The notes beneath the pieces are model-generated. The model was not told where the DNA came from. It saw nothing but the letters and a program-made list of their open reading frames with translations, and did no database searches. Source: Clostridia bacterium (GTDB lineage: Bacteria; Bacillota; Clostridia; Oscillospirales; Acutalibacteraceae). Taken from it: DNA of 37,603 bases. Made by a program: the position numbers and the translations under genes. This document shows positions 1 to 37,603 of the stretch, piece by piece. Each line of letters begins with the position of its first letter. Within the stretch, counting starts at the first letter, position 1. Location of the stretch: the NCBI GenBank assembly GCA_017436285.1, contig JAFSDL010000056.1:1-37603 (forward strand), read 5' to 3'.

Positions 1-1
1 A

Positions 2-148
2 GGTTGTTTAAAAACTACAAAAGAAGACGAAGAAAACCACGGTATAGGTCTTTCGCTCATTTCTTCAATTGCTGAAAAATATGACGGTTCTTTTGAAACC
101 AAAACAGAAAACAACATATTCACTGCTATTGTTAATTTGAAACTGTAA
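2..148 (+). CDS. Sensor histidine kinase, C-terminal end (partial)
   Basis: This is the last 48 codons of a gene that begins before the window. The peptide contains HGIGLSLISSIAEKYDG and ends in VNLKL. That is the G2 box and final strand of a GHKL ATPase domain as found in AgrC/CitA-like sensor kinases (family knowledge). In such kinases this domain binds ATP and phosphorylates a histidine that feeds a response regulator. The sensing part is outside the window, so the signal cannot be inferred. It converges with comF and shares the hairpin terminator at 148-189. Confidence 0.8.
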   Translation, partial: GCLKTTKEDEENHGIGLSLISSIAEKYDGSFETKTENNIFTAIVNLKL

Positions 149-189
149 AAATCGGTAAGTTATTGCTTCATCAATAACTTACCGATTTT
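148..189. terminator. Bidirectional intrinsic terminator between the kinase and comF
   Basis: A perfect 18-bp stem (148-165 with 172-189) closes the six-base loop CTTCAT. It is flanked by A-rich sequence on the left and T-rich sequence on the right, so it can act on both strands. The left arm begins at the last base of the kinase stop codon, and the right arm covers the last codons and stop of comF, so one structure ends both convergent genes. Confidence 0.88.
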
Positions 190-877
190 CTTTATTAGTT
201 ATAGCAACTGTCAGGCAAAAGACCTCTGCCGCACCACCTATCAACAAAATTTTTGCACATTCATTGAGGGTTGAGCCTGTGGTTTTTATGTCGTCTATAA
301 GAAGTATTCGCATATTTTCAACATCAACATTTTCTTTTATATCAATAGCACCTGCAAGGTTACCGCTTCTCTCTGCACTTGAAAGGCTATGCTGAGTCTG
401 AGTTGAAAAGCTTTTAACAAGCAGTTCTTCACATTTCAGCTCTGTAATTTCAGAAAACTCTCTCGCCAGAAGCTCTGCCTGATTATAGCCTCTCTTTTCA
501 AAATCCTCCTTTGCAGAAGGCACAAAGGTGCACAAATCAAAGTCATAACCGCTATAATGCTTATTAAAGCACTCTGCCAAATCCTTTGCGAAAACACCTG
601 CAAGCCTTGTTGCATTACGGAATTTGAAGCGCCATATACCTCGGCTTGCGGCACCCTCATAATAAAATGGCGCGCAAACATATTTATAAAAATGCTTTTT
701 ATGTCCGCAATTGCAATCGGAAATCATCATACCGCAAAGCTTACAGATATCACCCTCTATTTTCTGCAGGGTATTTTCACAGGTGTGGCACATTTCACGC
801 CTTATATCAATTACATTGTTACAAAATCTGCACCTTTGAGGATACAAAAGCTTTATAATAAAATCCTTCTTTTTCAT
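179..877 (-). CDS. comF: ComF family phosphoribosyltransferase-like protein
   Basis: The 232-residue length is normal for ComF. The N-terminus carries paired cysteines (C16/C19, C30/C33, then C45/C48 and C55/C57) forming a double zinc ribbon. The middle has the family motif RGYNQAELLA. Around residues 191-206 is the PRPP-binding loop ILLIDDIKTTGSTLNEC of type I phosphoribosyltransferases. ComF proteins take part in handling single-stranded DNA during competence, with the helicase ComFA; no comFA is visible here. A GGGTG ribosome site sits unusually close to the ATG. The terminator between 889 and 921 separates it from ddh, and its own 3' end lies inside the convergent terminator at 148-189. 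Confidence 0.9.
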   Translation of the reverse strand: MKKKDFIIKLLYPQRCRFCNNVIDIRREMCHTCENTLQKIEGDICKLCGMMISDCNCGHKKHFYKYVCAPFYYEGAASRGIWRFKFRNATRLAGVFAKDLAECFNKHYSGYDFDLCTFVPSAKEDFEKRGYNQAELLAREFSEITELKCEELLVKSFSTQTQHSLSSAERSGNLAGAIDIKENVDVENMRILLIDDIKTTGSTLNECAKILLIGGAAEVFCLTVAITNKENR

Positions 878-888
878 CTCACCCTAAA

Positions 889-921
889 GAAATAACGCAA
901 AGGAAAGCCCTTGCGTTATTT
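889..921 (-). terminator. Intrinsic terminator after ddh
   Basis: An 11-bp stem (890-900 with 911-921, AAATAACGCAA and its complement) closes a short GC-rich loop. On the minus strand it is followed by TCTTTA. It starts 8 bases past the ddh stop and precedes comF, so it should end the ddh transcript. Confidence 0.75.
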
Positions 922-928
922 TTCATTC

Positions 929-1909
929 TTACAACATTTCTTTTCTTAATTCTTCGCCACTCTTAATTGAAAGGTATGCGGGAGGAATATCAAAAACTGT
1001 TTTGCAACCGCTCTGACCCTCTTTATTGAGTCGGTATGCGGCTCTTACAAATGCAACAATAACACTTGAGGTAAACTCAGGGTTTGAATCAAGCTTGAGG
1101 CTATATTCAATAACGTGATTATTTTCAAGGTCTTTACCTGTTTTGCCTGTTCTGATAACAAAGCCACCGTGCGGAATACCCTTATGGTCGCGGTCAAGCT
1201 CCTCCTGAGAAATAAAGTTTACAGTTGTATCATATTCATCAAAATAATTTTTCATTGTAACTATTTCGTTTTTGATTCTTTCTAAATCTGCGCCCTCTTC
1301 TGCTACAACGAAGCATTCTCTTGTGTGCTTCTGCCTTGTGGTGAGCTGAGGCTCAGAACCGCTTCTTACTGCCTCAAGTGCTTCTTCAACAGGGATTGTA
1401 TATTGCCTTGCATCAACAACACCCTCAATTCTTCTGATAGCATCGCTATGACCCTGGCTTACGCCCTTGCCCCAGAAGGTATAATCTGCACCATCGGGAA
1501 GAATACAGCTACCGTAAAGTCTGTTGAGAGAAAACATACCCGGGTCCCAACCAACAGAAATAATTCCGATTTTTCCGCTCTTTTTTGCTGCTGCATCAAC
1601 ATTGGCAAAATGCTCGGGAATTCTTTTATGTGTATCGAAGCTGTCAACAACATTGAAATGCTCTGCCATAGCAGGTGTCTGCTCAGGCAAATCTGTTGCA
1701 CTGCCACCGCACATTACAAGAACATCCACATCATCCTTGTGATTTAAAACATCATCGGTTTTGTAAACCTTTGCACCGGAAATTGTCTGAACTGTTTCAG
1801 GATTTCTTCTTGTGAAAACACAAGTAACTTCCATATCCTTATTTTGTTTTACGGCACATTCAACGCCCTTTGCAATATTGCCGTAACCATAAAGACCAAC
1901 CTTTATCAT
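929..1909 (-). CDS. ddh: meso-Diaminopimelate D-dehydrogenase
   Basis: Ddh catalyses the NADPH-dependent one-step amination of tetrahydrodipicolinate to meso-diaminopimelate, bypassing the acylated branches of the lysine/peptidoglycan pathway. The protein starts MIKVGLYGYGNIAKG, a Rossmann glycine motif, and carries the family segments VDSFDTH, SVGWDPGMFSLNR, FWGKGVSQGHSDA and IPHGGFVIRTG. Its length of 326 residues matches characterised Ddh. I place the start at the ATG at 1909: AGGGTG lies six bases upstream. The in-frame GTG at 1918 falls inside that ribosome site and is unlikely to be used. It is monocistronic, with a promoter at 1945-1973 and a terminator at 889-921. Presence of ddh implies meso-DAP in the cell wall. 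Confidence 0.93.
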   Translation of the reverse strand: MIKVGLYGYGNIAKGVECAVKQNKDMEVTCVFTRRNPETVQTISGAKVYKTDDVLNHKDDVDVLVMCGGSATDLPEQTPAMAEHFNVVDSFDTHKRIPEHFANVDAAAKKSGKIGIISVGWDPGMFSLNRLYGSCILPDGADYTFWGKGVSQGHSDAIRRIEGVVDARQYTIPVEEALEAVRSGSEPQLTTRQKHTRECFVVAEEGADLERIKNEIVTMKNYFDEYDTTVNFISQEELDRDHKGIPHGGFVIRTGKTGKDLENNHVIEYSLKLDSNPEFTSSVIVAFVRAAYRLNKEGQSGCKTVFDIPPAYLSIKSGEELRKEML

Positions 1910-1944
1910 TTGTATCACCCTAAAAGTTAATTAAAATATTTTTA

Positions 1945-1973
1945 ATTTTATTACTAAATTTTAAAACAGTCAA
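1945..1973 (-). promoter_or_regulatory. Sigma-A promoter of ddh
   Basis: On the minus strand TTGACT (1968-1973), a 17-base spacer and TAAAAT (1945-1950) lie 36 bases before the ddh start, in an AT-rich gap with no other feature. Confidence 0.7.
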
Positions 1974-1983
1974 TATTTTTTTG

Positions 1984-3138
1984 TTAATTACTTAGTTTCA
2001 AAGCTCTTTCGCTTTTTCTTTTATAAAGATATTCATCTGCAGAAGCTATAAATTCTCTAATGTCTTTTATATCTTGAGTGTATTTAAAATAACCCACACT
2101 CATATGTAAAACATATTCTTTATCTCTTTTTTCTGTTTCTTCTTTTAATTTTTCATTAATCAAAATGCAAAATTCGTCTGGATTAAAATCAGCTTTCACT
2201 TCGCCTGAAACAACAAATTCATCGCCACCATACCTGAATGCATTGAGTCCTGTTTTCACGATGGCGTTTCTAATTGCATCTGCAGCTATTGTTATTGCTT
2301 CATCGCCCTCAGTATGCCCGAATTTGTCATTGATTTTTTTAAAATAGTCCATATCCATAATAAACAGATATAAATCTCTGTTGGAATTTCTGTTCTTTAT
2401 TTTATGGTCAATATATCGCTCCATTTCAGCTCTGTTATTAAGCTTTGTGAGCGGGTCAACCGAAATCAATTCCTGACGGGAACGAACATACACCTGTATT
2501 GCCGCAAAGGTAACACCTGCGCTTATCATAGGCGACCCTACAAACACAATCTGAAGAACACCGTAAATCAATGGGAAAATACAGAAATATGCCAATGTGC
2601 GATATCTTGCTCGCTTAAGATAATTATCTTTATTAAACGAACGAACAAATGCTTTTGTTGATGTTAAAACAATATAGAAAAAGCAAATTGCAATATGAGC
2701 AATATATAAGCTTCCTCTTTGGTAAACACCATCTGAATCTATAAAGAAAACCAAATTATGCTTATAAGATGCCACTATCAAGGAAACACCCAAAATGAGT
2801 GGAACAAGGCTCAAGGCAAGTCCTTTTTTTGTAGTTGTTGTGCGGGTTTCCATTTCGCTTTCCGAATACAGATACCACATATAAGCAGTAACCAATGTGA
2901 AAATATGGTATATACTATTCACCATAAAATCCACTGAATCAGAAAATTTCCACACATACGAAGCATCAACTATTCCCCATAGCAAATCGCTGCCACATAA
3001 AATCGCGGAGGAAATTATAAAGCAGGAATACACGAACTGCGACATTCGTCTGTCATTGCTTTTTATAATCTGCAAAAGAATAAGCACTAATATTGAAACA
3101 CAAAATATATTCAGTGTGCAATAAAGTATCCCTTCCAT
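1984..3138 (-). CDS. Membrane-anchored GGDEF diguanylate cyclase
   Basis: The 384-residue protein has about six or seven hydrophobic helices in residues 1-220 and a C-terminal GGDEF domain from about 225. The domain opens with VDPLTKLNNR and has the intact active-site motif RYGGDEF at 302-308, so synthesis of cyclic di-GMP from two GTP is expected at the inner face of the membrane. The RxxD inhibitory site usually found just before GGDEF is absent: the bases there encode KTGLNAF. Product feedback may therefore be lost. The membrane part has no sensor domain I can name. A strong AGGAGGGG ribosome site precedes the ATG at 3138. The rlmD-like gene ends 20 bases upstream, so the two may be cotranscribed. 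Confidence 0.88.
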   Translation of the reverse strand: MEGILYCTLNIFCVSILVLILLQIIKSNDRRMSQFVYSCFIISSAILCGSDLLWGIVDASYVWKFSDSVDFMVNSIYHIFTLVTAYMWYLYSESEMETRTTTTKKGLALSLVPLILGVSLIVASYKHNLVFFIDSDGVYQRGSLYIAHIAICFFYIVLTSTKAFVRSFNKDNYLKRARYRTLAYFCIFPLIYGVLQIVFVGSPMISAGVTFAAIQVYVRSRQELISVDPLTKLNNRAEMERYIDHKIKNRNSNRDLYLFIMDMDYFKKINDKFGHTEGDEAITIAADAIRNAIVKTGLNAFRYGGDEFVVSGEVKADFNPDEFCILINEKLKEETEKRDKEYVLHMSVGYFKYTQDIKDIREFIASADEYLYKRKSERALKLSN

Positions 3139-3158
3139 ATTTTCCCCTCCTTTTTCCT

Positions 3159-4322
3159 TTATTTTATAAGCAAAACAACCGTCTCTACATGAGCAGTGTA
3201 AGGGAACATATCCACCGGCTGAATTTTTTTAACTTTATATCCGTTTTTTATAAGATAATATAAATCTCTCTGTTGTGTTTCAGGATTGCAGGAAATATAA
3301 ACTATCCTTTCAGGCTTCAGAGCTACGGCACAGGAAAGGAATTTTTTATCACTTCCTGCTCTTGGGGGGTCCATAAAAAGAACATCACATTGTTCACCCT
3401 GCTCCTTCATAGAAAGCATAAACTCACCTGCATCTGCGCAGATAAATTTAATATTATCTATATTGTTTATCTTGGCATTGACCTTAGCATCCTTTACCGC
3501 ATCAGAGTTAAGCTCACAGCCAATTACCTCGCCCGCATTTTTCGATGCTACAATACCGATTGTTCCAATTCCGCAATAAGCATCAATAACCCTTTCTTTT
3601 CCTGAAAGCCCTGCAAATTCAACAGCCTTGCCATAAAGCTTTTCAGTCTGAATTGGGTTTATCTGATAAAAGGATTTGGGAGATATTCTGAAGGTGCAAC
3701 CGCACAAAACATCTTCAATATACCCATTACCGTAAAGCACCGTTTCTTTTTCACCCAGAACCATACTTGTAAATTTATTGTTTATATTCTGAACAATTGT
3801 TGTTATTTCCTGGTGTTTTTTTAAAAGCTCTTTTATAAAATTGTTTTTAGACGGGAAAAACCCCGTTCCCGTTACGAGAACAACCATTATCTGATTTGTT
3901 GCAAAGCCTCTTTTAACAAGAACGTGCCGAAGAAAGCCAGTGCCCTTTCTTTCATCGTAAACAGTAAGCTTAAAATCCTTAACCATTTTTCTTATGGTTA
4001 CAATAATTTCATCGGCTTTTTCATCCTCAATCAAACAAGCATCTGTTTTCACTATATTATGGGTGCTTGACTGATACACACCCGATATAATTTCACCGCC
4101 ACGAGTTCTGCCAAAGGCGGCTTGCACTTTATTTCTGTAATGAAAAGGCTTTTCCATACCGATAATTTCATTTACTCTATGAAAAGAGCCTAAAAGCTTC
4201 ACAACCTTTGCCTGCTTATACTTTAATTGTTCAGGATATGTCATATTCATTAACTGACAACCGCCACATTTTCTTGAAACAGGGCAAATTCGTTTTTTAT
4301 CTGTATTTTTTCTATCAGGCAT
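3159..4322 (-). CDS. RlmD/TrmA-family RNA (uracil-5-)-methyltransferase
   Basis: These enzymes transfer a methyl group from S-adenosylmethionine to uracil C5 in 23S rRNA or tRNA. Visible here are the iron-sulfur cysteines (CPVSRKCGGCQ near residue 13), a SAM-binding segment VIDAYCGIGTIGI, the motif DPPRAGSDKKFL and the catalytic cysteine in YISCNPETQQRD. The 387 residues fit the family but lack the N-terminal TRAM RNA-binding domain of many RlmD/RlmC proteins. Which uracil is modified cannot be read from sequence; Bacillus RlmCD handles two sites in 23S rRNA. The start overlaps the end of the GtrA-like gene by 8 bases, with AGGAAA six bases upstream, suggesting coupled translation. Confidence 0.9.
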   Translation of the reverse strand: MPDRKNTDKKRICPVSRKCGGCQLMNMTYPEQLKYKQAKVVKLLGSFHRVNEIIGMEKPFHYRNKVQAAFGRTRGGEIISGVYQSSTHNIVKTDACLIEDEKADEIIVTIRKMVKDFKLTVYDERKGTGFLRHVLVKRGFATNQIMVVLVTGTGFFPSKNNFIKELLKKHQEITTIVQNINNKFTSMVLGEKETVLYGNGYIEDVLCGCTFRISPKSFYQINPIQTEKLYGKAVEFAGLSGKERVIDAYCGIGTIGIVASKNAGEVIGCELNSDAVKDAKVNAKINNIDNIKFICADAGEFMLSMKEQGEQCDVLFMDPPRAGSDKKFLSCAVALKPERIVYISCNPETQQRDLYYLIKNGYKVKKIQPVDMFPYTAHVETVVLLIK

Positions 4323-4791
4323 TTGATATTTCCTTTTCTTTTTTGGCTGTATTCATACTATCCTTATAAACAAAAAATCTGCAGAATAAAAATTCCGTAG
4401 TCATATTTGTTATCATTGTTACGCCTAAAATCACATACTCTGCAAATTCCCAGGTCGTGTTTTGTGCCACCATTTCTCCAAGAATAACAGAAACGGGCGT
4501 AAACACACAATAAAACCCGAAAACCTTAAGCATAGCAACAGGAATATTGGCAGCAGATTTGAAGGTGAATTTTCTGTTAAAGGTAAAATTCCACAAAACA
4601 GAAAGAACAAGTGCTACAAGATAACTGGCACCATATTCCGAATTAAAAAACCATTGTGCAATGGCATTTGAGCTTTCTGTCTGTGGCAAAAGCTCATTAA
4701 GAAGTGTAAAAGAAACAACCTGAATAACACCTGCAGATGCTGAAAAGGCTGCAAATTTCAAAGCCTGTAAAACATTATCTTTTTTATTCAT
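4315..4791 (-). CDS. GtrA-like (GtrA/DPMS) membrane protein
   Basis: A roughly 158-residue protein with four hydrophobic helices and the family-type segment LSVLWNFTFNRKFTF after the second helix. GtrA-like proteins are thought to help move lipid-linked sugars across the membrane or to assist glycosyltransferases; no glycosyltransferase is nearby. The frame is open upstream to 4851. I choose the ATG at 4791 because the promoter at 4840-4868 would start transcription near 4833, downstream of the longer start, and because MNKKDNVLQALKF is a normal family N-terminus. GAGGATGAG upstream is a weak, distant ribosome site. Confidence 0.82.
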   Translation of the reverse strand: MNKKDNVLQALKFAAFSASAGVIQVVSFTLLNELLPQTESSNAIAQWFFNSEYGASYLVALVLSVLWNFTFNRKFTFKSAANIPVAMLKVFGFYCVFTPVSVILGEMVAQNTTWEFAEYVILGVTMITNMTTEFLFCRFFVYKDSMNTAKKEKEISNA

Positions 4792-4839
4792 ATTTAACTC
4801 ATCCTCATAACTGCTCAAGCACATACAATTATATGTTAA

Positions 4840-4868
4840 AGTATAGCACAAATTTTATTCTATTTCAA
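4840..4868 (-). promoter_or_regulatory. Sigma-A promoter of the GtrA-like/rlmD genes
   Basis: On the minus strand TTGAAA (4863-4868), 17 bases and TATACT (4840-4845) sit about 45 bases before the chosen GtrA-like start. This position rules out the longer upstream start codon. Confidence 0.72.
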
Positions 4869-4902
4869 TTACAAATCAATTACAAAAGACATTTTAAACA
4901 TA

Positions 4903-4930
4903 TAAAAAACCTTGCTCCGAAGAACAAGGT
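4903..4930 (-). terminator. Intrinsic terminator after the dockerin esterase
   Basis: ACCTTG (4909-4914) pairs with CAAGGT (4925-4930) around an inner short stem. On the minus strand the hairpin is followed by TTTTTTAT. It begins 17 bases past the esterase stop codon. Confidence 0.82.
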
Positions 4931-4946
4931 CTTTAATGTATTTTAT

Positions 4947-6632
4947 TTAGAAATCAATGCCTGCTGCCATCGCAAGAATATCTTTAGCATCACTTGTTGT
5001 GATTGAGCCGTCTTCATCGATATCTGCATATTTTGTTTTTTCTTTTGATAATTTCTGCTGACCTGCAGCAACCTTAAGAGCAATTCTTGCATCATCGGTT
5101 GTAATAGCACCACTATTGTTAATGTCACCTATAATCTGATCCATTGGAATAGGAGTAACTTTTCTCTTATAAGTGTTGTAAAGTGAGAACTGAGGATAGT
5201 TTTCCTTATCTGTGAAAACGCTATACTGTCTTTCAGCACTGAGAAGCCAAATAACAACATCAGTTGTACCTTCATCAACATTATAAGCATTATGCTGTAA
5301 GTTTTTGTAGAACCAAGTATGCTTGGGGAACATACAGGTTGAAGCATCAACCTTGTAATCCCATGAAACGTGGTTGTGACCACATTTTACTTTCTGGCTA
5401 TAGATATTGGTCCAATCATCAAAAGCCTGAAGGTATTTTGAACAGGTTGCACCACCACTTGCGTATTTAACATCGATGATTGTGTCGCTCTGTTCATATT
5501 CGTCAGAAATCGGAATCATCTGGCAGTTGTAACCAACCACGATACCAAATCTCATTCCATCTGCCTTAGCATCCTTGATTATGCTCTTAGCTTTTTTCTG
5601 AATTGTATTATATGCATCAATTTTCTTTTCGTATGAAGCTTTGATTGTTTCACCGTAAAGGAAATCTTTACCATCCTCATAATAATCATCAGGAACAAGT
5701 GACCAGAAGCCGGGCATACCTGCGATATAAGGAATGATTGTATCTGAATAAAGTCTGGGAAGGATTCCTGCAACAGCCTGATTGATATCGCCAAAATACT
5801 CTTCTGACAAATCTTCTTTAGTTGCGAGATATGAAATTGCAAAAGCAGCAATATGTGTTGTTGCGCTACCGTTAGCAAGCTGAACAAGATAATTTTCTAC
5901 AGTAAACATATCAAACTCGATATTGTTTATTGCAATGTTGCCTGCAAGACTTGTACCCTGCCATGCGGGAGAAGTGAAAACAAGGTTATTTATGCTACTA
6001 CCACCGAAAGCCGCAAGGTATGCAAGTACAATATTTGCACCCATACTGTGAGCAACAACATTAACCTTCTTAGCACCGGTTTCATCCTGAATTGTCTTGA
6101 TATATTCATCAAATTCATCAGCTGAATCAATAGGAGACTTTCTCCAGTCATAGCTGAAGTTGTAAACATTCTCTTCACCGAATTCTTCAGCATAAGCAGC
6201 TGCAAAAGGAGAAAGCTCAGCCTTTTCCTCGTCAGTATATTCTGACATAGGCTCAGTGTTCTGATAGAATCCAACGGTATCATCAATGGGCTTACCATTT
6301 TTATCAAAACCAATGGGTTCGATATATTTATTAACCACAGGTAAAAGCTCATCAGCGAGCTTATCATAATCCTTATTATTGATACCATATTTTACACAGC
6401 TCTTGATAAAAGCATCACCAATATCTTTTATCATGGCCTCAAGGGCTGCATCATCGGTTGCAAAAACCTCTGCCTCGTCTGCTGTACCAAAATTCTTATA
6501 CAGTTTTGTTGAGAAGATACCATCAACAATAACAAGGGGGTAAACCTTTGCGGCACTAACAGGCACAACAAAAGCTACAACCGTAAGAGTTATTGCTAAG
6601 ATAACACTAACAATTTTCTTTGTTGCTTTCAT
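4947..6632 (-). CDS. Secreted LCAT-like alpha/beta-hydrolase with C-terminal dockerin
   Basis: The 561-residue protein starts with a signal peptide (MKATKKIVSVILAITLTVV, cleavage after about AAA27). A lipase/acyltransferase fold follows: YDWR at 161-164, typical of LCAT-like enzymes, and the nucleophile elbow AHSMG with Ser196. Catalytic Asp and His candidates lie in the AFDDW and GHNHVSW regions. The last 60 residues form a type I dockerin with two calcium-binding repeats, starting GDINNSGAITTDD and ADIDEDGSITTSD. The protein should be exported and docked onto a cohesin. Substrate is unknown; an acyl ester is likely. The start at 6632 has AGGAGG six bases upstream; an earlier in-frame start at 6662 adds residues before the signal peptide and is rejected. 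It has its own promoter and terminator. Confidence 0.87.
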   Translation of the reverse strand: MKATKKIVSVILAITLTVVAFVVPVSAAKVYPLVIVDGIFSTKLYKNFGTADEAEVFATDDAALEAMIKDIGDAFIKSCVKYGINNKDYDKLADELLPVVNKYIEPIGFDKNGKPIDDTVGFYQNTEPMSEYTDEEKAELSPFAAAYAEEFGEENVYNFSYDWRKSPIDSADEFDEYIKTIQDETGAKKVNVVAHSMGANIVLAYLAAFGGSSINNLVFTSPAWQGTSLAGNIAINNIEFDMFTVENYLVQLANGSATTHIAAFAISYLATKEDLSEEYFGDINQAVAGILPRLYSDTIIPYIAGMPGFWSLVPDDYYEDGKDFLYGETIKASYEKKIDAYNTIQKKAKSIIKDAKADGMRFGIVVGYNCQMIPISDEYEQSDTIIDVKYASGGATCSKYLQAFDDWTNIYSQKVKCGHNHVSWDYKVDASTCMFPKHTWFYKNLQHNAYNVDEGTTDVVIWLLSAERQYSVFTDKENYPQFSLYNTYKRKVTPIPMDQIIGDINNSGAITTDDARIALKVAAGQQKLSKEKTKYADIDEDGSITTSDAKDILAMAAGIDF

Positions 6633-6699
6633 ACAAATCCTCCTAAACAGATAAGACAGCATACATCTAAAGATAGTACACTACCATATATACAAACTG

Positions 6700-6728
6700 A
6701 TTTTACCACACAATTCCTTTAATTGCAA
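6700..6728 (-). promoter_or_regulatory. Sigma-A promoter of the dockerin esterase
   Basis: On the minus strand TTGCAA (6723-6728), 17 bases and TAAAAT (6700-6705) lie 68 bases before the start codon. Confidence 0.6.
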
Positions 6729-6801
6729 TAGCATTAATAAATTTTTACATATATACTATAACAATTTTATGGGGGTGTTTATTGTTAAAAATGAATAATT
6801 T

Positions 6802-7593
6802 TCAGGTCAACTTAATTGATATCTCGCCTGTATAAAGCTTCTTTATAGCACCATCGGAAAACTCTGTAATTAAATTGCAATTTTCATCAATATCAAGCGC
6901 TTTCGCTTTTTCTGTTTTTTCACCCTGAATAACAGTTATTTCTTTCCCCAAAACGAAGCTTCTTTCTTTGTATTCCTTCATATGCTTTTTTGAAGAAAGC
7001 TCTCTGTAGAAATCAAAAAAGGAATTAATAAAGCCGGCTATAAATCTATTTCTCAAGCCCTCTTTTCTTTGGGTGAAAACCGCACCTGCAATACTCTTTA
7101 TATCTTCGGGGAAGCCCTCTTCGGATTCATATATATTTATTCCCACACCCAAAACTGCAAAATCAAGCATCCCTTTCTGAGAATTAAAGCTTGATTCTGT
7201 TAAAATTCCGCAAACCTTTTTGTTGCTTATATATATATCGTTTACCCATTTTATTTTTGAATCAAAAATGCCGAGCTTCTCCAACGACCTGCAAACGCTC
7301 ACCGCCGCCGCAGTTGTTATCTGCACTGCATCCTCAGGCTTGATTTGTGGCTTCAGAAGTATACTCGTATAAACTCCTGAATCACCGGGAGAAAAGAATG
7401 CGCGCCCCATTCTTCCTCTGCCCGCAGTCTGCTCCCCTGCAACAACAACTAAGCCCTCACCATTTTCTGATGCAAGCTCTTTTACAATAGTATTTGTTGA
7501 GGTCGTTTTTTCTAAAACCTCAATTTTTATTTTGTTTTTCAGCTCTTCATTCAAAAGCTCAAAAATCTTTTGAGCATTAATTACATCTATCAT
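6802..7593 (-). CDS. birA: Biotin-[acetyl-CoA-carboxylase] ligase, monofunctional
   Basis: It activates biotin with ATP and attaches it to carrier-protein lysines. The protein has the biotinyl-AMP loop GRGRMGR at 58-64, KWVNDI at 115-120, LGVGINIY and a C-terminal SH3-like domain. Its 263 residues begin directly with the catalytic domain, so the DNA-binding helix-turn-helix of bifunctional BirA is missing and it should not act as a repressor. The ATG at 7593 has AAAGG eight bases upstream; an in-frame TTG at 7599 is too close to that site. The terminator at 7615-7643 separates it from the gene upstream. I see no promoter between that terminator and the start, so it may rely on read-through. 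Confidence 0.93.
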   Translation of the reverse strand: MIDVINAQKIFELLNEELKNKIKIEVLEKTTSTNTIVKELASENGEGLVVVAGEQTAGRGRMGRAFFSPGDSGVYTSILLKPQIKPEDAVQITTAAAVSVCRSLEKLGIFDSKIKWVNDIYISNKKVCGILTESSFNSQKGMLDFAVLGVGINIYESEEGFPEDIKSIAGAVFTQRKEGLRNRFIAGFINSFFDFYRELSSKKHMKEYKERSFVLGKEITVIQGEKTEKAKALDIDENCNLITEFSDGAIKKLYTGEISIKLT

Positions 7594-7614
7594 AAACAAA
7601 ACCTTTACAGATTA

Positions 7615-7643
7615 AAAAACAGCGTCACGCGGACGCTGTTTTT
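7615..7643 (-). terminator. Intrinsic terminator after the Asn/Asp-rich secreted protein
   Basis: A stem of about 10 bp, AACAGCGTC with GACGCTGTT plus flanking A-T pairs, closes the loop ACGCG and is followed on the minus strand by TTTTTTAAT. It sits 16 bases past the stop at 7659. Confidence 0.88.
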
Positions 7644-7658
7644 ATTATATGCTTTAAA

Positions 7659-8681
7659 TTAATACTTAACTGTGTATTCAGCCTTTGTACCGAAAGGAAG
7701 AACAACGCCCATCTTATCAAAGTTGATTGTCCATTTCATATCGTAATCTGCTGTAATAACATTGCCTGTTTTTGCATCAACTGTAATCTTTGCTGTTGAT
7801 TCAGGGTAAGCCATTGAAGCTGTACCTGCCAAACTCTTAGCTATACCGGGGATATTATCGTTAACAACACCGGGAAGAACAACATTGAATGCCTTGGGTG
7901 CATGACCCTCACCAACCTTAACATTTTCAGATTTTTCATCTGCAATTGTTGTGATTGTGATTGTAATAACACCGTTTTTCTCAGAACGATTTGCTTCTTT
8001 AACATCATCTGCAGTTAATTTACTTGACCAGGTCTGACCTTCAACAGGGAATTTAGCAGTGATATCTGCGCCTGTATATGTAGCCGCTCCCTGGCTGTTG
8101 TCACGAAGCATACCATCCAACCAACTATCGCCACCAAGAGTATTATAAATGGTTTTAAGTCCGCCTGTTTCTGTCTGACCTGCAAGGTAGTTTGTAACAC
8201 CCTTCTGTTCAACAGTTTTAGCCTTTGATTTTACGCTGTTAACCGCCTTATTGAATTCTGCAACGATAGCTGCTTTGTCATTCTTATCTGCAGGAGCTTT
8301 ATCATCTGCATTACCCTTATCATCTGCAGGAGCCTTATCGTCTGAAGAAGCGTTGTTGTCTGCAGGAGTATCGCTATTAGCTGCATTATCATTTGCTGTG
8401 TTATCTGAAGCATTGTTATCAGCTGCAGGAGCTGTTGTTTCAGGGGTGTTTGTTGCAGTATTGTCATTTGCAGTATTGTTATTTGAGGAACTGCTCTGAG
8501 AGTTATTTGCCTGGTTCTGAACAGGCTGATTTGTCTGAACACTCTGCTGAGCTGAAGAACCTGCCTCTCTGGATGCAACAATAAGCATAACAGATGCCAT
8601 ATTGTTAGCAGTAATGAGAGATAAAGCAACTGTGATTACTGCTAAACCGATAACTATTTTCTTAATAGGTGACATTTTCAT
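7659..8681 (-). CDS. Exported protein with Asn/Asp/Ala-rich linker, unknown function
   Basis: I do not recognise this family. The N-terminus MKMSPIKKIVIGLAVITVA and the hydrophobic stretch to about residue 34 form a signal peptide or anchor. Residues of about 40-140 are low-complexity linker (runs of NNTANDNTA, ADDKGNADDK, PADNNASSD), the kind that spans the cell wall. The rest, about 200 residues, looks like a compact beta-rich domain ending in GTKAEYTVKY, reminiscent of secreted domains with repeated KITVDAKTG-like strands. It has a perfect promoter and its own terminator, implying high expression. The ATG at 8681 is preferred; GTG at 8693 is also in frame. GGAG lies 11 bases before 8681, so the exact start is uncertain. 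Confidence 0.7.
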   Translation of the reverse strand: MKMSPIKKIVIGLAVITVALSLITANNMASVMLIVASREAGSSAQQSVQTNQPVQNQANNSQSSSSNNNTANDNTATNTPETTAPAADNNASDNTANDNAANSDTPADNNASSDDKAPADDKGNADDKAPADKNDKAAIVAEFNKAVNSVKSKAKTVEQKGVTNYLAGQTETGGLKTIYNTLGGDSWLDGMLRDNSQGAATYTGADITAKFPVEGQTWSSKLTADDVKEANRSEKNGVITITITTIADEKSENVKVGEGHAPKAFNVVLPGVVNDNIPGIAKSLAGTASMAYPESTAKITVDAKTGNVITADYDMKWTINFDKMGVVLPFGTKAEYTVKY

Positions 8682-8717
8682 TACAATGCACACTCCATTC
8701 CAATTTTAATCTCTTTC

Positions 8718-8746
8718 ATTATAAAGAATGAAAAAGCAAATGTCAA
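8718..8746 (-). promoter_or_regulatory. Perfect-consensus sigma-A promoter
   Basis: On the minus strand TTGACA (8741-8746), exactly 17 bases and TATAAT (8718-8723). All twelve hexamer positions match consensus. It drives the Asn/Asp-rich exported protein. Confidence 0.9.
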
Positions 8747-8798
8747 CAGATTTAGAATAAATGATTAATCACAAAATATAAATTTTTCTTTTTCGGTA

Positions 8799-8827
8799 TT
8801 GTTTATTTTTTACAATTATTGTAGAAT
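8799..8827 (+). promoter_or_regulatory. Sigma-A promoter of the SulP-like/MBL/GH28 operon
   Basis: TTGTTT (8799-8804), 17 bases and TAGAAT (8822-8827). A perfect inverted repeat AATACT-AA-AGTATT (8825-8838) overlaps the -10 element and likely start point, a natural place for an operator. Confidence 0.6.
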
Positions 8828-8857
8828 ACTAAAGTATTATCTTTTGAGGGAATATTT

Positions 8858-9901
8858 ATGAGCAGTATTTTAAACAAACAAAATATAAAAACAGACATTC
8901 TTTCAGGTCTTACAGGCGCAATGCTTTTAGGGTCTTATTCCCTTTGTGCAGCCGCTTCGGTAGGGCTTGGGCTCTGGAATGTCTTTTTTTGCATTATAAT
9001 TTGCGCGATATTTTCCGCAAAGCTCAAAAACAAAATATATGCACCTGACGCTTTTCTTCTTGTTCCCGTTCATTATGTTGTTTCAGAATGTGGCAATTAT
9101 TATCTGCCGATTTGTATCATTGGCGGAGTTACTGTATATTTTTTGCTTTCAAAAATTATAAAAAGAAACAAACGTATAAATTCAATTATTGCGTGGGCAA
9201 CGTTGGTGCTCGCATTGGTTGCAACGGTTATTTTGACAAATCATTATTTCGGAATAGGTGCATCGGGGAGTACCGCAATTGAAATGCTCAAAAGCTACCG
9301 TTCATTAGGCTTTCACCCTCATTTCAGAGGTCTTCTTTACGGTACAATCACCCTTTTTGCTATGATTACCTACCCCTTTAAATTCAAAAAGCTCAATAAA
9401 ACCTTACCTGCAGAATTTATGACCTTGCTTATTCCTTTAATTCTTAATTTGTTCCTTAACCCCGAAAGAGAATTAACAACAGTTAACGAGATAAGCACCT
9501 TTGTTTATAACAAATACTATCCACCCATACCCTTCGGCTTCTCAGAAGCCTTCGAAAAAACAAATATTTTGCCCGTTGTATTAGGTTGCTTGTATTTAGG
9601 CTTTGTTCTTTTCTTAAGGTCAAGCGAAAATAATATTTCAAGAAACACGCTTACCAATATGGCAAGCAGTGTTGTATCTTTCTTACCCGTAAGGCAGTTT
9701 GATATAACAAGCTATTCTGTTGCTTCTGCAATTGTAACCATACTTGTTAGTGGTGCTGTTATAATTCTTTTCCCGAATCTTTTAGCAAGAATACCTATGC
9801 ATTGTGTGGGTGCTCTTCTTATTGTTTCAGCCTGGCAACAGGTACCTTATAAAAACCTTTCCCTTTTATTCAAAAAACCAGATAAGGGGGTTAAGGAATG
9901 A
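8858..9901 (+). CDS. Multi-pass membrane protein, distantly SulP-like
   Basis: The 347 residues hold about nine or ten hydrophobic helices. The opening DILSGLTGAMLLGSYSLCAA and the C-terminal segment RIPMHCVGALLIVSAWQQV resemble the first helix and the last conserved stretch of SulP/SLC26 anion transporters. The protein is shorter than usual SulP members and has no STAS domain, so this is a weak family placement and the substrate is unknown. GAGGG lies seven bases before the ATG. Its stop overlaps the next start as ATGA, so it is translationally coupled to the metallo-beta-lactamase-fold gene. Confidence 0.7.
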   Translation: MSSILNKQNIKTDILSGLTGAMLLGSYSLCAAASVGLGLWNVFFCIIICAIFSAKLKNKIYAPDAFLLVPVHYVVSECGNYYLPICIIGGVTVYFLLSKIIKRNKRINSIIAWATLVLALVATVILTNHYFGIGASGSTAIEMLKSYRSLGFHPHFRGLLYGTITLFAMITYPFKFKKLNKTLPAEFMTLLIPLILNLFLNPERELTTVNEISTFVYNKYYPPIPFGFSEAFEKTNILPVVLGCLYLGFVLFLRSSENNISRNTLTNMASSVVSFLPVRQFDITSYSVASAIVTILVSGAVIILFPNLLARIPMHCVGALLIVSAWQQVPYKNLSLLFKKPDKGVKE

Positions 9902-10908
9902 TAAAAGACAAAAAGAAATTAGCAAGAGTTATTGCCACATGGGTTGTAACAAGCGTTATGCTCTCTGTATTTATTCTTGATATTGTGGTTGTGGCTCTCG
10001 GTAACAAATATGTTAACGAAATACCGATTTCAACTGAAACCTTCAGATATGAATACGGAAATGACCGAATTCATTTTCTCAACACTGCAAATTCCGATTG
10101 CATAATTCTTGAAAGCAACGGTAAATTTGCTCTCATTGATTCAGGCGAGGGCAATGAAAATCCCAGAAGAAAAACCGAATACAAGGGCTATCGGGATGAG
10201 GTTATTTCATACATTAAAAAAGTTGCTTCCGATGAAAAGGGGTTTGTGAATTTTGAGTTTGTTTTAGGAACTCACATCCACTACGACCACGCAGGAAATT
10301 TTGAAGCGATTTTCGAAGATGAAAAAATTTCCGCAAAAAAAGCATATTTCAAGGAATTCAATGAGAATGTTGCAACAGAAATGGAAACAGGAGCCTGGGG
10401 CAACAAGGACACATACGAAAAAATTATAAATACACTTAAAGACAGAGATATTCCTGTTGTAAGCAATTTACCCGACACAGAATTTTCCTTTGGTGATTTT
10501 ACATTAAGATTTATTAACACCGTCACTCCTGAAGAGGTGTATGGAAAAGGCGAAAACGCAAGCAGTGTTGGTGTAATAGTAAAAAAAGGTGAAAAAACCG
10601 CATTTTTAGGTGCGGATTTCACCAAGGATTCGGGTCTCGAACAGATTTATGCTGATGACATCGGTGACGTTGACCTTTTAAAAATCGGTCATCACGGCTA
10701 TTACGGGTCTTCTTCTAAGGATTTCCTGAAGGTTTTGAAACCTGAAATAACAATCGTAACAAATCATTTGGGCAAAATTTATCCCAATGTTAAGTGGAAT
10801 CTGACTATGGTTGCAAAAGCACCCACATTTTCAACTGCCCACAGAAATGGTATTATTGCAACATTTACAGACGATAATCAAACAATTTTAACAGAAGATA
10901 TAATGTAA
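9898..10908 (+). CDS. Membrane-anchored ComEC-like metallo-beta-lactamase-fold hydrolase
   Basis: One N-terminal transmembrane helix (about 11-34) is followed by a metallo-beta-lactamase domain. The zinc motif THIHYDHAGN gives H126, H128, D130 and H131. FLGADFT (D240) and KIGHHGYYGSS (H265/H266) supply the later ligands. The spacing and the GHHG ending are typical of the extracytoplasmic hydrolase domain of ComEC/Rec2 competence proteins and related stand-alone proteins. The substrate cannot be read; a phosphodiester is the family-based guess. It sits between a membrane protein and a GH28-like gene, overlapping the first by four bases and ending 10 bases before the second. Confidence 0.83.
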   Translation: MIKDKKKLARVIATWVVTSVMLSVFILDIVVVALGNKYVNEIPISTETFRYEYGNDRIHFLNTANSDCIILESNGKFALIDSGEGNENPRRKTEYKGYRDEVISYIKKVASDEKGFVNFEFVLGTHIHYDHAGNFEAIFEDEKISAKKAYFKEFNENVATEMETGAWGNKDTYEKIINTLKDRDIPVVSNLPDTEFSFGDFTLRFINTVTPEEVYGKGENASSVGVIVKKGEKTAFLGADFTKDSGLEQIYADDIGDVDLLKIGHHGYYGSSSKDFLKVLKPEITIVTNHLGKIYPNVKWNLTMVAKAPTFSTAHRNGIIATFTDDNQTILTEDIM

Positions 10909-10918
10909 GGTGATAAAA

Positions 10919-12241
10919 ATGCTCTTTTTCTATCCTGAAGATTTCGGTGCTAAAGGTGACGGAATCACAAACGATAAAAATGCTATACAATCTGCTATTG
11001 ATAACGCTTTTGAAAACGGTGGCGGAACTGTTGTTCTCACCTCGGGCAAAATCTATTTTTCTGATTCAATTCAGATTAAGAAAAATGTTGAACTCCATTT
11101 ACAAAAGGGTTCAAGATTAAAAGCAACTGACAATATAGATGGTTACATCCGCCCCTGTAATATGATAAATGACCCAAAAACTGCCCTGATAGGTAATCCT
11201 GTAACAGGAAAGCCCTCATTTGTTTTCATTTATGGTTACGAGGCTGATGGTTGTTCTATAACCGGTGAAGGCATAATTGACGCAAACGGTCATAGCTTTG
11301 TGGAAAGAAAAGATCAATATTATGTTACGGGTAATTTCTATCCTCGTCCTACGGTAATTTACATAGAAAAAAGCAACAATATTACTTTTAAAAGCGTAAC
11401 AATTGTTGATGCACCCTTCTGGACTCTTCATCCTGCAGGATGTGATGATGTTCTCATTTCTGAAATCCGTATATTGAACGACCTTGATGTTGCAAATTCT
11501 GATGGCATTGACCCTGACCATTGCACAAATGTGCGAATTTTAGGTTGCCATATAGAATGTGCTGACGACTGCATTTGCCTGAAAACCTCAAAGGGTAATA
11601 GTGAATATGGTCCTTGTGAAAATATTATAATCAGTAATTGCACACTTATTTCAACTTCTGCCGCAATAAAGATAGGCACAGAAGGTGTGGGCGATTTCCG
11701 AAATGTTATTGTAGACAACTGCATTATTTCTAAAAGCAATCGGGGTCTTTCTATTCAGATTCGTGATGGCGGTAATGTAGAAAACATTTCGTATTCAAAC
11801 TGCATTATTGAAACCCGTCGTTTCTGTCCTGATTGGTGGGGTACTGCCGAGCCTATTGTAATAACCACTTTTAATCGTGACGAAAATACAAAATCAGGGA
11901 AAATCAAGAATATTCGTTTCAGCAATATTACTTGTAAGGGAGAAAATGGAGTTCTTGTTCACGGAACTGCAGAAAACATCATTGAAGATATAACATTTGA
12001 AAATGTTCATATAACTATGAACAAGTGGACAAAATGGGAAAGCGGACTTTATGATTTGAGACCTTGTCTTCAATACGGTGTTGAAAAAATAAAAAATGCA
12101 GGTTTTTATTTGCGTCACGCAAAAAATGTTACAATTGAAAAATCTTCAGTTAATTGGCTTAACACCTGCGAAGATTACAGTATGAAAAATATTGATGCTG
12201 AAAGCTGTGAAAATGTTGAGTTGATAAGATTTTTTTCCTGA
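10919..12241 (+). CDS. GH28-like beta-helix (polygalacturonase-family) protein
   Basis: The N-terminus DFGAKGDGITNDKNAIQSAI is the standard opening of GH28/pectate-lyase-like right-handed beta-helices. Catalytic motifs NSDGID (193-198) and ADDCICLK (D216/D217) match the GH28 aspartates. The usual GHGxSIGS histidine motif is replaced by TSAAIKIGTEG, and the arginine/lysine motif appears as RGLSIQIRDGG. Specificity may therefore differ from classic polygalacturonase. There is no signal peptide, so the 440-residue protein should act in the cytoplasm on imported oligosaccharides. I start at the ATG at 10919, six bases after AAGGTG; the in-frame GTG at 10910 lies in that ribosome site. Confidence 0.83.
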   Translation: MLFFYPEDFGAKGDGITNDKNAIQSAIDNAFENGGGTVVLTSGKIYFSDSIQIKKNVELHLQKGSRLKATDNIDGYIRPCNMINDPKTALIGNPVTGKPSFVFIYGYEADGCSITGEGIIDANGHSFVERKDQYYVTGNFYPRPTVIYIEKSNNITFKSVTIVDAPFWTLHPAGCDDVLISEIRILNDLDVANSDGIDPDHCTNVRILGCHIECADDCICLKTSKGNSEYGPCENIIISNCTLISTSAAIKIGTEGVGDFRNVIVDNCIISKSNRGLSIQIRDGGNVENISYSNCIIETRRFCPDWWGTAEPIVITTFNRDENTKSGKIKNIRFSNITCKGENGVLVHGTAENIIEDITFENVHITMNKWTKWESGLYDLRPCLQYGVEKIKNAGFYLRHAKNVTIEKSSVNWLNTCEDYSMKNIDAESCENVELIRFFS

Positions 12242-12287
12242 AGCACTAACTCCCCACCTCCAAAACGGCGGTAGGGAGTTAATGCTT
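12241..12287 (+). terminator. Hairpin after the GH28-like gene, no U-tract
   Basis: AAGCA and TAACTCCC (12241-12254) pair with GGGAGTTA and TGCTT (12274-12287), with one C-A mismatch, and the top can pair further (CACC with GGTA-side bases). It begins at the last base of the gene. There is no T-run directly after, so it may stabilise the mRNA 3' end instead of terminating. A small GGAA-TTGC-TTCC hairpin followed by TTTT lies at 12301-12316. Confidence 0.5.
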
Positions 12288-12333
12288 GTGTAACAACAAC
12301 GGAATTGCTTCCTTTTATATTATACCCCAGATG

Positions 12334-12386
12334 TAGGGTGCGGTCAATACCCTAAATCAGTAGTATGATATATTTTATACATACTA
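12334..12386 (+). promoter_or_regulatory. Two inverted repeats upstream of the XRE regulator, candidate operators
   Basis: TAGGGT (12334-12339) faces ACCCTA (12349-12354), and TAGTATG (12361-12367) faces CATACTA (12380-12386) with a 12-base AT spacer. Both lie within 75 bases upstream of the XRE start. Small XRE repressors often bind such dyads to control themselves; binding here is inferred. Confidence 0.45.
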
Positions 12387-12408
12387 TTAAATTTCTGAGG
12401 TAAAATAT

Positions 12409-12633
12409 ATGGACTATGCACAAAGGATGCGCGCGTTAAGAGAAGATAATGACCTGCTGCAAAAAGAAATAGCAGAGGTGTTAAACACAAACCAAAAAGT
12501 ATATAGTCGCTACGAGACAGAAGAAAATGAAATGCCAATAAGACATTTAATCGCACTATGCAAATATTACAATGTCAGCGCAGATTATTTTCTCGGCTTT
12601 ACAGATACACCTAAACCATTACCTAAGAAATAA
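12409..12633 (+). CDS. Small XRE-family HTH transcriptional regulator
   Basis: A 74-residue protein that is almost only a helix-turn-helix domain. MDYAQRMRALREDNDLLQKEIAEVL covers helices 1 and 2 (given in two parts: MDYAQRMRALRED, then LLQKEIAEVL). NTNQKVYSRYETEENEMP is the recognition helix and turn, and LIALCKYYNVSADYFLG is the typical family ending. GAGG lies eight bases upstream. It is a free-standing gene with its own terminator. Targets are unknown; the dyads upstream suggest autoregulation. Confidence 0.88.
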   Translation: MDYAQRMRALREDNDLLQKEIAEVLNTNQKVYSRYETEENEMPIRHLIALCKYYNVSADYFLGFTDTPKPLPKK

Positions 12634-12636
12634 TTT

Positions 12637-12680
12637 AAACTTCCCTTTTGTTCGTAATTGGCAAGAGGGAAGTTTGTTTT
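12637..12680. terminator. Bidirectional intrinsic terminator
   Basis: A 10-bp stem AAACTTCCCT (12637-12646) with AGGGAAGTTT (12666-12675), extended inward by TTG/CAA-type pairs, is followed by GTTTTT on the plus strand. It lies between the convergent XRE gene and the metallophosphoesterase, four bases after the XRE stop. Confidence 0.85.
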
Positions 12681-13786
12681 TAGATCTCTATAGTATTTAC
12701 TTCAATAATTTCTTTACTGCTATTAAATATAATCTTAATCTTATCTTTTTCAAAAACGAATCCGCTGCCTGCAAAATATTTTTTTCGTTTATCAACCTGA
12801 GAGCCTACGACAACGGGGCAGGGCTGACCGAAGGCATCTCTTTCACACCCGGGCATATCAACGGAAAATTTATGAATATGTCCGCAAATCATAACCTGAG
12901 GCTTGATTTTCTCTTTAAGAAGCCTTGCCCAATATGTAAATGTATCTTCTTCAATATTAAATGGTGCAGGGTATCTTCTTGTAAAGGGATTATGAGCAAT
13001 AACAATTCTGTGGTCAATGCCTTTTTCGTTAAACTGAGCATTTTCGCTTTCAGCTAATTTTTCAAGAAAACGTGTTTGCTTTTCTCTGAAAAAGCTACAA
13101 GCCACCATATTTCCGTATTCTCTGTTGGTATCGGGCTTATCCTCACCGCAATCCAATACCAAGCCCCATATATTACCTAATTTAAAGGTAAAATAAGAAT
13201 TACCGTTTTCACAAGGGGTGTATTCTGCTATATTTTCAGCAAAAACACCTCTTGTATCGTGATTGCCCCTTGAAAAAATCGTGGGAATTTCACCATTAGT
13301 TATCTGAGAAACTATTTCATAGATGGTATCAAAATTCTTGATATTGTCGCTATCCTCGGGCACATCTCCGTTAAGAATAAGGAAATCTATTTCACCGATT
13401 TCCTCACGGAATTTTTCTGCACACTTAACGGGCTCAGCAATCATATTATGAGCATCTGCAATATGATAAGCTCTGACCTGCTCGCCCTTGACACATCTGA
13501 ACAAAAACTCTTCCTCTTCAACGGAATAAGTGAATGAAAAATACGCTTTTCTTTTTATTACCTTCCGATAACAGATTGTGTACCTGCCTTCTTTATCAAG
13601 AATTTCGCAAGGAACAAGCATTCTGTGTATTCTTTTTGCAGAGCGCAAAATTCCGTTTGACTCATCATAGAAGCATTTGTCCCCCACTTTAACCCACATA
13701 ACAGTTTCGCAGAAAACAGGGACTATAATCTGATAATTTTCACCTACTGCAAAAACTGCAGGTGCGGTTTTCAACACTTTTTTCAT
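12680..13786 (-). CDS. Calcineurin-like metallophosphoesterase
   Basis: The 368-residue protein has an N-terminal beta-rich region of about 100 residues, then the metallophosphoesterase core. The metal-ligand motifs are in order: DAH (111-113), GDVPED (GD at 140-141), GNHDTRG (174-177), AHNPF (H265) and GHIH (302-305). All dinuclear-site residues are present, so phosphoester hydrolysis is expected; the substrate is unknown. The N-terminal region resembles the beta-sandwich in front of phosphatase domains in purple-acid-type enzymes. There is no signal peptide. It is the last gene of a three-gene operon, 10 bases after the membrane protein gene. Confidence 0.87.
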   Translation of the reverse strand: MKKVLKTAPAVFAVGENYQIIVPVFCETVMWVKVGDKCFYDESNGILRSAKRIHRMLVPCEILDKEGRYTICYRKVIKRKAYFSFTYSVEEEEFLFRCVKGEQVRAYHIADAHNMIAEPVKCAEKFREEIGEIDFLILNGDVPEDSDNIKNFDTIYEIVSQITNGEIPTIFSRGNHDTRGVFAENIAEYTPCENGNSYFTFKLGNIWGLVLDCGEDKPDTNREYGNMVACSFFREKQTRFLEKLAESENAQFNEKGIDHRIVIAHNPFTRRYPAPFNIEEDTFTYWARLLKEKIKPQVMICGHIHKFSVDMPGCERDAFGQPCPVVVGSQVDKRKKYFAGSGFVFEKDKIKIIFNSSKEIIEVNTIEI

Positions 13787-13796
13787 ATCCGAAACA

Positions 13797-14360
13797 TCAA
13801 CCCAACATCTGTGATATTATTGTTACAACAGGGAAGAAAGTATTTGCAATCTGCGGAAACACAATGGCAAAAATAACGGAAATTATAAATGTAACTGAAT
13901 ATCTCTCCAAAACACCGAAGCCATAAATAACCGCAAAAAATGGTGCCATAATAATTTTAACAATAGTTTTAGTTTCGGAATTATAGAAATTGTCTTTAAA
14001 GGAGAGCACATCCTCAAAAGAGGGTACACAGTTTGCAGCAAAGGAAATTCCCAACCACAAAAATACCCAAGAGGTTATTGTTTTAACATCACCGATATAA
14101 ACAACGCGGTATGCACCACTCAGAAGAAAGCAACAGCTTAAAATAAAATTCATTGTGAAGGGAAGCCAGCAAACAAGAAAAGATTGCTTCTTGTTTGTTA
14201 TAAGCTCGTGCTCAATATGACCGCAAAGCTCAGAAACCTTAAAGCCTCTTGCATCTTCAACAGGAATTCCGCAGATTCTGCAAGCAACCTGCTCCCAGAA
14301 AGCTCGCATAATTGTGCCGAAAACAGTAAGAACACGGGTTGTTACATATAAATTTGTCAT
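13797..14360 (-). CDS. Membrane protein of unknown function with HIEHE motif
   Basis: I do not recognise this 187-residue protein with confidence. It has about four transmembrane helices (near 63-83, 90-110, 130-150, 155-178). The N-terminal part contains SELCGHIEHEL (45-55) followed by WLPFTMNF at the first helix. That order loosely recalls M50-like membrane metalloprotease relatives. The expected HExxH is missing: the equivalent position reads FWEQVACR. If related, it is probably not a protease. Its ATG overlaps the stop of the TPR gene by four bases (ATGA), indicating coupling with that gene and the phosphoesterase. Confidence 0.7.
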   Translation of the reverse strand: MTNLYVTTRVLTVFGTIMRAFWEQVACRICGIPVEDARGFKVSELCGHIEHELITNKKQSFLVCWLPFTMNFILSCCFLLSGAYRVVYIGDVKTITSWVFLWLGISFAANCVPSFEDVLSFKDNFYNSETKTIVKIIMAPFFAVIYGFGVLERYSVTFIISVIFAIVFPQIANTFFPVVTIISQMLG

Positions 14361-15874
14361 TCTACATCACCTGTTCCTTCCGTAAATATTTCCTCTGCGG
14401 TAATTTTCCCCTTAAGATATTCCTTTATTTTGTCAGAAATTTCCAATTCAGACTCTTCCATAGTATCTTTGATTTCTTCAACACGCTCCTCATTGCCTAA
14501 TTCGTTTTCAATAACCAGAGACACCATATATATGTAACTGTATTGTTGCTTTTCCAGACCTTTATCCACAGCTTTTTTTGCTTCCTCATAATCGCCATTG
14601 GTAGCAAGCGCCATAGCCTTCATTCTGTAAAGCTCTGCATTTTCAGAAAGCTCTTTTATACCTTTATCTGCCCATTCAACAGCTTTTTTAGAATTACCCT
14701 TCATTCGCTCAATCGATGAATAAAGAACATATCCATCCTGCAAATCTTTATTTTCATTGTATAATGCGTTTGCAAAAGTCTCTGCTTTTTCGATATCGCC
14801 CTTCTGAAGTTCAGTTATTCCCAATTCATAAGCATAAAGCCACAAACGAGAGGGCGCCAACTCATAAACAACATTCATATATTGGTATGAATCCTCATAC
14901 TTTGCTGCCGAATAAGCCAACATATATTGACAAAACCTTACAATTGCCTCATCTGCAGGTACCATTTCAATTGTTTTATCGCTATATGTAATTGAAACCT
15001 CTTTATCTATTATGGAGCCTATTTCAGTCATTAACTCCTCATATTGCTCATCATTCTTAATATCATGGTCTGCAAATTCTTCGCTATTCATTATGTTATA
15101 AAATTCGTAGAAAGTGCTCTGCATTGTCAAAACTTCTTTGTTAAGAGCTTTGTAACCCGCATATATAGGAAGACCCAATTCAAAATCCGAAAGTGCACTT
15201 TCAATACGATAGCTAACATCTTCGAGTGAATATATAGATTCAGGCATAGTATCATATACTATTTCTGCAGTTTTGAGATAAAGCCTTTTGGCTACAATAT
15301 CTGCAGAATCCAGAGTTGTAATAGCTTCGTCATACAAGGTAAGCGCAGAATACTTTTTATTCTGAGATAGATATTCGTCCGCCTTCCGGATAGTATTATA
15401 CACACTGAAATCAGAAGCAAAACCGAAAACAGACACCACCGCAACAAAAACCATTGCAGCAAGAGTAACTATACCCGATATGCTTAAGGGATAACGCTTC
15501 ATTGCTTCACGACAGTTTTTGCAATATTCGTAGTTCTCGCCATATTTTTTATCACGGCGTTGCTCGCCACAGCATTTGCAAAGCTCTTCTTCCGGAATTA
15601 CGCCATCATCATCTTCATACTGCTGAATGATAATTCCGTTTTTTATAAGCTCTTCTTCGGTCATAGCCTGAGCCTTTTTCAACTCCTGACGGAAAGTTTC
15701 TGCAAGCTTCTCCAATTCATCATCAAGAGCTTTATCGGAATATTCCTGTGATTTATCTATTGCGCTTGAAAAATTATCTTCTGTTACAGCAGTCTGGTCT
15801 GCAGCTGCAGATAATTCATCGTTAGATAAATTCAAATCTTTTTTATTATCGTCCAAGGAAAAAAACCTCCCCAT
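14357..15874 (-). CDS. Membrane protein with zinc ribbon and TPR-like repeats
   Basis: The 505 residues comprise an acidic coiled N-terminus, a cytoplasmic zinc ribbon (C99/C102 and C118/C121), one transmembrane helix (about 132-153) and an external alpha-helical region of TPR-like pairs. Examples are YAYELGITELQKGDIEKAE and YRMKAMALATNGDYEEAKK. The layout suggests a scaffold that senses or organises partners across the membrane. The start is uncertain: the ATG at 15874 is only about 9 bases from the predicted transcript start and itself encodes the ribosome-site-like GGGGAGG. A TTG at 15856, nine bases after that GGGGAGG, could be the real start. First gene of the operon with the membrane protein and phosphoesterase. 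Confidence 0.8.
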   Translation of the reverse strand: MGRFFSLDDNKKDLNLSNDELSAAADQTAVTEDNFSSAIDKSQEYSDKALDDELEKLAETFRQELKKAQAMTEEELIKNGIIIQQYEDDDGVIPEEELCKCCGEQRRDKKYGENYEYCKNCREAMKRYPLSISGIVTLAAMVFVAVVSVFGFASDFSVYNTIRKADEYLSQNKKYSALTLYDEAITTLDSADIVAKRLYLKTAEIVYDTMPESIYSLEDVSYRIESALSDFELGLPIYAGYKALNKEVLTMQSTFYEFYNIMNSEEFADHDIKNDEQYEELMTEIGSIIDKEVSITYSDKTIEMVPADEAIVRFCQYMLAYSAAKYEDSYQYMNVVYELAPSRLWLYAYELGITELQKGDIEKAETFANALYNENKDLQDGYVLYSSIERMKGNSKKAVEWADKGIKELSENAELYRMKAMALATNGDYEEAKKAVDKGLEKQQYSYIYMVSLVIENELGNEERVEEIKDTMEESELEISDKIKEYLKGKITAEEIFTEGTGDVE

Positions 15875-15889
15875 TACAAATCTGTTTAC

Positions 15890-15918
15890 ATTGTATCACC
15901 ATTTATGGTAAATTTCAA
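15890..15918 (-). promoter_or_regulatory. Sigma-A promoter of the TPR/membrane/phosphoesterase operon
   Basis: On the minus strand TTGAAA (15913-15918), 17 bases and TACAAT (15890-15895). The palindrome ACCAT-TT-ATGGT (15898-15909) lies in the spacer and could be a repressor site. Confidence 0.7.
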
Positions 15919-15966
15919 ACAAAAACAGAAATTAGTGAGGAGGTTTACAAAATATTAATTTTTTGT

Positions 15967-16569
15967 TTAATTTTCAGTGTTTTTACGTCTTTTTATCTTA
16001 ATTTCTTTTGAATTCAAATCAAATATTGAAGCAATAACCACACAACCCACAACGGTTATTATCAATTCAGGCACCATATACCCTGCATTATATGTAAAGG
16101 AATATGCCCATACGGACTCAGCACCCTCTGCATAATCGCCCCAGATTGTGACACCGCTTACAAAATGGCAGATAAATCTTATTACAGAAACAACTGCACC
16201 ACCCAAAGCAATAGCTGAAACGGGATTTTTGATTTTGTTTTTGAACATACCGCCAAAGCCCAGTGCACCGAAAGCGATTATATAGTCTGCAAATATCAAT
16301 ATGAGGTAAGCAACAATTCCGCTTACATAAGCAAAATTCCCTATACCGAAAAGCATCTGAACAACGCCCATACACAGTCCTGTAAATGCTCCCCATTTAA
16401 TACCATAGCGGTATGAAACAACCACCATCGGCACCTGACTGAAAATAGTCACACTTCCGCCAAAGGGGAACTTGACAACAGCAAATTCCGCCAAAAGTGT
16501 TGCAAGAGCAAGCATTAATGCGCTTTCAACAAGCCTTCTTGTTTTATCTTTTTTTGTTAATTCATTCAT
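15967..16569 (-). CDS. thiT: ThiT, thiamine-specific S component of an ECF transporter
   Basis: ThiT binds thiamine outside the membrane and associates with a shared ECF energising module (EcfA/A'/T), which is not in this window. The 200-residue protein has about six helices and ThiT signatures: GGSVTIFSQVPMVVVSYRYG, ADYIIAFGALGFGG, RFICHFVSGVTIWGDYA and YSFTYNAGYMVPE. A TPP riboswitch and terminator directly upstream confirm thiamine regulation. GGAGG lies 11 bases before the ATG, just beyond the terminator, so the ribosome site is transcribed only on read-through. Confidence 0.95.
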   Translation of the reverse strand: MNELTKKDKTRRLVESALMLALATLLAEFAVVKFPFGGSVTIFSQVPMVVVSYRYGIKWGAFTGLCMGVVQMLFGIGNFAYVSGIVAYLILIFADYIIAFGALGFGGMFKNKIKNPVSAIALGGAVVSVIRFICHFVSGVTIWGDYAEGAESVWAYSFTYNAGYMVPELIITVVGCVVIASIFDLNSKEIKIKRRKNTEN

Positions 16570-16586
16570 TTTTAATAATACCTCCG

Positions 16587-16627
16587 AATAAAAATCTCCC
16601 TACGGCGGTAACACTGCCATAGAGAGA
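16587..16627 (-). terminator. Riboswitch-controlled intrinsic terminator before thiT
   Basis: On the minus strand TCTCTCTATGGC pairs over all 12 positions (with G-T wobbles) with GCCGTAGGGAGA around the loop AGTGTTACC, followed by TTTTTATT. It lies between the TPP aptamer and the thiT ribosome site, so thiamine pyrophosphate should cause premature termination. Confidence 0.9.
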
Positions 16628-16644
16628 AATAAACTCATCAGTAT

Positions 16645-16735
16645 TTTTCCTACGACGGCATTATCCGCATCAGGTTATTAGGGTCAGAAAAGGGATGTTT
16701 TCTTTCTCAGCCGGCGTCCGCCAGCTCCCCTGTTT
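16645..16735 (-). ncRNA. TPP riboswitch aptamer (thi-box)
   Basis: Read on the minus strand it has the conserved blocks of the TPP aptamer in order: GGGGAGC (16724-16730), CTGAGA, CTGACCC, ACCTGAT, then GGATAATGCCG and CGTAGGA. The spacing between the two sensor arms is normal. TPP binding to this element (family knowledge) lowers expression; together with the terminator at 16587-16627 it controls thiT by transcription attenuation. Confidence 0.95.
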
Positions 16736-16776
16736 TATTTTCGGCAAAATTTGTGGCCACTAAACTTTGCAACTTC

Positions 16777-16804
16777 ATTATATAACTAAAAAATCAAAAG
16801 TCAA
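16777..16804 (-). promoter_or_regulatory. Sigma-A promoter of the thiT riboswitch transcript
   Basis: On the minus strand TTGACT (16799-16804), 16 bases and TATAAT (16777-16782), about 45 bases before the aptamer. Confidence 0.82.
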
Positions 16805-16811
16805 CAAAAAA

Positions 16812-17531
16812 TCACATATTTTTTGCTCTGAAGGGTATGTTTTCACCGCAAAGTCTTTTGGAAATTCTCAAAAAGGCACTGTTCCCCTTGCAGTCGTATG
16901 GAATTTTTTCACCGTTTACACCTGCATAAATTTCCTGAGAATCGGGAATGATTCCTAAAAGCCTTGCGCCAACCACATCAATAATTTCATCAACATTTAT
17001 TTTTTTGTGTAGCCTCTTGTTAAACTTGTTCACAACAAGCCTCACATCACCTACACCGGCTTTTCTTATATTTTCGCAGGCATAGGATGCGGCACGGATG
17101 CTTATATTATCGGGCGTGGAAATAATAATTGCACTGTCACAGGCTTTTGAAGAAAGGGTAAATCCGCTTTCAAGACCTGCAGGAGCATCAAGGAATATAA
17201 AATCAAAATCCTTTTTGTATTTATCGATACATTCAGAAAACTTTTCTGTGGTGTAGTCCTCAGAAAAATCAATTGGTGCAGGAAGAAGAAATAAATTCCT
17301 ACTTACCTGAATAACCGCTTTTCTGTAATCCACATTGTTTTTTATTACATCGCCCCAGTTATAGACGGTTTTTTCAGAAACTCCCAATAAAATATCAAGG
17401 CTTCTGACACCAATATCCATATCCACAAGAAGCACGCTCTTATCGTGAAGGGCTAACATTTTACCCACACAAGAGCAGAATGTGGATTTACCCACACCAC
17501 CCTTGGCAGATGCAACAGATATAACACTCAT
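16812..17531 (-). CDS. minD: MinD/ParA-family ATPase, MinD-like
   Basis: The protein opens MSVISVASAKGGVGKST, a deviant Walker A with lysines 10 and 15, followed by LLVDMDIGVRSLDILLG and FIFLDAPAGLES. These are MinD signatures. At the C-terminus, SAFLRISKRLCG resembles the amphipathic membrane-targeting helix of MinD. MinD cycles on and off the membrane with ATP to position division. No minC or minE is next to it, so its partners are elsewhere or it has another role. At 239 residues it is slightly short. The start at 17531 follows GGTGAT; an in-frame start at 17555 has no ribosome site. The neighbouring mre-mrdA genes, across the repeat block, suggest an original mre-mrdA-min cluster. Confidence 0.85.
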   Translation of the reverse strand: MSVISVASAKGGVGKSTFCSCVGKMLALHDKSVLLVDMDIGVRSLDILLGVSEKTVYNWGDVIKNNVDYRKAVIQVSRNLFLLPAPIDFSEDYTTEKFSECIDKYKKDFDFIFLDAPAGLESGFTLSSKACDSAIIISTPDNISIRAASYACENIRKAGVGDVRLVVNKFNKRLHKKINVDEIIDVVGARLLGIIPDSQEIYAGVNGEKIPYDCKGNSAFLRISKRLCGENIPFRAKNM

Positions 17532-17569
17532 TTTATCACCAAAAATCATTTTCAAGCTACTTGGATTTT

Positions 17570-17599
17570 ACTATATAATTTTAAAATTGTAAACACCAA
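17570..17599 (-). promoter_or_regulatory. Possible minD promoter
   Basis: On the minus strand TTGGTG (17594-17599), 18 bases and TATAGT (17570-17575). Match is moderate. minD would need its own promoter because the repeat block separates it from the mre operon. Confidence 0.35.
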
Positions 17600-17619
17600 A
17601 CTTACAGAACAATAAAAAC

Positions 17620-17767
17620 CAGGGACAATTCTAAAACAAATTGCCCCTGATTTAGTTGTTTTAAAATGGCAAAAATCCTTGATTTACAAAGGATTACGAC
17701 TCAATCATAGAACCGTCCCCTGATTGGTCCATCTCCCCTGATTGGTCGAACCGTCCCCTGATTGGTC
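17620..17767. repeat. Hairpin repeat, copy A (diverged)
   Basis: The first stem pairs CAGGGACAATT (17620-17630) with AATTGCCCCTG (17639-17649), one mismatch. A second stem AATCCTT-AAGGATT follows, then the end TCAATCATAGAACCGTCCCCTGATTGG (two parts: TCAATCATAGAACC, GTCCCCTGATTGG). CCCCTGATTGGTC then recurs at 17717, 17735 and 17755. Compared with copies B and C, the inner stem has changed from GGTT/AACC to AATT/AATT, so pairing is kept. Confidence 0.85.
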
Positions 17768-17773
17768 TCTCGC

Positions 17774-17868
17774 GTTTGGTCACCCAAACACAGACTTGTC
17801 AGGAATATTCCTGAAACCTTTAAGGGCTTGGGATTATCCCAACAAACTGCCTTTTGTCCCCAAAAGGC
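17774..17868. repeat. Cluster of four short palindromes
   Basis: In 95 bases: GTTTGG-TCAC-CCAAAC (17774-17789), the 16-bp perfect palindrome TCAGGAATATTCCTGA (17799-17814), TTGGGAT-T-ATCCCAA (17828-17842) and GCCTTTTG-TCCC-CAAAAGGC (17849-17868). No gene is visible here. The cluster lies between repeat copy A and the lipoprotein stop codon. Confidence 0.7.
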
Positions 17869-17886
17869 GATGCTTGCTGGTATAAT

Positions 17887-18432
17887 TCATATCAACTCTT
17901 CATTTATGTTTATGACGTTATTTGAAGTATCATATTCTATGGTAATTAGGTATCCGTCTTTGGTGTAATGGGAAGATACTTTCGGTGTATCATTTCTGCC
18001 AGTATAAAGAAACAAATATTCACCATTAGGATCAATCTCTCGTACCTCATCTAACGGCTGACCCTTTGCCAGTTCATCAAAAGCAGATTTTAATAACTGT
18101 ATGCTGTAAGTACTCACCGAAAGTCTGTTACCCGAACCATCAAACAAGAATATTACAATACTCCCATTGCCAAGATACGATACTCGATACATTCCGTTAT
18201 CTTCTCTCAAACATTCAATGGGATATTGAGCGTTTAACTCATCAATTGAACCATTGAATTTTGAAATTTCTAATAATTGCGGTTCATCATAAATTTTAGA
18301 TACCAAATCAATTAAACTCTTATCCGACGGGGATATTTCAATTTTCAAATCACTTCCTCCTTTAGCACAAGCACAAAGCAAAAACAGCAAAATCATTATA
18401 AAAATTAAAGTAAAATTTTTTGTTAACCGCAT
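17887..18432 (-). CDS. Small lipoprotein, unknown function
   Basis: A 181-residue protein with a signal peptide and a lipobox ending LLCACAK, so C22 (or C20) is the likely lipidated residue. The mature part has two mixed segments: an N-terminal part around LIDLVSKIYDEPQLLEIS and a C-terminal part GQPLDEVREIDPNGEYLF with LYTGRNDTPKVSSHYTKDG. The GxxxxEVxxxDPNG pattern loosely recalls BamE/SmpA-like folds; this is only a resemblance. In its surroundings of toxin-like debris it could be an orphan immunity protein (inference). The start at 18432 has GAGG six bases upstream; a TTG at 18444 is rejected. It sits between repeat copies A and B. Confidence 0.72.
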   Translation of the reverse strand: MRLTKNFTLIFIMILLFLLCACAKGGSDLKIEISPSDKSLIDLVSKIYDEPQLLEISKFNGSIDELNAQYPIECLREDNGMYRVSYLGNGSIVIFLFDGSGNRLSVSTYSIQLLKSAFDELAKGQPLDEVREIDPNGEYLFLYTGRNDTPKVSSHYTKDGYLITIEYDTSNNVININEELI

Positions 18433-18483
18433 AACACACCTCAATTCCCCACAGCATAGTAGATTATTGCACTATCATAGAAA

Positions 18484-18630
18484 AAATCAGGGGACGGTTC
18501 TGTGATTGACGATTATTGCAACCAAAAACCGCCCCTGATTTCAAATTTTAAAAGCTGAAAAGCCTTGATTTACAAGGAGTTAAGGCTCAATCATAGAACC
18601 GTCCCCTGATTGGTCCTCCCCTGATTGGTC
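18484..18630. repeat. Hairpin repeat, copy B
   Basis: The core 18484-18615 is identical to copy C at 131 of 132 bases (T18594 is C19081). The ends are a 25-base inverted repeat (AATCAGGGGACGGTTCTG... against ...AGAACCGTCCCCTGATT) with one G-T pair. An inner stem pairs CAGGGGACGGTT with AACCGCCCCTG (one bulged A), and CCTTG-ATTTA-CAAGG forms another hairpin. An extra CCCCTGATTGGTC follows at 18618-18630. Confidence 0.92.
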
Positions 18631-18964
18631 CTCTATTGATTTTAGTAGCTCCTGACATTGGATTAGACTGTACTTGTTCCATTGCAAGTTTTTCTTTTAA
18701 ATTCACAGGTGTTGTTCTACCTGATGAACCTTTAGAAATAAACTTTTCCGAAACCTCCGAACCAGCTTTTTTTACAACATTTGAAACCCCTTTTGAAGCC
18801 ACTTTAGTCGCAATCTTTTGCCCAACTGCCCCCATAGCAGCTCCAACAGCACCACCAATAACAGCTTTAGCACTAACTTTACCCGTTTCTATCTTTGAAA
18901 CAGACGCACCTATTGCACCACCAGTAATGGCACCTATAATAGCACCACCAATAAGACAAGCCAC
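18587..18964 (-). pseudogene. Truncated polymorphic-toxin-like fragment (glycine-zipper pre-toxin region)
   Basis: The 125-residue frame begins in a glycine-rich helix pair (IGGAIIGAITGGAIGASVS, then AVIGGAVGAAMGAVG). It continues to TPVNLKEKLAMEQVQSNP. The same order, glycine zipper then LKE(K/Q)LAMEQ, occurs at the C-terminal end of RHS/YD-type polymorphic toxins, from memory of that family. The RHS core is missing upstream: repeat copy C adds an in-frame TGA only three codons before the GTG start. The toxin domain is missing downstream: the last 14 residues GPIRGGPIRGRFYD are encoded by repeat copy B. I therefore read it as a gene remnant trapped between two repeats. Expression is doubtful, as no ribosome site precedes the GTG. 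Confidence 0.68.
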
Positions 18965-18970
18965 AAACGA

Positions 18971-19140
18971 AAATCAGGGGACGGTTCTGTGATTGACGAT
19001 TATTGCAACCAAAAACCGCCCCTGATTTCAAATTTTAAAAGCTGAAAAGCCTTGATTTACAAGGAGTTAAGGCTCAATCACAGAACCGTCCCCTGATTGG
19101 TCTTGTCCCCCTGTCTTGTCGATTCACCCCTGATTGGTTC
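18971..19140. repeat. Hairpin repeat, copy C
   Basis: The core 18971-19102 has a perfect 25-base terminal inverted repeat (18972-18996 against the end near 19098). It is followed by degenerate short units: GTCCCCCTGTCTTGTC, and CCCCTGATTGGTTC at 19127-19140. It abuts the toxin-like fragment at 18971, and its tail supplies the last codons of the membrane protein gene at 19124. Confidence 0.92.
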
Positions 19141-19621
19141 TATGACTTTCAATTAGTTCTTTTAAAAAAACATCTTTATGCAGAGGATCAAAAGCAATTA
19201 TCACAGCATCATCAATACACAACTTTGAAGAATTAGCACTACGATTAGCCAATTTTTTTATTTCTATTTCCGTTTTAGCATTTGATGTTAACACAGCAAA
19301 TAAATTACCTTTAAAATTCGTAGTATAGTAGACGTTCGAAAAATACGCCCAATTAAATTGTCTATATTTACTATGTTTATCGTTAAATATCAACAGACCA
19401 ACATCATCAAAAACTACAATTATTTTCGATGAATTATACAATGATTTTGTTAAAAGTAAAAACATTAAACCACTTACAAATAAAAACAAGGTATGAAAAC
19501 CTATTTGGATAAAACTAAAACCAAAAACAACAAAAGAAAAAACCGCCATAATTATTGTAAATATAGCAAACCCAAAGTGAGTTCTATACGGTTGATAAAT
19601 AATTCTATTTAAATCATTCAT
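19124..19621 (-). CDS. Small membrane protein with PH-like cytoplasmic domain, possibly 3'-truncated
   Basis: The 165-residue protein has two transmembrane helices (about 17-37 and 41-58), then a beta-rich region (KIIVVFDDVGLLIFNDK, RQFNWAYFSNVYYTTNF, NLFAVLTSNAKTEIEIKK) like the bacterial PH-domain proteins that follow paired helices. Function is not known; similar small membrane proteins can be immunity factors, which is only an inference from the surroundings. The last five residues RTNQG and the stop are encoded by repeat sequence, so the natural C-terminus may be lost. GGAG lies seven bases before the ATG. The remnant upstream ends four bases before this start, so the two were probably one operon. 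Confidence 0.68.
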   Translation of the reverse strand: MNDLNRIIYQPYRTHFGFAIFTIIMAVFSFVVFGFSFIQIGFHTLFLFVSGLMFLLLTKSLYNSSKIIVVFDDVGLLIFNDKHSKYRQFNWAYFSNVYYTTNFKGNLFAVLTSNAKTEIEIKKLANRSANSSKLCIDDAVIIAFDPLHKDVFLKELIESHRTNQG

Positions 19622-19625
19622 ATCA

Positions 19626-19751
19626 TTACTCCAACATTAATACTATTTCTTCAGTTTCGCACTCCTCTTTCTCTTGTTTTTTTGATACCCCCATTGAAAT
19701 TGATTTAACTGTATTTGTTATAATAATATCAGAACAACTGATTAACGTAGC
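19626..19751 (-). pseudogene. C-terminal remnant of a gene cut by repeat copy D
   Basis: An open frame of about 41 codons runs from the repeat boundary to a TAA four bases before the next gene. It reads through SDIIITNTVKSISMGVSKK and KEECETEEIVLMLE. There is no start codon context, and the upstream part is replaced by repeat copy D. Its close coupling to the following start suggests it was the 3' end of a real gene. The product cannot be identified. Confidence 0.45.
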
Positions 19752-19822
19752 ACAAGGGACGGTTCTGTGTGTTGTCTATTAATAATCCTCAACATAGAGA
19801 ACCGTCCCCTGTCCTGTCTGTC
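19752..19822. repeat. Hairpin repeat, copy D (short form)
   Basis: GGGACGGTTCT (19756-19766) pairs with AGAACCGTCCC (19798-19808). Inside, TGTTG pairs with CAACA. The interior differs from copies A to C. It ends in CCTGTCCTGTCTGTC, similar to the tail of copy C. It lies 40 bases downstream of the mrdA stop codon. Confidence 0.85.
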
Positions 19823-19862
19823 AGCAAATCCGATGGTGTTTTGTTATCTTTGTTCTTCACTA

Positions 19863-21971
19863 TTACGGAATCAGTTCGTTTACTGTTCCTGCGGAATCGA
19901 AGCTTGTTTTCTGACCGAAATAATAGTTATAAACAGGGACTGCCGCCTGAGAGGTCTGGCTACCTGTCAAAGCATTTTCTGCCACAATGGCAATTGCAAT
20001 TTCAGGGTCATCATACGGTGCAAAGGAAATGAAAAAGCCATTGTTACAAATCATTGTTACACCGCTTTCGGTTGTCCTTTTAACCTGTGATGTACCTGTT
20101 TTACCTGCAACGTCAACTATACATTTGTTGAAATACACTGAGCTTGCACCCTCTGATACCACCTGGCGCATACCCTGTTTTACTATATCAAGGGTCTTTT
20201 TGCTGACATTTATGGTATTAAGCACCTCAGGCTCTGTTTCATAAATAACCTCTGACATATCTGCGGAAAGAACAGATTTTATCATATATGGCTTATATCT
20301 TGTGCCACCGTTTGCAATTGTTGCACAGTAGTTTGCAAGCTGCAACGGAGTGAAAAGGTTATCAGACTGACCGATTGCCGCCTGAACAGTATCACCCGGA
20401 TTCCACACCTGACCTGCCGCCTCTTTATTGGCAATGCTTGCTAAAACTCCCTCAGCTTCAGGCAATTCAACACCTGTTTTCTGACCCAAGCCTAACAGAC
20501 TACAGTATTTATTCATTTTATCAATACCCAGCTTTCTACCCATTTCAAAGAAATAGATATTGCAGGATTTCTGAATAGCACTTGTAACATTCAGATAGCC
20601 GTGACTCTGAAGGCATTTAAAGGTCTGATCTTCCAGCACATAAGTTCCCCCACAGTAGCAGGTAGTGCTTGTGGTTGCCTCGCCCTCCTCAAGAGCCGCT
20701 ATTGCAATAGCGGGCTTCATTGTTGAACCGGGAGCATATGCGCTCTGCAAGGCTCTGTTCCACAACGGGCTTTCGGTATCCGCAGCCAGCTTACTATAAT
20801 CTGTGAAATATCTTGTAATATCATAAGTGGGTAAGGATACATTGGCAAGCACTGCACCTGTTTTGCAATTCATAACAACCATTGCACCCGCAGTGCCGAA
20901 ATAAGAGGAATTCTTATTATCTATAAGCATTTCCTGCAATGCCTTTGCCGCAACCTTCTGAAGCTCGGCATCAATTGTTGTAACAACAGTATTTCCCTGA
21001 ATGGGCTTTGAAAGATAATCCTCGGTAACAGTACCATCGGAATTTGTAGTTGTTGTTTTTATTCCGTTGGTTCCTCTGAGATAGCTTTCCATTGTAGCCT
21101 CAATACCGCTTTTACCGTAGCTGTCATTAAGGGAATAGGCGTTATTTTTCAACACCTTTATTTCTTTCGCGGTAAGTGTATCGTCATTTAATTTTTCAGA
21201 AAGCTTTTTTGTTTCAAGCTCATATTCTTCCGCACTGATAGAGCCCACCACACCTAAAATATGAGAAAAGCTGGTTTTATCGCTATATTCTCTGTAGCTG
21301 ACGCTTTCACTGTCAACACCGGGGTAGGTGGTGCTTTTTTCTTTTATTGCAGAAACTATTTCTGTTGGCACATCCTCTGCAAAGGTATATGGCGAGGAAG
21401 CGGAAAAATATGAATATTTCATTCCAAAGCAAACGGATGCAATTTTTCTTGCATCCTTTCTTGAATAATCTTCAAGACCGTATCTTTCAATCAGGGCATC
21501 AAGGCATTCCTCTGCGGTTGATTTTTCGCCCTTTTCCATCTCAAGCATATTTTCAGAAACCATATATTCAAATTCAGCTTCTTTATCCTTATCAATTACA
21601 AGATTTCCGTTTTTATATTTAAGAGGAAGATTATCAATCCATTCAACATCATTTTTCTCAAAAAGCTTTATAAGAGAAAAAATCAATTCATTTCTTTCAT
21701 TCTGCTTTTTTGATGAGGGGAATTCAGAATATTTGAACACCACAGAATTCCCCTGCCTGTTTGTGACAAGGGGATTACCGTTGCAATCGAGAATTTCTCC
21801 TCTTGATGCTTTGACGGAGCTACTTGAAACTGCTAAGCTATCTGCCGCAGATTTATATTGCTCTGCATCAATAAGCTGTGTTTTCACAAGAGCCAAAGCA
21901 AGAAACCCAAAAAGCAAGCCTATTATTATTGTACCTGCAACTCTTCTTTTTTTTCGTAATTCAATAGACAT
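19863..21971 (-). CDS. mrdA: Penicillin-binding protein 2 (elongation transpeptidase)
   Basis: PBP2 crosslinks peptidoglycan of the lateral wall as part of the MreBCD/RodA elongasome. The 702-residue protein has an N-terminal membrane helix (about 12-30), the dimerisation/pedestal region beginning ASRGEILDCNGNPL, and a transpeptidase domain. The three penicillin-binding motifs are intact: STMK (S416, K419), SCN (469-471) and KTGT (624-627). It follows mreD by five bases. Its stop is close to repeat copy D, where the operon is broken off from minD. rodA is not in the window. Confidence 0.94.
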   Translation of the reverse strand: MSIELRKKRRVAGTIIIGLLFGFLALALVKTQLIDAEQYKSAADSLAVSSSSVKASRGEILDCNGNPLVTNRQGNSVVFKYSEFPSSKKQNERNELIFSLIKLFEKNDVEWIDNLPLKYKNGNLVIDKDKEAEFEYMVSENMLEMEKGEKSTAEECLDALIERYGLEDYSRKDARKIASVCFGMKYSYFSASSPYTFAEDVPTEIVSAIKEKSTTYPGVDSESVSYREYSDKTSFSHILGVVGSISAEEYELETKKLSEKLNDDTLTAKEIKVLKNNAYSLNDSYGKSGIEATMESYLRGTNGIKTTTTNSDGTVTEDYLSKPIQGNTVVTTIDAELQKVAAKALQEMLIDNKNSSYFGTAGAMVVMNCKTGAVLANVSLPTYDITRYFTDYSKLAADTESPLWNRALQSAYAPGSTMKPAIAIAALEEGEATTSTTCYCGGTYVLEDQTFKCLQSHGYLNVTSAIQKSCNIYFFEMGRKLGIDKMNKYCSLLGLGQKTGVELPEAEGVLASIANKEAAGQVWNPGDTVQAAIGQSDNLFTPLQLANYCATIANGGTRYKPYMIKSVLSADMSEVIYETEPEVLNTINVSKKTLDIVKQGMRQVVSEGASSVYFNKCIVDVAGKTGTSQVKRTTESGVTMICNNGFFISFAPYDDPEIAIAIVAENALTGSQTSQAAVPVYNYYFGQKTSFDSAGTVNELIP

Positions 21972-21976
21972 AATTT

Positions 21977-22498
21977 TTACTCTGCAATTCTATAGGAATT
22001 ATAAACTGATTTAACTACCATATAACAAAGGGGAACGAAAACCAATGTAACCAGAAGCGACGGTAAATAGAAGGAAAATATCTGCCTTACGGGATTACCG
22101 CTACCCCAGAATCTTGTAACAAAATAAACAAGCTCATAAGAGGCAATCCCCCCTGCACCTAAAACGAAAGAGGTAATAATATTGTTCCTCATAAGATGGC
22201 TTATGAAAAGACTGCTTACTGCACATATCACCATCAGAACCAATGCATTAAATCCATCAACACCTGAGGAAACATCCCACAATGCACCTGCAAAAACGCC
22301 GAAGACTGCTGCAGGAACCTCTCTTTCAAACATCGCAATGGCAACACAAAGGGGAATACTGAGGAACACCCTTGCTCCGAAAAAGTCCAATATACCACCC
22401 ATTGAATTCTGCAATAGCACTGCTATTGCCAACAAAGCGCAGTAAATTGCCCATCTTTTATATTTGGGCTTATTATCTCCGTAATGCAAGGGTACCAC
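21977..22498 (-). CDS. mreD: Rod shape-determining protein MreD
   Basis: A 173-residue protein with five or six transmembrane helices, located between mreC and mrdA as usual. LQNSMGGILDFFGARVFLSIPL and GVFAGALWDVSSG are typical family segments (shown as short excerpts). MreD links MreC and PBP2 in the elongation complex. The frame starts with GTG at 22498 after AAAGGA. A TTG at 22489, after the stronger AGAGGTGG, is also possible and would remove three residues. Confidence 0.9.
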   Translation of the reverse strand: MVPLHYGDNKPKYKRWAIYCALLAIAVLLQNSMGGILDFFGARVFLSIPLCVAIAMFEREVPAAVFGVFAGALWDVSSGVDGFNALVLMVICAVSSLFISHLMRNNIITSFVLGAGGIASYELVYFVTRFWGSGNPVRQIFSFYLPSLLVTLVFVPLCYMVVKSVYNSYRIAE

Positions 22499-22528
22499 CT
22501 CTTTTCCTTTATATCTTATTCTTCTATT

Positions 22529-23374
22529 TTATTCTTCGCCCTGTCCCTCAAATGAGGTTATTACAAAAACATCTGAAATTTTTGAAAGCTCTGCAAAGGG
22601 CTTGACCTGAGCATAAAAGCCTGAAGAAATTTCATCATTGTGAACAGATACAATTTCACCAATCAAAAGCCCTTCGGGGAAAACACCGCCTGCACCCGAG
22701 GTGCAAACTATACCGCCACCTACAACTGAGGTGGAAGCATCTAAGCCTGATAATTTGCACAAGCCGTTTTTATACATAGCGGAATCCCCTGAAACATAGC
22801 CATATTCCCTTGTTCCCGATTCCAATGCACCTATATTAACACGAGGGTCAATAAGAGTGTAAACAACGCAGGTTGAAAAATTGACTTTTTTTACAATACC
22901 CACAACATACTCACCGTATATTACAGGGTCATCAACCTCAACTCCGTCCTTTGAGCCCATATCAAGAACAAAAGAGCCGTAAGCATCTGCAGCATCCCTT
23001 GACACCACAGAGCCATAGCAAAATTCAAAATCAGGATTCTGCTTTTTTACTCCATAGAATTCCTCATAGGAATCCACTTTCTTTTTCATTTCATTATAAT
23101 CTGCTAATTTTTTACGATATTCAGCCAGCTCTTCCTTCAATTGAGCATTTTCTTCTGCATACACCGAGGCAGACTCAAATGAAACAGAAAGCTCACCTAA
23201 ATTTTCTGATATCGCCGCAGATAATTTCTGCAAGGGTGAAAACACTGCTCCTAATGCAGAGGTTATGGGTGACGATGCGTTATGAGTGAAAGCCGCCACA
23301 AGCACACCCAGAAAAACCACAACTGCTATAACAACAAGATTTTTAAACCCTCTACTACGAAAAAATCTTTTCAT
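22529..23374 (-). CDS. mreC: Rod shape-determining protein MreC
   Basis: The 281-residue bitopic protein has one transmembrane helix (about 13-30), a coiled coil (about 70-105, rich in Glu and Lys) and two beta-domains. Typical segments are GSVVSRDAADAYGSFVLDMG, VIYGEYVVGIVKKV, and the late GIVCTSGAGGVFPEGLLIGE (short excerpts). MreC is the periplasm-side scaffold that activates PBP2. It starts 15 bases after mreB ends. Confidence 0.93.
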   Translation of the reverse strand: MKRFFRSRGFKNLVVIAVVVFLGVLVAAFTHNASSPITSALGAVFSPLQKLSAAISENLGELSVSFESASVYAEENAQLKEELAEYRKKLADYNEMKKKVDSYEEFYGVKKQNPDFEFCYGSVVSRDAADAYGSFVLDMGSKDGVEVDDPVIYGEYVVGIVKKVNFSTCVVYTLIDPRVNIGALESGTREYGYVSGDSAMYKNGLCKLSGLDASTSVVGGGIVCTSGAGGVFPEGLLIGEIVSVHNDEISSGFYAQVKPFAELSKISDVFVITSFEGQGEE

Positions 23375-23389
23375 TTTTATTAGCCCCTA

Positions 23390-24391
23390 TTATTTCCTGA
23401 ATCCTAAAAGGTCTTTTTCAAGACAGATACCCGTACCGTTTACAACGCAGTCAATGGGATTTTTGGCAACATTAACAGGCATACCTGTTTCTGAAGAAAT
23501 AAGCTTATCAAGTCCTCTGAGAAGCGCACCGCCACCTGTAAGGGTGATTCCCCTTTCAATAATATCTGCTGCAAGCTCGGGAGGAGTTCTGTCGAGAGTA
23601 TAGCGGATGGAGTCAAGAATCTGGTCAACAGGGTCTGCAAGTGCCTGACGAACCTGCTCACTTGTAATTTCAACGGACTTGGGAAGACCATCAATAAGGT
23701 TTCTGCCCTTAATTTCCATTGCAGCCTCGCCCTCATAAGGATAAGCAGAGCCTAATTTAAGCTTGATATCCTCTGCGGAACGCTCACCGATAAGAAGATT
23801 AAAGGTTCTTTTAACATAAGAAATTATAGCTTCATCAAAGGTATCACCCGCAACTCTTACGGACTTTGATGTAACAATATCGCCAAGTGAAATAACTGCA
23901 ACCTCACTTGTACCGCCACCGATATCAACAATCATACTGCCTGTTGCATCGAGAACGGGAAGCCCTGCACCTATTGCCGCCGCCATAGGCTCTTCAATAA
24001 GGCTTACATATCTTGCGCCCGCGCTTTTAGCCGCATCGTGAACCGCTCTTCTTTCAACCTCGGTAACGCCTGAGGGAATGCAAATCATAACCCTTGCTCT
24101 GTTGAAGGGAGAACCACTGATTGCTCTCTTGATAAACTCCTTGAGCATATCAGAGGTCATATCAAAGTCTGCAATAACACCATCCTTAAGAGGTCTGACT
24201 GCAGTGATAGAGCCGGGGGTTCTGCCTATCATTCTTTTAGCATCTGCACCAACAGCTACAACTGTTTTGGGATTTGTTCTTTCATCAACTGCCACAACAG
24301 AGGGCTCTCTTATAACGATACCCTTACCTTTAACAAAAACAAGTGTGTTGGCAGTACCCAAGTCAACGCCTATATCCTGTGAAAACAACAT
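23390..24391 (-). CDS. mreB: Rod shape-determining protein MreB
   Basis: Actin-like ATPase that forms membrane filaments guiding wall synthesis. The 333-residue protein begins [20 protein letters not shown] with the phosphate-1 motif DLGTANT, and has [18 protein letters not shown] and [21 protein letters not shown] lies about ten bases upstream. Only 40 bases separate it from znuB, with no hairpin and no clear promoter there, so it may be transcribed with the zinc transporter genes. Confidence 0.96.
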
Positions 24392-24431
24392 TTATATACA
24401 TTCCTTTCGGATTATTTTTTCTATTTGTTTC

Positions 24432-25268
24432 TTATTTATTTTTTCTGAAAACATATGTTGCAAAGAAAACTATTGCAGAGATAGTAACAATAGTTGCTCC
24501 TGCTGATGTATCGCAATAAAAGGAGGTAAAAAGCCCTGCAATTCCGCAAGCCACCGAAATAAGCACGGAAAAAGAAAGATATTGTCGGGAATTTTTTGCA
24601 ATATTTCTTGCTGCTGCGGCAGGCAAAATCAACAATGAATTAATAAGAAGAATACCCACCCATTTTATTGACATCATTACAACCACTGCAACAACAATAA
24701 CAAAGATATTTTCGTAAACAGTAGTTTTTATTCCGCGACTTGCGGCAAGCTCTCTGTTTACGGAAATAACAAGAAGCTTATTGTAAATAAAGCACCAGAT
24801 TATTATCACAACAACAAATGTGATAAGCAAGCACAAAATTTCATTCCCGGTTACGCTTAATATATCGCCAACAAGATATGCGCTGTATTTTGAAAATCCG
24901 CCACCATAGGAAAGCACTAAAAGACCAAGTGCTATTGAGGTTGAGGAAAACACGCTTATAACCGTATCGGAGGAAGCCCTGCCCTTGTTTTTCACCCTTG
25001 TAATAATCAGAGCGAGAAAAACACCGAAGGCTATCAGGGAAATCGTTTCATTTTTTATGCCCAAAAGCACACCTAAGGCAATACCCGTAAATGCACTATG
25101 CCCTAAAGCATCGGAGAAAAATGCCATTTTGTTATTAACTGCCATTGTTCCTAAAACACCCATAAGAGGTGCTATGAGAAGAACCGCAACAAAGGCATTT
25201 ATCATAAATTTATAATCAGCCCAGGAAAAAGGAAGAACAGAACTCATAAATTCATAAATCAGATTCAT
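24432..25268 (-). CDS. znuB: Zinc/manganese ABC transporter permease (ZnuB family)
   Basis: A 278-residue protein with eight or nine membrane helices and ABC-3 family segments such as FSDALGHSAFTGIALG and VGILLINSLLILPAAAARN. It forms the membrane channel with ZnuC and the binding protein ZnuA. Its start overlaps znuC by four bases. The metal is most likely zinc, judged from the histidine-rich loop of the binding protein. Confidence 0.9.
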   Translation of the reverse strand: MNLIYEFMSSVLPFSWADYKFMINAFVAVLLIAPLMGVLGTMAVNNKMAFFSDALGHSAFTGIALGVLLGIKNETISLIAFGVFLALIITRVKNKGRASSDTVISVFSSTSIALGLLVLSYGGGFSKYSAYLVGDILSVTGNEILCLLITFVVVIIIWCFIYNKLLVISVNRELAASRGIKTTVYENIFVIVVAVVVMMSIKWVGILLINSLLILPAAAARNIAKNSRQYLSFSVLISVACGIAGLFTSFYCDTSAGATIVTISAIVFFATYVFRKNK

Positions 25269-26017
25269 TGCTTCTCCTCCCCTTCATTCAAGCTGTAAAA
25301 ACTGCTTTTAAACTCCTGAGAATTGAAAACATCCTCTGCTTTTCCGCTTTTCAGAACAGATTTGTTTATTAAAACAACCTTATCGGCAAAATCCCTTACT
25401 ATTCCCAAATCGTGAGAAACCATTGCAATTGCCATATGGTAATTTTGCTTTAAATCTCTGATAACCTCATAAAACTTTTCGCTTCCTGCCACATCCACTC
25501 CCGAAACGGGTTCATCAAGCAAAAGAAGCTCGGGAAGAGGGTACAGAGCATTAGCAAGCATAACTCTCTGAAGCTCGCCACCTGAAAGAGAGCCTAAGCT
25601 TCTGCCCTTCAGCTCCTTACAGCCTACAATTTCAAGTGCCTCATCAATCTCCTTTTTCAGCTTTTTATTTTTGAAAAAGCAAACGGGACTGTTTGTTCTG
25701 CCAACAAGAAGAAAATCCTCAACGCTCACAGGAGCAGAACGGTCAAAATCAAGATGCTGAGGAACATAGCCGATTGTTATATTGCTTATTTTTTCGCCAT
25801 TATGGGACTCAAAGGAAACTGAGCCCTCGTGGTGAATTTCTCCTAAAATTGATTTGACAAGAGTTGTTTTGCCTGCACCATTAACACCGATAAGTGCAGT
25901 CAGCTCCCCGCAATGAAGGTGAAAGGAAACATCCGAAAGTAAAATCTCGCCGCCTTTTTTCACACCGATACTATCAACTTTTATTTTACAAAGGCCGCAA
26001 CCGTTTTCGGAAGCCAT
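25265..26017 (-). CDS. znuC: Zinc ABC transporter ATP-binding protein (ZnuC family)
   Basis: A 250-residue ATPase with Walker A GVNGAGKTTL, signature LSGGELQRVMLA, Walker B LLLLDEPVSGVD and the switch histidine in VSHD. It powers metal import with ZnuB. The N-terminus holds two extra cysteines (CGLCKI) not needed for the fold. The ATG shares one base with the znuA stop (TAATG), and its stop overlaps znuB, so the three genes are translationally coupled. Confidence 0.93.
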   Translation of the reverse strand: MASENGCGLCKIKVDSIGVKKGGEILLSDVSFHLHCGELTALIGVNGAGKTTLVKSILGEIHHEGSVSFESHNGEKISNITIGYVPQHLDFDRSAPVSVEDFLLVGRTNSPVCFFKNKKLKKEIDEALEIVGCKELKGRSLGSLSGGELQRVMLANALYPLPELLLLDEPVSGVDVAGSEKFYEVIRDLKQNYHMAIAMVSHDLGIVRDFADKVVLINKSVLKSGKAEDVFNSQEFKSSFYSLNEGEEKQ

Positions 26018-26928
26018 TATTTCACCGCCTTTAAAATAGTTTTATAATTCTCTTCCATTATATCCTCATAAGCGGTAAGAACCGAATCACCGCTTATTAC
26101 AGGATTGAGTGTATAAATCTTTATACCGGTTTCTCTGCTGAGAATTTCAGCAGCAGAACCGCTATATTCAGGCTCAACCAAAAGAGCCTTTATATTGCTT
26201 TCTTTTATCTCTGAAACTAAATGTGCCAGCTCTTTAGCGGAAGGCTCTGCACCCTCATCGCTTTCAATGGTATCTGCTATATGAAAGCCTAAATCTGCAC
26301 CCAGATACTCATATGCACCGTGAAAAGAAATAACCGAAGGCTTCTCTTCTCCGAAAACCACTTTATCTCTTTTTTCAATAAGGTCATTTAATCTTGCAAT
26401 GTAATCCTCATAATTCTTCTCAATATACTCTTCATATTCAGGAAGCTCTGCCACAAGACCGTTTTTGATATTTTCAACCTGAAGCTTTGCATTGTCAACG
26501 GAAAGCCATATATGAGAATTTTCGTGGTGATGATGGTTATGCTCAGCTTCATTATGATGAGCTTCGTTGCAAAGAAGTGTTATATTTTCAGAGGAATCAA
26601 TAACCCTGAGATTTTCAACGCTTTCAAAGGCATCCTCAAGAAAGCTCTCCATACCTGCACCATTAATCACAAGAGCTCTCGCATCACTGAGAAGTCGTGC
26701 ATCCCTTGCAGTGAGATTATAATCGTGAAGGCAACCCACGCTCTGCTCTGCCATACATTCAACATTTACGCCCTCAATACCATTCAAAAGATTCAATGTG
26801 AAAATATACACAGGGTAAAATGACGCGGCAACAGTTACCTCGTTTTTGTGGGGTTCAGGCGCATTTCCCGTGCAGGCACTCAGAAGCACCAGCGCCAACA
26901 CAAGAAACACACACATAAGCTTTTTCAA
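26017..26928 (-). CDS. znuA: Zinc ABC transporter substrate-binding lipoprotein (ZnuA/AdcA family)
   Basis: The lipobox LLSAC places the lipidated residue at C19. The protein has the cluster A-1 fold segments FYPVYIF and LHDYNLTARDARLL. A histidine-rich loop at 124-139 precedes SHIW. Later come VISFHGAYEYLG and LLVEPEYS. Ligands are likely H68, H139 and the histidine of SFHGA. The His-rich loop and histidine ligands favour zinc over manganese (family knowledge). The gene follows the beta-sandwich repeat gene by six bases and has no promoter of its own that I can see, so no Zur site is evident. Confidence 0.93.
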   Translation of the reverse strand: MKKLMCVFLVLALVLLSACTGNAPEPHKNEVTVAASFYPVYIFTLNLLNGIEGVNVECMAEQSVGCLHDYNLTARDARLLSDARALVINGAGMESFLEDAFESVENLRVIDSSENITLLCNEAHHNEAEHNHHHHENSHIWLSVDNAKLQVENIKNGLVAELPEYEEYIEKNYEDYIARLNDLIEKRDKVVFGEEKPSVISFHGAYEYLGADLGFHIADTIESDEGAEPSAKELAHLVSEIKESNIKALLVEPEYSGSAAEILSRETGIKIYTLNPVISGDSVLTAYEDIMEENYKTILKAVK

Positions 26929-26934
26929 AGATTA

Positions 26935-28533
26935 TCACCTTACTAATTTGAAATAATATGGTAGCTCTGATTCATACATACCTGTTTCAATTTTTACATA
27001 ATATGTACCCGGCTCAAGTGTCACAGTGCCTGTTAAAACAAGGCCTTGGTCAAGGGATGACTCAATAGATTTAACAACATTACCATCTTCATCAATTATG
27101 CTTCCAACCCATGTAACTGAGCTGTCTGTTACCTTTTTATGCCACAATTCAAGGCTGACATTTCTCTTTTCTGTTATTTCAAATCTGTAATAATCCTCAT
27201 CGAAATCCACATCAGAGGAAATAATTGCACCGTAGTAGTAGGTGTTTGCCACAATATCCTTTGCGGTTTTCCTGCTACCGTTTGGCTCAACCTCAAAGTC
27301 GCTTCTCTGTGTAAACGCCCATTGTAAAGTATATGAGGCTGAGTTATATGCCAATGAGTCACCATCAATAAGAATATAATAGTCGCCTGCCTCAAGACCC
27401 ACATTGCTGAGCTTGTAGCCCGAGCTGTTCCAAGCAGAAACCTTCTTAATTATTTCATAATATGTTCCGTTTTTGAGCTTTTTAAGTATACGGATATTCC
27501 AACCGTTTTTATCTCCCTCAAGCTCCTCGTGAGAGAAGGTAATATCTACAACACCCTCTGCAGGAACATTGATTTTATAATAGTCCTTATCAAGACTGAG
27601 CAATCTGTCTGCAAGAGAACCGCCGGTTTCTACATCCTGTGGCAATTCAGTTGCGGTTTCAGGGGTATCGTTAAGCTCAAATTCGTTATTAACTGCCTTT
27701 TCAGAGCCCAACATTATGCTATATGTTGTAGCAATAGTGGAAACATTTTCAACCTTTATATAATAAGTGCCTGCTTTAAGACCGATTTTACCTGTTTTAA
27801 GAAGCGTATCGGTAAGCTTTGATGTGAAATCACACACTACCTCATCATTTTCGTTAATGAGCTTTATGTTCCAGCCTGCCTTGGGGAAGGTTAAATCATC
27901 GTGAGCAAATGAAATATTCACACAGCTATCCTTTGAAAGCTCAAAAACATACCAATCGTGGTCGTAGCCATCACTCCTCTGAGATGATGAGCCATAGAAT
28001 GCATAACCAACACCTAATGAGTTTGCGGTTTCTTTGGTATCGTTAAGCTCTTTTTCAAAGGTGGATGACGGAGTAAAAGTAGTAACAAGGGTAAAATCTC
28101 CGTATAAAATATCAGAGCCGGGGTCAACCACAACACAATATGTTCCCGGGGAAACGCCTGTTTCACCCCAGCTTGATGTTACATCGCTCCAAAAGGATTC
28201 AAAATATGTAATTTCTTTATATTCCCTGCTCTCACCCTCAATAATTTTATAAAGGGTAACAACATAACCGCATTTAACGGAATCCAACATATTATCGTGG
28301 TCAAGGCGTACACTTAAAGCGCCTTCTTTTTCAATTTCAAAAACAAAGGCTTCATAGTCTTTTTTGGAATTGATAGTGCCTACCACTGTTGAGTTTTTGG
28401 TGATTTTTGTGGGAGTGTTCATATTGAACATTCCGTCTGTTACATTTTCTGCCATACCAACAGCAAATAACACAGCAGCTAACACTACTGTTACAAATGC
28501 AACAACAATAATTTTCACCCTTCGTTTATTCAT
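26935..28533 (-). CDS. Exported protein with four PPC-like beta-sandwich repeats
   Basis: After an N-terminal signal or anchor (residues about 6-28) the 532-residue protein is built from four similar units, near 40-155, 157-283, 284-410 and 411-532. Each has an EL/PN-D-T...A start, a D-x-D-x-Y/W strand (DGYDHDWYVFEL, LDKDYYKINV, DFDEDYYRFEI), a GWNIKL/GWNIRIL strand in the middle repeats, and a GL.AGTYYI closing strand. This is the pattern of bacterial pre-peptidase C-terminal (PPC) domains, here without any protease. It may bind carbohydrate or protein at the cell surface. Its start overlaps the flavoprotein gene by eight bases, and it precedes znuA by six. Confidence 0.78.
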   Translation of the reverse strand: MNKRRVKIIVVAFVTVVLAAVLFAVGMAENVTDGMFNMNTPTKITKNSTVVGTINSKKDYEAFVFEIEKEGALSVRLDHDNMLDSVKCGYVVTLYKIIEGESREYKEITYFESFWSDVTSSWGETGVSPGTYCVVVDPGSDILYGDFTLVTTFTPSSTFEKELNDTKETANSLGVGYAFYGSSSQRSDGYDHDWYVFELSKDSCVNISFAHDDLTFPKAGWNIKLINENDEVVCDFTSKLTDTLLKTGKIGLKAGTYYIKVENVSTIATTYSIMLGSEKAVNNEFELNDTPETATELPQDVETGGSLADRLLSLDKDYYKINVPAEGVVDITFSHEELEGDKNGWNIRILKKLKNGTYYEIIKKVSAWNSSGYKLSNVGLEAGDYYILIDGDSLAYNSASYTLQWAFTQRSDFEVEPNGSRKTAKDIVANTYYYGAIISSDVDFDEDYYRFEITEKRNVSLELWHKKVTDSSVTWVGSIIDEDGNVVKSIESSLDQGLVLTGTVTLEPGTYYVKIETGMYESELPYYFKLVR

Positions 28534-29086
28534 CTGATAAGCTCCTTTTAAGGATTATTTTTAAATCTTCTTTTGCTTTTTCTAAGTCGGGTACGGTATC
28601 TGTATTTGCACAAAGAACCGTTCCCGCAAGCTCCATATTAAGAATTGTAAATGCACATTTAAGATTTTTCTGCATATCCTCTGTTGCAACAACACCACCG
28701 CGCCCTGCTGCAACAAGAAGAATACCTTTTCGTTTTTTCTTTATGGGCTGTGTTTTTCCGTTTTTATAAAAGGATGTGTAATAAGCCTGAAATCTGTCTA
28801 TTAATGCTTTTACGGGAGCAGAAAACCCGCCGTTATAAACAGGGCTTGAAAACAACACCACATCTGCATTTTCAAAATCCTTGAAAAAACCGTCTAAATC
28901 TCTGTGAATACATCTGCCCATTTCTTCACAGAAATTGCATCCGTTACAAAAAGCAAAGGCTTCTGAAAAAGCATCAAAAACACTTATTTCAATATCTTCT
29001 ACACTGTTTAAGGCATCCTGCCAGATATGGTTTGTTACACTGCCTTTTCTACAGGAGCCCTTTACAACTAATATTTTTTCACTCAT
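28526..29086 (-). CDS. Flavodoxin-family FMN reductase with compact cysteine motif
   Basis: The 186-residue protein begins MSEKILVVKGSCRKGSVTN, a flavodoxin-like FMN-binding loop, and has LFSSPVYNGGFSAPVKALIDR and AAGRGGV for the other FMN loops. CNGCNFCEEMGRC fits the CX2CX2CX5C spacing of iron-sulfur flavoproteins, although many NADPH-dependent FMN reductases have a similar motif without a cluster. It should reduce a quinone, disulfide or acceptor protein; which is unknown. The ATG at 29086 overlaps the previous stop as ATGA; an upstream start at 29107 is not needed. Confidence 0.85.
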   Translation of the reverse strand: MSEKILVVKGSCRKGSVTNHIWQDALNSVEDIEISVFDAFSEAFAFCNGCNFCEEMGRCIHRDLDGFFKDFENADVVLFSSPVYNGGFSAPVKALIDRFQAYYTSFYKNGKTQPIKKKRKGILLVAAGRGGVVATEDMQKNLKCAFTILNMELAGTVLCANTDTVPDLEKAKEDLKIILKRSLSDE

Positions 29087-30138
29087 TTTACCAGCTCTTG
29101 ACCGCAATATTTACAGAAAAGTCTGCCATCTGCAGTTTCATAAAATAAATTGGGAAGGTATTTTTCCTCTGAGGTTATGCAGTCTTCTTTTCCGCAGTAT
29201 TCTTCGTGGGTTGACTCTTCAAAATCAGGCTGCAAGGCACGACCCATTCTGGATTTTGTAAGTTTTGAAAGAATTGCTATACAGGAATCCACATATCTGT
29301 TAAAGCCGGCAAAATATTTTGCTCTGCTGTCAGCATCAACAGATGCATCCAATTCCTCACCTCTGGGAAATTGATGAAGGATTATCAAATCAGGCTTCGC
29401 TGCAAGAAGCATTCTTTCATCAAGAATAAAATTATGCTTTCTTGCCTCATACATTATTTCACTATCAAAGGAATCTTTTTTCACCTCTGTCATATAAAGC
29501 ACATCAAGCTCAGGAAGAATCTCAAAAAGATTATCGTAAACTGCGAAATCCTTTTCACGCCTGTCCATAATATTAATATAACCCTCGCTTAATGGTTTAC
29601 CGTTTACAGATATGAAATAAAATTCGTTTCCTTTATAGAGATTAAGGCATTGAAGAAGATTTTTTACGAGAATATTGTTTGAAAAATCTCCTAAAAAGCC
29701 GATTTTCATATTTGAAACGTGCTTTTTCTCAATCCACACGGATGAAAAATCCGAAAGAGTTTTAACAGGATATGCCCTTGCGCCATCACCTGCATTGATA
29801 ACAGGCACTGTCGCATAAAGGGATGCTGCTCTTGCAGCGCCTTTCTTGTTATGGGAAAGAACTATGGCATCACCATAAGCCGACATATTTGCAACTGCAT
29901 CTCTTAAGGTTTCATCAGGATTATATTCGAAATCTACCGGCGTTCCGCCCATTTTTATAATCGCACTTGAAAAAGCGGTTTTAGTGTCTCTGTCAGATTT
30001 GAAAAAGGCATTGATAATTACATTTTTCTCCAAATCCCTTGAATATGCGCCACGATTTTCTTTTATGTAACTCATAACATTGAGCATTTCCCGCAAGCCT
30101 TCTCTTGAAAAATCAGTAATATCTAAAAAATGCTTCAT
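29083..30138 (-). CDS. Aspartate carbamoyltransferase-like protein with PyrI-type zinc motif, altered active site
   Basis: The 351-residue protein aligns by eye along a PyrB chain: FFKSDRDTKTAFSS (45-58) where PyrB has FFEPSTRTRLSF; INAGDGARAYPVKTL (114-128) where PyrB has NAGDGxxxHPTQ; and HQFPRGEEL (255-263) where PyrB has HPLPRxxE. The key residues differ: Ser/Thr-Arg of STRT become Asp51-Thr-Lys53, the catalytic His becomes Tyr123, the Gln becomes Lys126. The C-terminus carries C315-x4-C320 and C342-x2-C345, the zinc spacing of the PyrI regulatory chain, as in PyrB-PyrI fusions. Classic carbamoyl phosphate chemistry is doubtful. There are no other pyr genes nearby. The start at 30138 has GGGTGG nine bases upstream. 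First gene of the long run through znu and mre. Confidence 0.82.
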   Translation of the reverse strand: MKHFLDITDFSREGLREMLNVMSYIKENRGAYSRDLEKNVIINAFFKSDRDTKTAFSSAIIKMGGTPVDFEYNPDETLRDAVANMSAYGDAIVLSHNKKGAARAASLYATVPVINAGDGARAYPVKTLSDFSSVWIEKKHVSNMKIGFLGDFSNNILVKNLLQCLNLYKGNEFYFISVNGKPLSEGYINIMDRREKDFAVYDNLFEILPELDVLYMTEVKKDSFDSEIMYEARKHNFILDERMLLAAKPDLIILHQFPRGEELDASVDADSRAKYFAGFNRYVDSCIAILSKLTKSRMGRALQPDFEESTHEEYCGKEDCITSEEKYLPNLFYETADGRLFCKYCGQELVK

Positions 30139-30195
30139 AAACAAAAACCACCCTTTCTTGTTGCTTTTTGGTGACACCTTTCCATTATCTGTTTT

Positions 30196-30224
30196 ATTAT
30201 ATCATACATTATATATAAAAACAA
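30196..30224 (-). promoter_or_regulatory. Sigma-A promoter of the carbamoyltransferase-like/znu/mre gene run
   Basis: On the minus strand TTGTTT (30219-30224), 17 bases and TATAAT (30196-30201), 58 bases before the first start codon. Confidence 0.65.
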
Positions 30225-30263
30225 ATATTTTATTTAAAATTTTAAGTTTTTTTACAAAAGCAA

Positions 30264-30289
30264 AACCGTTCACCAAAAGGTGAACGGTT
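30264..30289 (-). terminator. Intrinsic terminator after the ferredoxin gene
   Basis: A perfect 11-bp stem AACCGTTCACC / GGTGAACGGTT closes an AAAA loop (TTTT on the minus strand) and is followed on the minus strand by TTGCTTTTG. It lies 21 bases past the ferredoxin stop. Confidence 0.85.
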
Positions 30290-30310
30290 AGTTGCTAAAA
30301 TAAGTACAAA

Positions 30311-30481
30311 TTAGTCTTCAACAGGAGCGCCTACGGGGCAAGAACCTGCACATGCACCACAATCAATGCAAGTGTCTGCATCGATAACATAGATGCCATC
30401 GCCTTCAGAAATTGCTTCAACGGGGCAATCTGCTGCACAAGCGCCACATGAGATGCAATCATCAGTAATTTTGTATGCCAT
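30311..30481 (-). CDS. 2[4Fe-4S] ferredoxin
   Basis: A 56-residue clostridial-type ferredoxin. Two cluster motifs, CISCGACAADCP and CIDCGACAGSCP, bind two [4Fe-4S] centres and carry low-potential electrons in fermentation. The start MAYKITDDC at 30481 has AGGAGG eight bases upstream. An open frame continues upstream to 30625 but runs through the gene's own promoter, so it is rejected. A short monocistronic unit with its own promoter and terminator. Confidence 0.95.
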   Translation of the reverse strand: MAYKITDDCISCGACAADCPVEAISEGDGIYVIDADTCIDCGACAGSCPVGAPVED

Positions 30482-30512
30482 TTTTCTGACCTCCTTGCTA
30501 ATATTTGATTTC

Positions 30513-30540
30513 ATTGTAACACATATTTTTCTAAAATCAA
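30513..30540 (-). promoter_or_regulatory. Sigma-A promoter of the ferredoxin gene
   Basis: On the minus strand TTGATT (30535-30540), 16 bases and TACAAT (30513-30518), 32 bases before the ATG. Confidence 0.7.
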
Positions 30541-30578
30541 TAGGGAAATATGAATTTACAAATATTTTATTTATTTTA

Positions 30579-31433
30579 TTATTCAGAAATGTCTTCCTGA
30601 GCTTCCTCCCTGGGAGCCTTTGCACCCTTTAAAATGCGGACATCCTTTCTGTGAAATTCGGTAGGGATAGCTTCAGGTCTGCGGTCAAGCTGAACCTTTA
30701 TTTTACCTGTAAGAAGGCTGTTTTCAGTAACAACACCCCTTCCCTCTCTTGTTTCAACAACAGAACCCACACGAGGGGTTACCTTAGCAAGATATTCGTA
30801 GCTTTCCTGCTCATACTTAAGGCAACACAAAAGCCTTCCGCAGGTACCGCTTATTTTTGAGGGATTAAGGGAAAGACCCTGCTCCTTCGCCATTTTTATT
30901 GAAACGGGATGGAAATCATCTAAAAACTGAGAGCAACAGAAGGGCCTTCCGCAAATACCTAAGCCGCCGAGCATTTTGGAAACATCGCGCACACCAATCT
31001 GACGCATTTCAATTCTTGTTCTGAAATTACCTGCAAGAATTTTTACAAGCTCTCTGAAATCCACTCTGTCATCAGAGGTGAAGTAGAAAATCATTTTGCT
31101 TCCGTCAAAAGCACATTCTACCTCAACAAGGCTCATATCAAGACCGAGCTGTTCGACCTTTTTCTGACAAAAGCTGAATGCTTCCTCTTCCTTTTTCTTG
31201 TTTTGCTCAAGAATTTTAATATCCTCTTTATTGGCAATTCTTAAAATTTTCTTTAAGGGATGAACTATTTCGGAATCGTTTACCTTGTGGTTTGCGGATG
31301 CAACCTCACCGCACTCTATTCCTCTTACAGTTTCAACTATAGCCATTTCGCCCTTTGCAAGCTTCTTTGAATCAGGGTCGAAATAATATACCTTTCCGTT
31401 TTCTTTAAAACGGATTCCTACAACTTCTGCCAT
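30579..31433 (-). CDS. ricT: RicT/YaaT (PSP1 domain protein)
   Basis: RicT forms the Ric complex with RicA and RicF, which in Bacillus promotes RNA processing by RNase Y and helps sporulation. The 284-residue protein has the PSP1 core (VGIRFKENGKVYYFD; TSDDRVDFRELVKILAG; IGVRDVSKMLGGLG) and the cysteine motifs CGRPFCC (161-167) and CGRLLCC (198-204) that bind iron-sulfur clusters. The charged C-terminal tail is poorly conserved in the family. It follows holB by 21 bases with GGAG before the ATG; darA-holB-ricT is a common Firmicute order. Confidence 0.94.
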   Translation of the reverse strand: MAEVVGIRFKENGKVYYFDPDSKKLAKGEMAIVETVRGIECGEVASANHKVNDSEIVHPLKKILRIANKEDIKILEQNKKKEEEAFSFCQKKVEQLGLDMSLVEVECAFDGSKMIFYFTSDDRVDFRELVKILAGNFRTRIEMRQIGVRDVSKMLGGLGICGRPFCCSQFLDDFHPVSIKMAKEQGLSLNPSKISGTCGRLLCCLKYEQESYEYLAKVTPRVGSVVETREGRGVVTENSLLTGKIKVQLDRRPEAIPTEFHRKDVRILKGAKAPREEAQEDISE

Positions 31434-31454
31434 AAATTAACTCCAAATTTTTAT

Positions 31455-32309
31455 TTAGATTTTTGCACATAAAACTGCGGAAAGCAGATTATAATTGGGA
31501 TTATTTTCCAACGAGCGCAATAACCCCGTAGCAGTATCATACATATTTAAAAGCTTTTCCGGCTTTATATTATCTGAAAGCAATCTGCTTTTTGAAGCAA
31601 ACGCTTCTGCCAAAATTTTTCCGCCTGATTTAAGAGCAATTGCATCTCGGAAAACTGCTACTAAAGCCTCCAGAACCTCTGCAGTAAGAGCCTTGTTTCC
31701 GTCAAGTGGTGCTGCTGCTTCAATTCTGTTATATTCATAAGGCGATAAAATTGCATCAATGAATTTTTCTGTAACCGCAACTGCTTTTTCGCTATATTCG
31801 GTTACATTAGCCTTACCCATTCTCAGACGAACCACTCTGGAAAGCACCGTGCCGATTACCGCATTTGAATTATCCGAGGTAAGAATAAATGCAGTATATC
31901 TCGGTGGCTCTTCAAGTATTTTAAGAAGAAGATTCTGACTTTCTTCTTTCATCAGCTGCATTTCTTTTATTATAAAAACCTTAACATCTGCTTCGTTTGG
32001 TGTCAGGTAAGCATCTGCCACCATTTTTTTAATATCATCCTTTAAGAAATTCTTTTTATCATCGGGCTTAGTTATTGAAATAATATCGGGATGTACTTTT
32101 TCTTTTGCTTTTCTGCAATGCTCACATTCACCGCAAGGGGTTCTGTCCTTATTTTCGCAAACCATCATCCGAGCCGCCAACAAGGACAAGCCCTCTCTGT
32201 CCTCAACTCCTGCTCCGTCAATTAAAAGAGCGTGAGGCCTTCTGCCATCGGCAAAAAAGCTATCTAAGGTCTTCAATATATTTTCATTAAACGAGCTGTC
32301 TTTAATCAT
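31455..32309 (-). CDS. holB: DNA polymerase III subunit delta'
   Basis: The clamp-loader delta' subunit. Residues 51-65 contain a zinc-binding set C51, C59, C62, C65 (MVCENKDRTPCGECEHCR). The P-loop position reads IDGAGVEDREG, lacking the GKS/T of active ATPases, as expected for delta'. Other family segments are DIISITKPDD, VFIIKEMQLMKEESQNLLLKILEEPP (two excerpts) and SRVVRLRMG. The ATG overlaps the darA stop by four bases (ATGA). Confidence 0.92.
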   Translation of the reverse strand: MIKDSSFNENILKTLDSFFADGRRPHALLIDGAGVEDREGLSLLAARMMVCENKDRTPCGECEHCRKAKEKVHPDIISITKPDDKKNFLKDDIKKMVADAYLTPNEADVKVFIIKEMQLMKEESQNLLLKILEEPPRYTAFILTSDNSNAVIGTVLSRVVRLRMGKANVTEYSEKAVAVTEKFIDAILSPYEYNRIEAAAPLDGNKALTAEVLEALVAVFRDAIALKSGGKILAEAFASKSRLLSDNIKPEKLLNMYDTATGLLRSLENNPNYNLLSAVLCAKI

Positions 32310-32632
32310 AATTTTATCATTTTATCAACATCAATTATAAACAGGGTTGCCCCGCCTATTGTTACCTGAACAGGCGCTGCACTTACAAAGCCTTCACCTA
32401 AATATGGTGGAGCAGTTGGTATCATCTGAGTTCTTCGAGAGCAACAATTTTTGAAAATTCCAACTACCTCATCAACCTTTTCATCTTCAACGCCCACAAG
32501 AACAGTCACATTACCCATCTTAAGAAAACCGCCCGAGGTTGAAAGCTTTGTTGCCTGAAAGGATGCTTTAGTAATTTCAGAGAGAAGGTCATTTGCATCA
32601 TCGCTGTTAATTATACCGATAACAAGCTTCAT
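32306..32632 (-). CDS. darA: Cyclic di-AMP receptor DarA/PstA (YaaQ)
   Basis: A 108-residue PII-like protein. MKLVIGIINSDDANDLLSEI, the loop QATKLSTSGGFLKMGNVTVL and the ending VTIGGATLFIIDVD are family signatures (short excerpts). DarA binds cyclic di-AMP at trimer interfaces; its downstream effect is not settled. AAGGAG precedes the ATG by nine bases. Two tandem copies of CAGTTTAAA lie just upstream (32647-32670 region). First gene of the darA-holB-ricT operon, with a promoter at 32693-32721. Confidence 0.95.
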   Translation of the reverse strand: MKLVIGIINSDDANDLLSEITKASFQATKLSTSGGFLKMGNVTVLVGVEDEKVDEVVGIFKNCCSRRTQMIPTAPPYLGEGFVSAAPVQVTIGGATLFIIDVDKMIKL

Positions 32633-32692
32633 AAAACGCCACTCCTTTTTTAAACTGTTTAAACTGAAATTTTACATATTTTATATATTAAT

Positions 32693-32721
32693 ATTATAGT
32701 TTATTTTTTCTTAATTTACAA
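32693..32721 (-). promoter_or_regulatory. Sigma-A promoter of darA-holB-ricT
   Basis: On the minus strand TTGTAA (32716-32721), 17 bases and TATAAT (32693-32698), 61 bases before darA. Confidence 0.72.
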
Positions 32722-32729
32722 CAAAATAT

Positions 32730-33662
32730 TTACATTTTGCTCAATGCTATCATAACAGGCATTGTAAACACAGAAACCAAGGAGCACAATGCCACAACCT
32801 TTGATGCAACGCCCGTATCCTTTCCGTATTTTGCAGAAAACATTACTGTATTGTTGGCACTGGGCACCGAAGCCGAAATCATACAGGCAGTAAGCAATGC
32901 ACCGGAAATTCCCACAAGCCTGAAAATACAGAACATAATAAGCGGCAAGGCAATTGTTTTCAAGAGAATAACAAGATAATTATTTTTCTCTTTAAACATA
33001 GCCTTTAAATCCGTATTTGCAATATATGTTCCTAAAAACAGCATAGCAAGAGGAGTATTAAGATTTGCAATATGTGTTATTGCAGAATTAACTACCTCAG
33101 GCAATTCCACATCGAAAATAAACAGGGGAAGCCCTATCAATACAGAAATAACACCGGGATTCAGAAAAAGCCTTTTAAACTCAAACCTTGTTTTTCCTTC
33201 ACCCTTGTTCATACACCATATTCCGTGTGTAAAGGAAAGAATATTAAACGCTACAACACCTGCAGAGCAATAGAACACACCCTCACTGCCTAAAATTGCA
33301 TAGCAAAGAGGCAATGCCATATAGCCCATATTGCCATAGCTTACCGCATACTTGAACACCGTTGAATTCTTATTGCTCTTATTATTGAAAAATGGTATTG
33401 CAAGAAGAATTCCCACAACAAGTGTTCCGGTCATACAAGCAAAGGCTATTAAAAATGTTTTTGCAGTTTTAATATCAAAATCCATATTTATAAAGGACTG
33501 AACCATTACAACAGGAGTAATGATATAAAAAAGCAAATCATTTGAGCGTTTTGCGGTATTTTGACCGAAAACGTGTAAACGGTCGGCAACAAAGCCGACC
33601 GCAACAATCAGATACAGTATAATAACCTGCTGTGCGGCCATAGTCATATTATCTAAAAACAT
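32730..33662 (-). CDS. AEC (auxin efflux carrier) family transporter
   Basis: A 310-residue protein with about ten membrane helices in two halves. Family segments include VAVGFVADRLHVFG near the start, YGNMGYMALPLCYAILG, and ASVPSANNTVMFSAKYG near the end, which holds the unwound-helix region. Bacterial AEC proteins move malate, malonate or amino acids; the neighbouring citrate synthase hints at a carboxylate, but the substrate cannot be read. AGGAGG eight bases upstream. Last gene of a citrate synthase-membrane protein-AEC run. Confidence 0.9.
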   Translation of the reverse strand: MFLDNMTMAAQQVIILYLIVAVGFVADRLHVFGQNTAKRSNDLLFYIITPVVMVQSFINMDFDIKTAKTFLIAFACMTGTLVVGILLAIPFFNNKSNKNSTVFKYAVSYGNMGYMALPLCYAILGSEGVFYCSAGVVAFNILSFTHGIWCMNKGEGKTRFEFKRLFLNPGVISVLIGLPLFIFDVELPEVVNSAITHIANLNTPLAMLFLGTYIANTDLKAMFKEKNNYLVILLKTIALPLIMFCIFRLVGISGALLTACMISASVPSANNTVMFSAKYGKDTGVASKVVALCSLVSVFTMPVMIALSKM

Positions 33663-33692
33663 TGTATATTCCTCCTACCGCACATTTTTTCT

Positions 33693-34946
33693 TTATTTCT
33701 TATTTCTGTTTTTCAAATCTGCAAGAGATATTGGCTTTAAATCATCCTCTTCGGCTTCAACCTCTTCAGGCTCTTCAACTGCTTCTTCAACTGCTTCTTC
33801 AACCGTTTCCTCAACCGTTTCCTCGATAGCCTCTTCAACAGCCTCTTCAACAGCCTCTTCAACAGTTTCTTCAACTGTTTCCTCAACCGTTTCCTCAACC
33901 GTTTCCTCGATAGCTTCTTCAACAGCTTCTTCAACTATTTCCTCAGTTGCTTCATCATCTTCAACTGTTTCCGCTTCTTCAAAGTATTCATCAGAATCTT
34001 CTTTTTTAACAATGATATCATCATCGGGTAATTCGATTTCATTAACCTGTCTTCTGTTTCTCAAGCCATCCTTAAAGCCAATACCCAAGGAGGCAAATAT
34101 ATAAGCAATAATGAAAGCGAATATTGCAAGGTGGGCAAAATTAAATTCATTCCCCTCAACAGCATCCAAGCCCACAAGAGCCATAACAATTCGGGGAATT
34201 GTTACAATTGAAGCCAAAAGAGCTGCTGTAAGTCCGTAGCCATAAATCCCCCACATACTGTCCTCAGTGAAAACACCTGAAGAAATACGTGCAAAGGTAA
34301 GGAAAAAAAGCATAGTGAATACAAACATAAAAATCTCAAAAAGAAGCTCTGAAACCTTTATGAAGCTTATGGCATTCATAAGCTTTGTAACAAGAACTGT
34401 CATTGACCAGCACAAGGGTGCAAGTGCAAGGAGCTTAAACTCTTTATAGGATGCTTTTCCGTTAAGATGGCTTATTGCAAACACAATAAAATATATTATT
34501 GCAAAAAAAGCAAAAACAAATTCAAGAATTGTAAATGCTCCGCCGTTTTTACTGAGATTTGCTTTCAAAAGGTTTACAAAAATTGCTCCGCTACCGTGAT
34601 TTGCAGGAATAATTTTACGAAGTATAGACAACATATCCGCGCCAAGTCCTGCAACCATCACAAAAGAAGCAATGCCCAAAATGGGATTCTTACCTGTGGG
34701 AAGCTTAGGTGACGGAACTTCTTTGCTTATAAAGCTCAACACAAGGAAAAGAAGTCCGAAAACAACAGTAACACCATAAAGCACAGGTATAGTTACATCA
34801 CTTTCCTTGAAAAAGCCATTGGTAGTATCCACAAGAGCCAACAACTGATACACACGTGTTGGAAGAGATACAAGAACAGCAGCAGCAAAAACGAAAAGAA
34901 GATATTTCATTTTCACAGCACTTGAAGAACCTTTAATTTTATTCAT
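33693..34946 (-). CDS. Membrane protein with long Glu/Val repeat tail, unknown function
   Basis: The 417-residue protein has seven or eight transmembrane helices in residues 1-290, then a cytoplasmic tail of about 120 residues. The tail consists largely of four-residue steps of the type VEE(A/T) and IEE(A/T), and closes with EEDDLKPISLADLKNRNKK. Such a tail would be a long, highly acidic helix. I do not recognise the membrane part. It starts 17 bases after citrate synthase ends and has no separate promoter, so the two are probably cotranscribed. Confidence 0.75.
   Translation of the reverse strand: MNKIKGSSSAVKMKYLLFVFAAAVLVSLPTRVYQLLALVDTTNGFFKESDVTIPVLYGVTVVFGLLFLVLSFISKEVPSPKLPTGKNPILGIASFVMVAGLGADMLSILRKIIPANHGSGAIFVNLLKANLSKNGGAFTILEFVFAFFAIIYFIVFAISHLNGKASYKEFKLLALAPLCWSMTVLVTKLMNAISFIKVSELLFEIFMFVFTMLFFLTFARISSGVFTEDSMWGIYGYGLTAALLASIVTIPRIVMALVGLDAVEGNEFNFAHLAIFAFIIAYIFASLGIGFKDGLRNRRQVNEIELPDDDIIVKKEDSDEYFEEAETVEDDEATEEIVEEAVEEAIEETVEETVEETVEETVEEAVEEAVEEAIEETVEETVEEAVEEAVEEPEEVEAEEDDLKPISLADLKNRNKK
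33768..33948. repeat. Tandem 12-base repeat inside the acidic tail
   Basis: About fifteen degenerate 12-base units (minus strand types GAGGAAACGGTT and GAAGAGGCTGTT) encode the VEE(A/T)/IEE(A/T) tail. A higher-order block ending in GAGGCTATCGAG-like sequence occurs twice, so the array probably grew by slippage or unequal exchange. Confidence 0.85.
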
Positions 34947-34963
34947 TTATTTACAGTCCTTTC

Positions 34964-36376
34964 TTATCTTTCATCAAGAGGAACATATATTGTGGGCTTT
35001 TTGAAGTTGGAAATTCTTTCTTCAATAGGTGCATAGTTTTTAGGAACAGCCACATTCTTATAAGCAGGTCTGATAACTCTGTTTCCTGTTATAAGCTCCT
35101 CAATTCTGTGAGCAGACCAGCCTGCCACACGGGCAACTGCAAAGAGAGGTGTGTATAAATCCACAGGAATACCAAGCATTTCATAAATAAGACCTGAATA
35201 AAGGTCAACATTAGCACAAATTTTCTTATTATTGTGCTTCTCGCTTGCAAAAATTTCAGGTGTAAGCTTTTCAATAAGCTCCAGAGCTTTGAAATCTGCA
35301 CCAAAGCCCTTTTCCTCTGCAATTTTTGCCGCTTCTCTTTTGAGAACAACCTGACGAGGGTCAGAAAGAGTATAGACCGCGTGACCCATACCGTAAACAA
35401 GGCCTGTTTTATCGCCTGCCTCACGATTTATAATCTTCTTGAGGAAATCTGCAACCTGACCTTCATTGGTAATATCTGCAACATCCTCTTTAAGATATTT
35501 AATCATTTCCGCAACCTTAAGGTTTGCACCACCGTGACGGGGACCCTTAAGAGAGCCTATACCTGCAGAAATTGCAGAATAGGTATCTGTTCCGCTTGAG
35601 GTGAGAACACGGGTTGCAAAGGCAGAGTTGTTACCGCCGCCGTGTTCTGCGTGAAGCATAAGGCAAAGGTCAAGGAGCTTTGCTTCCTCGTCTGTGAACT
35701 TTCTGTCAGAACGGGTTGTGTAAAGAACAGTTTCCGCAGTTGTGAGACCGGGCTTTACAGGGTGAAGGTACATACTCTTTTTGAGATAATATCTTCTCTT
35801 GACCTGATAAGCATAGCTCATAATCATAGGAAGCTGAGCCATAATCTGAATGCTCTGGCGCAAAACATTTTCTATTGAGATATCGTCAGGATTACTGTCA
35901 TAAGAATAAAGGGAAAGCACTGAACGCTCAAGCTTATTCATAATATTGGGCGAGGGTGCTTTCATAATCATATCCTCTATGAAATCCTCGGGAAGCTCTC
36001 TGCATTCTGAAAGCACCTTGTTAAACAATTTCAACTGATTTCTTGTGGGAAGGCTACCGAAAAGAAGAAGCCAGGCAACCTCCTCGTAGCCGAAGCGGTT
36101 TTCCGCAACACAAGCATCAACAAGATTATTAACATCCAGACCTCTGTATTTAAGCTTACCTTCAATGGGCTTTCTTTCGCCATCCTCTATGTAATAGCCC
36201 TCAACGGAGCATACTTTTGTAAGACCTGCCATAACACCGCTTCCATCGCGGTTTCTTAAGCCTCTTTTAACCTCAAATCTGTCGAAATATTCCTGAGGCA
36301 CTGCACTTGATTCCTTAAGCTCATCACAAAGGGATTTTAAATCAGTGCTCTTTATTGGTTCGATATATGTTGGCAA
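34964..36376 (-). CDS. gltA: Citrate synthase
   Basis: Condenses acetyl-CoA with oxaloacetate to citrate. Key segments are MLHAEHGGGNNSAFATRV (240-257), GSLKGPRHGGAN (274-285), GMGHAVY with H332, and NVDLYSGLIY with D391, giving the catalytic His/His/Asp set. At 470 residues it is longer than the E. coli enzyme and has an N-terminal extension typical of clostridial citrate synthases. It starts with TTG at 36376: AGGAG lies eight bases upstream and an in-frame TGA directly precedes the TTG, so no longer start exists. A near-consensus promoter lies at 36418-36446. The 2-methylcitrate-type paralogues cannot be excluded by eye. Confidence 0.93.
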   Translation of the reverse strand: MPTYIEPIKSTDLKSLCDELKESSAVPQEYFDRFEVKRGLRNRDGSGVMAGLTKVCSVEGYYIEDGERKPIEGKLKYRGLDVNNLVDACVAENRFGYEEVAWLLLFGSLPTRNQLKLFNKVLSECRELPEDFIEDMIMKAPSPNIMNKLERSVLSLYSYDSNPDDISIENVLRQSIQIMAQLPMIMSYAYQVKRRYYLKKSMYLHPVKPGLTTAETVLYTTRSDRKFTDEEAKLLDLCLMLHAEHGGGNNSAFATRVLTSSGTDTYSAISAGIGSLKGPRHGGANLKVAEMIKYLKEDVADITNEGQVADFLKKIINREAGDKTGLVYGMGHAVYTLSDPRQVVLKREAAKIAEEKGFGADFKALELIEKLTPEIFASEKHNNKKICANVDLYSGLIYEMLGIPVDLYTPLFAVARVAGWSAHRIEELITGNRVIRPAYKNVAVPKNYAPIEERISNFKKPTIYVPLDER

Positions 36377-36417
36377 TCATCTCACTCCTATCATAACTTT
36401 AAATAATAATTCATATT

Positions 36418-36446
36418 ATTTTATAACATATTGATTTTAATGTCAA
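36418..36446 (-). promoter_or_regulatory. Sigma-A promoter of citrate synthase
   Basis: On the minus strand TTGACA (36441-36446), 17 bases and TAAAAT (36418-36423), 41 bases before the TTG start. The 124-base gap to the divergent spoIID-like gene holds no other clear feature. Confidence 0.8.
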
Positions 36447-36500
36447 TACAGAACACACTCTCACTTTACACTAAAAAAACAAAGGAATGGTTAAATTTTT

Positions 36501-37472
36501 ATGAAAAATTTCTTTCGTCTTGTTATATTCTGTGCCCTGACTATTTCATTTTTGCCTTTTGCCATTCTGAATAAAGAAATTAATCTGCAGGGCATATCAT
36601 CTGAAGCACCGCCAACGACCTCTGATATAACCGCAAAAAATACCGATACAGTTTCTGTTTTTCGTTCAGGCACACAGGAAACTGTTGAAATGGATTTTTT
36701 TGAATATATCTGCGGAAGCGTTGCGGCAGAAATGCCTCTTTCCTACCACGAGGAAGCCCTCAAGGCACAGGCTGTTGCTTGTTACACAAATGCTTTACGC
36801 CTGAAAAAAGAAAGCAAAGAAAGCTATCACATCAGCGACGACAGCAGTGTTCATCAAGGCTATCTTAATCAGGAGCAAAGAAAAGAAAAATGGGGCGAGG
36901 ATTATGAAAAATATGAAGCAAAGCTTGAAAGCATTGTAAAGGCAGTTGAAAACCAAGCCCTTTATTATGAAGATGAATTATGCGTTGCCGCCTTCCACGC
37001 AATATGTAGCGGAAAAACCGAGAGTGCGGAAAATATCTGGGGCGAAAAGGTGCCATATCTTGTTAGCGTAAAAAGCAACGGTGATAATCTTTCTCCCCAA
37101 TACTCAACGGAATTGGTTTTCGACAAAGAGGATTTTTCAAAGCAGGCAAAAGCAATAGAAATAACCAAGGATATCAACTCCCTGAAAAACATTATAAAAA
37201 TAACAAAAACATCAAAGGCAGGCACCGTTTTGAAAGCAACCATAAAGGACAAAGAATTCACAGGAGAGGAAATACGGAAGGCATTTGGCTTAAGAAGTCC
37301 TGTTTTTACGGTTAAAACCACAAAAACTGCAGTAACCTTCAATGTTACCGGCTACGGACACGGTGTTGGAATGAGCCAATACGGAGCAGATTTTATGGCA
37401 AGACAAGGAAGCGATTACGAAGAGATTTTAAAGCATTATTATAAAGGAGTTGAAATTAAAAATAGTTTCTGA
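36501..37472 (+). CDS. spoIID: SpoIID-domain protein (peptidoglycan lytic transglycosylase)
   Basis: The 323-residue protein has an N-terminal membrane helix (about 5-24). The SpoIID domain then runs from DFFEYICGSVAAEMPLSYHEEALKAQAV (excerpts DFFEYICGSVAAEMP and HEEALKAQAV) to GYGHGVGMSQYGADFMARQG. Glu77 in AAEMP matches the catalytic glutamate. SpoIID cuts denuded glycan strands during engulfment of the forespore, so the organism probably sporulates; a relative such as LytB/SpoIID-like proteins is possible. AAAGGA lies 14 bases upstream of the ATG, which is far. I found no convincing sigma-A promoter, in line with possible control by a sporulation sigma factor (inference). Confidence 0.88.
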   Translation: MKNFFRLVIFCALTISFLPFAILNKEINLQGISSEAPPTTSDITAKNTDTVSVFRSGTQETVEMDFFEYICGSVAAEMPLSYHEEALKAQAVACYTNALRLKKESKESYHISDDSSVHQGYLNQEQRKEKWGEDYEKYEAKLESIVKAVENQALYYEDELCVAAFHAICSGKTESAENIWGEKVPYLVSVKSNGDNLSPQYSTELVFDKEDFSKQAKAIEITKDINSLKNIIKITKTSKAGTVLKATIKDKEFTGEEIRKAFGLRSPVFTVKTTKTAVTFNVTGYGHGVGMSQYGADFMARQGSDYEEILKHYYKGVEIKNSF

Positions 37473-37603
37473 CATATATTCTTTTTAATTTTTTGAAGGA
37501 ATTCTGCAGTAGCTTTGACAGGTTTCCCTTCTCCCCTTTCACACTTTCCCCTTTTCCCTTCCTATGTCAGATTTTTCTCATTTTCTTTTTCTATTTCTTT
37601 TTC
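37473..37603. other. Pyrimidine-rich intergenic end of the window
   Basis: No gene is visible. The plus strand is almost all C and T from 37530 onward. CTGACATA (37469-37476) and TATGTCAG (37563-37570) form an 8-base inverted repeat 86 bases apart, probably by chance. Confidence 0.5.

What the first reader, a model, noticed from the sequence alone, without database searches (positions are those of the whole stretch)
17620..19822. Family of hairpin repeats with paired base changes and perfect terminal inverted repeats
Four copies (17620, 18484, 18971, 19752) share the end AGAACCGTCCCCTG(ATT). Copy C has a perfect 25-base terminal inverted repeat. Copies B and C match at 131 of 132 bases. In copy A the inner stem CGGTT/AACCG of B and C has become CAATT/AATTG, keeping both base pairs. 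The outer arm also varies in step: TTCTG/CAGAA in C, TTCTA/TAGAA in A. Paired changes mean the fold is under selection, as DNA substrate or RNA. No transposase is present, so this looks like a MITE- or REP-like element moved in trans.
Basis: seen in the sequence. Interest (0 to 1): 0.8.

Follow-up and report, generated by a model that had tools for sequence, protein, structure and literature searches.

The report
Mobile hairpin repeats beside toxin genes
The four repeats are small non-autonomous mobile DNA elements whose hairpin ends match those of a REP-type transposase element found in related gut bacteria, and this element family sits strikingly often beside Rhs toxin genes, which suggests it may help shuffle toxin and immunity genes.

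Summary
The repeats are real. GGGGACGGTTCT occurs 10 times in this 2.05-Mb genome and in 28 of 60 genomes searched, own included. In four congeners the same ends directly flank a Y1/REP-type tyrosine transposase gene (RAYT); in a wider set, 46 of 67 RAYT loci with full flanks have both ends at <=2 mismatches. Copies A-D are most likely non-autonomous mini-elements moved by such a RAYT. None was found in this 84%-complete genome.

Each end is a hairpin with an invariant 12-base loop and a variable, complementary stem (90% of cells paired; shuffled 60%, slid <=53%).

Unexpectedly, 18 of 62 element loci in the genus lie within 5 kb of an Rhs toxin core (0.5 expected), and 16 of 80 RAYT loci have an Rhs core nearby, always on the RAYT strand. 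The window's 2.3-kb array of four elements and three ORFs is absent at the same site in congeners. Shuffling of toxin/immunity modules by the RAYT is plausible, not shown. Nearest known kind: RAYT/TIRYT elements.

The parts
17616..17726 (+). Copy A: old mini-element, left end degraded (CAGGGACAATTCT), intact right end AGAACCGTCCCCTGATTGG
   Evidence: orthologue in G003 (L177)
17727..17767 (+). Tail outside copy A: partial repeats of the outer end (CCCCTGATTGGTC units)
   Evidence: (D5)
17887..18444 (-). ORF of 185 aa between copies A and B, looks like a lipoprotein (reading by eye), no family hit
18484..18612 (+). Copy B: intact mini-element, arms 18485-18509 and 18587-18611
18587..18964 (-). 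ORF of 125 aa, glycine-zipper-like (below Pfam cut-off), its C-terminus runs into copy B's end and tail
18971..19099 (+). Copy C: intact mini-element, perfect 25-base terminal inverted repeat
19124..19621 (-). ORF of 165 aa, small membrane protein by eye, no family hit; its C-terminus ends in the tail of copy C
19749..19816 (+). Copy D: short two-ended element with the other stem type (ACA/TGT)
   Evidence: (I1)
17556..19862 (.). Whole array between parA-like gene and PBP gene; absent at this site in congeners

Best explanation
Copies A-D are non-autonomous mini-elements (REPIN- or MITE-like) of a transposon family whose full-length members carry one gene, a RAYT-type Y1 tyrosine transposase of about 250 aa. 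Each end is a small hairpin: an invariant loop GGGGACGGTTCT inside a stem of about 6 base pairs whose sequence varies from element to element but stays complementary and is matched between the two ends. Shown by computation: the shared ends, the flanked transposase gene, the hairpin, the absence of the array in congeners. Inferred: that the RAYT binds these hairpins as single strands and cuts and joins there, that the loop is what it reads, and that the copies here were moved in trans by a RAYT now lost from, or missing in the assembly of, this genome.
For: Same 12-base end in 28 of 60 genomes, own included. In 4 congeners the ORF directly between the two ends is Y1_Tnp, E 1e-14 to 1e-15. Of 80 RAYT loci from a protein search, 67 have 350 bp on both sides: 31 have both ends exact, 46 at <=2 mismatches; a window 1150-1500 bp upstream has 0 of 62 exact, 2 of 62 at <=2. 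Up to four of these loci are the query loci themselves, chosen because they had ends. Stem pairing in fixed register: left ends 4.95 of 6, right ends 5.11 of 6, against 2.9-3.0 when arms are dealt anew and 1.2-2.4 when slid; 90.2% of cells paired against 59.6 shuffled, covariation 0.817 against 0.235, 0 of 500 as high. Left and right outer arms agree at 5.2 of 6 against 3.0 shuffled. Stem class changes at least 14 times on a quick tree of 77 RAYTs, so the variation is not one inherited change. Relation to known RAYTs: NCBIfam REP_Tyr_transpos 70.5-84.5 bits, cut-off 80; the only solved-structure hit is TnpArep 4er8, E 0.0019. The array is missing in congeners.
Against: No RAYT of this group was found in the window's genome; it does have an IS200-like Y1 gene on C21 without these ends nearby. 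In one search the two measures that count pairs or pair types do not exceed the shuffles (5 against 5.2; 17 against 15.7, 143 of 500 as high), and cell-based measures can be raised by relatedness. 9 of 67 RAYT loci have neither end even at 2 mismatches. No clean target-site or precise empty site was established for a single mini-element. No biochemical evidence.
Confidence: 0.88

Rival explanations
1. The elements and their RAYT are a vehicle for shuffling Rhs C-terminal tips and immunity genes: modules of one or two ORFs bounded by element copies are moved between loci, by the RAYT acting on outer ends or by recombination between element copies, giving cassette-like arrays such as the one in the window. 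This adds to the best explanation rather than replacing it.
For: 18 of 62 element loci within 5 kb of an Rhs core, expected 0.52, maximum 5 in 20000 simulations. 24 of 32 Rhs cores in element-bearing genomes lie near an element locus. 19 cores have an exact end within 3 kb downstream, 8 upstream, mostly 1.1-2.0 kb downstream. 16 of 80 RAYT loci have an Rhs core within the held flank, 18 of 18 core hits on the RAYT strand; without the four query loci, 14 of 76. Element-plus-ORF stretch L017 2300-3130 (G012:C1) recurs at 82% at another place, G018:C4, while the G012 site is empty or nearly so in G002 and G018. The window array carries three ORFs into a site where congeners have none. 13 of 38 ORFs between elements end inside an element end.
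Against: The window's genome has no Rhs core at E 1e-5 and its three ORFs have no relatives in the loci held. Only one clear case of an element-plus-ORF module at two loci. Junctions are not clean: in G012 the right part of the insert is not an element. Toxin islands may simply tolerate insertions. Controls are weak: 0 of 6 rve transposases near Rhs, 1 of 13 loci of another palindromic repeat.
Confidence: 0.3
2. Rhs islands are merely safe ground: mini-elements insert anywhere tolerated and accumulate in gene-poor, decaying orphan-module arrays without any role there.
For: Most element loci, 44 of 62, are not within 5 kb of an Rhs core. Many neighbouring ORFs look truncated by elements. Another repeat family shares some of the same loci in G009.
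Against: The strand bias of 18 of 18 core hits and the modal distance of 1.1-2.0 kb downstream of the core are not expected from loose tolerance alone, though gene order in toxin loci could produce part of it.
Confidence: 0.45
3. The hairpins are RNA elements (transcription terminators or mRNA stabilisers), not transposon ends.
For: Copy A's left hairpin scores as terminator-like on the - strand, reading towards the parA-like gene. Strong folds.
Against: Only copy A's hairpins score; 3 terminator-like sites found against 1.2 expected. No bacterial Rfam family matches; only miRNA models far below their cut-offs. The ends flank a transposase gene across Clostridia.
Confidence: 0.04
4. The array is an integron-like cassette array with attC-like sites.
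For: Single ORFs separated by folded repeats of about 60-130 bases.
Against: No integron integrase over the curated cut-off in 22 genus genomes; only generic tyrosine recombinases. The ends belong to a Y1 transposase.
Confidence: 0.01

Closest known systems
TIRYT / TIRtron elements (Di Nocera et al. 2013, PMC3733652), TnpAREP subclass 2.1 = RAYT group 1 (PMC6006769)
   Same: Y1 transposase gene flanked by inverted repeats that also occur as separate families; shared GGGG core; C-terminal helix-turn-helix-like part (weak hits). Three sister RAYTs (L120, L130, L137) have the palindrome GGGGTCAGACCCC, which fits the published GGGGWSAS.
   Different: Our core is GGGGACGG, which breaks GGGGWSAS at position 7. 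Ends are hairpins with constant loop and covarying stem; the 2018 paper reports that no REP-like sequences were found beside subclass 2.1 genes (section 20).
REP / REPIN with RAYT
   Same: Inverted pair of small hairpins, non-autonomous, related to a RAYT gene whose ends it shares.
   Different: No GTAG tag; loop of 12-13 bases instead of a short one; stem sequence free to vary; few copies, clustered in arrays with ORFs between.
CGTC-tagged REPs (PMC3733652)
   Same: Loop complement contains CGTC letters.
   Different: Those have CGTC as an unpaired end, 8-9 bp stems, 4-5 base loops and no associated transposase (section 6 and 16).
E. coli Rhs elements with H-repeat and downstream C-terminal tips (PMC3032704, passages only)
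   Same: An insertion-sequence-like unit beside Rhs cores and orphan tips.
   Different: H-repeat is another transposase type (recalled); here it is a Y1/RAYT element with mini-element population.

Membership tests
RAYT (TnpAREP) transposase | Y1_Tnp (PF01797) domain | tested here: met
   4 of 4 flanked ORFs over the Pfam cut-off; 5 of 5 further ones, L026 repeated
RAYT (TnpAREP) transposase | HUH motif and catalytic tyrosine | tested here: met
   H63-I-H65 region and Y122 invariant in the 4-row alignment; which residues are catalytic is recalled
RAYT (TnpAREP) transposase | Curated NCBIfam REP_Tyr_transpos score | tested here: inconclusive
   3 of 8 proteins over the 80-bit cut-off, the rest 70.5-78.5
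TIRYT / subclass 2.1 | Terminal inverted repeats flanking the gene | tested here: met
   46 of 67 loci with both ends at <=2 mismatches
TIRYT / subclass 2.1 | GGGGWSAS motif in the repeat | tested here: not met
   GGGGACGG in this family; met only by sister RAYTs L120, L130, L137
TIRYT / subclass 2.1 | C-terminal HTH domain | tested here: inconclusive
   HTH hits at residues about 215-248 in 4 of 5 proteins, all below cut-off
REPIN | Two inverted REP hairpins, no gene, RAYT in trans | tested here: met
   trans action itself inferred
REPIN | GTAG-tagged REP | tested here: not met
   no GTAG at the hairpin foot in alignments A2, A3
MITE | Ends shared with an autonomous element, no ORF of its own | tested here: met
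   (about 26-30 bases shared with the RAYT element of G020)
MITE | Target-site duplication | tested here: inconclusive
   none shown for mini-elements; long host duplications at a few RAYT or array insertions
Integron cassette array | Integron integrase | tested here: not met
   0 of 22 genus genomes over the cut-off

The most novel reading that the evidence does not exclude
A RAYT transposase family with constant-loop, variable-stem hairpin ends acts as the shuffling system of Rhs toxin tips and immunity genes in Clostridia: element copies bound one- or two-gene modules, and the RAYT, or recombination at element copies, moves these modules between loci, an integrase-free counterpart of cassette arrays. 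The window's array would be such a module set landed outside an Rhs locus.
Probability: 0.3. Interest if true: 0.85.

Novelty: new variant of a known kind. Interest (0 to 1): 0.6.

Why it matters
The published survey of this transposase class reports no REP-like sequences beside subclass 2.1 genes (PMC6006769, section 20). Here a Clostridial set has them, with a loop that is invariant and stems that vary and stay paired, which makes the question of what a RAYT reads (loop, stem or both) directly testable with swapped oligonucleotides. The enrichment beside Rhs cores, on one strand, points to a mobile element tied to the diversification of bacterial competition toxins, for which the mechanism of tip exchange is an open question. 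In the library searched, no paper holds both 'Rhs' and 'RAYT' as words.

Tried and rejected
Rejected: integron; known RNA family (only a TPP riboswitch at 16630-16741, outside the array, at curated thresholds); terminator as main function. Precise insertion junctions for a single mini-element were not obtained. The tail units outside the ends are only weakly in excess: 16 of 133 distinct ends outside against 8 inside. In one search ends on contigs without an Rhs core were partly left out of the typed list; they cannot change that count.

Full report
Setting. The window is contig C53 of an unnamed 2.05-Mb genome in 63 contigs, 84% complete.

The observation. Four copies with shared ends lie between a parA-like gene (16812-17555, -) and a penicillin-binding-protein gene (19863-21971, -) with three small ORFs between the copies. 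Copies B and C are intact and near-identical, D is short with another stem type, A is old: in the alignment of 22 mini-elements it shares a deletion with its counterpart in G003. The end GGGGACGGTTCT occurs in 28 of 60 genomes searched, own included, 16 of 22 in the genus, 135 times in the genus; the reversed pattern has 7 hits in all 60 genomes.

The transposase. In four congeners the ORF directly between a left and a right end is a Y1 transposase of 248-254 aa, NCBIfam REP-associated tyrosine transposase at or just under its cut-off, with TnpArep 4er8 the only solved-structure hit. Only 10 of 148 genomes searched have this group at E 1e-20, 5 of 22 in the genus, none in the window's genome. 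That genome does have another Y1 gene (C21) with no such ends in the 3.4 kb around it. A search of 84,980 species genomes kept the best 80 of 207 relatives, nearly all Clostridia metagenome assemblies and including Geosporobacter ferrireducens (two copies), Alkaliphilus and others. Of 67 with 350 bp on both sides, 31 have both ends exact and 46 at <=2 mismatches; 9 have neither.

The end hairpin. The 12 loop letters are invariant by choice of the set; the flanking arms are not. In fixed register 4.95 of 6 (left, 56 loci) and 5.11 of 6 (right, 45 loci) positions pair; dealt anew 2.92 and 2.98; slid 1.2-2.4. With the pair-counting tool on 46 distinct left ends, 90.2% of cells pair against 59.6% shuffled, covariation 0.817 against 0.235 with 0 of 500 as high, slid values up to 0.171; the counts of doubly changed pairs and of pair types do not exceed the shuffles. 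The stem class needs at least 14 changes on a quick tree with many weak forks, so complementarity was kept through repeated changes. The two ends of one element agree (5.2 of 6 against 3.0).

Relation to what is known. RAYT group 1 corresponds to subclass 2.1, whose inverted repeats fit GGGGWSAS and beside which no REP-like sequence was found (PMC6006769, passages and section 20; PMC3733652, abstract and sections 6 and 16). Sister RAYTs in our set have GGGGTCAGACCCC, which fits. Our family departs at one position and has hairpin ends. I therefore call it a new variant of TIRYT-type RAYT elements, not a confirmed member of subclass 2.1, which I could not place by tree.

Rhs neighbourhood. Rhs cores (TIGR03696) number 43 in 15 of 22 genus genomes. 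18 of 62 element loci lie within 5 kb, 0.52 expected, at most 5 in 20000 simulations that ignore contig ends. Nearest exact ends lie mostly 1.1-2.0 kb downstream of the core, about where tip and immunity gene end (inference). Outside the genus, 16 of 80 RAYT loci have an Rhs core within up to 2.5 kb, 18 of 18 hits on the RAYT strand; 15 of 16 loci have one upstream, three have one downstream. Two of the 16 are query loci. Controls are small: 0 of 6 rve transposases; 1 of 13 loci, clustered by eye, of another palindromic repeat.

Arrays with ORFs. In 9 congeners the alignable parts of parA and the PBP gene are 24-68 bp apart, in 7 more 162-260 bp with the gene ends unalignable; in G003 they lie on different contigs. 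So the 2.3-kb array is an insertion in this lineage. In G012 a 3.4-kb insert with three ORFs is missing in G002 (25 bp left) and nearly so in G018 (105 bp), while its first element-plus-ORF stretch recurs at another place in G018 at 82%. Of 38 non-RAYT ORFs between elements, 13 end inside an element end and 4 start in one. One holds an Rhs core end, one in another genus is Imm63; of the other array ORFs scanned most have no family. The window's 125-aa ORF is glycine-zipper-like below cut-off; that it is a toxin remnant is a guess.

Odd details. A RAYT element in L119 is flanked by a 142-bp direct duplication of the interrupted ORF (99.3%), the array in G020 by 167 bp (99.4%), and a parA fragment is repeated beside the array in G003. 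Most RAYT loci show nothing of the kind, so this is unexplained.

Conclusion. That these are RAYT-linked mini-elements is well supported (0.88). That they shuffle toxin and immunity modules is a plausible reading of a strong association (0.3); passive accumulation remains likelier.

Noticed in passing
L119 2253-2394 and 3315-3456 (approx.): 142-bp direct duplication (99.3%) of an interrupted GNAT/glycosylase-like ORF on both sides of a RAYT element; gene naming recalled.
   Followed up: partly
L023 2237-2403 and 4432-4598 (G020:C30): 167-bp direct host duplication flanking an array with RAYT, one gene away from the same parA-PBP neighbourhood as in the window.
   Followed up: partly
L026 (G018:C32), 1-141 and 3025-3165: A 3165-bp contig with RAYT whose two ends are identical over 141 bp: circular or tandem path in the assembly, or a real circle.
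   Followed up: no
L120, L130, L137: Sister RAYTs with palindromic ends GGGGTCAGACCCC and variable outer stems.
   Followed up: no
G009 (21 hits) and G003 (2 hits); e.g. L028 1955-2184: A separate palindromic repeat, GTAGGGGNNGGTCNNGACC, in 2 of 22 genus genomes, partly at the same loci as these elements.
   Followed up: partly
window 16630-16741 (-): TPP riboswitch (Rfam, 62.3 bits).
   Followed up: no
window 17616-17653 (-): Copy A's left hairpin is terminator-like, reading towards the parA-like gene.
   Followed up: no
window 17727-17767, 18612-18630, 19100-19138: Tandem partial end units (CCCCTGATTGGTC) just outside the right ends; also seen at other loci.
   Followed up: partly
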